In this document: one piece after another, positions 1-64,000 of the stretch
Numbering within the stretch: the stretch's first letter is position 1
Layout of the letters: each line of letters begins with the position of its first letter
Assembly (NCBI GenBank): GCA_910890315.1
Contig: CAJVGD010000006.1
Location: forward strand, 1,302,001-1,366,000
DNA: 64,000 nt
From: Serendipita indica DSM 11827
Lineage: Eukaryota; Basidiomycota; Agaricomycetes; Sebacinales; Serendipitaceae
Direction of reading: 5' to 3'
Notes under the pieces: model-generated
What the model saw: only the letters and a program-made list of their open reading frames with translations
The model's database searches: none
What the model was told of the DNA's origin: nothing
Position numbers and translations under genes: made by a program

Positions 1-137
1 GACGAAGGACGGCTCACGACCCAACACCTCAGGATAAGTGTTTTGTATTAATAATCATGGATAACATTATAAATAGTAGAACTTTTATCGTCCGAACGTG
101 AGTACACATGAAGTTTGACCGACACAAACCGACGACG

Positions 138-1833
138 CTATGAATCATATCGACCGGGATAGACGCTACGTACCACCGGAGAAGCATACGGATGATCATA
201 GACGCGATCATTGTACCTTTCTGACTGACTGTTGATGGGCGACGACGTATTGAGAGGTGGGAGCGTCAAATGAATCTCTGGTCGCCGAGATTGAGAAGCG
301 TTCTCCGCGAACACAGCTGGTGGAGGGTATTGGGGATCTTGGACGGCGTGCTTTTCCGCCTCCTCTCCAATGGTGGTCGATGCGGTCCCCGGTCTCACCT
401 CACTGGCCGGTTCATTGTCCCACGTCACACCCCGCTTCGCAGGTATACGAATGAGCGGTGGTGATACAGAGGACGCACGCTTTTTGGTGGAAAGTCCCTC
501 ATCGAGTGAGGTCGTCAGCATATCATATGGCCCAAATGAGCGATGTTGACGATGGAGCTGCGACGATCTGCGCTGGGGAGAGTACGAAGAGGCAGGGGAC
601 TTCGGAACGTCGCCATCCGTCTCTCGCTCGACATTGACGAATATGTGAGGCCCTTCTCCAGTGCTGTGTAGGACTACTGGGTGCTTTGAAGCGCGTTTGC
701 TCCTCAATTCCGCACCAAGATTGTCCCCGGTGATAGATTGGCGACGAAAAGACGGCAGTCGTATCGACGACAGCACATTTGATACAACCACACGCCTTGT
801 AGCGAGGAATAAGACGGTGTCGACAAACCCATTGAGCATGAGCAGCGTTGCAGCTGCGATGATGACCTCTGCAGACACACGACGTCCAGAAAAGGACATG
901 AAGCGCGTCGTGGCGACAGGTGTAACGAGAATTGTGTACGCCAATGGATAGAGCATCATGTGTCTTGCCACTCGGAGCACCTGCGGACTGGGTTGACCAG
1001 GATTACAGAAGAGCAGGGAATTGCTGTCGACACCGGCTTGATACTCTGGTGGGGAGTCCATGTCTGGTTTGGATGTACTACATCGCCGAAAGAAGAAACG
1101 CCATCCGACGACGAGGATGTTTCCACGCAGGCGTAGGATGACGAGAGAGTAGAGAATCAAGGATCCAAAAGCGGAGATGAACATATAGTCATACTGAAGG
1201 AGGTGGCGCTCAATAGGATACGTCTCCTCGATCCAACACCATGACCCTGTGATTCCCCAGAAGGGACCTCGTTCGGCTTTGGCACTGGCGAGCGGACCAA
1301 GCAGGACAAGCAGGACGACGAAGAGCCAAACACCGGCAAGAGTGATGTATAGTACCCATCGTCCAAATCTCTTCCCATAGAACAGGAGGAGAAAAGTATG
1401 GCACGCAATGATCAGCGACCACATCGCTGTGCCAAGGTGGCCAAACTGCTTGAGAGCGGCTTGCGCAGTGCATAGCGTCCCCTCCTTGACTCCACGATGG
1501 ACGACCCATGATACGTTTAGGATTGAAGCCACACCTTCTATCATGTCGCTAAAGAGCAAACAACCAAAGTAGGCTGCAAGGGGAGTGCGAAAAAAATTGG
1601 CATCCGTCGCATCCTTGGTCTTGACCGCCTTGATCTATGCATTGTTAGATTGAGAGCATGTACGGCTAGACGACGTACGACGATGAAGACGAAGAGGGAT
1701 CCAGCTGAAAGGAGTGAGAGAGCACCGGCTGCGACGAGGAACTACAAAATGAGCGATTGTAATGCAAGAGCGGAAACAAAGGAACACTCACGCCGACGCC
1801 GATGACTTGAGAATGCGTGTACGCCTCAAACAT
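138..1833 (-). CDS. Git3/cAMP-receptor-like GPCR, tandem copy 1
   Basis: Seven-helix receptor of the plasma membrane, about 533 residues. It resembles the fungal glucose/cAMP-receptor-like (Git3/cAR) group, which is known to signal through G-alpha and cAMP; the ligand is unknown. My model has three exons: 1833-1792 (starts MFEAYTHSQ), 1741-1679 (first helix, FLVAAGALSLL), and 1634-138. All junctions are GT-AG and in phase. Visible hallmarks are GSWCWIEETYPIERH in the extracellular loop before helix 5, a YPLAYTIL helix, and LMLNGFVDTVLFLATRR at the end of helix 7. The last ~230 residues are a polar cytoplasmic tail with GPYDMLTT and, near the end, HPYASP. The neighbour at 2094-3859 is a paralogue with the same exon layout, about 260 bp upstream, same strand. 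Family assignment is from remembered motifs; ligand and G-protein partner are not visible. Confidence 0.82.
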
Positions 1834-2093
1834 TGCGATGCGTCGGAGGGAGGGGGGAATGGGAGAGTATGGCTCAGGAGACCTCAGCATGCGGAGGCTG
1901 TTATACGATGCTGGATCATGACAGCAAAAGGACCTGGCGACATGATCGGCTCGTAGCACAGGCCATACCTGGGTACCTGTCAAGCTAGTATGTTACCAGT
2001 GATTGGTTGTCAATAATCATGAGAAGGAAATATGCTTAAGCTTAAATGAGTTGAAGTCCGGGAGCGTCGGTGACTGAATATGTGAGATGGGAA

Positions 2094-3859
2094 TCAATCG
2101 TATCTGCCCATATGCTGATTCGTCGCTTGTGGAGACGCATAGGGATGGCCGTGGACCCTGTATTGGTACCCCACAGAGGCGTGTTCCAGGCCAGGCGATG
2201 ATGTCGGAGAGGGCATATAGGATTCGGTTGTCTGTGGCCGAGGAGAGTCAAACTCTACCACCGCCGGACCACGGAGCCGTGCTGCACGGGCTATTTCAAA
2301 AGAACCTTTTCTCGACTCGTTACCATCCCCCACGACCGTTGTGTCAGAGATGGTACCCATCCCGGTGTCAGTCGACATATTCGGGCGATGAAGGCTGGGT
2401 CGTGCGATTTTTCTGCTCATGAGCATGTCCCCACCCTGTATTGAGCATGTAGACTCAAGTGAAGGGCGTGTATGACCTACGGATGCATCACGGCCATCTC
2501 TCAAGGTCGTTGTGAGCATATCGTATGGTCCGAGCGGTCGATGTTGGTGATGAAGATGTAATGATTCACGGTGTAGTTTCGCACGCACCGGGGATTGAGG
2601 TACGTCGCTATCGGATATCCGTTCGATGTTGACGAGGATGCCTGTACCATCGTGGATTGTCATCTGTGGTCGTGACGACGAGATATGAGCTTTCGACTCG
2701 ATGTCGTCGTCTTCGGTGGTCGAAAGGCCGAGAAACGAGCGCAGTCGCCTCGGGAACAACATCTTGGCCGGGAGGACACGTCGCGTGGTCAGGAACAGGA
2801 CGGTGTCAACAAATCCATTGAGCATCAGCAGGGTCGCGGTGCATATCATGGTAAGATGGGAGATGCTATGACCAGCAAAGTACATGAAGCGAGTTGTCGC
2901 ATGAGGGAGGATTAGAATCATGTACGCGATCGGATAAAGCATCATGTGTTTGGCAACTTTGATAACTTGTGAGTTGGGCTGGGATAGATTGGTCACGACA
3001 TGTGAGTCGTGCGTGCGCTGTCGTCGGTGGAGGGTGTAGTATGCTGGCTGGAGAGTGGACGAGTCTGGGGTCTTTGAGCGTGGCCGGCGTCGTTGAAAAG
3101 AAAACCGCCATCCATTGACGACGATATTTCCTCGTATGCGAAGGACGACGAGGGTATAGAGGATCATGGACCCAAACGCGGAGACAAACTGGTAGGTGTA
3201 TTGGAGCACGTGTCTTTCGATTGGGTATCCATCCTCAATCCAGCACCATGACCCCTTAATTCCCCAGAATGGGCCATGCGCCGGTTTGGCAATAGCCAAA
3301 GGCCCAAGGAGCATAAGCAAGAGGACGAGGAGCCAAACGCCAATCAAGGTAGTGTACGTGACCCACTTCTCGCTCCTGATGCCGTAGAAGAGGACGACAA
3401 AGGTCTGGCAGGCGATGACCAGAGACCAGAACGCCGTACCCAGGTGACCCGCCTGCTTGAGTGCCGCCTGAGCTACACAGAGGCTGCTTTGTTCTATACC
3501 GCGATGGGTCACCCAAGAAGCGTTGATCACAGACGAGACGCCTTCAATCACGTCGCTGAAAAGAAGACAAGCAAAGTAGACTGCAAGAGGATTCCGGAAG
3601 AAGCTGCCATCGGCTGCGTCTCTGACTGTGCAGATTTTGAACTATTGGAATGTGAGAATGATAGAAAAACTAGGCCAAAGACACGTACGAGAATAAAGAG
3701 GAAAAGGCACCCAGCTGTAAGAAGCGATAGGGCCCCTGCTGCTACGAGAAACTGCAAAGGATTAGCCTCTCCGCATTGAAGGTATGGTCTGTTCCTTACA
3801 CCAACGCCGACGACCTCGATATTCGTGTACGGTTCAAATATGACGGTAGTGTTGGGCAT
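2094..3859 (-). CDS. Git3/cAMP-receptor-like GPCR, tandem copy 2
   Basis: Paralogue of the receptor at 138-1833, about 556 residues. Exons are 3859 to about 3800 (MPNTTVIFEPYTNIEVVGVG), a 63-base exon carrying FLVAAGALSLLTAG, and 3641-2094. Intron positions and phases match copy 1, so the pair arose by tandem duplication after the gene structure was set. Shared signatures are GSWCWIEDGYPIERH, the MLYPIAYMIL helix, LMLNGFVDTVLFLTTRR, GPYDMLTT in the tail and HPYASP at the C terminus. The cytoplasmic tail is otherwise very different from copy 1 in sequence, while the helices are well conserved. An open frame extends upstream of the start to about 3904, but it begins with TTG; the first ATG is at 3859. 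Ligand unknown. Confidence 0.82.
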
Positions 3860-6826
3860 CGTGAAAGGGATGTTCAAGCTTGCTGAGCTGTCGAAAAGAG
3901 CCAAGATATTATACCACCCCGCAGCTAAGGGCAGTGAAAGAGGCTGGGTTACACAACTCGCTGGTTACTGATCATGCTCTGGCACTCTATTGGCTCCCCT
4001 TATTTCTGGCAGACAGATCCGATCCAGCCCAGTGGGGACGCTGTATGGGATGCACCAAACTTGAAATTACGCCCTTTTGTGCAATCTCCGAGACCAATTA
4101 GAGGGTTTCAGGTCACGTAATGCGTTTGTCGTAACGCAACTCCCAATTCGACGGTGAATCGCGTTGTTGTGCACCGCTCAAGACAGTCTCCACCTCCAGC
4201 CTCCACGAGTAAGCGACAGGGAGCAAGTAGACCAGCGCATTGACAAGTGGACAAATCCGCAGTCAACTTTGCGCCATTGATCAGTGGACAACTGAGATGG
4301 AGAACCCAGGTGGATGTGGTCGTGTATGAAAAACGTCGGGAATTCAAGCTAGGGATGTATTTTGGACATTGCAATTGGCTCCAAGGTTGTCGTAGGCAAC
4401 AACCACACTGTACCCCATCTTGTCTTCAAACTCTGTCAGCTCGAGGTCAGAGGCCTTTCCTGGTAACATGCTCGTCCAAGTTTAAGATACTCTAATGATG
4501 CCTTTGTAATGGTATGCGTGCTCCTCTCTGCTGAATGACGAGTTTTTCTGCACACGTTCCACGATTCTAAGCCCCTTGGGCTGTTGTGCTGGCCAGATGA
4601 AAAAACAAGAAACAGTTTGTTGCAGGTAGGCTCGCTCTTTGTCGTTTTTCGAACCTTCCGTGTGCGACACCTCGTGAACACGCCCTAACCGCAAGTTTCG
4701 ACGAGCAATGGGGCAAAGAACAAACGGAAAAGAACATCAAAGGCCTTCTTTTGGGGTTTCGGCAAGAGAATATATTCCATCCATCGATCCATCACCACTC
4801 GTGTTTCCGACTTCTCCATCCCTGAGGACTTGACGAGCGGGCCTGCGCGTCGAACAGATATCGTTTGGTCTAAAGGTCGGAATTCTTTAGGACTCGTCGA
4901 GATAACTCTTGCCCCCCGTCGCGGCAAACCGACTACCGGTACCTTCGCCCCTCGACGGATCAGCTGTCGCGCGTTCGACACCCGTATGAAGAACAATATC
5001 GTACGATAAGCTTCTAGCTCGAGAAATCCCAAATTCAAGAGCAATGGAAAATCCCTCGTAACAGCCGGGCTGCTAATGAACAGTAGGATGACTGCCGTTT
5101 TGACGGATCTAGGACTAGCCTCGTACAACTCAAATCCTGCACGCAAGCTGTGGATGAACGTTGAACAGTCGAGGCGCTAGTAGCTGCCACGCGACTGTAA
5201 TTTCGAAAGACACGGATAACACGAGACTGGTCGATCAAATTCGTTGAAAAGTGCTAGGAACACTTGGGTTTCTTCACTTTCCTACCTTGGTTAATGCACC
5301 CGCGGCCATGTGGACAAGCGTATGATCGACATACGTCTAGGGGGTCAGGAGTTGTCACAAATGCCGAGTCAGAAGGTGAGGAAGCCGTTCTAATCCCGTT
5401 GCATACCTACCATATTTTGGGTTAGACTGATGACGGCCTGGACGGGCCAGACGGCTCTTTGCATTCACGACGCGGACATGTTCCACGTGGATGAGTGCTT
5501 TTCTCGTAACTCAGGGATGCCTCTGATTACGCAGGGGTGCGTAACTTTGTAGCCGTGCCTCCGCTGGTTTCACGTCGCGCATCATCCTGCAGATTATCCG
5601 ACCCTGTGATTTTAGCGAAAATATTCGACCCTTTTGATCGAATATTCTAGCAGATATTCCAGCGTTGTTGCTGCACAATTTACTGTCTTTCTCTGGCGTT
5701 TGTCGCTCCTGGGCTCCGAGGCAAGTTGGCGGTGGGATCGGCAGAGGGCGGATTGGCCAATCGAGACAGAGCGACTAAACACGTCGGGTGTGATCTGCTA
5801 GTTGCGTCCTAGTTGTGACCAATGGCTAACCTCCCGTCTGTCTTCTCGCACACGTTGATTGGACTGGCACAGAAACCGAAGGCAGACGTTGCTAGCGCCA
5901 AACAAGAGGGGCAGAACGTTCCATTGGAAATCGGTGCGTGACAACCCCCCGAATGGAGGGTCATTACGGAGAGATGAATGACCCACAAATAGGCTAATGG
6001 ATGAGGCAGTGTGGCGTGGCAACGGCCGTCGTTTTGCTGGCAGTAACGGACGCCATGGCTGGGCGCTGAGGTGAGTGACGGCGCTGGAGCACGTCTGAAA
6101 CGGCGTGTAGCCTTTTACTCCGAATGACTCGGCAGAACAGTACAAGACTGCTTGCGTTTCTTTTTGGCAATGGGCCGTAATCGCCAGTGGTGTAATGCGG
6201 GTAAGCCAATATGTTCGCATTGACCCTGAAGGTCGTTGCTCACGCCTACTTTTCTCCAGGACTGTCCCCTCCGGTCCTTGCCTCTTCTCATTTCCAGTAC
6301 AAGACGCGCAGCCCCTGAGAGCGTGACAGAGCGTCCGCTGCTCCGACAAGCCAGCGCTATCCGCGGATACGCCGTGCTATCGCGAGTTGGTTTTACTTAT
6401 CATTTATTCGCGAAACTGCCGGGCTGCGTTGGTTGGCGAGCGACAGTCGTTGGATTCATAATCGGTTAGACCGCTTGTTCCCAGACACCAAGAAGTTCAT
6501 TTGGCGACGTTTTATAATAGGCTTTGGGACGCCAACCGCGGCGCTGCTTGACCTGCTCCGCTCTTTCCCCCCTTGGTGAGTAAATTCATCCGAAATTCCA
6601 GGCCGTCTCTGCCGCGCGCAGGGTCATCGTTGGCAGCGAGTTTCGTCGCCATTTCTGTTGTCCTTGACGATGCCGTGACTCGCTTATGGGGGCGCTGGTC
6701 TGACGATCGCGAGAAACGCGCAGAGAGCGCGGGACGCAATGGGTTTGACCTGCGCAAGCCTAATTCCTATTCATATTTAATTCCCCTTTATTTTTCACTA
6801 ATTTCCGTGTAATCACTAACCGCCTG
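3860..6826. other. Gene-free stretch, about 3.0 kb
   Basis: I found no gene that I can support here. Open frames exist (the longest, minus strand 5798-6349) but have no recognisable domain, no splice logic with neighbours and an ill-ordered composition rich in R, S, C and H. The right part (6480-6830) leads into the promoter of the gene at 7204. A short perfect inverted repeat lies at 5620-5646. No transposon ends, LTRs or tRNA-like folds were recognised. Confidence 0.5.
5620..5646. repeat. Perfect 9-bp inverted repeat, 9-base loop
   Basis: aatattcga at 5620-5628 is mirrored by tcgaatatt at 5638-5646. The right arm reads into cGAAtaTTCt, which fits a tail-to-tail pair of heat-shock-element units, and another TTCC follows at about 5655-5658. 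It sits in a gene-free region, about 1.5 kb from the next supported start, so a regulatory role is only a guess. Confidence 0.3.
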
Positions 6827-6830
6827 CCGC

Positions 6831-7203
6831 TATAAAACCCAGACCCGCCTGCCATCCAGAGCCGCTACAAACTCCAAAGGGCCCCTTCATCTCCTTCTCT
6901 CCCGACCGCGACCATCTTCCCCGTCCTCTTCTCTTCGTTCCCAACCGTTCTCAACTATTTTTAATCTACTGTACGTCTCCTTTCGTCTTCTGCATTCCTT
7001 TGCTTGCACAACCAACGGCCTCACCGCACTCTGCCAACCTTTTTTTTGCGGCCGCGTTTTGGGCGCGCCGAGCGCGTCTTTGGCGTTGATAATAACGTCT
7101 TTCGACTTGTTTTATCATCGTCTTGCACTTCTCCGCGCCATTTGCCACACGGCCCCCCTTTTTCTCCTTGCCAGAAAGTCGCTCACACGTCGCTGGTTTC
7201 TAG
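6831..7203 (+). promoter_or_regulatory. TATA box, pyrimidine-rich leader and 5' UTR intron
   Basis: tataaaa lies at 6831-6837. It is followed by a C/T-rich leader (about 6890-6960, runs such as ccttcatctccttctctccc), the usual layout of strongly transcribed fungal genes. A probable leader intron starts at gtacgt (6971) and ends at ttctag (7201-7203). The ATG of the next gene begins at the very next base, so splicing would put the start codon directly at the exon junction. The intron is 233 bases, long for this window. Confidence 0.6.
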
Positions 7204-8026
7204 ATGACTTCCTCCCAAGTCCAATTCTGTACCGACGTAAAGGTTCTCGACGAGTGGGCGAAACTTACTGGCCTTTCGCTCCCGCCTTCGGGTGACGCGC
7301 TCTCGCAGTCATATGCACGGGCTCATGGATGGCTGAACCATCTCAAGTAAGTATTTCGTTTCGTTCTTCCCCCAATTTTCTACCCTCCCATTGGGGTGCT
7401 GGTTGGTTCGCTTTTGCCTTTGAAGTGTCAAAAGGCCTGCTGGTCACCGCCATGGCCTTTCTTTCTGCATCGTGGCTCTGGCCTCCCTTCCATTTGAATT
7501 TTTCACGTGGATCCGTCTGTCTTGCTGGTTACCGACGGTGTCCGAACCCGGAATTAACCGCCCATCTTCTAGGGATCAGCTCGTCCAACGTGCACAATGG
7601 CGCGAACAGCCAACCGGCGACGCAAGGATGCTCTTTGCCGTCACCTGCCCACTTCGAGGTCCCTCCAACGAGACGCTGACCATCTCTCTACCGGCTTACG
7701 CGACTTCCTTCTTCTCGCCAAACCGCACTACCTTGTTCGCCTCGTGCTTCCAGTCCGCCCTCTTTTCAAACACGCGCCATTCGACGGCTCCGGTGGCAGA
7801 CATTCTCCATCTCCTCCAATGCCTCATCCCAGGCATGCTCACCGTCGTCATGGTCGAAAACGTCCCTGGTCAGGGAACTTGGACCACCAGCCGAGGCCTC
7901 CCTCCCGTCGAGTGGGTCGACGCCAACCGCGACCAGCTCACTGCCGTTGTTGGCCGTGAGCATTATGCCCGCATCCGTCACGCGGCTGCGACAAAGACTA
8001 TGTCGTTCAAGACGTCTTGCAAGTAG
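7204..8026 (+). CDS. Orphan protein of about 198 residues
   Basis: I do not recognise this protein. Exon 1 is 7204-7346 (MTSSQVQFCTDVKVLDEWAK), followed by a 226-base GTAAGT...TCTAG intron and exon 2 7573-8026, ending in KTMSFKTSCK. The junction is in phase (AA|G). The protein has no signal peptide or membrane segment. It reads as a compact soluble domain with some aromatic residues and a central hydrophobic strand-helix stretch (ILHLLQCLIPGMLTVVMVEN). A TATA box, a C/T-rich leader and a leader intron precede it, suggesting high expression. The start is chosen because it directly follows the leader-intron acceptor and opens a frame that splices cleanly. Both introns are long compared with the ~50-base norm here, another trait of highly expressed fungal genes. 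Function unknown. Confidence 0.7.
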
Positions 8027-9070
8027 ACGCGCTTGGACAAATCCTCTCTCTATGCCGACACTCTATGCATTCTTCGAAACCAACCGTCGCGCGTTGTCAA
8101 CATGGCCCACTCAAAAATCATCAAGGTCTCGTCTAAACTATCACTATTATCATATTTGGCGTCCAGTCGCCTCCAAACCTCATCTACTTTACACCCTCAC
8201 CGTCGCGAGCGACTCCGTCTAATAGCATCCATATTCACCAGCATCATACAAAGGCTCGGGTCCTCTTGCATCCATCGGCATCACCACTTTCGACTCTCGT
8301 TGCATCGCATACATCCATTTTACCCCTGGCCTGGTCAGACTTCTTGCATCGTATCCAACACTCAATCAAAATCATTACAATCAACCTCATGCATTCATGC
8401 GAATGCCCTGTGTATCATGACGTCTGCCTGCATCTTACGGCCCTTTCAATCGCCCGCACGCCATACAAATGTGACCGACTCGTCTGCAAAGCAAAAGCAT
8501 TCCCGGTTTCTATGATACCATTTATTACCCACCCGTTTATTTCCTTGCACTATCCTTTCCGTAATTCGTCATCCCTTCTCGCTCAAAAAAACCCCCGTTC
8601 GTTATATTATGTGAGATATTTGCTCATTGCCCTCTGTCCTTTTCCGGCCTTTCTTGTCGCTTCTTGACGGCCCTCTCTCTTGCTCCCCTCTTTGCCCGAC
8701 ACCGTTTCACCGTCTTCCCTTTTCCCCTTTCCCCCCTCTTCGCTTTCCCTGATAGTCGCGGGCTCGTCTCGTGCATCCAGACAATGTCCCTTTGCCCCTC
8801 TGTTCGCTCCTTTACAGTGGCGGCCGACTGTCCCTCTTTTCGACTTCGTTCCGTAACAAACCAATAGATCTGCCTTAGCGCCCCAAGCAAACTTTTGTTC
8901 CAAGTATAAGCTGTTGACCATGTTGATGTGAGCGAGCCGGAACTTTCGTATCCTCGCGTGCGCAAAGTTACACATCACATGGGACGCTGTCAATATGTTA
9001 TCTGCCGTCGTATCATGATAATTTAAGCAAGCGATCGGATGTCTTGAGCCACGCGTATCTAATATGTGGA
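8027..9070. other. Gene-free stretch with pyrimidine-rich tract
   Basis: The first few hundred bases are probably the 3' UTR of the gene ending at 8026 and of its convergent neighbour. A strongly C/T-biased stretch lies at about 8630-8760 on the plus strand. It resembles a fungal CT-box leader, but no supported coding frame follows it. Open frames such as plus 8033-8515 have no domain and a composition dominated by S, H, R and C, so I left them out. Confidence 0.4.
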
Positions 9071-10020
9071 TTATGAGCGCGTTTTATATACCACCAATCT
9101 TGGTGCACATGGAACCTCAAATGGACATAGTGTCGCTACAGGAATGAAAGAGTATTTGGGTTTATTCAGAACAAGAGCGATAAACCAAATGTCCATGCGT
9201 GTCCAAGAATGAAGAGGAATCAATGACCAAGAAGAAACAAAAAGGTGGGTATGAACCCAATCAATGGTATCTCTCAAACAGCATTCGGGCCACTGTGGGG
9301 TCCATGTCCTTGCGTAAAGGTCGTAGCTGGGGGTGGATGCTGAATGTGCATATCCGACATCGGTCGTATATCCCATTCCACCTTGCGCATAAGGAACCGG
9401 GGTGGAGGGCTTGTGCATCCCATCCTGTGCTGTCCATTGTCCAGAGCCCGATTTACCATGATGCCCTGCTGGGATGACAAAGGTCGACTGGGAGCTCTCT
9501 CCGTTGTGGTTGTACGTGTACGGATGGTGCACTGGATATCCGTGTGGAGGCTGATATGGTTGATCAAAGGCGTGGACCGTCTGATATCCTGCCGGTGCTA
9601 GGACTGGATTCTTGATTCCGGTCCCATCGAGGGCCCCTTCGCGCATCTCGTGAGCCTTGGTAGTTTGCGCGTCTCGACGGTTTTGAATGCGGGCCTTCAT
9701 ACCCCCTTTCCATCGCTGGAACCGTTCACTGGACTTGAGGCAGCAGACGTATATCATCGTGAGGATAACGATAAAAACGAAGACTAGAAATTCCAGGACG
9801 CGGCTTGAGCAGGCGAATCTCAATACGGAGGGAGAAAAAACGTACTGCTGGCGACGACAACATAGATCATCGGGATGTACAAGATGCCAATTCTCACACT
9901 ACTACCACCTCCATTCCCACTACGTCCACCCCCTTTTGCAGCAGCGTGAGGAAGACTAGCGAGCAAGAAGAGGATCGCCGATGCCATGAAAATACCGGAC
10001 GTAGAGGTCATATTCATCAT
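9071..10020 (-). CDS. Single-pass membrane protein with signal peptide, unrecognised
   Basis: Two exons: 10020-9846 and 9783-9071, joined in phase by a 62-base GTACGT...TCTAG intron that falls inside the membrane segment; about 295 residues. Residues 1-28 look like a cleavable signal peptide (ATG cluster, then FMASAILFLLASLPHAAA). A short Gly/Ser-rich loop follows, then one long hydrophobic span (IGILYIPMIYVVVAS joined to FVFIVILTMIYVCCL), a basic stop-transfer region (KSSERFQRWKGGMKAR) and a cytoplasmic tail rich in Y, P, H, Q and G. The last ~90 residues, after YDLYART, look less convincing and may be an unspliced 3' region. Upstream in-frame sequence begins with GTG, so 10020 is the first ATG. 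The layout recalls small fungal sensor or adaptor proteins, but I cannot name a family. Confidence 0.6.
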
Positions 10021-10533
10021 CGTAATGGTCGTTGAGAGTAAAAAAGAGGACGAGATAAGGAGAGTGCTTCGAATGCCCGTCGATTTTATAGCTCCCAATC
10101 GACCAGAAAAGGCGCCGCGAGGTGGAAGCCCGAGGACTTTGCCGCCACCGAAAGCTGTCAGCCAACAGAATGACACGCGGAAACAGTCGTAATTGAAGTG
10201 AACAGCGAGTCACAATCCGCGATCCCATCAATGGCCTTCAGGCACTCTTTCGCTGCACCGGTCCATACACGATGCCGTGTTGAAATATTCAAATCGGGTG
10301 GACCTGGCATGCCAATCCGGTGGAACATATGGTGCTTGCTGGGCCGTTGACAGAAAGGTAAGTATCGGGGAGCCATATGGGGATAGAGCACCGACTTGTC
10401 GATAGACAGGCATAATCTATGGTATGATCTTTTTCTGTACATCTGCTGCACATTTTGCATCATCAAGTCCCATTGTGGTGGCGGGTTTGAAGCGGGAACG
10501 AAGCTGTGGTCTGAGGGTGTCGCTCGGGGATGT
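10021..10533. other. Intergenic stretch or unresolved 3' exons
   Basis: About 500 bases between two minus-strand genes. A minus-strand frame to about 10228 (with SPYGSPILTF and APYVPPDWHA) could be a tail exon of the multi-pass membrane gene upstream of it, but I could not find a convincing acceptor. No other feature seen. Confidence 0.35.
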
Positions 10534-11453
10534 TCAGGAGTGGTTCTGATAAATCCGTTTAATAGGCGTGTGTACCATAATAGGAAAGACATGCGCCCAA
10601 GTCACACGAGACAGGACTACCATATCCGTTTTGTTGTGTGCGCGACGTGTCAGCAGCATATTAGGAGTGGATAGACAGATGCTGGTGAAATAGCAACAGA
10701 TTCCGTTGGATGCTATACAGCATATGGATCCGACGTAGATCAGACTGATGGTATATCATTCATAAAGTACGCAATACGTGACGCAAGGACTCACCTCCAT
10801 TACGGTAAAACTCCTGCAACACAAACAATTCTCCCAAGACTGCGAGTACCCAAAGCCTAGGAGGCCAGGACCCACTTGCTCTTGACGAGGCCCATGCAAG
10901 TGTCCCAGCATAAACTATGGCGATAGCAGAGCCGAGAAACGCCAGATTCCGCACCAGGCTGAGGCACAGAAATTTGGACATGGTACTCGCACGGTCGTCT
11001 TCTACGCAGAACCATCGAATCACGAGAACTTCCCATGCAAGGAGAGTGACAATTGCTGCGTGGCATCCAGGAAAGCGACGAAGGTGACGAAAGAGAGGGA
11101 GTGGCACAAGTAGGACGAGGACATAGGCGGCGAGCGTGCCCAACTGTATCGCCATTCGTGGATATGTACCTGGAGGCACAAAATTAAGTATCCAGAGTGG
11201 CGCTGTGAGGATGAATCCGCCGAGGAACATGAAGAGGCCAGTAGAAATGACTATACGTGACAAATTAATGAATGTCAGCCTGCCATAGTTGAGTATTTGT
11301 AGTTATTATTTACATACTGTGAATGGATAGGATCAGAACGAGGCCGATACTGCCTTCATTCTCCAGAAAGTCCGTAATTGGTCTATACATCTTGACAATG
11401 GAACCCCAACGGCCACTTGGAGAAGTGTCTTCGGTCTCAAAAGGTGGAAGCAT
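10534..11453 (-). CDS. Multi-pass membrane protein, unrecognised
   Basis: Exon 1 begins at 11453 (MLPPFETEDTSPSG) and ends with IHS just before a GTATGT donor near 11318. Exon 2 runs to about 10793 and carries most of the protein. A probable third exon follows a GTGAGT...TGTATAG intron and ends at 10534. At least five hydrophobic spans are visible: GSIGLVLILSIH plus STGLFMFLGGFIL; MAIQLGTLAAYVLVLLVPL; AAIVTLLAWEVLVI; LVRNLAFLGSAIAIVYAG; and LWVLAVLGELFVL. There is no signal peptide and no recognised family motif. The C-terminal end is uncertain: open sequence downstream to 10228 could belong to it. It lies next to another unrecognised membrane protein on the same strand (9071-10020), so both may be lineage-specific. 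Confidence 0.6.
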
Positions 11454-11714
11454 TGTGATTGAGCGTAGTCGTCGAGTTCAAACGGGTGTTGGGAGACTTG
11501 AGACGCCAACCAAGCGCAAGGCGCAAGATGAATGATAGATACGTCTATAGAATCACTTTTGAGATACTTGAGATATCTCTAGACAACCTAAGATGCCTCT
11601 TCGTAGTTGCTGGGTATCGTCTGACGTGGTCAAGGAACAGGAAGACGCTGCGGAGAAATCAAAACGAATATTCTCAAGGTGACCCTTCAAAAGTGAGATA
11701 CAAGGATACATTTA

Positions 11715-12906
11715 TTACGCTGGACCTTTCGAGGTATGACTAGCATCTGCTGGGAAAGGTGGAACAGGTCCTAACGGCGTCGTCGACGGTGGCAGCGGAC
11801 TATCCTGTGGAGTTTTGGATCCAGCATAGTCCAAGGATGGTGCTGCAAACCCACCATTTGAATGCTGAGAAGTAGACAATGGTTGGAAGAGAAGCGGGAC
11901 GTCAATGTTGCCGGTTGGAGGTGGCTCTATGAGCTTGTATAACGATGTATCCGGCTTTCCAAAGTCGGGCTTATGGGCTCTATAGTATTGGCAGAGAATT
12001 GTGAGTGAGACTAGATTTGGAATAAGCACAGAAGATTGGGGGGCCAGACCAAGCCATACCAGCAATAGACTGTAAATCATTCTCTGATACTCCAAGTGCC
12101 CGTCTCCATTCCGATTGCGGGTCACTTATTCTGTCGGCAAGCGTTGAACCTCGTGGACCGTCAACCAGACACTGTGCAAAGAGGAAACATGCTGCGGCGA
12201 TCACTTGAGGCGACTCTAGAATGCACAAGGGGGTACGATACGAGTCGTGTGCGACAGACCACAGACAACTGATCAATTTTGGATCCAATTTTGATGGGCC
12301 TCCCACCAGATCGGCAAGTTGGGCGTGAGCATGTCGTACATCAAAATCGAAGCATAGAACCTCCAGGAGGACTTCTTCGTTAGCTAGAATTGCTTGCTCC
12401 CAACGTTTGGCTTCCTGCAGTCGGTATCAATTCAGGGTACAGGTGACCAAGAGGCTCACATTGTCGTATTTCCCAGCGACCTCTGATGGATGACATGCAT
12501 GCACCTTGGATAACGTGACTGTGACGAGATCATCCAACCTCACACCGCTCTCTTCGGTTTTGGAGGCCAGAAAGAGACAAGTAGCGGCAATCTCCTAAAG
12601 TCAAAAGAAAATAAGATATTTAAGGTTTCCTGGGAGGAATCCGCACCAATTCATGGTAGTCTTCAAGCATCCGACGCATATAGAATCGGTGGAGATACGT
12701 TGCCGCGGTTAAACAAGGCCCAAGCCCCCTGTCAGTATCATAAGAAAGAGATGTCAAACATTCTGGTTAACGTACATCATGAGAGTGGCACCTACTCGCA
12801 TGAGCCAATCAACGCCTTTGACTCTCCGTGCGATTTCGGTCTCCAAAGGGACCATTGACGGCGTTTTCCGAAGTTGTTCAAGTGAAAACTGCCATTGAGA
12901 GGCCAT
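11715..12906 (-). CDS. Cyclin of the T/K/Ctk2 type (CTD-kinase partner)
   Basis: Regulatory subunit of a transcriptional cyclin-dependent kinase of the P-TEFb/CTDK-I kind, which phosphorylates the RNA polymerase II C-terminal domain. The start MASQWQFSLEQLRKTPSM matches the W-x-F-(S/T)-x-E-x-L-x-x-TPS opening of this cyclin group. Five or more exons follow: MRVGATLMM joined in phase to GLGPCLTAATYLHRFYMRRM; EIAATCLFLASKTEESG; AKRWEQAILANEEVLLEVL with FDFDVRHAHAQL (end of the first cyclin fold); then SYRTPLCILESPQVIAAAC in the second fold. A Pro/Ser-rich tail (PPPTGNIDVP... to SHTSKGPA) ends at 11715. LASKTEE is the classic cyclin-box signature. An open frame continues upstream of 12906 without recognisable cyclin sequence, so the Met before the W-x-F motif is preferred. 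Exact orthology (cyclin T, K or Ctk2) is not settled. Confidence 0.8.
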
Positions 12907-15900
12907 ATTCCAGCCTAACCGGGAATATGGATGATCGTGGGCAGACGACAAGGAGGTACAAGGGGTGCGTACCCATCGCAATCGCGTAAACGACTAGACG
13001 CACGTCAAACCTTGAACGACTTCGAAAGAGCTTGATTGAGATGTTTTAACCGTGCAGGCTAGAAGGCGCCGTAATTCTGGATAATTTGTCCGTCGGCGGG
13101 TGAGAGGAGTTTGGATTTTGATCATGGTGAGCCCACAGCTCCAAAGGTACCGAGGAGTCTTTTGATCCACTTCATTTAGCATGTCCTCTCGTGAGCGCTC
13201 GCTCGTTATTACGGGAAAATTCCGCCTGAGACAAGCGTAAAGCCCATAAACGCGTAGTCCAGATGCCCAAATTAAAATTGCAAAACCTTGCATACAAGGC
13301 CTAGAACGTCGTGTGATAATTCAGATATCGATTTGCGACGTCCCCATACCGCCGCCCCGCCGAGCATCTTAATTCGGGCTGTCACAGCTTGGAAAAAGGA
13401 TTTCCGACTCGATCAAGTCATTTTCGGTATGCTCCTCCCGGCCATGCGGATCTGCGTCACGGCACACAACCCTGATATGTTGATTAGCGTCGTCGATAAT
13501 GCTCCAAATACTCATCTTCGTCGCCGAGCGGGATGATCGGGCTGAGAAAACTCAAGAACCGATCCGCAGGATGCCGACTTAATTATGCACGCTTAAATAG
13601 TGAGGCCATTTCGCACTAGATTGCAAACATCGGAATAGTATAGATGATGGGAGAAGCAGAATAAATTTTGCATAGAGAAGAGAGAGAGGGAGGGTCCGTT
13701 GTCGCGTTACGAGCACGACTACTCGGGTGTCAGGAACATGCAGGGCACTTTCGCTCAAGATGCACAGCTATTGCAATTCGTCAGAGAGAGCGGCAAAAAT
13801 TGCACACACGCTTGCTCGGGCTCACCATAGGTTTGAGGAAACTGCCGACTGGAGCGCGCGAAGAGATCAATGTCAATGCCACTGAACACAGAACCGAGGG
13901 ACCAGCCATGACACTTACTATTGAGAGCATTTTCGCCGACAATCGTGTGGCTCCTGGGTGTGACATGAGCTGAATTTGCAATACGGCTGGAAGCAATCAA
14001 TCTTTCGAAGTAAGAGTGCGTAAGAGAAACAGTGGTCAGTCGGCTAGATCAAGACAGCCCCGACTTGCATACCTGCTCCTCCAGGTCGTACTCGTGACCA
14101 CAGGCGTGGTAATTTTGGTGTACACGGCGATATTTGCACATGGTCAACGTAGCGAGACGGGGTGTTCCGGTACCGAGCGACGCGGCGACGCAGGCAAGAC
14201 AAGAAATTGGCTGGTTATAGAGTCGGCTGCCGCACTCGTTTCACGCCTCGTTGTACAAGCGAGTAAACCTTGAGCGCTTCAAGAAACCAGACGAGCCGGG
14301 GGCTGCGGGGACGGTGGAGCAGTGGCCTTTGTTTGGTTGCAAGGCGAGTATAAAGCGCGAGCTGTCTAATCCAACCAGACGACTACGCAGGCGACCCGTT
14401 GCCGGAAGATATCCAAGGATGACAGGGAGGTGCACGAAAGAGGACGAGGAGGAGATTGTGCTGCAGCCCTTAGGAGTTTGGCGTGGGTCTATATAGTCGC
14501 ACTCGGTGTGCCTACAGACTACCGGTACCTAAGGGTTCTTCATTTATGCACTTGATCTCGCCAACAGTCCATATTCTAACACGCACAACTGCATTTGAAT
14601 GCCTCATAGCGGTACCAAGCTCCCATGACCAGGCGAGAGAGAAGCCGAAGTGTCGCGAGGTGAAATTTAAACTGATAAGGAAGAATCTCTGATTGCTAGG
14701 AGGATAATTACTCATCCCCAAACAGTGGCTCAGTGCCGTCTGGCACTGCGCTTTATTCCTCATGAGCAATCCCTTGGAGCCAGTGGTGATCGAGAGTCTT
14801 TTTGCCAATCATGATCCATTGAACGCCGTCCACGTTTCGATGCTCAGCAACGGGTCGTTCCTATGGACGCGTCCCTGACTATGGACCTGCCACAGTGTGA
14901 CTGACGTCGAGAATACAAATTCAGGCCCCTCCTAGTTCTATAGTCATCGGTTGTTGCGATAGAGTTGGAACAGGAGGCCGTCCAAGCTCTTGTCCATCCT
15001 CCAGCCCCGTCCGGATGACACTCCGGAGGAAGAAACCCCGGAACGATCTCCAAATGGATTGCAGGCGCATACACTCCTTGTCGGCTGGTTCATGAAGCCA
15101 ATGGCGGCAATATCCGCATTGGTGAACGCGCGCGCTAGGTGAGATCACTGGACCCGAAGAGGGTGGACTTGCCAATGTACACTAAAATTAATTAGGTGGC
15201 GACGCTGTGCCCTTGGGAAGCTAACCAGCGCCTTTACCATCCGCGACGGACTTGATCAAGGAAATTCACATCCAGTAGATAATATCAAGCGCTCTGATGG
15301 TTCCCTGGAAATATAAGCATTTTATGATCGGAGGCAACCCACGCATTCAGCCAAATCTTCCGAAGGGCGGCCTCGATAGCTGCCGCGTCTCGAATGATGT
15401 ACCAGGCAGCCGTCGTCCCTAACCATTACGTCAGCCCCCATCAGAATCACGAGTTTGGCGTCCGTAGAAACTGTGGAGGCGCATCATAACACCGCCGCTC
15501 AGGACCCAGGACTTGCACTCCCGAATCGGAACAGCGGTGAAACTATGCGGTCGCAGGGCCAAAAATCCCGTCAGAATGGTACCTTTTGTATGTTTTGGTC
15601 CGATTACATCCAGTGGGTTAGGGGCCTGATAAGGCAGGGATGTCCAGGCTTCGACCCTTGCTCGAAGGCATATTGTGTTCTAGTTCAGGAGTTGAATCAC
15701 CCCTCAAACGTGCAAATGCGAGCGGTGGAGACAAAGAGTGGGTGCATTGATTACGTCGAACTTCCTTTGGCCCTGGCCCTACGTTCTGGTGGAACCTGTG
15801 ACACTGATCTCGATCGTAATAGGCCTAAAATCAAGAAAAGGGCGTATTGAACACGCATTTGACCTCGAACATTGATGCCGACCTCGTCAGGATATCGACG

Positions 15901-16519
15901 TCGGGGACAAGTGAATCGTCACAAGTGATGATGAGGAAGCACAATGAACCAATTGTCTGAAAAATGGTTGCGCTTGACAAATGTCACGTCGTCTTGTGCG
16001 ATAATTATCGGGGGACATCCTGTGAAAGGACCAAGATGCAGATGGGGCGGTCCAAGTACTACAACAGATTGCCAAAGAAATACTCATCTACGCTATATAT
16101 GCCCAAGATTAGGACACCAGCGACACGCGGACTTAGTACTTGGCTGCTGCGATATCATTCCTGACGAGCTAAACGGTTAGTTCTCAACTCAGAGACTATT
16201 TAGGCTCGCTCTTCAAACGATAGTCGAACTAGTGGCAATCCCAGCCTTCAGTCGATTTGTATTCCAGCCGGTTATCAAACTTGAGCGGTACACACGCCAT
16301 CCTCGGCCCTTGTTCGTTCTTTCCACGATCGTTCTCCCCGTGATGGTCCCTTCAGATGTCGGCGGGCGACAAATCGAGCAACCTCAACCCGCCTGCTCTG
16401 CAATCAACAAACCAGTCAATCCGGATCGGAACGCCGAATTCGACCTCGTGGATGACTCTGCGCTTTATAATGTCTGCTGATAGATCCAATGATCTTCGCA
16501 GTGGGATTTGCCACCCACC
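12907..16519. other. Gene-free stretch, about 3.6 kb
   Basis: No gene can be supported. Open frames on both strands are 60-130 codons, without domains and without splice continuity. A minus-strand patch at about 15290-15430 encodes a coding-looking run (RDAAAIEAALRKIWLNAWV) but is bounded by stops on both sides; it may be a relic of a gene. No terminal inverted repeats, LTRs or transposase motifs were recognised. Together with 3860-6826 this is the emptiest part of the window. Confidence 0.45.
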
Positions 16520-18489
16520 ATGACTCGGTTTTGGTCCTCAGACGAGCTTGAAAGAGAACCACTGCTCTCAGTTGCCTCAAGCCAGGTTCAATCCAATGCT
16601 CTCAGTGAACCATCCACAAGGGTTGGCACTCCAAGCAGCTCAGGTTTTGCGACTCCCAAAGAGCAGCCTGTAAAACGAACACCACTACCATGGAAGCAAT
16701 TAATGGTATTAGCAGCAATCCGCCTTGCTGAGCCTATCAACTATACTATCATATTTCCGTTCATCAACCAGGTATGCCCCTGCAGCCTCGTGTACTCAAG
16801 GTGTTCATAGCCATAGATGATGGAGGAGCTTCATGTCAGCGACAAACCAAGTGAAATTGGTTTCTACTCTGGTCTAGTGGTAAGGGCTTTCTTTGTCGTC
16901 TTACTTCCATTCACTGCCCACGAAGGATTCCTGTTTTGCAGTGGCCCAGTGCTGCACCATCCTACAATGGGGACGGCTGTGCGTAGTGTTTTACGGTCTA
17001 TACCATGCTTCACACCCTTTAGGTCTGACCGGCTTGGTCGGAAGCCCATTCTCTATGTTGGTTTGTCGGGCTCGGTCATCAGCATATTTTTGTTTGGACT
17101 TTCGAAAAATCTAGCATGGGCTTTGACCTCTAGAAGCATAGGTAATCTCATTCTTCTCGTGAAGTCACGTTAATCAGTCTACATACAGCCGGAGCATTGT
17201 CAGGAAACATAGCGTAAGTTTATGGCCTTTATCAATACCTGACTGATAATTTCTTCGAAAGCGTAATACAGTCGATGCTAGCTGAGATTACAGACGCGAC
17301 AAACGAAGCTCAGGCCATGCCCCTCCTCTCTGTCACATGGTCCGCAGGTTTGTTGGTTTATTTACAGCCTCCCGCACTGCATTGAGATGGAAGAAAAAAG
17401 GTTGTGTTCTTGGGCCTATGCTGGGAGGAAGTTTGCTGCATCCTGCAGAGCGGTGGCCGACATCCCCTTTCAACAACTTTTGGTTCAGGACCTATCCGTG
17501 AGTGAGCCGTTGATTATGCGTACACGATTGATTGAACTACAGATATGCTTTGCCATGTATGGTTGGCGCATCATTTGGACTCTGCGCTCTCCTCTTTGCA
17601 TATACGAGCCTGAAGGAGACACTTGTCCGAAGACGCCTCCCACATCGTGCATCAAACTGTTCAACAAGCTCTGCTGACACCATGGTGGAGAGCATAGAGC
17701 CAATTCGGACAACAACGACGACGCGTACAATTCTCTCGCATCGACCTCTCCGTACCGTCATTCTCTCAGGCTGCCTCAACTCGGTACTTGCGACCTCTTA
17801 TGACGTTCTTTTTGCCTTGATGTGCTTTTCACCCATATCCATTGGTGGGTTGTCACGCTCCCCGATCGAGATTGGTCTCGCATTTGCGTTTGGAGGTATC
17901 GTCTCTGTGGTCATGCTTCCGACTACGCTTCCGATTCTTCAACGCCGATTTGGAACATCCAAGTTCTACAATCTCCTGACAATGATATGGCCCATCACCT
18001 TTCTCACCTTTCCACTTTTGAACATGCTCGCTCGCAGGCTGTCCATTGGGGACGATCCGTCAACCATCTCACAACACGGCACCTGGGCTCTCTATATTGG
18101 CATAGGGATACTGGTCCTTCTATCTCGAGTAGTCTGTATGACCTTCTCGTAAGTCTTAACGCAGTTTCATGTTCACGACAATACTGACTATCCACCAGGC
18201 TAAACGTCATGCTCGTCAAGGCGGCAGCTCCAAATAAAGAAATGCTCGGCAGCACATACGGGGTCAGCCAAACCCTTGTCTGCGTGGCTCGAGCTATTGG
18301 ACCGGCCACTGCAAGGTGAATACCCCCATTCCGTGCGCACAAACCGCCGTTGACGCTCTCCGAAGCACTCTATTTGCCTTATCGGTGGACCAGCGACTCC
18401 TTGGCGGCAATTTGGTATGGTATGTTCTGGCTTGTATCGGCGTATGGAGTATCAGAGTCTCCAGCCAGCTGAGAGCCATGGGTCTGTGA
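16520..18489 (+). CDS. MFS transporter, DHA1/ZIFL (YCR023C) type
   Basis: Multi-exon major facilitator transporter of a cell membrane. It starts MTRFWSSDELEREPLLSV with a good CCACC context before the ATG at 16520; the frame further upstream begins only with TTG. A ~60-residue polar N terminus precedes helix 1 (PWKQLMVLAAIRLAEPINY). Splicing CTATGGGGACGGCT to the exon after ACCCTTTAG restores the MFS motif A, GRLSDRLGRKP, at about 17020-17045. Later exons carry VIQSMLAEITDATNEAQAMP, the ELLRRRLP-type loop, RTVILSGCLNSVLATSYDVL, a second-half helix set, LNVMLVKAAAPNKEMLGSTY and ARAIGPA. The last exon ends QLRAMGL. The LAEITD..N....A and NKE.LGS.YG..Q motifs fit the tetracycline-efflux-like/zinc-induced-facilitator-like group. 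Substrate unknown. It converges with CDK1, the stops being about 150 bp apart. Confidence 0.85.
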
Positions 18490-18640
18490 TACATTCCCAA
18501 TCAAAACCGAGCTTGGCAGACAGAATGACATCTGCAAGTTCACATTTATGTACCCATCTGGGGATAGGTTTTTCATTATCAGGAAATCGAATTGCATTAC
18601 CCAAAGTCCAAGAAAAGAGAAGCGTGTGCGCGATGTGCGT

Positions 18641-19913
<1,273 letters not shown>

Positions 19914-20083
19914 GTTCACAATCTGGTTTACAAATGCTGGGTGACGGTACAGAAAAATGGACGGTGGTGGTTGTGGCCAAGATTCAACATGGTACAATAA
20001 TGCAAGATGAACCAGGGAAGCAAAAGAGATTCAATTAAAAGTCTCCATCGTCCATGTCATTTGGCTGTGTTGGTATCATTCAG

Positions 20084-21162
20084 TCAGAGTTCTTGCACCC
20101 TATGGCAGCGCACCTCTTTTGGTTCTTCGTCTTCCCCATATTGCATCGTGTAGTCGATGTGACTTATGATTCGTTCTATTGATTCCGTCACTGTCAGGTC
20201 CAATGGCAAAAACGAGACGAGGGGGTGCTCTTCTATCTTCAGGGCTGTCAGCATTGACCTCCTGCATGGCTTGACGTACTAGTTGCGCAATCGCTCTATT
20301 CAAGGAATGAAACCGCTTATTGAGTTGCTTCTCGTCCTCTTCGACCGCAGAAGGAGCAATGAGAAGTGGGTCAGGGTCGAGGTATCTGTCCGAATGAGAC
20401 CATGGAGATGATAGCGTTGAACGGCTTGCCTTGAAATGTCCTTTCGTGTACGAAACCCGTTCCGGCCACTTGCTGGATCTTTGGACCGTGTGCTGACGAG
20501 ATCCATCTTTGACATGACATTGATCCAGGGAATCTCCAAATTGACCATGGCCGACATTGCAGAAAGTACCCCACTGTACTTGTTAGTAGCATATTGTGAA
20601 CCATGATAATATTTATCACCTAAAGAACTTGTATTTGTCTTCCATGAACTGGGACTCGACGAAATATGCGGCCGACGTCCGTATACCCATCTGCTTAAAG
20701 TGCGCAACGAGTGTGGGAAGAATTGGGTGATGTGTATATAGCTCTATTTGGCCTTCGAGAGCTTAGTCAGGGCTTACTATCAGTAAAGCATCTCACCAGG
20801 GCAGTCGATGATTAAATAGTCATCAGTATAGTCTCCTAGTTCCTCGTCGAGCCAATCCAAGTTTTGTAAAAGATACCTGAGGAGACATTAGACTCAAAGA
20901 TATGCAAAAGGGCGACGTACTCAAAGCAGTAGACCAATCCACCATTCGGACCAAAACCCAATTCGCTCATGACATCGTCTAGACTGATGAGATCCCGAAT
21001 ATCAATCGTTGGTGCAAACTCGTACGTCTCTGGATCCGCCGCAGGATCCAGATTAACCCAATGGACAGTGCGCTTGACTGTCTGCAAATGCTGCACGGCG
21101 TTTTTGCAAAAGGTAGTCTTGCCGGCTCCAGCAGGTCCTGTTACAAATACAGCGTATCTCAT
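20084..21162 (-). CDS. GPN3: GPN-loop GTPase 3
   Basis: Essential cytosolic GTPase that works with GPN1 in assembly and nuclear import of RNA polymerase II. It opens [20 protein letters not shown], a P-loop at the extreme N terminus as in all GPN proteins. [26 protein letters not shown] (the Gly-Pro-Asn loop that names the family), [38 protein letters not shown] and MSKMDLVS (G4) follow in order on successive exons. A 43-base GTACGT...GAAG intron restores the C-terminal frame, [14 protein letters not shown] to [13 protein letters not shown], which matches the GPN3 (not GPN1/2) ending. An unspliced reading of this region gives a false C terminus. The start is only 73 bp from that of SNF8 on the other strand. 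Confidence 0.93.
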
Positions 21163-21235
21163 GTCTCGAGCCTTTTAGAGGTCGCGGTCAGAGACCAAAA
21201 GGTGGCGAGCCACTCTTAGCCTCTTACCACAATCC
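21163..21235. promoter_or_regulatory. 73-bp divergent promoter GPN3/SNF8
   Basis: The two start codons face away from each other across 73 bp, so the core promoter elements must be shared or overlap the 5' UTRs. A small palindrome gtggcgagccac lies near 21206-21217. No TATA box is evident. Confidence 0.5.
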
Positions 21236-22012
21236 ATGGCGCTGAGGAGAGGAGCCGGGTTGGCGGCTTTTGAGAGACACAAGGCGGACATACAATCCTA
21301 CGCCACTCTCTCAGAATCATTGACGCGCCAGTCTCTCGACGCGCTCGAAGTCCAGCTCGACCACTTTCGAATGACGCTCCAGCGCTTTGCAAGCTCCCAC
21401 AGAGAGGATATCAAGAAGGATCCCGAATTCAGAGCACAGTTTCAACAAATGTGCATCTCCATCGGGGTCGACCCGCTCGCTGGGCCGCAGAAAGGCGGGT
21501 GGTGGGCAGAGATGCTCGGAATGGGCGATTGGCAATACGAACTCGGGGTACAGATTGTCGATGTCTGCGTCGGTACACGGGACAAGAACGGTGGCATGAT
21601 CGACATGCGCGAACTTCTCAGGCTGCTCAATAAACTGCGTGGAATCGCAGTTCTAGAAGGCAAGGAAAGCAGCACCCCAGGAGCAGTCACAGAGGAGGAT
21701 GTACTAAGGAGTATCAAGACGCTCAAACCGCTCGGGGCAGGTTACGAGATTATCCACATTGGGAGTCGGAAAATGGTCCGCTCCATTGTCAAGGAGCTCG
21801 ACATGGATCAAGCCAAAGTGCTCGAAATTGCTGAATCTGTCGGTGGCAAGGTCTGGGCAGAACTCGTCGCTGAAGCGGCTGGTTGGCCAGTCGACCGTGC
21901 AGTGGCGGCACTGGAGAACATGCTCCTCCGTGATGGTTCTTGCTGGATAGACGATCAAGATCCAGAAGCGAGCGCCGTATATTGGGTCATCTCAGTTCTG
22001 GAGTGGGAGTGA
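21236..22012 (+). CDS. SNF8: ESCRT-II subunit SNF8/VPS22
   Basis: Intronless gene, 258 residues. It is a subunit of the endosomal ESCRT-II complex, which sorts ubiquitinated cargo into multivesicular bodies. It starts MALRRGAGLAAFERHKADIQ, matching the M-R-R-G-x-G-x-x opening of the family. The signature EFRAQFQQMCISIGVDPLAG, then WWAEMLGMGDWQYELGVQIV with DVC, NGGMIDMRELLRLLNK, IKTLKPLGAGYEI, and the second winged helix through MLLRDGSCWIDDQDPEASAV all align with human and yeast Snf8. Length is close to the usual ~250 residues. It converges with the Tctex-type gene at 22217. Confidence 0.95.
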   Translation: MALRRGAGLAAFERHKADIQSYATLSESLTRQSLDALEVQLDHFRMTLQRFASSHREDIKKDPEFRAQFQQMCISIGVDPLAGPQKGGWWAEMLGMGDWQYELGVQIVDVCVGTRDKNGGMIDMRELLRLLNKLRGIAVLEGKESSTPGAVTEEDVLRSIKTLKPLGAGYEIIHIGSRKMVRSIVKELDMDQAKVLEIAESVGGKVWAELVAEAAGWPVDRAVAALENMLLRDGSCWIDDQDPEASAVYWVISVLEWE

Positions 22013-22216
22013 AGGTTGGTCACCACGATAGCACTCGGGTGGTGCTCGCTGACAGTAGGGACAGGGTTGACGTTAGTTCTTCATTACATTGCTACACGGG
22101 TTATATCCATAACAAGCGCAAACAGGGTGGGGTTGGATATGAGAGCTGTGATCAAGGGCATAAACGATGCTCGGAGGGGGGCAACTCTTCGAAAGAGTGC
22201 AAGATGATGTCCAGTG

Positions 22217-22850
22217 TCAGGCGGATACTCGCATAGCGAAAGCTATGCAGAAGCATATCAGGGTATCCTGGAACTGTTTCAGCCCGCCCGGCGTTTCAAT
22301 CGTCATAGCAATGTACGTACGTTGTCAAACATGGCTTGTGCGACTGCATCAGTGTCCTCCCAATGGCAACATAAATCCGCTCTGTCGATGTAGCATCATC
22401 AAGGATGGTTCACGTGAGCAAATTCCAGACTGACCGCCCTCCTTGCCCTCGTTTCTCATAAATTTGTGTAATTACTGCAAACTTGCTAAAGATGATATGA
22501 GCATCAACCTTTCCTGTATAAGAGACACGTACAAGTTATTTGGTTCTATCTGCAGCATCCGCTCCTTGACACGTTCTCCAATCTCGCGGCCTGTGTCCAC
22601 AAATCACGTTAGCAAGACTAGAGTCGGGGATGGAAGGTGCGAACGGACACCAAGCCTTGACTTTATCACGCTCCTTGAGCTCTGGAAACCTTTGGCTAGC
22701 GAGTGTCGAGCTCAACAGGTGCTTCATGTAGCCCGAGAGGCCCTCTGCGTCAAACTTTTTCGGCTTTGGACGCGTAGAGGCGACAGATGACAGTGGTGAG
22801 CGTGGCGTATGAGGTGTTGACCATGCTGGCGAAAGGACGCGGCTGTTCAT
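22217..22850 (-). CDS. Tctex-type dynein light chain
   Basis: Light chain of the DYNLT/TCTEX1 family, about 140 residues; such proteins dimerise and bind dynein intermediate chain and cargo. Spliced by eye: exon 1 MNSRVLSPAW to DKVKAW; exon 2 after a GTCCGT donor gives CREIGERVKERMLQIEPNN; exon 3 FKFAVITQIYEKRGQGG; exon 4 ADLCCHWEDTDAVAQAMFDN; exon 5 DTLICFCIAFAMRVSA. Every junction closes in phase. The C-x-W-(D/E)-x-(D/S)-TD motif and the terminal strand resemble Tctex1 C-x-W-D-x-x-TDG and Y-C-I-V-S-A-F-x-x-x. A ~40-residue Ser/Pro-rich N terminus precedes the fold. It diverges from LYS12 across 111 bp. Confidence 0.82.
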
Positions 22851-22961
22851 GATTTGTTGTTTGATTTGTTGATTATTATTGTAAAGTGGTTTGCTGTCCT
22901 TTCAAGTCTGCAGGTTATACGGTTGGGTGCAACGTTGAATGGCCACACTTTGCCCCCGACG

Positions 22962-24379
<1,418 letters not shown>

Positions 24380-25110
24380 CCCTCTCATCTCACTCGAGCC
24401 CATTTTCTGTTCTGTTGGGTAGAACTATCTATTTCCATTCACTTGAGATTCCCCCAGAGGTTCGCAACCCAAGCGATCTACATGTCAAAACCTAAGACGA
24501 GCTCTCCCGTCAATAGGACAGAGGTCGATCCAGGAGGCGAGGTATCGAAGTGGAGGGCAACATCGAGCAAAGGGAGAGTGTAGTGGTGATACAGGGTTTG
24601 CTAGGCAAGGAGAACCAGTCGAGGTAAGAGACGTGAACGTTCGATGCAATGAGCGTGATAAGCCGAATATAAACAAAAAAAGCGAAAGCAAAAACAAGAT
24701 TGAGAATGGCTCCGACGGCCCGACCATCAGGTAAAAAGGACTCTCGGCATGGAAAAGACGAGTTGATCACAAACACTTTGTCCGAAGAGTTGAGGGAGGG
24801 TATTGAGTGCTCGAGGACGACAATCGGTGTCGTCTATTTTGGAAGGTTGGGGCCTAGGGCTTGTGTCCCTCCAAGTCGGAGGTTTGGGACGTCGCGGTGG
24901 GAATCAAAAAGGAGAGGCAACAGAGATATGTAAAGACTGGTAAATAAATGAATGGCAGAGCCGGACGTCTCGACGCAGGGGGACAAGGTTATTTACTGAA
25001 AGTGGGAGATCGGAAAGACGAGCCATCTCGTCGAAAGCAGGGGGGGGGGTTTCTCTAGAATCAAGTGGATATGTTTTCGTTGGTGATATTTCTGCTAAGA
25101 TTGAGCAGAT
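24380..25110. other. Intergenic stretch between convergent genes
   Basis: About 730 bases between the 3' ends of LYS12 and the HSF-type gene. A G-run (gggggggg) lies near 25041-25050. No coding frame with support was found; probably 3' UTRs. Confidence 0.5.
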
Positions 25111-27686
25111 CTAGACTTTGACGCCATTGGGATGCATGATGGTTGGGAGGGTGGAGGTTCCGCGTTGGTCTTTGAATAGGTGAAAGTTATCAGGCGAGAC
25201 TATCCTTGCAAGGAAACGCAGGTCAGCAAAAAGGCAATCGTGAGGCACAAAAAAGGGAGAGGATAGAAAGCAAGGATAGCGATCGTGGGAAGAGGAAGGC
25301 TCAGAAGGCGGCGGAGAAGCACGACGAGTAGGGAAGAAGCAGCATCACTCACACCGATTAATGTCGGTCTCATGGCCAGCATACGACCCCGAGGGATCCA
25401 AGACGGGAGGGGTTTGAGTCGCACTTGCACTCGAGTGAGCTGACATGGTCGACGCCGCCGTCGACGGCCTCGGTTGGCCACTGAGCCCGCCAGCACCACC
25501 GCCGTGGGACGGTCCATGTGATGACGACGGCGGATGAGCTGCTGAACCGTTCATCCACCCAGATGTCTCCATCGAATCAAGGTTCCCGTTTGGGCCACTT
25601 CCGCCGGCGCTGTAAGCAAATTCGGCGTGCGAGCCGCTGAATCCCATGAAGGGTGGCGGATGAGCTCCCTGTGCGCCCGTCTCCTCTCCAATCGAGTCGA
25701 CTTGAGGAAGATTGCCAAAGGACCGTACCCTGTGGACCGTCGAATTATCTGGCGCCGTGACAGGGCGCCCGTCGTTATGAAGGTCATAGTAGGGTGCCGG
25801 ATACGGGGACACTGCCTGCGAATGTCTACGGGCTCTCCCAATGCGTAAATGACTGGGCGGGAGGGGTGGGCCATTGGGGGCAATGGCACTCCCGGGTCGG
25901 CTATGAGAAGACTGGGGGCGAGCCGTGTTCATCATCGTTGGCGTAAGAGGTCTCCCGGCACTTGATCTGGGCCGGCCGTATTCGCCATTCATGTCATCGT
26001 ATGGGATCGACATGGAGGAAGCCACCGAGTAGCCTGTGGTTGGACGGCTGTCAGGCGAGGCATTTCCTGGTCCTATAGAGTGGTCAACACAATCTCAAAA
26101 AAACGCGCTTGTTTTCGTAACGCACCAGAGTTGCCCGTCTGGAGGGGTGGCAAAAATGACCAGTTTGGATGCGATCCTCCTTGTTCCGGATAAGGGTAAG
26201 CAGAATTCTGCGACGAGCCTGGGCCGCCAGACATGAACAACGGAGCGCCATCGCGGCCAGATGCGGTGTAGCCGGTTGGATGCGCCGAGTAACTTCCTGG
26301 AGCGAGATGGTGTGGGCTGTTAGGGTCGTCTGGCGTCGCGGGCGTGAGCGGATGCAGCAAGTTGCCATGTGACGAGCGGTGATGGAGCGTGTTACCGCTG
26401 GCGTGTGGACCCACATAGGAAGAATGTGGGCCGCTTGGGTACAATGGCATCTCATTCGACGTCGAAAGAGGGGCCAGAGGTGGGAGGGCTTGTCGGGCGT
26501 GCGCCTGACCAAATGGTGTCGCGCTTTGCCATGTAGGTTGTGGCTGAGTGTATGATCCGGGTGCAGAAAATCCTCGAGCGCGACCCTGAAGAGAATCTGA
26601 GACAAGGGGCCCCGGAGTGGGTAGAACGTGATAGACAACTCACGGCAATACGCGGGGCACCAGAGGTGAGGGCCGCTTCCTCTGGCCTTTTGCGCGGTTT
26701 AGGGAGTCTGGGAGGGACTCTACGCTTGAAATTTGCAATGACGTCGGCGGGAGAGTTGCGACGCAGGGTGGGATGTGCTGCAAAAAGAGGGTAGGGTGAG
26801 ATAACCAACCTAGATGGGGACGCAGATGTGAGAGGGACGTACACCAAGTGCTCGCGTCTGGATCGTCAATCGTCGAGTCGATGTTTCGCAGATTGACCTT
26901 GCGCATAAAGCCATAGATCTGACATGGGAAATGAGTCCATCTGGAGATGCGGGACCGGTGGCAGCCAATGGGACGATCGGAAGATGGACAGATGGAAGAA
27001 GCATGCGGAAGGACGAGACGCGGGTTGGGATAGCGGGTGTGAGGAAGAAGCAACCAGAGGCAAGATACGCACATTGAGCTGGCGGGAAAAACTCGCAAAG
27101 CGGGATTGTCGGTAGACAGAGGGAAGAACATGAAGAGCAAGCTGCTCGGGACGTTCTACGATGATATGTTCGCCAGCGGCATCCCAACGAATCATGTGGT
27201 GATTCTCCGGACGCTCGAGCAAACTGCGGGACCCGCGGTAATTATGCGTGACAGTGGCGGGTTGGGGGGGAATTCGTGCGTTTGTGGAATTGTTGGACGA
27301 GAGCGGCCGTCGAATGCGGGTGGTTCCCACATTGAGATAAAACAGAGTTGGACAGCAGCAGGGTCGGGTTGGGAAGACGACCGGCAAGAATGGACGCAAT
27401 CGGGGGAGGGATGAAGAGACGAATAGGGAAAAATAGTGAAAAAATATCAAATATCAGAATTGTACACAGAGAAGACGAGAGAAACAACGTACGCATATAG
27501 TTTTGTGAGGAACGTAGCCTGTGGGCGGCTCTCGTTTTTCGAGGGCTCCCCGAGCGCGTTTGCGAGCTGGGCGGCGCGCTGGGCGTCGTCGTTGTCCATA
27601 GCGTTTGGTAGACCGTTCTGGAGATCACCCAGAGAGGGGAGCTGGCTGCTCGGGGCCTGGTTGGGGATGAGACTGCCGTTGAACAT
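25111..27686 (-). CDS. HSF-type transcription factor
   Basis: Nuclear DNA-binding protein of the heat-shock-factor fold (Hsf1/Skn7/Mga1-Sfl1 group). It starts MFNGSLIPNQAPSSQLPSLG at 27686, with FLTKLY at the first intron. The second exon gives LERPENHHMIRWDAAGEHII (the W of the HSF core), then VLPSVYRQSRFASFSRQLN, the recognition helix, and after an intron IYGFMRKVNL. SPADVIANFKRRVPPRLPKP ends the domain. The remaining ~500 residues are low-complexity, rich in S, P, G and H, with no visible HR-A/B coiled coil, which argues against canonical Hsf1 and for a Mga1/Sfl1-like regulator. A last short exon, reached over a 100+ base intron, adds SPDNFHLFKDQRGTSTLPTI and ends HPNGVKV. Regulon unknown. 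Confidence 0.85.
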
Positions 27687-29017
27687 GGGCCGCTGGAGCT
27701 AAAGGGGCAATCGCGGGAGGATACTGAGCACTTGTAGGCGACTTTGGACGCGTACTAGCGACGTAGAACTGCTGCACAAGTTGTCTAGAGCAGTCTGGGC
27801 GGTGCTGATCTTGCAGAGGCAAACGTAGTTCTGGGTCAAGAAGCAACAACGCAGCTTCTTTTTTGGCCACAACACTAAACTCGCCCACAATTTCCATGTC
27901 ACAATTACTGCCACAAGTATTGCACCCGGCCTTGTTGCTGCCCGAGAGCGACTCCCAAACGACCGTCGCCAGTCGCCATAACTAGATAATGCTAACGAGC
28001 TGGTGGACTGGTGGTGATACACCGTCCATTAACATGGTTTGATAGCCAGCCTTGCACATCTCCCACGCTCCGAGCTTTCCACAAGGCGATTCCCCCCCGT
28101 GTTTTACCAGCGAAGCGCTTCGCGAACACCTCTCGAGTTTCACAACCAATCGCATGAAACAGTCACCCAGCTACTGTGCAAAATATAATCAGATTGTCAA
28201 GGAGTGTGGGGACTGAGAGCGCTGCGCTCGACGACAACGATAACGCCGTCAAGACTTCTCTCTTGTCGCTGCTAATCGACACTAAACAAGTACATAGTCA
28301 CACACGCGAGAACGAGATCAAAATAAGACCGAGGCAGAGGGCAAGAAGGGGTAGAGTGGGATGGAGCGTGCCAGGTTAGCTCACGAGGGTCTCGACGACC
28401 CAAGCCAGCGTCCGCCTCGCCGACTCGTAATGTATAGGAGGATGAGAAGTATCTTCTTAGGTGTGCATAGGGAGCAAGAAAAACGATGCAGAGATGGAGG
28501 ACCTTGCTGGGACCATGCGCCGGGCTGAAGGGAGAAGGATCGGTGACGGGACGGCGGAGATTGCTTACGTGGGGCGATCTCGCAAATACAACCGTCGCAT
28601 CTGCTAGAATTCGTGGCGTCCCAGTCCATCATGGTTCGATATAAGCGAGAATCGCAGCCGGCTATGGTTCTCGCAGAGGAAAGCGGCGTCCGTATGCATA
28701 CTGACCGAGAAGTAAAAGTCACTTCTCATCCCGAGTCGATGGATTGGAAAAAAAAAGGGGGAGAAAGGGTAGAGAGAGATAAGGCCCCAGGGTATGCGGG
28801 AGTTTGCGGAATGGTACTTGATCGTCGTCCGTTTGGTGTTGTCAGAATAAAAACCGAAGAAAGAATTTGGCGAGGTAGGAGAATGAAAGCAACCGCGCTT
28901 TGCGATAAAACAAAGGGTTTCTTGTATGAATTTTTTCCCGTATTTTCTCAATGTTTTTGGTGTTCTTTTTTGGGTGAAACTACTTCTTTGCAATTTGGCA
29001 GAACCGTCGATCAAGTC
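27687..29017. other. Gene-free stretch, about 1.3 kb
   Basis: Upstream region of the HSF-type gene and downstream region of the glutamine-rich gene. Minus frames at 27699-28022 and 28381-29014 have no domain and do not splice plausibly into either neighbour. Nothing else seen. Confidence 0.45.
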
Positions 29018-30352
29018 TCAGAACGCCTCGACGAGTGTCGACATTTGTCCGATAACAAGAGGCGCGCTAGCAGTCCTCTTTCCACGCGTGGCAAAGTTCT
29101 TGACCGTCAACTCTTCCGCACCAGCAGGGGGTCCACGAGGTTGGCGCAACGGCACACTCGGGCGCACGGTCACCACTGGCTTCCTGTAACTGTCTCCAGA
29201 TGAATTGGACCCAGTCGGCGAAGGCGGCTTGACAATTGTCCTCGGATAACCTTGGTCAATCTCAATGTTGGACATGGCAACTTCGAGATCCTTGATACGC
29301 AGAGCCTGAGGGCGGTACTTTGGAACTGCACCATCCCTGGTCGGAGGAGAGTACCTAGCAACCTGCTCTGGGGACGCAATTTCGATGCTCGCAGGGGATT
29401 GGCGACCCAAGGACTTGGGTGGGCTGACGCTACGAGGCTGCGTCCCGGCGGCATTCGAGGGGCGTCTCCAAGAAGTTGCCGCATCAGACTTGGATGCCAC
29501 GGGTGTCGATCCCGAAGTGACACCGCCGAGTGTGACACCACCAGAGATGACCACGGTCGTCGAAGGCGTTGCAGGGACTGGAGGAGCAAGCTCGGGCGTC
29601 TCGTTGGGGAGCTTGAATGTGGGAGCATTCGGATTCAAGCCCGACGACAAGGAGCGGCTTCCAAACTTGCCTCCGAGTGCAGCGGTCATTGGCATCGAGC
29701 TATATTCATTCTCCTCGATGATAGGCGACCGTTCGTGGGCATACTGAGTTGGAGGGCTCAGACCAAGATCAAACGATGTCTGGGTGGGTCCTGCAGTGGA
29801 TGGGATGCGGCTGGTGTTACGGACGGAAGCCTGCCTCTGGTTGATGGCCATGGCGACTTGCTGCTGAAGAGCAATCTCGGCTTGAAGCTTTTGCGCCTGT
29901 TGTTGCTGGGCAACCTACATTGCGAATTAGATTCATTCCAAGAGATTTCATTCAGAACTCACCATAGCTTGCATGAGCTGGAGCTGAAGGAGCTGAGACT
30001 GCATGGGATCCATCGGGTTGAGCTGCATGCCCGGCATGCCTCCCATCGCAGCGAGCTGAGCCTGCTGCAAAAGGAGCTGTTGCTGCTGCTGCTGCTGCTG
30101 ATGGGCCTGGTGCTGCTGCTGCTGGAACCGAGGAGCGCGCCCGTCGATTGCGGCGGTCATGGGGACGCCATACTGATACGGATTCTGGTTATCAAGAGCG
30201 TCCTCGTAGACTGTCTGGTGATGGAGGCCACTGGCAAAGCGAGGGGGCTGGAAGGAGCCTCCGATCGCAGCCGTCTGTGGGATTGGACTGGTGCGAACAC
30301 CGCCCGTGCGCAGACCGGACAATAGCGAGGCGCGATTGTTGGCAGACGACAT
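29018..30352 (-). CDS. Glutamine-rich low-complexity protein, unrecognised
   Basis: Two exons (30352-29965 and about 29914-29018) joined in phase by a ~50-base GTGAGT...TGTAG intron; about 425 residues. It starts MSSANNRASLLSGLRTGGVR. Two short repeats are notable: RTSPIPQTAAIGG, YGVPMTAAIDGRAPRF and SSMPMTAALGGKFGSR share a (P)MTAA(I/L)(D/G)G motif spaced through the protein. A polyglutamine tract (FQQQQHQAHQQQQ) and a Q/L/A-rich helical region follow, then a Ser/Pro-rich half containing RIKDLEVAMSNIEIDQGYPR. It ends KNFATRGKRTASAPLVIGQM with TLVEAF, which looks like a conserved C-terminal motif. It has no membrane segment or enzyme domain. Such composition is common in RNA-binding or signalling adaptors, but I cannot name a family. 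Confidence 0.72.
30077..30125. repeat. CAG/CTG microsatellite encoding polyglutamine
   Basis: Two runs of CTG units (plus strand) separated by about 10 bases. On the coding (minus) strand they are CAG codons for Gln in the protein at 29018-30352. This tract is likely to be length-variable between strains. Confidence 0.85.
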
Positions 30353-30839
30353 TATTGAGTAGATATTTGATGACTATCAATAGCAAATAAGTAAGCGTCA
30401 CGGAAGAAATCTAGGCGGCAGCGGAGGCCACCAGTCGGGCTACGCACAAGGCGGACGGCGGGTCGGTCGGTGGTGCGCAAATAAACGCAAAAAAAGTTAA
30501 TTCTGAGAAACTCGACGAGTAGAAGGAGGCTCTTGTGAATCCGAGGTCAATGGCGGTGGGCGCTGGCCGTGGAGCTGGCGAGTGCGCGAGGGATTATCAA
30601 GGATTTGGGATACTAGACGAGTGCCAAGTGGATCGATGCGAAGAAAGTTGAAGTTGATAAGTAGACAACGGCGAACGAGAAATTCCAGCGAAAACCCTAT
30701 GCTCTGGTAGAGGTCCAAGGAGCAGAGGGACCAGCTTGAATTGGCGCCGCTTGCAGCTGGATGCTGTGACGATGCAGCGCCTGATCAAGTAAAATATATA
30801 CATGCTCATAACCTACATGGAGATGATCCCACAGCGCCC
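30353..30839. other. Intergenic stretch, nothing recognised
   Basis: About 490 bases upstream of the glutamine-rich gene and downstream of TRAPPC2. Short minus frames have no support. Probably promoter and 3' UTR. Confidence 0.5.
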
Positions 30840-31622
30840 TCAGAGCCACTTCTTAGCACTCGCCCGTACCCGTGCGTCAAAGACGGTGCTGCGTATCGTC
30901 CGGTCCGACCGGTGGAATGGATTCATTGCCGTCTAGACGTCGTCAATCAACGCTTAGTCCCGCACGAGCCGAGCACCCAGCGCGGCGTTGCCATCCGTCC
31001 ACTCCGGCCACTTACCTTGACATACAGCTCCCACACCTCCATGAAGAATGACCGAATGCCTTCATCGTTCTTGGCTTCGTGTAGCAGAACAAACTTCATG
31101 TCTGTAAACCTATTAGAGAGTAATTACGCTTGGAATAAAGAGTCTGCGCACTTCCAGGAGTAACAAACGCCGAGACGGTCCATTCATTGAATTTGTCGAT
31201 CGACTTGAGGTACCTGAAATACGCTTTAGGCCTCTGCCACTGACAATATCAGAAACACTCACATTGCACTATTGCTAACCATCATCTCTTCAATAACGTC
31301 AAGACTAGCATTCGCTATCATCTGGATCACATGTCGGTCCTGTCCAGCGCCGATTTTGGGTGCGCCATTCTGCGTCGAGGCCTGAAGAGAGTTGGATAAG
31401 TTGTGCTTGCCCGGCCAAATCTTAGATGATCAAACCAACGGTTCCAACAGACTGAGCACCACTGAGTGCTGTTAATGTGCCCGAAAATGGCGCGGTACTC
31501 CAAGATGGCAAGTTGGATGAGAGCGTGCTCCCGCTCGATGGCGCGGTAGATTTCGTCGACTGATGAGCCAGAGAGTATATTGGAGTGTCTGTTGGTGATA
31601 GCAGAAACAAGTGATGAGACAT
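30840..31622 (-). CDS. TRAPPC2: TRAPP subunit 2 (Trs20/sedlin)
   Basis: Core subunit of the TRAPP tethering complexes that activate Rab1/Ypt1 in ER-Golgi traffic. It starts MSHHLFLLSPTDTPIYSLA, followed by a Ser/Thr-rich insertion of about 45 residues before the conserved helix, longer than in yeast or human. Then KIGAGQDRHVIQMIANASLD, YLKSIDKFNEWTVSAFVTPG, NMKFVLLHEAKNDEGIRSFF with MEVWELYVK, and the last exon NPFHRSDRTIRSTVFDARVR with ASAKKWL. The aligned segment order matches human sedlin exactly. Five exons, all junctions in phase (the first donor is GTTGGT). The Asp of the conserved D-x-F-N-E-W core is present. The divergent partner is RPB12, 62 bp away. Confidence 0.87.
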
Positions 31623-31684
31623 TGGAGCTAGGAATCGGTGGTTGTGGTCACGGTCCAAGCTTTGCCCCTGACCACTCCGCCACC
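31623..31684. promoter_or_regulatory. 62-bp divergent promoter TRAPPC2/RPB12
   Basis: The start codons of two housekeeping genes are separated by 62 bp. The interval contains a perfect 7-bp inverted repeat, gtggtca (31644-31650) and tgaccac (31669-31675). This is the kind of site a dimeric factor could bind from either side; that role is inference. Confidence 0.5.
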
Positions 31685-32008
31685 ATGGATCACCAGATGG
31701 TCACAGACGACAATAATCAGACGGAAAAGCAGGGAGCAAACTATGGAGGATACCAGGCAAGACCACGGAATGATGTCCAGTACCTCTGTGCCGGCAAGTT
31801 GCAAGTTTTCAAAGTCTGCGACTTGTCATCTCACTGTGTACAGATTGTGGTGTTGAAAACGACATTCGACCACGAGAACCGATACGCTGCAAGGCGTGTG
31901 GTCACCGTATCATGTACAAGAAGCGCACGAGCAAAAGTAAGCAGTCCCAAAAAACAGATGCTGTTCTTCCTAACTGCTTTTTCAGTGGTTCAATTCGAAG
32001 CACGATGA
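31685..32008 (+). CDS. RPB12: RNA polymerases I/II/III subunit RPABC4 (Rpb12)
   Basis: Small zinc-binding subunit common to all three nuclear RNA polymerases. It starts [17 protein letters not shown] in a CCACC-ATGG context. Exon 1 ends VQYLCAG-, exon 2 gives [20 protein letters not shown] and [11 protein letters not shown], exon 3 gives MVQFEAR. The four zinc cysteines (CADC and CKAC) and the terminal R-T-x-x-MVxFEAR are diagnostic. Intron 1 (31794-31843) begins with GC rather than GT; using any nearby GT would delete the first zinc cysteine, so the GC donor is well supported. The protein is about 75 residues, usual for the family. Confidence 0.93.
31794..31843 (+). other. GC-AG intron in RPB12
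   Basis: 50-base intron with donor G|GCAAGTT and acceptor TACAG. The spliced frame restores Leu-Cys-Ala-Asp-Cys, the first zinc pair of Rpb12. Confidence 0.85.
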
Positions 32009-32207
32009 TATAGATTGTATTCTTCTGGCATTGGGCTTTGAGCAGTGAACACGACTAGTTTTACGAAGAAAGGCGCGCGACAAACATGAGTGAGGTATCG
32101 AGACTGTGGGTCCCTGGAACACGACAAACAAGACAGAGGCGATCAAGAGAAACAAGAAGAGGTGCGGACAGCATAGGAGGAGCGATAAGAGGGAGCAAGT
32201 TCTCCCA

Positions 32208-32915
32208 TTACCAACTCTTGAGATCCCTCATATAGAGGTTGACAACGCAGGATACTGGGATCTCATCGATGACATCCCCTTGGTATTGACCAGCGGGGTG
32301 GATAGTGAGGACACCGCCCTTTTCTTCGTAAAAGGCGGCACACTGGACACTGTTGTCAGGTTTGCGGCACCAGCACTGAACGCGGTTAGTTGTGAGATCA
32401 CGCAAGGGAGAGAGGATTTGCATACGATCATGTCCTGCAAATGCTCGTTGCTTCGGATCCAAAAGAAGCTGCGGCCGTTGAGGGTAAACTCTCGTGCACT
32501 TAAACCCATGTAAGATGAGATTGTCATGATGAGTAACATAAACATACTCTGGCGAACCCTCGACTCTCTTTCGAAATTCGTGCAAAGGAATACCGGATCC
32601 AATACCGCGTCCATTGTAGAAAGCGTTGGCACGCAAGAATATCGAAGAGCTGTGCATCGCTGGACTCCAGCGAATATGTCCAATCTGAGACGCGGTACGA
32701 TTGTGGATTTTGTAAACCATTGTAGCGCCGTTTGGACCTCTCGTAAACTGACACCAACGGTCAGAGGGGTTTCATTTTTAAGATCTATTGCGTAAATTGT
32801 GACGTACGCGATAGCGAGGGACAAAATCTCCCGTTTCGCTGTGCGTATCGAGCGTAGATTCGATGACTGGTTCGCCACTCTTAAAGCTCCAGTTCATTAC
32901 AATACTTTGGGCCAT
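32208..32915 (-). CDS. DUF6593-type protein, copy 1
   Basis: Basidiomycete-specific family of unknown function, about 190 residues, soluble and mostly beta in appearance. My spliced model: MAQSIVMNWSFKSGEPVIES to FVPRYR; FTRGPNGATMVYKIHNRTAS, QIGHIRWSP and onward to RVEGSP; a GTATGT intron of about 45 bases; AREFTLNGRSFFWIRSNEHL with QDMI; a second intron; then CWCRKPDNSVQCAAFYEEKG, VLTIHPAG and VVNLYMRDLKSW. The pattern of a W-x-F opening, IxW at the first third, NGRSFFW and a final L-x-I...D-x-I-x-x-S segment fits what I remember of DUF6593. Reading through the introns gives longer but discordant frames. A diverged second copy lies just upstream at 33252-34100. Confidence 0.7.
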
Positions 32916-33251
32916 GCTTGCAGAGGCTTGGGGGGACTGGCTGGAGTCGAGGACGGTTGGCGGGCGGAAATCGCGAGGAGTGCGAGGGCAGAAACGTATC
33001 CGGGGGCCCGCCAGCCTTTTAAACACCAGGTCACGCCACAACCCAACGGCAGACGCCGTGTGCTTACGCCGGGACGAGATTGAGATCTGGGGTGTGTGGC
33101 GTGGATGGAGGTCGAGCAGAGCGCTAAATCGATAAAGTGAGAGGGCTTAAGATCCAGAGCAACGGTTAAGTTACTTGTTCAGGAAAGGAAGAAACAGACA
33201 AACGAGATGGCCGCAACCCACCGCTCAAGAAAAAAACGCCGCATCCTCGTG
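32916..33251. other. Spacer between the two DUF6593 genes
   Basis: About 340 bases, presumably promoter of copy 1 and 3' UTR of copy 2. Nothing else recognised. Confidence 0.5.
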
Positions 33252-34100
33252 TTACCAACAGTTTGTCTCCCGGAAGTAGAGATTCAACAGCAAGGTCACT
33301 ATCAATTCATCCATGATGAGTTGACCTTCTGTGGTTATTCGGAGTCGGTTCGTCGCGCTCTCGAAGTAGCATACATCCAAATTCGGGTAGACGGTCTGTG
33401 TGCACTGTAGCGATGATCAGGGTCGCAGGGGGAGGCGTGTTGAAAAGCACATACTAAGAGATCTTCCTTTCTTCTATCCCCTGGGGACCATTTGTAGTGT
33501 GAGTCCCCAGCCGAGAAATAGCGTGCTCTATTGGCGGTGTTGGCGCAGTTTCAGAGTCTGGAAGAGGGTATTACCTGCTATTCGGTCTCTCCGGATGCTT
33601 TTGTCGAAGATCAGAGACAGTTGCTCTCGAGTCCGCGGCCAGGAACTCGACCACTGAATCCGACGAGACCTCACCCCATTTGATCTGTGCAACCTGTATC
33701 ACCAAGCGTCAGACTCACGAGTAGCTGTGCGTCCAGGAGCACAACAGACGACTTCATATTGCTCTGTCACATAGTTGAGTCGAAGAACCCTTGTCAGAGG
33801 CATCTCGTTGGCCGCGTCATCCGGTGAATCGAACTAAAGTCCGATTAGACATGGACGATCAGTGAGTTCCCAGCTCCTTCGGTGGGACCCACCAAGGGGC
33901 CGTCGACGTACTCTATACATGTCAACCAGCTCTGCAGTCTTCCAGTGTAATGTGGCCACTGTCGAGTTGCGGATATCGTAGCCAGGATAGAATGTCCATT
34001 GAAGATCGAGGAAACCAGCTGGAGCGGCAGGCATTTCGATCAAACTTGGAGCCGAGGGTTTGTCAAAGTGCTCCAAGAAACCGACATTGGCCACTGCCAT
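33252..34100 (-). CDS. DUF6593-type protein, copy 2 (one junction unresolved)
   Basis: Paralogue of 32208-32915 with the same domain order. Segments seen in order: LDLQWTFYPGYDIRNSTVAT to VDMYR; FDSPDDAANEMPLTRVLRLN and YVTEQYEVV; VAQIKWGEVSSDSVVEFLAA; RYFSAGDSHYKWSPGDRRKE with DLL; CTQTVYPNLDVCYFESATNR, LRITTEGQ and NLYFRETNCW. Introns correspond in position to copy 1. One junction does not work cleanly: the exon ending RTAT has a perfect GTGAGT donor, but the next acceptor (GATACAG) lies only 25 bases on and leaves the phase off by one. An alternative GTCTGT donor restores the frame but drops about ten conserved residues. The gene may be decaying, mis-sequenced or spliced in a way I cannot see. 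The start at 34100 (MAVANVGFLEH) is uncertain; 34034 (MPAAPAGFLD) is equally possible. Confidence 0.62.
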
Positions 34101-34879
34101 TTGTACCCCCAGGACATGAGGTGACCGACTCAACTGCCAGAAGGGCCGTAGAAAACGAACTGCAGTCCTATCGTGGAATCAACGGCTTCGTCGTATCCCG
34201 TGTTTCCGTCCTGCGAGGCATTGAATAGGGTTGAGTAGGATCGAGCCTTGAGGGAGCAGCGAGGCATGCATCGAAAGGCAATCTCCAGTCCGCGTCTGCC
34301 AGTTCCGCGCCGGCTGAATTACTATCCAAGTGCGGTAGCGACGTGTCCCCCCGCCTGCACCAGGCCAGGACCGTTGAGCAGCCAGTGCTCCTATATCAGC
34401 CCCACCAAGCGATCGACAGTGCGCATACTCCCCTGCCCAGGTTGACTGGCAGCTCACTCTTTACAGTACTATCAGATGGTGCAGCTGTGCATGGAGGTCA
34501 ATCTCGACGCTGGTCACGCCGTACCTCTTCAATCCATAAGAGCCCGCAGCCCTGAGGGCAGCCAGCCCCGCACCTCAGGTTGAGGTTTACGTCGGCAACC
34601 GCTTCAGAGATAATCGTTCATTACCCTCTCTTTTGTCGGCCAACGCCTCGCAAGCCGCACGGAGAGTTCCGAATCCTTGTCGCTTGCAACGTGTTTCGAC
34701 CCGGATGAACCAAGGCATGTTGATGGAAACGGCTAGTCACATCAGATTAAAGCTATCGTTGCTGGACCACGCGTTCTACCACACCCTTCTATCGAGAAGA
34801 TGTCAGTTGCCTCTATCTTGGCCGGAGGAAGGGCGGGATGCAAACCAAGAAACAGAGGTCACGAGGGATCTATTCCCGC
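34101..34879. other. Intergenic stretch, about 780 bases
   Basis: Between DUF6593 copy 2 and POLD2. A minus-strand patch at about 34140-34240 (SQDGNTGYDEAVDSTIGLQF) reads like coding sequence but stops immediately and does not splice into the gene downstream. No other feature seen. Confidence 0.4.
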
Positions 34880-36578
34880 TCACTCATTCCATAGACAGTC
34901 CATCCTCACGGCTTTCACTTCCAAAGTCGCCGGATTGACTAGAATTACCTCCCCGTTGTCGGAGAATCTCGGCAGCAGTACCACTCTCGTCTTGCTTCCT
35001 CCACCGTGGTCGACTATTGCTGTTTCGAACCGAGGCTGATTGCCTACAAAGAAAACGTGCGGGGCTTTGGTCATTATGAATGGATCAGAGGAGAAGTATG
35101 GATAACACCCTCGATTGAATTGGTTATTATGAGTGCATATGAACAGAAATGAAACCTACAGAGTGTGTCAGGAGCCGTAGGAGCCATATGCCGCCACTTG
35201 AGCATCTCACAGGCCAACGCGAGACGGTCAGACGACTTGACATATCGAAAAACGTCATCGAGTGGCTGTCCTCCATTTCCAAGTATGCTGTAATGAGTCA
35301 ATTGGAGCCGTCTCTGACGAAGAGACGCGAGCTCACTGGCAGGCCCCGGCTCCGATCCAACATGGATTCGTCTCGGTGTGGAAGCTCTCGTAGTCCTTAG
35401 CTGCACCAAACATGGCTCTAGGGAGTGGTTGCTGAGGCAGGGTTGCACTAGATGGATCATTGGCTCCTGGGACGAGGTGAACTATCATTGCTCGTGCAAG
35501 TTCTGACAGGTGACCAGATAACGACTGTGTGGGGTGCATAGAGAAGGCACTGGATTGGTACGAAAACTTCTTGGCGGCCCGTTTAGCTGCAACAGGAGCC
35601 ACTTCTCCGGGAACGGTGACCGTTTCCTCCTTGGCTACCTCTTCGGAGAGGCTGACGGGCGCAAACGAGTTTCCGGCAATGACGACTCGTGTTATTGTGG
35701 ATGAATCTCGCTGGTCGGATTGCTGGCCTGCCTCACTCAGGAGGTACTCAACCAGCAAGTTAACTCGCAGATCTGCGGCTGCAGAAGGGAGCCCCACATT
35801 GAGCCCGGATACGAGTGCAATCCACTCGTTGGCATTGTCCACATCCATTGTTGCTTTTGTACCATGCTGAGCGAGAGGTGTTTGCTCAGCGACTCCAGGG
35901 TAGCAGACATCGACTACATGGAACTCTCCTGCGGTAGTTTCGACCCCAAGGACAGCCAAAATAAGACCTGTGACAATATTTATAGAGTCAAGAAACTCCC
36001 CACCCAACGGGACACGACCAGACTCGTCTTCGAGTACGGCCATATCCTCTTTGGAGTGAAATTTGAGGCGAGGAGGAGGAGGTTCCACTCCATGCTAGGC
36101 GCCGTGAATACAAGGGTGCCAATTATCACCATATTAGGTACGTACCTCTTTTGCAAGATCGTTGAGGACATTGTCTTTGAGTGGCATCTCCTTGTAGACG
36201 GTACCCACGATCCAGCAGCGTTCCCCCTTCTTTATATCTAGAATACGGTTGACAAAGATGGCATTTCCTTTGCATAGTCAGTGAGAATGCACATCGCCGA
36301 TGAAGAACGCAGAGACCTATAGCTGACCGCCACTGCTGTTTCGCTCTTTCGATGACTTGCTTGCGCAACAGAGAAAGACGTGAAAAGTATAGATTCGCGT
36401 ATTGGTGCTTGTACGAGGCGTCGTTGGTCTCCAGTACAAACGCGTTTGCCAATTCCTTTGGGAGTGTTGAAGACAGCGCGTCTGGTCGCGTGTAAAGAAT
36501 GTCCCTTTGAAATAGACTCAGAAAACTGGCTAGACGGATGGGATTGAGCTGGCTGGCTCACGTCGCAGCGGCAGCCAT
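34880..36578 (-). CDS. POLD2: DNA polymerase delta subunit 2 (p50/Pol31)
   Basis: Accessory B-subunit of replicative DNA polymerase delta, about 440 residues. It starts MAAAAT; a 36-base intron then gives FLSLFQRDILYTRPDALSST. The N-terminal OB-fold region follows: YKHQYANLYFSRLSLLRKQV with RAKQQWRSAI. The central exon 36088-35333 carries LEDESGRVPLGGEFLDSINI, VTGLILAVLGVE, the phosphodiesterase-like core WIALVSGLNVGL, ITRVVIAGNS and LVPGANDPSSATLPQQPLPR. Later exons give GGQPLDDVFRYVKSSDRLAL, MLKWRHMAPTAPDTL, APHVFFVGNQPRFETAIVDH and VRMDCL. Order and motifs match human POLD2 throughout. It is divergent from PEX11, starts 147 bp apart. Confidence 0.93.
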
Positions 36579-36725
36579 TGGCGTAGTCCGAGTCCTAGTC
36601 TCGTTCAAGGCTTTTGGAGTCGACCAACAACCGGCCATTCTACCAACCATCTCCACCGGCTTTTCCTAAGACATTTCAGTGGACAAACAATCATTTTCTC
36701 CTAAAAGTTCGCTGATTTGGAGCCC

Positions 36726-38152
36726 ATGTCGTCCATATCTGTAGTCCAGCATCCGTTTGGAGCGCCCACTGCAGACCGCGACTCGCCATACTCGTTTCCA
36801 TACTCGCCTGCAGACTATTCTCATCAAGAGGACTCCGCGTCGGCGACGTTCACATTGAACCCGGCGTCTACCAGACCGCCTTCGATGAGCGGGTCTGTAA
36901 ACCTTCGGACAAGGACGCCCAAGACATCCATCGTCGGGAGCAATTTTGACAGGCCGAAATCGGTGCACGACGCTACAAACTTTGGGGAGTTTACAGTCCA
37001 CGAAAAAGAGCCTCTCGAAACACACGAGGAGACCGTCGCTCCGGCAGCCAAGTCTGTGAGAGCAATCGAGATATGGAGAGAGATGTTCTTGACATCCAAT
37101 GGGAGGGACAAGGCACTCGTAAGTCGCTTGTAAACCATTGCCGGAGGAGAGCTGCTCACGTGAATCCCAAGAAATTAATCCAGTATTCGATTCGAGTCTA
37201 CCTTCTGTTTCACGTACGATCCTCGAAATATCTACGGCGACAGCCTCAGAAACCATGGGAGGCGGATATGATAGCCGGTCTTCAGAAAGGGTACGTATCG
37301 CTCTTCAAAGTGTCGTATATAAGCTAATTTATATAGTTATTCTGGATTGTCGCTCTCCCGGTACGTTTATACTGGTATCCATGGCCCAGAGTCTGACTCT
37401 GGAGTAGAAAGTGCATGATCATGTTCAATTGGCTTTCTCCTCTAGCAACCGTGTCTGCTCCGGAATCTCTACCCTCAAAAGGAGAAAAGGCGAGACCTCA
37501 ACCTCTGTTGCGCAAGATACTGCATTCGCCGCCTCCCGTCCTCCTCGATCTCTTGTGTGGTATCTCCGACGACCTCGCAACATTTTATAAACTTGGACTT
37601 GTGCCACGACGTATTGGCCAGAGAGCAGAGCGCCTGGCAGACCTATGTTGGTTTGCCGGAACTTTGGTGGACCTCGTCGAAGTTGGCGTCGAACTGAGCG
37701 TCATTGGAGGTGCAATCAGCGAGAGTCAGTACTTGTTCATCTTTTATTCTCCCACACTCACAATGTAGCAGTCGAGGGTCGGCTCTATAACGAGAGCATG
37801 ACAATTGCAAGCGCAACGACGACTTCTGGTCAAGCTACGGACGAAAAGGAGCTGGTCAAACTACGACGCCAGCAATATTGGTCAAAGGTTCAACGGATGA
37901 AGCTGCTCATGGACCTCATCTTTGTTTGTGCGTCTAGCATCGTGGTTCTATCCCAACTCTAACTCCTTTATAGCGTATGACGTCTTCTACATCAAGAAGT
38001 ACAGCGACATTGCGAAATCCTTCACCGGACTGGCTTCGGCAGTTTTGAGGTACGATAGTGTGATTTTCATAGGCCCCTATACTGACGATATTGGTAGCTC
38101 GATGAAGCTCTATGACAAACACCATGGAACTCTCTCTCGGTCGCCTATCTAA
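36726..38152 (+). CDS. PEX11: Peroxisomal membrane elongation factor PEX11
   Basis: Peroxisomal membrane protein that drives elongation and division of peroxisomes. It starts MSSISVVQHPFGAPTADRDS and has a ~110-residue disordered N-terminal extension not found in yeast Pex11. The family core opens with WREMFLTSNGRDKAL joined after an intron to KLIQYSIRVYLLFH, the diagnostic N-G-R-D-K-x-x-K-x-x-Q-Y amphipathic helix. Further exons give WEADMIAGLQKG, YSGLSLSRRKCMIMFNWLSP, LRKILHSPPPVLLDLLCGIS, DDLATFYKLGLVPRRIGQRA and LADLCWFAGTLVDLVEVGVE. A charged linker follows with LRRQQYWSKVQRMKLLMDLI. The end is SSMKLYDKHHGTLSRSPI. Intron phases all close. A metabolic partner in the window is the peroxisomal isomerase-like gene at 47811. 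Confidence 0.88.
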
Positions 38153-38232
38153 GCGTATTCAAGTTACCCTTTACTATTGTCCTTTATTACTGCCAGATAT
38201 AGTCCCTATGCTCCATTACAATAACTGGCTAC

Positions 38233-38720
38233 CTAAAATGGCCACCAGCGAGACTTTTGAGTATTTGGGCTCTCCGCGACATTGTTCGACGACCCTTGTG
38301 TCGTAGGTGACGCGATCTTGAGGCGCTCTTGATATGACAGAATCTCTTCCTCCAATTGAGCAATACGTTTCAAATGCTCTACACTTTGTCTTTCACGTGC
38401 TAGATACGTTCGGGTTATTTCAAGTGCCTGCATGGTCTCGTGAGTCCTGGACGGAGAGGAACGATAGAACGTACTCCGTAGACAATAAAACCAAGTAGTG
38501 CAATCGGGACCATATGCGGGAATGTATCGGTATACCACGTCGCATGTCGAGAACGCTCTTTTTGGCTGGGTCTCGACGTCTCTGGCGTTGTTTGAGATTC
38601 ACTTGGTGTAGAGAGTAATCTTCTCTGCATTGAAATTTGTGACATTCTCATTATAGAGCCCGGATTCGTTATTCTTTGGAGACCGGGTTTAGCATATCGT
38701 TGGAGTCGGGAAGAAGCCAT
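38233..38720 (-). CDS. Small mitochondrial-type membrane protein, unrecognised
   Basis: Two exons joined in phase by a GTACGT...TGCAG intron inside the segment after FIVYG; about 145 residues. It starts MASSRLQRYAKPGLQRITNP, an Arg-rich acid-free N terminus with SQISMQRRLLS, typical of a mitochondrial presequence. One hydrophobic span follows, HMVPIALLGFIVYG, then a helical charged stretch, ITRTYLARERQSVEHLKRIA with QLEEEILSYQERLK, likely a short coiled coil. It ends in the basic-aromatic SRWWPF. The architecture (presequence, one span, coiled coil) resembles small inner-membrane assembly factors, but I do not recognise the family. It converges with PEX11, about 80 bp between stops. Confidence 0.68.
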
Positions 38721-38794
38721 GTTAACCACCGAGAGTCAAGAGTCGAGGGACAAAGTATTCCATGATCACATTTATTAAACAGGCAACTCGAACA

Positions 38795-39970
38795 TCAAAG
38801 ATCTATTCCTCGCTCCTCCCATCCAGTCACAATCTCCCTTGCCCGCTTCTCAATCCAGCTGTCGTTTCCCCAGAACCCCCAACCAGCCATGAAGCGATAC
38901 CAGTCGACTATTGCAAGCTCCCAGTGTTTCCACAGCTTATCGAACGTATACTCTAGTGAGCTGGGATCTTCGAATTGACCGATAGTGCGGGTTAGGTATT
39001 ATGATAGGATTGAAGGAGCTCCTTCTCTTGATCAATCCGTCGAAGGAGGTTCCCTTGGACAGATGTGCCCAGAAAGTATACCAAGTCTCTGGTAACGGCC
39101 CCGACACCTACATATTGAAAGTCGTACAAGGCGCACCTCTTAGGCGTTGATGAAGATAGCTTCGAGAACACGATATTGGCACCTTTGACGTCGCCGTGGA
39201 GTAGCGAGCCATATTGGTCGGCAGCTTTCTTGAGGGCAGAATCGACCTGTTGAACATCAATAAACCGTCGCCCAGATCAAGTTGATCATTACCTTCTCGG
39301 TCCATTTCAGCAACCAACTGTACTCTGTTGGATCGGTGCTGTCGAGCTCATCACGTCGAGTATCCAAGTACCAGTAAGTTCCTTGAGCCCATACTCCCAC
39401 AGGCTGGCCGACGTTGTACTGAAGTGGTGGAGGGATCACGTTGTCTCGTATCTCCCTGCTGCGGGCAAGACTCCAAAAGGTACCGTGAAAGGTAGCTAGC
39501 CAATCGAGTACGATTACCGCATCATCTCTTCCAAGGCTTCCCCAAGCTGGATTCGGGAATTCTGTGGCGAGATCCTCTAGTATCAAGCGCACGGGTAGCT
39601 CGTCGTCCTTGCTGTGGTCGATGGGATGAACCTTGGCCACCTTTGCTCCGGCTGGAAGACTGTGTGAGAGGTGTTGATAGAAGAACCGCTCTGCTTCGTA
39701 TGAGAGCAGTTTGCGCAAATGGCCTTCGTCTGCATCCCCACGAACTGGAGGAGGAGCTACCGTCTTTACAATAATCGAGGATTGAGCTGCGTTTGTAGAC
39801 TTGTCATCGTCATTTGGTCCTCCTGTTCTCGTCACGTAGACACGGTCTATCGAACCGTAATTTGACCATAGCGTTGCAATCCGCGTTGATGAAGTTACCG
39901 TGAAATGACGGAGAGATGGTGCCTTTGAGATGATCTCTGCGACGCCAGGTGTTGACTTTGATCGGGACAT
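38795..39970 (-). CDS. CHK/ecdysteroid-kinase-like phosphotransferase, one frame break
   Basis: Protein-kinase-like fold of the choline/aminoglycoside/ecdysteroid kinase clan, a group that phosphorylates small molecules; substrate unknown. It starts MSRSKSTPGVAEIISKAPSL; sequence further upstream has only GTG/TTG starts and a stop. An N-lobe lysine candidate lies in SSIIVKTVAPPP, then RLILEDLATEFPN, VLDWLATFHGTFW, the catalytic loop YGSLLHGDVKGANIVFS (H-G-D-x-K-x-x-N) and LYDFQYVGVGAVTRDLVYFL (D-F-Q metal site). The C-terminal part, EYTFDKLWKHWELAIVDWYR with FMAGWGFWGN and WIEKRAREIVTGWEERGIDL, matches fungal members. Between LLQSYHN and LTRTIGQFEDPSS the frame changes by one base near 38998, with a stop directly after, and I see no intron there. 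This is either a sequencing error or a mutation removing the last ~75 residues. Confidence 0.72.
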
Positions 39971-40269
39971 GAAGGCTGAGAGGGTGGACGACGTCGAGGT
40001 GGGAGTGGCTTGAGGACTGGAGTAGGTAGCCACTTGCACCCAGTCTTATGGGAATTCCAGTAGCCAAATACTATAGCCTAAGCTTGCATGTTCAGAGTTT
40101 GACCTTCCATATTCCTGGCGGTCAAGAATTAAGACTGAAGGTTGCCTAAGGTCAAAATATGCATACTCGATAAACTTGTGAGATTTGAGCAATGGTTTTG
40201 TTAGAAAGAGGGGACAAGGCCAACGTGAGGCTGGAGGCCAAACCAAACCAAACTCTAATACCAACGTCG

Positions 40270-40739
40270 ATGGCGCCGACAACCCGCAACAGTGAGGAGG
40301 CTTTGCACAAGATTTCCACAAAACTTATAACACATGATTAGATCTCCGTGTCGGTCTCAACAAGGGCCGCTCGGTCACCGCCATTCCAAAAGTCGCCCGC
40401 CCAGCACACCGCAAGGGCAAGCTCTCGGAGCGCAACAAGTTTGTCCGATCTGTCGTCAGAGAGGTCGTTGGATTCTCGCCATACGAGAGGAGAGTGCTAG
40501 AATTGCTACGAAACGGCAAGGCATGTCGAGATTCTCTCCGGCAAAACGAATCAATCAGCTAACTTGGGGCCGTTTTACAGGATAAGAAGGCACGAAAACT
40601 TACCAAGAAGAGAGTATGTCGCTCACCGTTATTTCCAATACTTGAACTAATCACTTGCGATTAGCTGGGCACGCTCCTCAGATCGAAGCGAAAGGTAGAA
40701 GAGCTGCAAACGATTATCCAAGAGACGAGGAAGCACTAA
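40270..40739 (+). CDS. RPL36: 60S ribosomal protein L36 (eL36)
   Basis: Large-subunit ribosomal protein, 103 or so residues, strongly basic. Exon 1 encodes MAPTTRN; splicing over a ~50-base GTGAGG...GATTAG intron gives [20 protein letters not shown]. Exon 2 continues [38 protein letters not shown]. Intron 2 (40521-40580) uses a GC donor. [11 protein letters not shown], a GTATGT intron and [20 protein letters not shown] with TRKH complete the protein. The F-x-P-Y-E-(R/K)-R-x-x-E-L-L and L-G-T-x-x-R-(A/S)-K-R-K motifs are diagnostic of eL36. Confidence 0.95.
40521..40580 (+). other. GC-AG intron in RPL36
   Basis: 60-base intron with donor CAAG|GCATGTC and acceptor TTTACAG. The spliced protein [16 protein letters not shown] matches eL36, and no GT site keeps the frame. 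Confidence 0.85.
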
Positions 40740-41055
40740 AAGATACCTCTTCTCGGACGACCCGTGTTCTCAGCATCCAATCTCTGCTTGGACACCCCGT
40801 CGATTGCCATTATGGATATGCGCACGCAGTATTTTCTTGCAGCTATTCAATGAATATGATATGCTACAAGAATGCTTGATGATCTGAGAATGTGGCTCAT
40901 CCTGAACCGCCTGTATCTGGACTAACCGTCAATGTTCAGAAACTAAGTATTCCGCACGAATGTAGCAGTGGAAAGTCTAAAAATTAATAGACGTGTTTGT
41001 TATGACTGCCACAATTCTTTGTTTGCAGCCATCCTTGAACACTCCCAACGCGACC
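40740..41055. other. Intergenic stretch, nothing recognised
   Basis: About 316 bases, 3' UTR of RPL36 and promoter of ELP2 on the same strand. No motif stands out. Confidence 0.5.
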
Positions 41056-43992
41056 ATGGACGCGTCGTTGTGCTATTTGGCTGCTGCAATCAACCGCCAT
41101 TCTGACGCAGCGAGTGTATCTTCAGACTCACAATGGATTGCATTTGGGTCCCACAAGTTTGTCGCCCTCTGGAATCTAGTACGCGCCACTCGACTCGATT
41201 CCGCCCAATTGATTCGAGTAAGGGAGCCAAAAACCGGATTAAGAGTACGATAGTAGGACATAATGGACATGTTACTTGCGTTCGTTTCGTCTCTGGGAGA
41301 TCAGATGCCATTTTGGTGGGGGACGATGAAGGATTTCTTTACCTCCATCACCGACAAGATCAATCAGTGCGTGGTCACTGTAGCCTGTGTAATGTTTCAA
41401 CAGTCTCAACTCATCGTCAGTGGCACCTTGTGCACAAAATCAAAACCCATTCGCATGCAGTCTCTGCCCTGGTAGAACATGACGGGATTATCGTCACTGG
41501 ATCGTCAGATATGAAACTCAAGCTGTGGAACCTTCCTGAACTGGACAATACCAACGAGTCGTCAGGGGGTTTGATACTCGAATTCACTCAGAAACAGGTA
41601 ATTGACACTGGAAAGCGATTCCCTATCGCCCTTGCAATGTCCAAACTACCTGGAACATCTGGTTTGTATCCTTCGATTCAATACATAAAGAACTGGCTGA
41701 GACAAATTAGTCCAATTATTGGCCGTTGGGCTCACGGATACAAAGATCAGAGTTTTTGTCGCATCCGGTTCTCAGGTGAGCATATTACCTATATGATGAC
41801 TAATTTTCATGGTTATAGTTTGCAGAAGCAGCCGTCCTCCAAGGACATGAGGATTGGATCAAAGCTCTTGACTTTAGTCTACTCTACACTGCCGAAGACG
41901 GTATAAGCTACATCACGCTGGCCTCTGGATCTCAAGATGGTACAATACGGCTTTGGGATATTCGACAAGCACCAGAGGCTGTCGACAAGCCGACAAAGGG
42001 AGATCTTGATGATCAGCTTCTTGACGCGTTCGAGGCATCGCTTGGGGAAGTCGGCGCAGAAGAAACTGGTCGCCAAATATCAATGAAACAGCACATTGTC
42101 AAAGTGACTGATGGCGAGAGGTTGGTCTCACGGATCATGGAACCAAAGCTGATTCGCACGCTAGAGCCTACAACTTTCATATCACTCTAGATGCCCTGCT
42201 CATTGGTCACGACGCTGGCGTGACAGACGTAACGTGGATGCCATCGCCAAACTCACGCATCTTACTATCCACCTCTGTCGACTCATCCGTTATATTGTGG
42301 TCGTCAAGTGACTCCACGTCCCAAATTTGGACCAACCGCTATCGATTTGGAGATGTTGGCGGCCAACGGCTTGGTGGCTTCGTGGGAGGTCTTTGGGTCG
42401 ATGCGAATCAGGCGGTAGCCTTTGGCTGGAACGGCTCATTCCGTCGGTGGAACTATGTAAATGATCAATGGCATGAAGTACAAGCCGTCACAGGTCACTC
42501 AGCACCGGTTCATGGTATTGACTGGGAGCCATCAGGCCGATACTTTATTTCTGCCAGGTACTTGAGCCATTCGCCTTCCCTGCTTGGCTAATTTACTGTA
42601 GTCTAGACCAAACTGTTCGCATTCATGGACCGGTAGAAGACCGATGGACAGAAATAGCCAGAGCGCAAACTCATGGGTACGACTGTATCCAGGCTTGCTT
42701 TCTCTCCGATCTTCGGTTTGCCTCTATATCGGACGAAAAGGTTGCACGCGTATTTGATGCACCTGGTGCATTTGTTCGTTTGGCAAGCGTGCTTGGTTTG
42801 CGATCCACCGACGAAGATGTATCAGTGAGTGAAATGTAGATGGTAGCATTCAGCTTATAGATTCATCAGGCACGACCAGTCGCCGCAAATGTACCTCCTT
42901 TAGGGCTATCAAACAAGGCTCTATCAGAAGATAGTATGTAGTTCCCATCAAGAATAGCGACGAGGCTGACATACTGTCTATTAGATGTAGAGCAGAGTGT
43001 GAATAGTTTGGAACGTGCACCATATGAAGCAGAGCTCGCGTCTGTGACACTATGGCCAGAAATTGAGAAGATATTTGGGCATGGCTACGAGGTATGTCAA
43101 ACCAGAATATTTCCGGTCTCACTCATCAATAAATAGTCGATATCACTTGCCGTCTCACGTTCAAAAGCGCTCATCGCAACAACGTGTAAAGCTACAACCG
43201 CCAAACACGCCGTAGTCCGACTCTACGATTCTCAAAGCTTCAAGCCATTTGGAACACCCTTGGAAGGCCACACACTCACGATAACGAGGGTAGCATTCAG
43301 TAAAGATGATGAATTCATCCTTGCTGGAGGTAAAGATCGTACCTGGCATCTATGGAAGCGTAACGAAGATGGAGGTATGTCGTGTAGGTTCCTCTTACTC
43401 CTCTGAGCGTCCTCAGTAGGTTACAGCAACTTTATTGCTGGAAAAGGTCATGCAAGGGTAATTTGGGATTGCTGCTGGATGCACGAGTCGAATATATTCG
43501 CCACAGCCTCGCGTGACAAGACGGCAAGTCGACAATTTCCAAACTTGATTGATATCCTGACACGTATTAGGTCAAGATATGGGATGCGACTGGCGATCAA
43601 TCAAAGCTCCAGAAGCCACTTGCGAATCTCAAGATGGAGCAGCCGGCGACCGCAGCCTGTTTCTCCTCGATTCAATCAGATGGACGGTAGGACCAATCTC
43701 AGAGTAATTTACAGCGCTGATGAACAACAGGATCCTAATGGCAATCGGTCTCGAGACGGGAGAGGTTCAAATCTATGCATCAGAGTTGCCATTCGAGCAG
43801 TGGAAGCTGATGCTGAGGTTCCCGCCAAAGTAAGGATGCACGGCTTTGCAATTTCATCACTAACCTGATCCTAATAGCGTCACTCACATTGACCAGATTC
43901 GACAACTCGCATGGAGGCCATCTCCTGAAGGCTTATTTCTTGCGTCCTGTAGTGACGACGGCTCTGTTCGTGTGATGGAGATAACACAGTAA
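41056..43992 (+). CDS. ELP2: Elongator complex subunit 2
   Basis: WD40 scaffold subunit of Elongator, the complex that modifies wobble uridines in tRNA (cm5U chemistry) with Elp3. It starts MDASLCYLAAAINRHSDAAS, matching the A-x-N-R-x-x-x-A opening of Elp2 followed by WIAFGSHKFVALWN. Two seven-bladed propellers follow: IKSTIVGHNGHVTCVRFVSG; HAVSALVEHDGIIVTGSSDM; ALDFSLLYTAEDGISYITLA with SGSQDGTIRLWDIRQ; LLIGHDAGVTDVTWMPSPNS; FGWNGSFRRWNYVNDQWHEV; GHSAPVHGIDWEPSGRYFIS with ASLDQTVRIHG; HGYDCIQACFLSDLRFASIS; LPFEQWKLMLRFP and a final blade ending VRVMEITQ. Around twelve exons; about 780 residues, normal for the family. It converges with the eIF4A-like gene. Confidence 0.92.
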
Positions 43993-44267
43993 TATAGAGG
44001 AAAGTGGCACTACAGGAGAACATGGGGCTAATGGCTATGAGCAAGGTGTAAAACACGGTAAGTTCCTGTTCGACTACGCGAGGCTTCAAGGTGTACAGGC
44101 TTGTGGTGATCCGTGATATGGAGACAAGGTTGAATGTGTCGAATAAGCAACGTCTTGAGTTTGATCGGTGGTATGGCACAAGAACGGAGAGCATAAAAAT
44201 CAAGGGAACACCTGGCGTCGAGACGGTCGTAGAGATACAATTTGACGTTAGAGAACATCCCGCAGTG

Positions 44268-47200
44268 TCATTGGGACCTCCGGCTATAGTCATCGTTAGT
44301 CTGTGTCGGACAATGGGTCAAGACACGAACGCATTTGATTCTATGAAAGCGTTAGAACGAAGAAGGGGACCAAGAAGGGAGGTATGCTTACTTGTAGAAA
44401 CACTCGATCGATCGCAACATCTCGACGTCTCCTCCTGTGGCTGTCACAAAGTTTACTACCACACCGGGACGCGAATGACTAGACGCCATTGCGGGAGCAA
44501 CGCTAAGGGCAAGAGGTAAGCTTGGTGTATATCAAAGTGAGGGGGCTCACCGATGGGCATAATCTTCGACGACTCGCGGAAGATCTAGAGGATGTTAGCA
44601 AGAGGAGAGACACGCTCGTCTAACTTGCCATAATTTACGACGAGCGGAATTTGGAAAACATCTGGGCTCTTGACTGGTACGTCGCACACGACGAGAACCC
44701 TGGAAGATGTCTGCTGTTTTCCGAGCATGGAATTGTTGCCGCGGAACTTGGATAGAGCGGCGACCTTGTTTCCGGGGTTCATTTCCGAGTGCTAGGTTCC
44801 CATGAGCAAGATACAGAATAAGATATCAGACCACTTACCAAGGGAATTGCCTCGAGGCCGCGACTAGCAAGCTTGTAGACAACCGCGTCCAAAGTGGCTT
44901 GACTGCCGACGTGAACAATGGTTTGCGGAATTTCAACATCGTCGAACAAATCGGAAAGAGCTTCAAGCTTCCATTCCTTGGCTTGCGCCGTTTCGGCAGC
45001 GGTTGGAACCCCTCGTCCACTTCCAATAATACCCAAACCACTATTGGCAGCAAGGGTAGCATCGGCACGCCCACCAGACGCAGTGAATGCAAGATACAGA
45101 TAAAACTGTTTCAAGCCTCCGCCAGTATACTTGTGCGTTTCTGAAGACGTGACATTACCGTCTCGTCGGACCAAGACACGAACTGGATCCCGAAGCTGAA
45201 TTGCATTTGCCAAGTTGAGGACATCTTGGGGGACCGTGTTGGAGAACAAGGCGGTCTGCCTCTTGCTGACGAGGATCTGGCTTCCTGGTGGGTCATTTGG
45301 ATTCGGTGCGTGGACAAGCGGAGGGAATCGTCGACTGCCATTGCTAAAGCTACCACTAGCGTTGTTCCCCGATCCTGGACTAGTGGACGCATCGCCAGGT
45401 GAGCCGAACGGACTGAACGCGGGACCTGACGAGGGTCCGCCGATTGGAGTGGTGTTACCGGCGCCGTTGGACGAAGGACGAGACGGAGGAAGCAACTTGA
45501 CAATGTTGAATACAAAGTCATGCAGGTTCCGAGCGATGAGCTGGTCGACCTCGTCGAGGACGAGGAATCGGACTTCATTCCCTGGCAGACCACCCACAGT
45601 GGTAAACAGCGAGTGAAGCTTCTGGGGTGTGCCACATAGAATGTGGGGCATGTTTTGCTGCAATAGCCGAATCTCTTGTTGGACATCTCCGCCGGTCCCT
45701 ACACCAAGCGCGGAGCGAACGCCAATAGCACCGCCCAGATCACGAATCATGCGCTGTGCCTGAGTGGCTTGATCTACTGTTGTTGAGATGATTACAACAA
45801 TCGGCCCACGGTTCTGCGGTCGACCAGCAAGGCTCGATAGGGCGATATGGATGGCCGGAATAACGTATGCGGCGATACGTTCTTGAGTTGGTGGCGCCTG
45901 TGCGATAATATCGGCGCCATTGAGCAGGAAGGGCAACGCCCGTTGTTGAATCTTGTTTGGTGGACCCACTCTGAAGAGAATAAGCGCGCTGTGGAGATTG
46001 ACATGACAAAATGACGTACCCATACTTTGAAATGGAGCGCAATAGCTCGGGTACGAGTTGCAAATGCTCCCATTTAGTGACTGTGGGTCCGCTATCGCGT
46101 GGGGAGTTGTTTCCCCAGTCAGAATCAATAGTCTATGAAGTGTCAGATGCGGGGCAAGGGTTAGGAATATGACACATACGGCAGAAGAGTCGCGTCGGGT
46201 GAGGTTCCCCGCAACGGAACGGCGCTTCTGGTTTAGGAGCGCATCTGGCCGCGCCAGATGTGGCTCTTGTCTCAACGGCATATCCAAACTCCCTGCAGAC
46301 CACGTCCTGATCGGCGGCGGATTTCGCCCATGTGGACGGTTCGAATGGCCAAGAAGTGGACCACCTGCGGCTAAGTCATTCATCCCCGGGAATGCATTGT
46401 TGCTTCCTGGGGTATTCGGATTAAATGGCGGTGTGCTACCGGCGAGATGATTCTGTTGTTGGATCATCAATATCTGCTGAACCGACATGGTGAGGGCATC
46501 GAGCCGCTTGCTAATGTCGCCTTCCTCGCGACCACCCGATAATTGACTGGAGCCCAAGGGTGGTATTCCATTATTCCCACCGAGAAGACCGCCAGGGACG
46601 GGCGAGGACGAAAATGATCTTCGCGCATCGCCTGGGTCGAGACGTTCCACGAGAAGGTTGATCTTGCTTGCGAGTGATCCGAGTTCTCGGGCCAAATCTC
46701 TCTGAGCATACTCTGTACGTATCACTCTGTCTAGGATATCGTGAAGGAATGGCGAGTTTCTGATGTGGTTGTCGAGATTCTTTTCGACGCCTCCTGTAAT
46801 CGCCGACGAAGCAGATGGGGCGGATACAGAGGACACGGGTGATGAAGCGAGTACAGCGTCGTGCATCGTGTTTACAGTTACAGGTGGGCCGGACAGACTG
46901 GAGGATACATAGTTATCTTGGCTGACGCTGTGCCGAGGAGTCAGATTACTGGAGAATGAATTATTTCGCTGGATGGCGAATGGAGGCATCCCGCTCGAAA
47001 GCGACGACTGTCTGAGGATCGTCGACGCCGGAAGTGCCGTTTGCTGATTATCGTCTATGGTGTCGAACTGAACGCTCACACTACGTTCTCTGCTCCTCGA
47101 GTGCATCTCAATCGGTGGATATTGTCGTTCTCCGTCGCTGTTTTTAAACGATGCAGATGGGAGAGAGGAAGGGGGTGAATCCACCGTGATGAACGGCTCC

Positions 47201-47517
47201 CGCTGGTCTGGTGCAATAGGATCCTGCGCACGCACGATTGGTCCCTGCTGTTCGTCTCCAAAAGTGGACCGGAAGACGGAGACGTTGAACCGAGGGCCAT
47301 CGCTACCGGTGCTGAGGCCGCTGCTCGCGTTGTTGAGCATTCCAGCCTCTGAATTTCTCCTATCTGAAAGCGCAGGAGATGCTCTGGGAGATGCGGAGAA
47401 CTGATTAGCGGCGAGATGCTTGCCGTTTGCAAAGATCAGATGAGACTCGTCCTGCTTGCTCATCGTCAATGGGAGACCGTTGGAAGGTGTAAATAATGGC
47501 TGAGACGACGTATTCAT
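44268..47517 (-). CDS. Degenerate eIF4A/DEAD-box-like protein
   Basis: About 980 residues. The N-terminal ~445 residues are Ser/Pro-rich with one coiled-coil-like helix (EYAQRDLARELGSLASKINL), starting MNTSSQPLFTPSNGLPL. The second half has the eIF4A layout: WEHLQLVPELLRSISKYG joined to VGPPNKIQQRALPFLLNGAD (Q motif), then IIAQAPPTQERIAAY where AQSGTGKT should be, FLVLDEVDQLI for DEAD, FSNTVPQDVLNLANAIQLRD for SAT, and SRVLVVCDVPVKSPDVFQIP with LVVNYDLPRVVEDYAHR. Motif VI (HRIGRxGR) is replaced by HRRVAPAMASSHS. The Walker lysine and the motif VI arginines are gone, so ATPase activity is very unlikely. A ~60-residue Ser/Gly insert splits the first RecA fold. The last exons use a GC donor (44628) and end near RRSQ, where the model is less sure. 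The role may be a scaffold in translation or mRNA control; that is inference. Confidence 0.75.
44585..44628 (-). other. GC-AG intron in the eIF4A-like gene
   Basis: 44-base intron with donor TATG|GCAAGTT and acceptor CCTCTAG on the minus strand. Splicing gives LVVNYDLPRVVEDYAHR, which matches the conserved eIF4A NYDLP segment. Confidence 0.8.
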
Positions 47518-47810
47518 GCCGCCCAGCACGGAATTTGGGAGCGCTTGAAGGGGGCAAACTGCGAGTAGCTGCGCGTATCGGGCGTTACACACCGTCAGCG
47601 ACAATTTAAGAAAGATTTTAGGCAAGAGCCAGTCTCTAAACGCTCCAAGAAGCCCGTCGAGTGCTTACCAGGCTGCAAAGCCCCGAGCCCAATGTAGCGA
47701 CTGAGATGGTTGGGCGACAACCGGTGGTTTGATGCGAGTCGGCATCCTCATACACTCGCCGATGCACACTCTAAATTTCAGATCTAGCATATAAACACCA
47801 AAAAGATTCA

Positions 47811-49076
47811 TCAAAGCTTGGGAAGAGGAGCAAACTTTGGCTGCGTTCGGGATAGAGCAGCCCTAAAGGCCTGGATAGTATCCTGAGGCAAGGTGAGCCA
47901 CAGCAAGACAGAAATAAACAGAGTTCTTACATCGGACTGAAGCATGGCTTGGTTCCATGTTGCAGTATACTCCAAGCTCTCCGTCACTCTGGCAATCCGT
48001 TAACCTCTCCCCCATTGGGGCATACGGTACACGTACGAGTGGTCTTGTGCATGTAGCAATAGATGCTTTGTTCCCAAGACGGCAATGGGCGATTTGGAAG
48101 CAATGAGTTTGGCCGTTTCAATGGCAGCCGCTGCGTAAGGACGAGTGAGAGAGGTTCTCGACCATAGCGAGCACTAGACGCACCGACGACCTCATTCTGT
48201 CCACCTTGGACTACCTTGCTTACGAATCCGACTTGTAGTGCCTCGTCTGCAGAAAAGTTCTTGCGGAGAAGGCCCATTCGCGGACCAGGCTCATATTGCC
48301 CACAATCTTGGGCATCCTGGATAGAGTGCCAATGTCTGCTGCTAGTCCTACATCTACCTCCTACGAAGAGTCAGCAGCACGAAGGAATGTTGGAAATGTC
48401 CCAACTTTGATGGAAAAGGACGAGGAGGATGCCTGGAAATTGTAAGTACACGAGGCGTCTCCGTTACTTGGGACTTACAGCATATCTAACGTCTGTTGCA
48501 CAGAGGATATCTATTGCAAGACCCAGACAAAGCCCGTGGCATGCTGCAATGACTGGCTTGAGGCACTTTTCGATGGAGGAAATGGCTGCCTGGAAAACCT
48601 GAGGACGCAATGTGTCAATAGGTTATCAAAATACGAAAAGTCACATACCAGAATGTGCTCGCGGAGTCGGAGAGCGTGTCTTGCGGGATCGAGATTACCG
48701 TGGTTCATTAGGACACCAGTATTCTTGACTGTTCGAGTTAGCCAATTGACATGCGTTTGCAGAAGTACACACGGTCCAAGCCCGCTGTGAAAAGCTGAGG
48801 GAGGGCAGACGCGAGGACAACCACTCGAATGTCGCCATCCTTTGACGCTGCCTCGAAGACTTTCTGCATTTCCTCCCAGAATCTTGTCACCTGTCAGTAT
48901 GTAACCCATTGAAACCGTGACTGAGGACAAACGGTTGGTTGAAGGCATTCACAGGCGGCCTGGAGCTTCTCGTCAGGACGTAGGCCTACAAAATCAAACA
49001 AGACTTACCGATTCATCTCGACAAGTAGAACACCTTCACTTGGAACAGAAACCTTGAAGAACAAATACGAGGACAT
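47811..49076 (-). CDS. Delta3,5-delta2,4-dienoyl-CoA isomerase-like (ECH family)
   Basis: Crotonase-fold enzyme of fatty-acid beta-oxidation. It starts MSSYLFFKVSVPSEGVLLVE with MNR; after an intron PVNAFNQPF gives the usual N-R-P-x-V-N-A-F opening. Later exons carry IEKCLKPVIAACHGLCLGLA and IDILCATD (oxyanion-hole helix), then DVGLAADIGTLSRMPKIVGN. The (E-V-)D-V-G-L-A-A-D-x-G-T-L segment is the hallmark of the dienoyl-CoA isomerase subgroup (ECH1/Dci1). ETAKLIASKSPIAVLGTKHL, ESLEYTATWNQAMLQSD and PKFAPLPKL close the protein. The terminal Pro-Lys-Leu is close to a type-1 peroxisomal targeting signal, suggesting a peroxisomal site. Around six exons; exon borders in 48150-48500 are approximate. 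Upstream sequence resembles the region between rhomboid A and the DUF1640 gene. Confidence 0.83.
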
Positions 49077-49125
49077 GGTCGGCGTCGGGTATCAACCAGG
49101 AAATATAGCCGGTCAAACCACTCGG

Positions 49126-49145
49126 ACTCGACCAACTTGTATCAT
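49126..49145. repeat. 20-bp direct repeat, left copy
   Basis: actcgaccaacttgtatcat, identical to 50202-50221. Patchy similarity continues on both sides: it reaches back to a shared catggtcgg at the start codon of each minus-strand gene and forward over about 15 pyrimidine-rich bases. It lies 50 bases upstream of the dienoyl-CoA isomerase gene start. Confidence 0.8.
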
Positions 49146-49314
49146 CATCCTCCGCCTATGAAAAGACCAGTAATACAAAGACTAGCTCTTTACATTCTCG
49201 CAAGGGATCAACTTTGGATTAGACATCGAACTAGTCTAGGTACCAAATTACATGACTCATAAACCCAAAGGAAAGAAAGGGGTGACTACAATATTAACTC
49301 GTAAATGCAATAAA

Positions 49315-50162
49315 TCATGCGATACCCAGCCCGCGACGCACAAAGAAAAGAGCGATACCCGTCATGGTTCCGCCGATGTGGCCCTCAAACCCAATCTATT
49401 AAGCGCATTAGCCATGTACAGTTTGGGTTAACCCACTGACCGACGTAAGACGTCTGCTCCCACTTTCGACGCGGTAAAGGTCGTAAAGGAAGATGCCAGC
49501 CTCTGCAACCCAAAGAGACATTGGGATGCCAAATAGCGTTACAGATGATCTTGGGGTCATGCAAGCCATAAACGATTTGACTGCGTTCATTGCGCCACTG
49601 GCCCCCATCCCATGGACGGGGTGGTTCTGGTTCCAATAAGCGGACGCCAGACTACTGCCGACAGCACCTGGGGAATAGTTACAAGGTTGTCACAATCTGG
49701 TGAAGTCTTTCATACCTGCCAGGTATACCGTGAGGAAGGAATATGATCCAAGATACTGAGCGTCAGGACGCAATCGCCACAACCCTTTGATCGTCAGGGG
49801 CAGCCAGAGGGAGCATGCCAGTGACTTACCCAGTGTATTCATAAGTAAATGAATGGTAGAGTGGTGCGCAAATGCGGATGTCACGAGTGTCCAGCTGTAG
49901 TCGAGAATGTGAGTTGGTGTCACGATACTCTAATGAAATGAACAGGCATTCTTCCTTGCCGGATGTTTCCCGCCGAGAATGTAAAGTTTTCTGCCATCCA
50001 TTTGAGCGACCGAGCGTCTCCGCGTTTCTGCCTCGCGTGTCAGTGACAAATAGACATTCCGAGTTTACGTACGAATGTAGATTTTGCCGCATAAAAGCAG
50101 AGGAATACCGAAATATTGATCCCGATGATTCCGTACACGAGCCAATACCCATGAAGCTTCAT
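49315..50162 (-). CDS. Rhomboid protease, short paralogue (A)
   Basis: Intramembrane serine protease of the mitochondrial Pcp1/PARL type by similarity to copy B. It starts [20 protein letters not shown] at 50162, directly at the first membrane helix, so the presequence of copy B (about 75 residues) is missing. Segments in order: [31 protein letters not shown] with [59 protein letters not shown] with the catalytic serine in [18 protein letters not shown]; and [20 protein letters not shown] with the catalytic histidine, ending RRGLGIA. Both catalytic residues are intact. Intron positions match copy B. It probably cannot reach the inner membrane by the same route as B, unless an upstream exon exists that I missed. 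Confidence 0.8.
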
Positions 50163-50201
50163 GGTCGGGGGTAAGTATCACGCTCGCCAAGCCACTTCTG
50201 A

Positions 50202-50221
50202 ACTCGACCAACTTGTATCAT
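50202..50221. repeat. 20-bp direct repeat, right copy
   Basis: actcgaccaacttgtatcat, identical to 49126-49145. It sits in the 85-bp interval between the divergent starts of rhomboid A (50162) and the DUF1640 gene (50248), so it is likely part of their shared promoter. Confidence 0.8.
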
Positions 50222-50247
50222 TATTCTCTTCGTCTACAACAAAACTC

Positions 50248-51281
50248 ATGATTACACGGAGATTAATTCGTCAAATTCGTTTTGCATCTTCGCAAGCATC
50301 CATTTCTGCTGCACCACCAAGTTCCGGTTCAGGAGGGTCTTCAAACTTTCAGCATCCACACGCCGCGCTCGAGGAAACGGCAAAGAACGACCTAGAAAGC
50401 TCACAAGCCACTCAGAGAGCCGCATCTAGCCAGGATGGCCCATCTACAGATCCCGAACATGGTCTGGTGGTCTCAAATCCCATTATTCCGCGAGATATCG
50501 ATAATTCGGAACCCTATATTACACCCTTTCATACTTACAAGTTCTTTGTCGCGCTGGAGCAGACATTTCCGACACCAATAGCGCGAACATTGATGCGCTT
50601 GACGCGTGGCTTACTCGTGGATAGGATGATGAGGATCCGGAGAGATGCATTGGATGTTAAAGATCTTGATAATGTACGTGTGATGCTACCGAGCAGCGGA
50701 ACATTGTGCTAATTCGAGTTTATTTCCATAGCAAGCCTACTTGTTCAAAGCTGCGCTTTCTGAACTTCGAACAGAAGCCACAATGAGGACAAAGAATCAG
50801 GCGGCAACTATCACGACGTCAATTTCGGGCTTGAGACGAGACGTGGACCGACTGGACGTCAAGATGAAGGAAGACATTGGAAATTTGAAGCACGAGTGAG
50901 TTTAAAATGCAAATGCATGGAGTTCGCTGATAATTGGGAACAGGATACAAATGGAGATGGATAACCATCGAAACGAATCACGGGCAGAGATGAAGAAACT
51001 CGATATTCGAATGGAAGACGTTGTACACCGTGCGACCGTGTCCTTGGGTGACATTCGAACAATCATTGAGCAGGCGAAATGGGATAACACGCGAAGGGGT
51101 GTCGGTACGTCGAGGCAACTGTGCACATGCGAGATACTAAACACGAGTAGCAATATTCGGATCATTTGTACTGCTGACGGTCATTATGATGGAACTGAAG
51201 CCATCCAAACCGTCGAGCTATCCGCCAAAGGTCGCAGTCGACGCTGCAAACAGCGTGGATGTGGTCGAAACTCAGGCGTAG
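50248..51281 (+). CDS. DUF1640 protein (Fmp32/MCUR1-like), mitochondrial
   Basis: Inner-membrane coiled-coil protein of the family that includes yeast Fmp32 (cytochrome oxidase assembly) and human MCUR1 (calcium uniporter regulator). It starts [20 protein letters not shown], an Arg-rich presequence. A Ser-rich linker leads to [51 protein letters not shown] and [20 protein letters not shown], the conserved core. Two coiled-coil exons follow ([40 protein letters not shown]), then [20 protein letters not shown] and a C-terminal membrane helix, [13 protein letters not shown]. The end VDVVETQA is short and acidic. Four exons. It is divergent from rhomboid A and convergent with rhomboid B. Confidence 0.9.
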
Positions 51282-51366
51282 TCCATTTTCCAGCCCACTG
51301 GGTCATCATACTTTATAGAACATTTCTTTATTACAATGAGCAACTTACAAATGCAATAGAAGGAAG

Positions 51367-52436
51367 TCATGGGATACCCAGCCTGCGACGCACAAGGAAA
51401 AGACCCATACCCGTTAAAGTTCCACCAATATGGCCCGCAAAGTCGGTCTAAATGATGCATTAGATTGGCATAATTTGAATAAACGAACTAACCGAGACGT
51501 GGCCTCTGCTTCTGGCGCCATAAAGATCATAGAGGAAGATGCCAGCCACGACAGCCCATAGAGGCATCGGGATGATACCATAGAGTGCCACGGATGTCCT
51601 TGGGCTCATGCATGCCGTAAACGACATGATTGCGCACAATGCACCGCTGGCTCCCATACTTCGAGTGAAGCGATTTTGGTTCCAATAGGCAGACATCAGA
51701 TCACAGCCAATGGCGCCTAGAGAATGATTATAGGTTGTTCAATTTGATGTGATCTTACACACCTGTCAGGTATACCTTGAGAAAGGCATACGAGCCAAGG
51801 GATTGAGCGACAGCGGGACAGAACATCCACAGCCCTGTGATAGTCAGAGATAGAAAGAAGATGCAGTGCAGTGACATACCCAGTGTGTTCATGAATAAAT
51901 GATCCGTGGCTTGATGCGCAAATGCAGATGTAACAAGCGTCCAACTACAGCCCATATATCGTCAGTTGCTTTCGCAATATTCCAAGGAAAGGAACTGACA
52001 GTCTTCCTTGTCGAATATTTTCGGCGGAAGAGGTAAAGTTTTCATACATCCATTTGAGCAACTGAGGGTCTCCGTTTTTCTGCCTTGCTTGTCAGTGACA
52101 AACAAGCATCCCGAGTCTACATACGAATGCGGTCTCTGCGACACCAAAGCAGAAGAATATCAAAACGTTGGTTCCCATGATTCCATAGACGAGCCAATCG
52201 CCAGGAATGCGGTCGAAGAAGAACCGAAAGCGGTTCATAAACGAGTATGAAGATGCATTGTTCCGCGGATAATAATTCCTGACTTTGAGGCCCTGTGAGG
52301 GGTGAAATGCTCGTGCCGGGACACGCAACACGCTCCTAGGTGTCGAGAGTGTTCTGCCTATGGGCCGAGTATGGATAAATGATGCATTTCTGGTCCAAAT
52401 TGGACTCCGAGTCAACGTCCTGTGCAGCAGTGGCAT
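51367..52436 (-). CDS. PCP1: Mitochondrial rhomboid protease (B), Pcp1/PARL type
   Basis: Inner-membrane serine protease that cleaves membrane anchors of mitochondrial substrates (Mgm1/Opa1 and Ccp1 in yeast). It starts MPLLHRTLTRSPIWTRNASF and has a long basic presequence ending near RVPARAFH. Then RFFFDRIPGDWLVYGIMGTN (first helix), [75 protein letters not shown] with the active-site serine in [25 protein letters not shown] and TDFAGHIGGTLTGMGLFLVR with the active-site histidine, ending RRRLGIP. About seven exons. An in-frame ATG at about 52475 is also possible. The copy at 49315-50162 is the closest relative in view. It diverges from the LLP-like gene across 104 bp. Confidence 0.87.
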
Positions 52437-52540
52437 TCCAAAACCCGGGTCACCAAACAAAGTCATCCCTTGGTCCTGACCATCCCCGCCCACAAAAAAA
52501 AAGGCCGGCCCCAAGCTACAGCTCCTTCAAGCTTCACTAA

Positions 52541-53333
52541 ATGGCCAAATCTACTCGTTCAAAGACTAAGCGTTCTTTCCGTCGCAACAAGAGGGAAGAC
52601 AGCGTTTACGCCGCCACGCACGCCGCTCGTCTGGAAAGATTGAGCAAGAAACTCGCAGACATCGCCCAGCCCGAAAAGGCAGACAAACAAACAACACTAG
52701 ACACGATGGATGGAGAGAATGAAGTCCAAGGTTGGCCCTTTTTCGCCCTCCTTGGCCTCGTAGACCCCGATGAGATTGGCGCCTTTGGCTCACCAAACTT
52801 GAATCAACGTCCTAATTCCGGTCATGAAAGTGACTGGCTACGGGGACTTTCCACAGTCACCTGGCAAACGCTGAGTGATCCCCGCCTGATGGCGGCTGTT
52901 TCGTAACTTTTCTCTTCTCCTAGCTTCCCTCTTTCTTTATTACGCACAGACCGAGTTCTTCCTGCTTACTCTAGACGCATCGTTGCTAACACTTTAGCCG
53001 TCCTTGCAGAAGACATGCAAGGGTACTCGGACGAGGATGCACAGGTTGACTCAGGTCAGTTCCCTGCTCTATCTGTTGTCAATGGCACCCGTGTCTTACC
53101 TTTTTATCCATGTAATTTTACAAATTGCTCCCGGTATTATATGACTCTGTTTCCGAACCACAGCTATGGACGTTGACAAGAAAAAAGTGTCCACCCACGG
53201 TCGTCGCCTCTCACGAAGACAGGAATGGCGCGCCGCAAAGGGCCTTCCGGCACTGAAAAAGAGTGGCAAGATTAACCGTCAAGGTACATTGACCGCTTCT
53301 CGCCGCGCAGGACGTTCGAAGCGAAGAAGATGA
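52541..53333 (+). CDS. LLP/DUF2423-like nucleolar basic protein
   Basis: Small, very basic protein resembling yeast YBL028C and the LLP homologue family, nucleolar proteins tied to ribosome synthesis; the assignment is by general pattern. It starts MAKSTRSKTKRSFRRNKRED, matching the M-A-K-S-x-R-(S/A) family opening, then YAATHAARLERLSKKLADI. Exon 1 ends near 52732 (NEVQ); a long first intron (about 280 bases) leads to EDMQGYSDEDAQVDS, and a second intron to AMDVDKKKVSTHGRRLSRRQ. The C terminus is a basic tail, GKINRQGTLTASRRAGRSKR with RR. The K-x-(I/V)-ST-x-G-(W/R)-R segment is shared with the yeast protein. An open reading through the first intron gives about 50 further residues, but without the conserved C terminus. 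Confidence 0.75.
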
Positions 53334-53443
53334 ATCATTTGAACCGTTAGCTCAAAAGTACGCTATTATATCCTTGAAAAAAATAATTACTTGCGATCAA
53401 AGTCCAAAGTCGCCATGAGTTGCTCGTTGATCCCCTCCACTTC

Positions 53444-54444
53444 ATGACTCACCCCAAGCTCTCCCTTGCGCCACTCCAATTTGCCACTCTCGACACCGAC
53501 CAGCTTGAACATGTATTCTCTTTTATGGACCAGACTGCCGTGGACCGTGCTCGCAGGTTCTATCATCAAGACGATGCCTGGCGTATGCCAATTTGACTTG
53601 GGATCTTGCAAACTAACGGCTTGATGTAGGATTCCTCATTGGGCGGATGCTACGAATTGTGATGTTGGGCGATATTGGCAGAGATCGAGGGCTTACAGTC
53701 CCAAATTTGGAGTTCAGCCAAACGCCTGCTGGAAAGCCCTACATAGTACTTATCTTTGCGTTCCCATCCTCAAGTCTTATATCACAGTAGGTCGCTCCGC
53801 AATCCCTTTCGTCTGTAGGATTCAATGTCTCTCATGACGGTGCCGTCGTTTTGATGGGGATCCTGGAGACTCGAGGATCCTCGGGTGCATCAGCCATTGG
53901 AGTCGATATAATGAAGGCGGAGATTCCGGTCAACGATGATCTACTATCGTTTATTGCTTCCATTGAGAGCACGGTACGATTGATGTGCACCTTATTTCAC
54001 TAACGTGACGGGATACAGCTCACAAGGAGCGAATCTCGACATCTGCGCCAACTTGCCGCTGCTGAGAGCACACGTTCACAAGCCACGAAGCACTTGTTTC
54101 AGCTTTGGACACTCAAAGAGGCCTATGTCAAGGCACTAGGAGTCGGCATCACCTTTGAACTCTCTCGCATTCATTTCGATTTCGAGACCTCTGTTCTCGC
54201 AGTTGATGGGGAGCCTTTGGGCCGTTGGGGCGTCATTTCATTTGGATTATCGAGTCTCTTCAGTGGTGATGTACTGGAGGAGTACGTTGGCGCTGTCTGT
54301 TATCAGCTCGATAGTTCAGATGTAGAGACCGGAGGTATTGTCGAGTGGGTATCAGTGGCTGAAGACCACCGCTTCACGTTTGTAGACCAGCATGATCTCA
54401 TTCAGAGGGTTGCTCCCGGCTCTAGTGTCGTCAATGCCTCGTAG
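53444..54444 (+). CDS. 4'-phosphopantetheinyl transferase (Sfp/Lys5 type)
   Basis: Transfers phosphopantetheine from CoA to a serine of carrier domains; in fungi this activates Lys2, fatty-acid or secondary-metabolite synthases. It starts MTHPKLSLAPLQFATLDTDQ, with RARRFYHQDDAWR joined to FLIGRMLRIV; then LEFSQTPAGKPYI, FNVSHDGAVVLMG, SAIGVDIMKAEIP (the G-V-D metal site) and, after a GT-AG intron, LFQLWTLKEAYVKALGVGI, the W-x-x-K-E-x-x-x-K signature. The C-terminal ~95 residues are family-typical. All catalytic motifs are present. The junction between GKPYI and FNVSHDG (about 53740-53820) does not close in phase with any GT-AG pair I tried, so it is unresolved. Partner carrier proteins are not in this window; LYS12 lies in the same pathway as Lys2. 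Confidence 0.83.
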
Positions 54445-54768
54445 TGGATTCCAGCTCTCCAACCCTGTAGCGAGCTCGAGAATGAACCCTTTGTCACAGA
54501 CGGTACCCGAAAAATCCTGCAAAGGAATTATTCTAGGGATTTACTGCGTTTACTAAACATTGTCCTGCGTGGCTCGCGGCCGAGTATATTTACGAGGTTT
54601 CTCGACCAGGCGCGAGTCTAACAAGCTCCCAACAGGTCGGTAGCAGTGACATAGGTCTCCCATTCGTCAAATCAAGTATCATATTGGCACATGTGTCTGG
54701 TACATAGCAGGTGGTTGGAGGGTGGCATTGACAGACGCTGTCCACATCTTGGAGCCATCGACCTTACG
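54445..54768. other. Intergenic stretch upstream of the NLR
   Basis: About 324 bases holding the PPTase 3' UTR and the NLR promoter. No TATA box or repeat stands out. Confidence 0.5.
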
Positions 54769-57700
54769 ATGTCGACCCAAAAGTCAACCAAACGCAAGAA
54801 ACAGCGCGGGACTGTCAATTCATCGGGATCCCCGCCTGTACCAAGGCCAACAAACAAGAAACGTCAAGTATACGACATGGTCAACGTCGGCCTCGACATA
54901 GCGGCCAATATCGCCGAGGGATCGGACATTCTCGCTCCACTAAAGGCAGCTTGTCGAACAACAAAGTCGATTCTCGAAGTTGCGCAGGCAAGTTGGCGAA
55001 ACCGACAAGGCATTTATCTGACAACAAGATAGGCGACAGAGAATAACCAAGAGGAATGGACCGAGCTAACAGCACGTGTGAACGGATACATGTCCACAAT
55101 CGAGGAACAAATAGCGTTATTTGAGACATATCCTCCAGAAGACATGGCCATTAACGAGGCGTTCAAACGGCCGCTCGTCCACTATGTCAAGTATGTGCGC
55201 ATTCCAAGTTTGCTTCAGTAGGCTGAGCGATGCAGATGCCTGGAAGACATGCACGATAAGGTTGTCAATCTAAAGGAGAAACGTCGCCTCGACAAGCACG
55301 CCTTTTCTAAAGCAATCATCAAAGTGAAAATTGATGCAGAGGAGATTCTTAAACTCAATCGGGATATCGAGGATCGGCATAGCCAATTCATGGTACGAGC
55401 CTTCATCCGTCTTATTCACGAGTTCACTGCATACACAGGGTGCATTGGGACTTTTTGCCGCATTGCGTATTCAAAGCGTTGAGCGGAATACCAAGGTTAT
55501 CAAGGCTGACGTTGAGGCCACCAAGGCAAACGTGGAAATCGTCCTGACAGACGGTAAGACTAGAGCTTCGTATGGGACATGCTTACTTAGTATTCAAAGT
55601 TGACTCCGCCGCAATACTCCAGCTACCAACAGCAGCTTTTGTGGCATCCTCTGTCCATAGGACCTGTCTGACAGGAACGCGCGATGCTGTTCTTCAGACC
55701 ATCTACCGCTGGGCCGACGATGCTACGTCGGATAAGCCAATATTCTGGCTCTGCGATATCGCTGGCTCTGGCAAATCCACAGTCGCCATGTCTGCAGCAG
55801 ATGCTTGGAAGAAGGAGGGAGTGTTAGGTGGCCAATTCTTCTTCTCTCTTACAAGCAGCGAAGGATCAACCACCGACAAGTTCTGCTCCACCATAGCAAG
55901 AGACCTTGTTGACTACATACCCAAACTTGGCTCACACGTCGCCGGAGCCGTGAAGCGGCATCCCTCGCTCATACGAAGCTCTCTCCAAGAGCAGTTCCGT
56001 ATGCTCGTCATTGAGCCTCTTCATCATCTCCAAAGATGTGTCATTCTCGTCATCGACGCTCTTGACGAATGTCAATCTGGATCGCAGAGAAGAGAGCTTG
56101 TTGAAATGCTTTCTACAGCTGTTAAAGAAGTGACAAACCTCAAGATATTCATGACGAGTCGACCAGACCCTGTGATCCAAGCAGTCTTGGGATCGCTTTC
56201 AATCAAGTCCAAGCTGGAAGACCGCCTGCACGATGTTCATCATCGTGATAACATCGATGATATTGCAACTTACATACACAAGGAGCTAAACGACGTACTG
56301 CCGGAGGCCAGGAGGCTGAGACTGGTCGAGAAGGCCAATGGATTGTTTATTTGGGCAAGCACGGCATGTCGAATGCTCAGTAGCGAAACTACATTAGACT
56401 TGCCGGAAAGCATCTATGATCGCCTGATCTCAGTGGACCAGACTGGAGAGATAGACGACGTTTATAAGCTCGTTTTCGAGCGTGTGGACCTGAGATCCTA
56501 TCCAGCTATGTCCAATATGCTCGCTTTGCTGCTTGCTGCATTCGAGCCACTCAGTATCGATGATTTGGACGACATGTTCAAGAACCTTGGGCTCAAGTGG
56601 AGTTCTAGGGCACTGGTACAGAACCTAGGAAGTGTGCTCAGTGTAGACCCAAGTACGAACTTGATCCAATTCCGCCATCCTACCCTTGTCGAATACCTTC
56701 GACGGTGTTCCTTCGCATCAGCTCCCAACAAACCCAATACACTCCATCTCAATGTGACCAAGGCGCATGGTCAGGCCGCATCATGGTGTCTCAAACGACT
56801 CATGTCGCGGACTGATGGTCTTAAGTTTAATATATGTCAACTCGAGTCATCTTTCTACCTCAATAGAGAGATTCCAAACCTAAAGGCGAGGATATCGAGA
56901 CTCATTCCAAAGGCACTTCGATATGCCAGCTCTCATTGGTTGCTCCATGTGGCGGAAACTGATGACACCTGGCGATCCATGGTCAAGAGGGAACTTGAAC
57001 AGATTATTCAAGCTCCACATGTGCTATACTGGATGGAAGTGCTGAGCTTCACTGGGGGTGTGCCACGAGCAATAGCTGGCCTTCGAGCTATTGGACGCCA
57101 CACAGGGGTAAGTCGCTGATCCTAACGAATTCAACGCTTACACAACAGACAGGGTGAAATGTGGGATAAAGCCAGGATGGACCAAATTCGACGGTTTATA
57201 ATGACATTTTCGGTACCGATCCAAGAGAGCGCGCCACACATTTACATTTCTGCACTGCCGTTTGCCCCTATAAAGTCGATATTACATATCGAGGGTGCAA
57301 AAAGATACAGGAACCTTCTTCGCGTAACAGAAGGCCTCGAGGAGATGTATTCTGGGCTCCCAAGTAGTCTTCGAGGTCACGAATCCGGGGTCAACTCCGT
57401 CGAATTCTCGCCAGACGGCTCACAGATTGTGTCTGGCTCGGATGACAACACAATTCGATTGTGGGATGCGGCAACTGGTCAGGCTGTGGGAGAGCCACTC
57501 CGAGGTCATGAAGGTTGGGTCTTAGCCGTCGCATTCTCGCCAGATGGCTCACAGATTGTTTCTGGCTCGTACGACAAGACAATTCGATTGTGGGACGTGG
57601 CAACTGGTCAGGCTGTGGGAGAGCCACTCCGAGGTCATGAATCCGGAGTCAAGGCCGTCGGATTCTCGCCAGACGGCTCACAGATTGTGTCTGGCTCGTA

Positions 57701-59638
57701 CGACAACACAATTCGATTGTGGGACGCGGCAACTGGTCAGGCTGTGGGAGAGCCACTCCGAGGTCATGAATCCGGGGTCAACGCCGTCGGATTCTCGCCA
57801 GACGGCTCACAGATTGTGTCTGGCTCGTCGGACAAGACAATTCGATTGTGGGACGCGGCAACTGGTCAGGCTGTGGGAGAGCCATTCCGAGGTCATGAAT
57901 CCGGGTCAACGCCGTCGGATTCTCGCCAGATGGCTCACAGATTGTGTCTGGCTCGTCCGACAAGACAATTCGATTGTGGGACGCGGCAACTGGTCAGGCT
58001 GTGGGAGAGCCACTCCGAGGTCATGAATCCGCGGTCTTTGCTGTCGGATTCTCGCCAGACGGCTCACAGATTGTGTCTGGCTCGTTGGACAAGACAATTC
58101 GATTGTGGGACGCGGCAACTGGTCAGGCTGTGGGAGAGCCACTCCGAGGTCATGAATCCGGGGTCAACGCCGTCAGATTCTCGCCAGACGGCTCACAGAT
58201 TGTGTCTGGCTCATACGACAAAACAATTCGATTGTGGGACGCGGCAACTGGTCAGGCGGTGGGAGAGCCACTCCGAGGTCATGAATCCGCGGTCTTGGCC
58301 ATCGGATTCTCACCAGACGGCTCACAGATTGTGTCTGGCTCGCACGACAAGACAATTCGATTGTGGGATGGGACAACTGGTCGGGCTGTGGGAGAGCCAC
58401 TCCGAGGTCATGAATCCGGGGTCAACGCCGTCGGATTCTCGCCAGACAGCTCACAAATTGTGTCTGGCTCGTACGACAACACAATTCGATTGTGGGACGC
58501 GACAACTGGTCAGGCTGTGGGAGAGCCACTCCGAGGTCATGAATCCGCGGTCTTGGCCGTCGGCTTCTCACCAGACAGCTCACAGATTGTATCTGGCTCG
58601 TACGACAACACAATTCGATTGTGGGATGCTGCAACTGGTCAGGCTGTGGGAGAGCCACTCCGAGGTCATGAATCCGGGGTCTTGGTCGTCGGGTTCTCGC
58701 CCGACGGCTCACAGATTGTGTCTGGCTCGTACGACAACACAATTCGATTGTGGGACGCGACAACTGGTCAGGCTGTCGGAGAGCCACTCCGAGGTCATGA
58801 ATCCGCGGTCTTGGCCATCGGATTCTCGCCAGACGGCTCACAGATTGTGTCTGGCTTGTACGACAACACAATTCGATTATGGGACGCGGCAACTGGTCAG
58901 GCCGTGGGAGAGCCACTCCGAGGTCATGGATCCCTGGTCCACGCCGTCGGATTCTCGCCAGACGGCTCACAGATTGTGTCTGGCTCGTCCGACAGGACAA
59001 TTCGGTTGTGGGATGCGGCAACTGGTCAGGCTGTGGGAGAGCCACTCCGAGGTCATGAATCCGTGGTCTTCGCCGTCGGATTCTCGCCCGACGGCTCACA
59101 GATTGTGTCTGGCTCGTCGGACAAGACAATTCGATTGTGGGACGCGGCAATTGGTCGGGTTGTGGGAGAGCAACTCCAAGGTCATGAAGGCGGGGTCAGC
59201 GCCGTCGGATTCTCGCCAGACGGCCCACAGATTGTTTCTGGCTCATACAGCAACACAATCCGATTATGGAATACAGAAACTGGTAAGTTTAACTCCACTC
59301 GTCTTCGAGATAGTGATGCGACCCGATAAATAGCATTAGGTGCAAAAGCAAATGCCTCCGACCAGGATGATACAGAGTTTGTATATTCAGATCTACGGGG
59401 CACTCCTCTCAGACTCGTTGTGCCTGGATTCAATCAGTGCTCACTTTCGCTCGATGGTTGGGTACATTCTTCCAGCAAACGTCTCTTCTGGGTGCCACCA
59501 GACAATCGACGGGGACTAAAGTATCCGTACCGCCTGACAATTCCGACTAGCGCCCCATTCCGTGTGACGAAACTTGATTTCACTAATTTCCAAAGTGGCT
59601 CCTCTTGGACAAAGGTTCGAACAGACGCGTGCTCGTGA
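54769..59638 (+). CDS. NACHT-WD40 NLR with four-helix-type N terminus
   Basis: Fungal NLR of the STAND class, roughly 1,500 residues; relatives act in non-self recognition and programmed cell death. It starts MSTQKSTKRKKQRGTVNSSG. An alpha-helical N domain (VYDMVNVGLDIAANIAEGSD, LKAACRTTKSILEVAQ, NQEEWTELTARVNGYMSTIE and two later exons) resembles MLKL/HeLo-type four-helix bundles; that is inference. The NACHT has IFWLCDIAGSGKSTVAMSAA (Walker A), CVILVIDALDEC (Walker B) and LKIFMTSRPDPVI, followed by the helical arm IYDRLISVDQ... and HPTLVEYLRR. A linker (YISALPFAPIKSILHIEGAK) leads to about 15 WD40 repeats of 43 residues, 57375-59282. The last exon gives VPGFNQCSLSLDGWVHSSSK and FWVPPDNRRG, the cap usual for this family. 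The first intron is GC-AG. In repeat 5 (57901-57905) one G is missing from a GGGG run, so WD repeats 1-4 and 5-15 lie in different frames. Confidence 0.88.
54988..55032 (+). other. GC-AG intron in the NLR N-terminal domain
   Basis: 45-base intron with donor GCAG|GCAAGTT and acceptor AAGATAG. Splicing joins ILEVAQ to ATENNQEEWTELTARV in phase; reading through hits a stop after about 12 codons. Confidence 0.75.
57375..59282 (+). repeat. WD40 tandem array, 15 units of 129 bp
   Basis: Unit length is exactly 129 bp (for example ggtcatg at 57504 and 57633). The consensus reads LRGHES-x-V-x-A-V-G-F-SPDGSQIVSGS-x-D-x-TIRLWDAATGQAVGEP. Most units differ at only a few bases, and the changes fall mainly at the x positions: G/A/V/L, N/K/F/L/H/S, Y/S/L/H/D and N/K/R. 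Unit 1 and units 2, 14 and 15 at the edges are the most diverged, as expected if the centre is homogenised by recombination. One unit (the fifth) is 128 bp. Confidence 0.93.
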
Positions 59639-60003
59639 TTTGCTATGACGGGTATTACTGTATTTTTCCATATTTTTAGCCATAGCATAACGATTATCTC
59701 GACCATCGAATTAGCCAGTTCACCTGTATGGCCTTGCTTTGTATTTGGAGTGTTCCCATTCTGTGCAAATAAGCGTTGGGTGTCCTGTCGAAACTTGGAC
59801 CTCGCCTCGTCGTCCTGAATGGTCATTTGCTTCGAGCAGCAGCCCTTCACGCTAAAATACCTCTTGATCATTCTTTAACGAGATCTCTAGACTGCTTTCT
59901 CTCTCGTCTGTTGCTCTCTGTCCTGCCGGGCACATTTCTGTATTTACGCGACGCTTACATTCTACCACGATTCTTCAACGCGTAAATTTACGGTTCTTAC
60001 ACC
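59639..60003. other. Intergenic stretch, nothing recognised
   Basis: About 365 bases between the NLR stop and the coiled-coil gene. A mild C/T-rich leader precedes the ATG at 60004. No other motif. Confidence 0.5.
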
Positions 60004-62739
60004 ATGTCCTCTTCAGCACCACCCGTACGACCTCCAAGGCGACCCACAGGCGTGGCAGCGACCAATAGCCAACGTTCACCGCCAGCTACAACTGGAACAG
60101 CCAACGGAACCTCTGGGACGACACTTGTAGCCAAAGGTTCTGTTTCACGCGCAAGCCCGACGCCAAAAGCGCCGCCTCCCATCCGCCGTACCACGGCCAG
60201 CTCACGTCCCAACTCGATTCGATCCGATTCACGAGACGCGGCAAAGGATGGTATAACGGGCTCTACCAAGGATACAGATACACATGATTCTCCAGACGCA
60301 AGTCGGGACGAAAAGAACTACGACGAAGTGAGTGCACAAGGTGACATGCGACGCAGAATGTGAGTGCTGATGGCTATTGAAAAGCTACGTCTTCGAATTC
60401 AAGACCTTGATGGGACTGTTTCATCTCTCGCAGCGGAGAATGCAAGTCTCCAGACATCCTTGAATCAAGCAGAGACCCGCATCTCCGAGCTGTATGCCGA
60501 TCAAGCCAGGATGGATGAAGAACTTTCTGTTCGAAACAATCTCGCAGAGAAGCTTCGGGCTCAGCTTCGCGAACTGGAAAAGGAGAAACGAGATTTGACG
60601 CGCAGGTATAACGAACAGGTCAGTCAACCACGGGTGTGGGGGAGAGTGTTGACGTTCTCTTAGACTTCAACGTTCGAGGCAGAGCGTCAATCGTTTTACG
60701 ACAATGAACAGCACCTCAAGTCACGCATCCAAGCGCTGTCGCAAAGCCGCAAGGAAGTGGCATCACCACGCAAACAGCGTGCGGCTGAGCTCGATGATAA
60801 TGCTTCTATCGTCAGCGAGATTGACGATCAACCTCAGTCGTATCCTGAACCTGCCGCTGGAAGCAAGTCGACGCCAGTAACGCGCCGTCGAGGAGAGACC
60901 ATCACTCCGAGTCGCAACTTTGAGAGTGAGGAGAGCGAGCCGGCAGAAATGACAACACTCAAGCTCGAGCTATCAACTCTTTCAACATCACACGCCTCTC
61001 TTCAATCCACGGTTCATCTCCTTCAAACACAGTTGCTCGACCTGCAGCGAGTCAACGCGGAGCTACAAGAGGAAAATGAAGGGTGGAAAGTGCTGGTTCA
61101 ACAGCGCACTCTGGCCGGTACATTCGACATACTCACGCTCGGAGGTGCTGCACCTCAAGCGGACAAGGCTAAAGCTGGAGAAGATGCCTCGTCTGTGTCC
61201 AACGGTCGTAATAGTACACTCGACCAAGTTTCAGAAATGGACGAAATCGCATACGAAGCTGGTATTACAGATCCTGCGACTGCAGATCCCAAGAACACAC
61301 TCGATGCTTCTCTCTTTGGAAACGAGATCAAGCGCACCGACTCTCCCGCATCACGGCATTCTCGACGGCGGGGTAGCACCGTCACCAATAACGACGGCAA
61401 CGCACTTCAAGGTGAAACTTTGGCAGACTTGCCGATCACTGGACCAGGACTTGATTTGGCCGCAGAGCTGGGTCGAGCACAGAATGCCGAAGGGTTCATT
61501 GACGGGCAGGGTGGTAATGTGCCGAAGAAGGCGAAGAGTGCCGAGGAAACGCGCCTCAAGAATGAGAATGACACGCTGAGAACGGAGAACAAGAATCTCA
61601 AAGACGCAAATAAGGCGCTCTCGCTGTATGCTTCGAAGATTATTGACCGCATCATTGCGACCGAAGGGTTCGAGAACGTCTTAGCCGTCGACTTTCAAGA
61701 TAGAGGTGGTGGAAGTAGTGAAAAGGGAGCCCCAAAGTCCAAGGCTCGTCCTGGAAGCCTACTCTTCGGGGTTGGCGGTGTCATTCCAGATGCGCCCCGG
61801 TCAGCCGCACCTGTGGAGAAGCTGACAACATTCGAGTCGATCGGCCTCTCCAAAGCTGCTTCTAATACTCCTGCGGCAACGCCCGTCAAACCAAGCCCGG
61901 CCCCTCCAAAGGCTGCAGATGATCCTCGTAGGTCAAGGCGATCAATGTCCTTTGACTGGCGTGGCTTCTCGTTGTTTGGAGGAGCAGCAGCACAGACAGA
62001 GGCTGAGAAGAAAGCAAATGATCCCTCGCTACGACCACTCACGCTGCGACCAGGCGCTCCTCAGCTGACTGCCAACCCGTCGACAATGTCAGCCCGGAAG
62101 CTGGAGACAGCGGAAGACGACGAAGATCGCCGAGAGAGGGAGAGACTTCGAGCCACGATGCGTTTGATGGGTATTGACCCAGCCAAGGAGGGCTCAGTAC
62201 CTCCAACGCCGATGGAGGGTCCCTCGATGCAGTCCTTCCGCTCAGCGACCCAAGAGCGCACCCCGACGGCCGCTACGACAAGTCAGCCCACTGCAGGAGC
62301 AGGAGCAGCCGCGCCTGGAGCAGCACCGAACAGTCGATGGTCGTTCTTTGGTCGAAAGAACACGGCTGAGGTGAACCCTTCTGCCTCGAGTTCGTCATCC
62401 TCGCTCGTACCAGGGAAATCAGTCTCCCCTGCGCTAGGAGCACCCTTAACGGCAGAGGCATTGGAACAGGCCGAAGCAGAGTCTCACTTAGCCGCACTCG
62501 ACGCACGCGAAAAAGTGGTCATGGAAGAGATTGCAAAGGGAGGCTCTGGAGGTTTCACCGAGCTCACTGGTCCCAATGGGGCGCCGAGGAGACGGCTGGG
62601 CGAGGAATGGCGCAGTCGTCGGAATAGCCAAAACTTGAGTGGAGGGGCGGATATGGTGCGGTCACGTAGTTTGAGAAAGGAAGGTAGCTCTGCCGGGAGC
62701 GCATCCACCGTGTGGAGTGCAGGCAAAGACGACGACTAA
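60004..62739 (+). CDS. Conserved coiled-coil protein (fungal 'M protein repeat' type)
   Basis: About 850 residues in three exons, all junctions in phase: MSSSAPPVRPPRRPTGVAAT to KNYDE; LRLRIQDLDGTVSSLAAENA to RRYNEQ; and TSTFEAERQSFYDNEQHLKS to the end. Residues about 110-190 and 270-350 are long heptad coiled coils (ISELYADQARMDEELSVRNN, LSTLSTSHASLQSTVHLLQT, LQRVNAELQEENEGWKVLVQ). A conserved core follows: LAAELGRAQ, ETRLKNENDTLRTENKNLKD and ALSLYASKIIDRIIATEGFE with NVLAVDF. A Ser/Pro/Ala-rich tail contains FDWRGFSLFGG and RWSFFGRKNTAE, related short motifs about 120 residues apart. It ends SASTVWSAGKDDD. Orthologues in ascomycetes are annotated only as coiled-coil or M-protein-repeat proteins as far as I recall. 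It is probably a scaffold; function unknown. Confidence 0.82.
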
Positions 62740-63052
62740 TGTTTCTATTCTGTATTCCTCTGACTCCTTGGTCTCTATATTATGAAGGGTCTGACACTTT
62801 AATGGGAGAACAAACTTTTCTCGCACTGTTGGGACAATGAGGGGTTCAATTACAAAGATTCAATACGCACAATAGTCTGCCGAGGTCAAGATAATGAGAA
62901 GGATGTTAAAGAGACTCCGAGATAAAGGCACAACACAACATTCGCAAGGGTCACTAAGAGGGAAAGACAGGTGCATTGCTCCTCGGTCTGATTAGGGCCT
63001 GTCGACACATGTGAGCACAAGCCTCGGACATCGATAGGAGCAAACGTACGAC
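62740..63052. other. Spacer between convergent genes
   Basis: About 313 bases holding two 3' UTRs. A short tattatgaag-type AT patch at about 62778 may be a polyadenylation region. No gene. Confidence 0.45.
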
Positions 63053-64000
63053 TCATTCCGCATAGAGCACAAGCTTGTCGCCGCTGCTCATCCATTCTCT
63101 CAGATGAGCATCATCTAAAATGTCTACAAAGTGGCCAGTGCCGCCAGAACCGGCAGCCATCCCATCTCGATATTTGACATTGGCCACGTCGTCTCCTAGC
63201 CGCTCGCGTACTTTTTCCATGAGCTGTCGCAACGACACTCGCGGGCTGACGCGAATAGCAATCAGCTCGTCTGTGCTCGAATGGAATATTTTAATCTTCA
63301 CAAACGCAGCATTGTGGTTATTACTGCTGATCCTGGGACTATTTGGGTTGCCAGTCGAGATACTTGGAGTAGTGGTATGGCTGCGATACTCGCTATCGCG
63401 GCCATTCGATTGCGCATAGGTCGATCGCAGTGGAGAACTATCGCGATGCTGTTTGGGTGATCCGTACGAGGAAGAGTTGTAACGTGTTATAGGAGACTTG
63501 ATAATAGAGGGTTCGCGCTGGTGGCTAGCAGCCGATTCTCGCGCATAAGGGTGCGGCTGGGAATACTTGGAGTCGGTCCATCCGCGTCCACTGTCAAGCT
63601 CTGACATCCGCCCATATCCTACTTCACCCTCTCCAGAGTCCCTCGAGTCACGGACGGGGTTAGTGGGTGCTTTTGCTTTCGCATACGGATGGCCCAACTC
63701 TTTAGAGTGATATGTCTCGGCAGTTGAGGGAGCTCGGCTGGAATAGGTGTTCGAACTTGTCGTTCTCGATTGGGCATCATGATAGTCCGAGGGTTGTCGC
63801 TGGCTTTGGGTAGAACGAGTGTGATAGTCGTCCTGAGGCTGGTGGTCGTAATAGCCCCGTGTATTGTCCTGTGGAGGATAATCTTCGTCGGGAAGCGGGA
63901 CTTCATTTTCTATATCTCCATCACGAGCGGCGAAAAACTTTCGTACGAGCTCGCACCGAAGAATGTGCTCAGCCCCGACCTCGCGCAACGCCACCAGCTC
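63053..64000 (-). CDS. BEM1/SCD2-type polarity scaffold, C-terminal part
   Basis: Partial: the frame runs off the right edge of the window. The visible ~316 residues begin ELVALREVGAEHILRCELVR with KFFAARDGDIENEVPLPDED, which fits the end of a PX domain (L-V-x-x-F-F-x-x-R-x-GD). A ~170-residue disordered linker rich in S, Y, H and R follows. The C-terminal domain, FVKIKIFHSSTDELIAIRVS with PRVSLRQLMEKVRERLG, KYRDG and HFVDILDDAHLREWMSSGDK with LVLYAE, is a PB1 domain with the KIKIF basic strand. In Bem1/Scd2 this PB1 binds the Cdc42 exchange factor Cdc24 at sites of polarised growth; NoxR-type proteins also end in PB1, but the PX remnant favours Bem1/Scd2. The upstream SH3 domains would lie beyond the edge. 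Confidence 0.78.
   Translation of the reverse strand, partial: ELVALREVGAEHILRCELVRKFFAARDGDIENEVPLPDEDYPPQDNTRGYYDHQPQDDYHTRSTQSQRQPSDYHDAQSRTTSSNTYSSRAPSTAETYHSKELGHPYAKAKAPTNPVRDSRDSGEGEVGYGRMSELDSGRGWTDSKYSQPHPYARESAASHQREPSIIKSPITRYNSSSYGSPKQHRDSSPLRSTYAQSNGRDSEYRSHTTTPSISTGNPNSPRISSNNHNAAFVKIKIFHSSTDELIAIRVSPRVSLRQLMEKVRERLGDDVANVKYRDGMAAGSGGTGHFVDILDDAHLREWMSSGDKLVLYAE

What the first reader, a model, noticed from the sequence alone, without database searches (positions are those of the whole stretch)
57375..59333. NLR WD40 array with a one-base frame change and a second fully open frame
Unit 5 has ccgggtc where the other ESGV units have ccggggtc, so the array changes frame at 57901-57905. 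Because each unit is 129 bp (3n), the shifted frame is also repetitive and stays open for about 475 codons to 59333, encoding a different Arg/Leu-rich 43-residue repeat (HRLCLAR...RLWESHSEVMNP). Only the WD frame splices into the conserved C-terminal cap. A single G slip in any of several GGGG runs would therefore switch the sensor between a 15-blade WD protein and a 4-blade protein with a novel repeat tail. It may be strain variation, phase-switch-like behaviour, a broken allele or a read error in a collapsed repeat.
Basis: partly seen in the sequence, partly recalled or inferred. Interest (0 to 1): 0.8.

Follow-up and report, generated by a model that had tools for sequence, protein, structure and literature searches.

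The report
Probable sequencing slip in fungal sensor
A fungal immune-sensor gene built from near-identical repeats appears to change reading frame part-way along; the break looks like one of many small errors left in a nanopore genome assembly rather than a molecular switch, and the long second reading frame is a by-product of the repeat.

Summary
The sequence is as described: of 14 spacings between 15 WD40 units, 13 are 129 b and one, at unit 5, is 128 b; the upstream frame then stays open to 59333. The switch reading is not supported. The genome (24.7 Mb, 55 contigs) fits Serendipita indica Si-2020, a thin nanopore R9.5 assembly polished with short reads, from a heterokaryon. Frame-changing indels occur in 12 of 20 paralogous arrays and 4 of 8 more. 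Without one contig-end copy, 24 of 27 events are deletions and 20 of 27 lie in 12 of 129 columns, the hypervariable codons; arrays with more alike units have more. None of 236 clean units has a WD-frame stop. The shifted frame is stopped in 12 of 12 break-free arrays tested, models as unfolded (pLDDT 37.9 against 93.5), and is open by chance in 11% of recoded units. Consensus error is the best reading (0.75), a real private or nucleus-specific break the second (0.18). A like artefact is published for Podospora het-d. Reads would decide.

The parts
54769..55599 (+). N-terminal exons of the NLR gene with their introns (start codon and exon ends inferred by eye)
   Evidence: ORF pieces; the pieces scanned gave no Pfam match (at E<=0.001, three pieces, at E<=1); the piece at about 55440-55555 was not scanned
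55600..57107 (+). NACHT exon (NTPase), intact here
   Evidence: PF05729 44.6 bits against a cut-off of 26.7 and PF24883 90.3 bits; ends at a GTAAGT donor
57372..59269 (+). WD40 tandem array, 15 units of 129 b (unit 5 128 b)
   Evidence: TRF, spacing, WD40 PF00400 in both frame segments
57891..58018 (+). Unit 5, one base short; the shortening lies in the G run 57903-57905, at hypervariable codon 5 of the unit
57903..59333 (+). Shifted frame read on from the upstream WD frame: Arg-rich 43-residue repeat, no stop until 59331-59333
   Evidence: first 301 residues predicted unfolded
57899..59282 (+). Downstream WD40 frame (units 5-15), still showing coding constraint
   Evidence: 19 of 37 codon changes outside the hypervariable codons are synonymous against 27% expected; 301 residues predicted as propeller, pLDDT 93.5
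59283..59339 (+). Intron, GTAAGT...TTAG, 57 b (inferred from sequence)
59340..59638 (+). Conserved C-terminal cap exon, joined in its conserved frame only by the WD frame
   Evidence: tblastn match in 20 of 20 fetched loci, self included, some partial

Best explanation
This is an ordinary member of the large NACHT-WD40 receptor family of Serendipita indica. Its WD40 array is made of near-identical 129-b units with a few hypervariable codons. The one-base shortening in unit 5 is most likely not in the organism's DNA. It is a residual consensus error of a thin nanopore R9.5 assembly of a heterokaryon: long reads drop a base, or reads of alike units, paralogues or the two nuclei are mixed, and short-read polishing cannot place reads inside near-identical repeats. 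Shown here: the break, its recurrence in many sister arrays, the clustering, the deletion bias, coding constraint downstream. Inferred: the identity of the assembly and the error mechanism; no reads could be examined.
For: Genome of 24,708,602 b in 55 contigs against 24.7 Mb in 57 contigs reported for Si-2020, built from 324 Mb of MinION R9.5 reads (about 13x by division) with Canu and Pilon (passages of PMC8385953). A transporter exon matches PDB 7sp5 at 191 of 192 residues. Frame-changing indels in 12 of 20 paralogous arrays and 4 of 8 further ones. In the 19 arrays left after dropping L023 (34 events, contig end): 27 events, 24 deletions, 20 in hypervariable codons. More events where units are more alike: rho 0.56, p 0.0125. 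The same shortened G run recurs in L013 and twice in L023 (4 short against 27 full forms over 20 arrays). No WD-frame stop in 236 units, so no sign of decay. Conserved-gene control: 53 neighbouring exon matches in 39.4 kb of matched stretches give one clean one-base break, in an HSP70-family gene on C44, plus 3 break-like junctions in two fragmentary HSP70-like copies. A like artefact is reported for Podospora het-d of strain TG+, tied to R9 data (passage of PMC12222747).
Against: The run is only four G long in the sister units, not a classic nanopore trouble length. This array is among the less homogeneous ones (internal identity 0.939), where polishing should work better, and it has a single event. 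Real inherited frame breaks seem to occur in the family: L018 and L019 share one in the NACHT exon, and 5 of 18 NACHT exons aligned carry breaks, so the array excess over NACHT exons is only about threefold (0.77 against 0.26 per kb, my division). Podospora also has a read-supported disrupted het-d array (Wa87+). Six alike losses at one codon in L010 are not a simple homopolymer error.
Confidence: 0.75

Rival explanations
1. A real, private loss-of-function allele, or a variant of one of the two nuclei: one copy of a fast-turning receptor family has recently lost a base in unit 5, leaving a protein with four intact blades and a meaningless tail, probably inactive and possibly cleared by nonsense-mediated decay.
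For: A NACHT-exon break is shared by L018 and L019; the strain is a heterokaryon with 2.6 SNPs per kb; a read-supported disrupted het-d allele exists in Podospora. The lack of stops and the retained constraint fit a very young break too.
Against: The same kind of break recurs in 16 of 28 arrays examined, clustered and deletion-biased; the 19 arrays hold 27 non-3n events against one 3n event, with no nonsense changes in clean units.
Confidence: 0.18
2. A mutational process in the fungus strikes the hypervariable, specificity-giving codons and yields both new specificities and frequent frame breaks, so that arrays flicker on and off.
For: 20 of 27 frame-changing events lie in 12 of 129 columns (binomial p about 1e-15; 14 of 21 counting each array and column once, p 2e-10). 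Further arrays show events at like columns, beside others.
Against: Gap placement by the aligner is drawn to variable columns, and a consensus made from mixed units or paralogues would be expected to fail at just those columns (inference). No reads; no known mechanism.
Confidence: 0.05
3. A phase switch or dual-coding array: slippage in G runs toggles between a full WD40 receptor and a short receptor with a new functional tail.
For: Units are 3n, so the shifted frame can stay open: 190 of 236 clean units lack a stop in it, and long open runs exist in some break-free arrays.
Against: No run above 4; shifted frame stopped at least once in 12 of 12 break-free arrays; openness of a unit has an 11% chance expectation; shifted tail unfolded in prediction; variation between units follows the WD frame.
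Confidence: 0.01
4. The frame is restored after transcription, by -1 ribosomal frameshifting or by an unusual intron across unit 5.
For: The downstream WD frame still shows constraint.
Against: No X XXY YYZ heptamer in the upstream frame over 57126-59330 and no GTRNGT donor in 57361-59300 other than the one at 59283.
Confidence: 0.01

Closest known systems
Podospora anserina HNWD receptors het-d / het-e (NACHT-WD40 with high internal conservation)
   Same: NACHT followed by near-identical WD40 units, with hypervariable codons. Variable codons here are 4, 5, 7, 23 and (third base) 25 of the unit; with a constant offset of 7 they match 11, 12, 14, 30 and 32 of the published list 10, 11, 12, 14, 30, 32, 39 (the offset is my inference, not an alignment).
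   Different: Units of 43 residues instead of 42; about 14-15 units in 15 of 20 arrays instead of usually 11; basidiomycete; no HET domain found in the N-terminal pieces scanned.
The TG+ het-d single-base deletion (PMC12222747, passages read)
   Same: One base lost in a small homopolymer of one WD40 unit in a long-read assembly, judged a likely misassembly from short-read mapping and tied to R9 data.
   Different: There reads were inspected; here none could be.
Phase-variable (contingency) loci with homopolymer tracts (general knowledge)
   Same: A one-base change would switch the reading frame.
   Different: No long tract, second frame not conserved, no predicted fold; does not meet the defining features tested.

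Membership tests
Fungal NACHT-WD40 NLR with high internal conservation | NACHT domain | tested here: met
   PF05729 44.6 bits, cut-off 26.7
Fungal NACHT-WD40 NLR with high internal conservation | Tandem WD40 units over 85% identical | tested here: met
   DNA identity to the array consensus 0.939; [quoted passage not shown]
Fungal NACHT-WD40 NLR with high internal conservation | Few hypervariable codons in otherwise constant units | tested here: met
   Column entropy over 14 arrays, codons 4, 5, 7, 23, 25
Fungal NACHT-WD40 NLR with high internal conservation | Diversifying selection at those codons | not tested
   No dN/dS test was run
Fungal NACHT-WD40 NLR with high internal conservation | Recognised N-terminal effector domain | tested here: inconclusive
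   No Pfam match to the exon pieces scanned; one piece not scanned
Fungal NACHT-WD40 NLR with high internal conservation | Role in non-self recognition | not testable with these tools
   Needs genetics
Phase-variable (contingency) locus | Long hypermutable tract | tested here: not met
   Longest homopolymer 4
Phase-variable (contingency) locus | Alternative product kept open in relatives | tested here: not met
   At least one stop in 12 of 12 break-free arrays, 3 of them over a clipped span
Phase-variable (contingency) locus | Length variants in a clonal culture | not testable with these tools
   No reads held
Programmed -1 ribosomal frameshift | Slippery heptamer in the upstream frame | tested here: not met
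   None over 57126-59330
Residual long-read consensus error | Excess one-base deletions in hard-to-place repeats | tested here: met
   24 deletions of 27 events, more in more homogeneous arrays
Residual long-read consensus error | Absent from raw reads | not testable with these tools
   No reads held

The most novel reading that the evidence does not exclude
The indels are real DNA and strike the specificity-giving codons of the WD40 units across the family: a targeted mutational process that diversifies receptors and, as its cost, breaks frames often enough that about half of the arrays are out of frame in any one nucleus.
Probability: 0.05. Interest if true: 0.8.

Novelty: not a real feature. 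Interest (0 to 1): 0.2.

Why it matters
If the break is an error, 16 of the 28 WD40 receptor arrays examined in this assembly may be mis-framed on paper, so counts of receptors, pseudogenes and blades in this endophyte, which had the largest NLR set in a 2014 survey (274), need accurate reads first. If real and targeted, it would be a new way of diversifying immune receptors.

Tried and rejected
Phase switch, dual coding, ribosomal frameshift and intron rescue were each tested and rejected. Pseudogene decay was tested by WD-frame stops: 0 of 236 clean units, which speaks against an old broken gene, not a young one. The raw alignment gave spurious paired gaps in L024 and L027; it was redone with costlier gaps. 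L023 (contig end, 34 events) was dropped from the counts of 27; 12 of its 34 lie in hypervariable columns. Literature on frame switching in such arrays: searches (5 papers; 20 papers, 10 listed; no paper holds all its terms), judged from titles and starts of abstracts; only PMC12222747 looked alike. PARCEL repeats (PMC2996958, one passage) were looked at as a possible precedent for frame switching in repeats and set aside. A DUF2576 match to the shifted frame (19 residues, just over its cut-off) is taken as chance in a repetitive sequence.

Full report
What is there. The window holds a NACHT exon, a linker, a 129-b tandem WD40 array at 57372-59269, a 57-b intron and a conserved C-terminal cap matched in 20 of 20 fetched loci, self included. 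Of 14 unit spacings 13 are 129 b and one, at unit 5, is 128 b. Upstream of it the WD frame runs in 57126-59333, downstream in 57899-59329.

Which genome. The window is C6:1302001-1366000 of a genome of 24,708,602 b in 55 contigs. A phosphate transporter exon matches PDB 7sp5 at 191 of 192 aligned residues; that 7sp5 is the S. indica protein PiPT is recalled, and a listed abstract speaks of the crystal structure of PiPT of a fungus (search listing only). Passages of PMC8385953 describe the 2020 assembly of S. indica: 57 contigs, 24.7 Mb, GC 50.8%, MinION R9.5 with 324 Mb of reads, Canu, Pilon with MiSeq. Window GC averages 51.3% over eight 8-kb blocks. The two-contig difference is unexplained, so the identity of the assembly is an inference. 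Passages of PMC3192844 conclude that the strain is most likely a heterokaryon with two genetically distinct nuclei and 2.6 SNPs per kb, and count 99 NACHT-WD ORFs; a passage of PMC4986451 gives 274 NLRs.

The family-wide test. One search reports 167 matches in a capped list that I grouped by eye into about 40 arrays, a lower bound; 20 were fetched, mostly the best matching, then 8 more, so 28 of about 40. A motif scan found frame changes in 10 of 20; alignment to the unit with costly gaps found non-3n events in 12 of 20 (L009, L010, L013, L014, L016, L020, L021, L023, L024, L025, L026, L027). In the second batch 4 of 8 change frame by the motif scan (L033, L035, L037, L039) and 4 keep one frame (L034, L036, L038, L040); the alignment also put gaps into L036, L038 and L040, at ragged ends or cancelling out, which I did not count. 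The break of this window is thus one of many.

What the breaks look like. Without L023 (34 events, last 6 kb of its contig) there are 27 non-3n events in 11 of 19 arrays, 24 of them deletions, 24 of size 1; 20 of 27 fall into 12 of 129 columns, the hypervariable codons 4, 5, 7 and 23. The shortened G run of this window recurs in L013 and twice in L023, 4 short against 27 full forms over 20 arrays. In L010 six units lose a base at codon 7. Aligners favour gaps at variable columns, so part of the clustering may be placement. Arrays with more alike units have more events: Spearman 0.56, p 0.0125, 19 arrays (with identities). Over about 35 kb of array this is about 0.8 per kb (spans, my sum).

Controls. 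In conserved genes (ACC, HSP70, CCT and actin families) 53 neighbouring matches over 39.4 kb of matched stretches give 7 junctions too short for an intron: one clean one-base break in an HSP70-family gene on C44 (looked at), four junctions in two fragmentary HSP70-like copies (three break-like, one a missing stretch), and two in actin-family genes that I take as alignment ambiguities and did not look at further. So the assembly holds a few such breaks in conserved genes, far fewer than in arrays. In the NACHT exons of the same genes 5 of 18 aligned copies carry seven uncompensated breaks; L018 and L019 share one, which is therefore inherited, copied, or a shared artefact. L023 was left out of that alignment as too broken; L009, the reference, is intact. 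Real breaks and errors may both exist; I lean to error for this one because it is private, single, and in a gene that is otherwise intact.

Is the broken stretch decaying? Among 236 clean units none has a WD-frame stop. In nine clean units downstream of the break 19 of 37 codon changes outside the hypervariable codons are synonymous, against 27% for random changes, p 0.002; upstream, in four units, 4 of 9. So the break is absent or very young.

Is the second frame special? The shifted frame is stop-free in 190 of 236 units, so it is a family-wide by-product. In 12 of 12 arrays without a frame change it has at least one stop (8; 4, of which L036, L038 and L040 were clipped). Against this, open runs of 513, 515 and 619 codons occur in L012, L015 and L019 and of 500 in L036, and L012, L019 and L036 have a single stop each. 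Recoding one unit at random leaves it open 11% of the time. Without an alignment AlphaFold2 gives 301 residues of the WD frame a mean pLDDT of 93.5 and 301 of the shifted frame 37.9. With normal splicing the shifted frame would end near 59517, not 59333.

Rescue. No slippery heptamer in the upstream frame and no GTRNGT donor inside the array.

Prior record. PMC12222747 (passages, not the whole text) reports a one-base deletion in the third het-d repeat of strain TG+, judged from short reads to be a misassembly in a small homopolymer, a problem said to be worse in R9 data, and also a read-supported disrupted array in Wa87+. That is the closest known case. The passages of PMC6868369 read treat assembly errors in tandem repeats in general.

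Verdict. Observation confirmed; switch not supported; consensus error most likely (0.75), real private or nucleus-specific break second (0.18). The clustering of indels at specificity-giving codons is the one odd thing left, and reads would settle it.

Noticed in passing
L018 and L019, NACHT exon (alignment columns about 955-957): Two paralogues with fully in-frame WD40 arrays share one frame break in the NACHT exon, so it is inherited, copied between them or a shared artefact: possibly true pseudogenes or an unrecognised gene structure.
   Followed up: partly
L010, 3866-5147: Six of about 14 units lack one base at the same hypervariable codon 7, a pattern that a plain homopolymer error does not explain.
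   Followed up: partly
L020, 3569-6259: Array of about 21 units, three times seven, where 15 of 20 arrays have about 14-15, close to two times seven; may reflect whole propellers gained at once.
   Followed up: no
L023, whole locus: Copy at the end of contig C19 has 34 frame-changing events in the array and a shattered NACHT exon, as would be expected of thin coverage at a contig end.
   Followed up: partly
L032, about 740-770: Conserved HSP70-family gene with a one-base frame break, a hint of residual errors outside repeats.
   Followed up: partly
window 54004-54444: Upstream neighbour is a 4'-phosphopantetheinyl transferase-like gene (PF01648).
   Followed up: no
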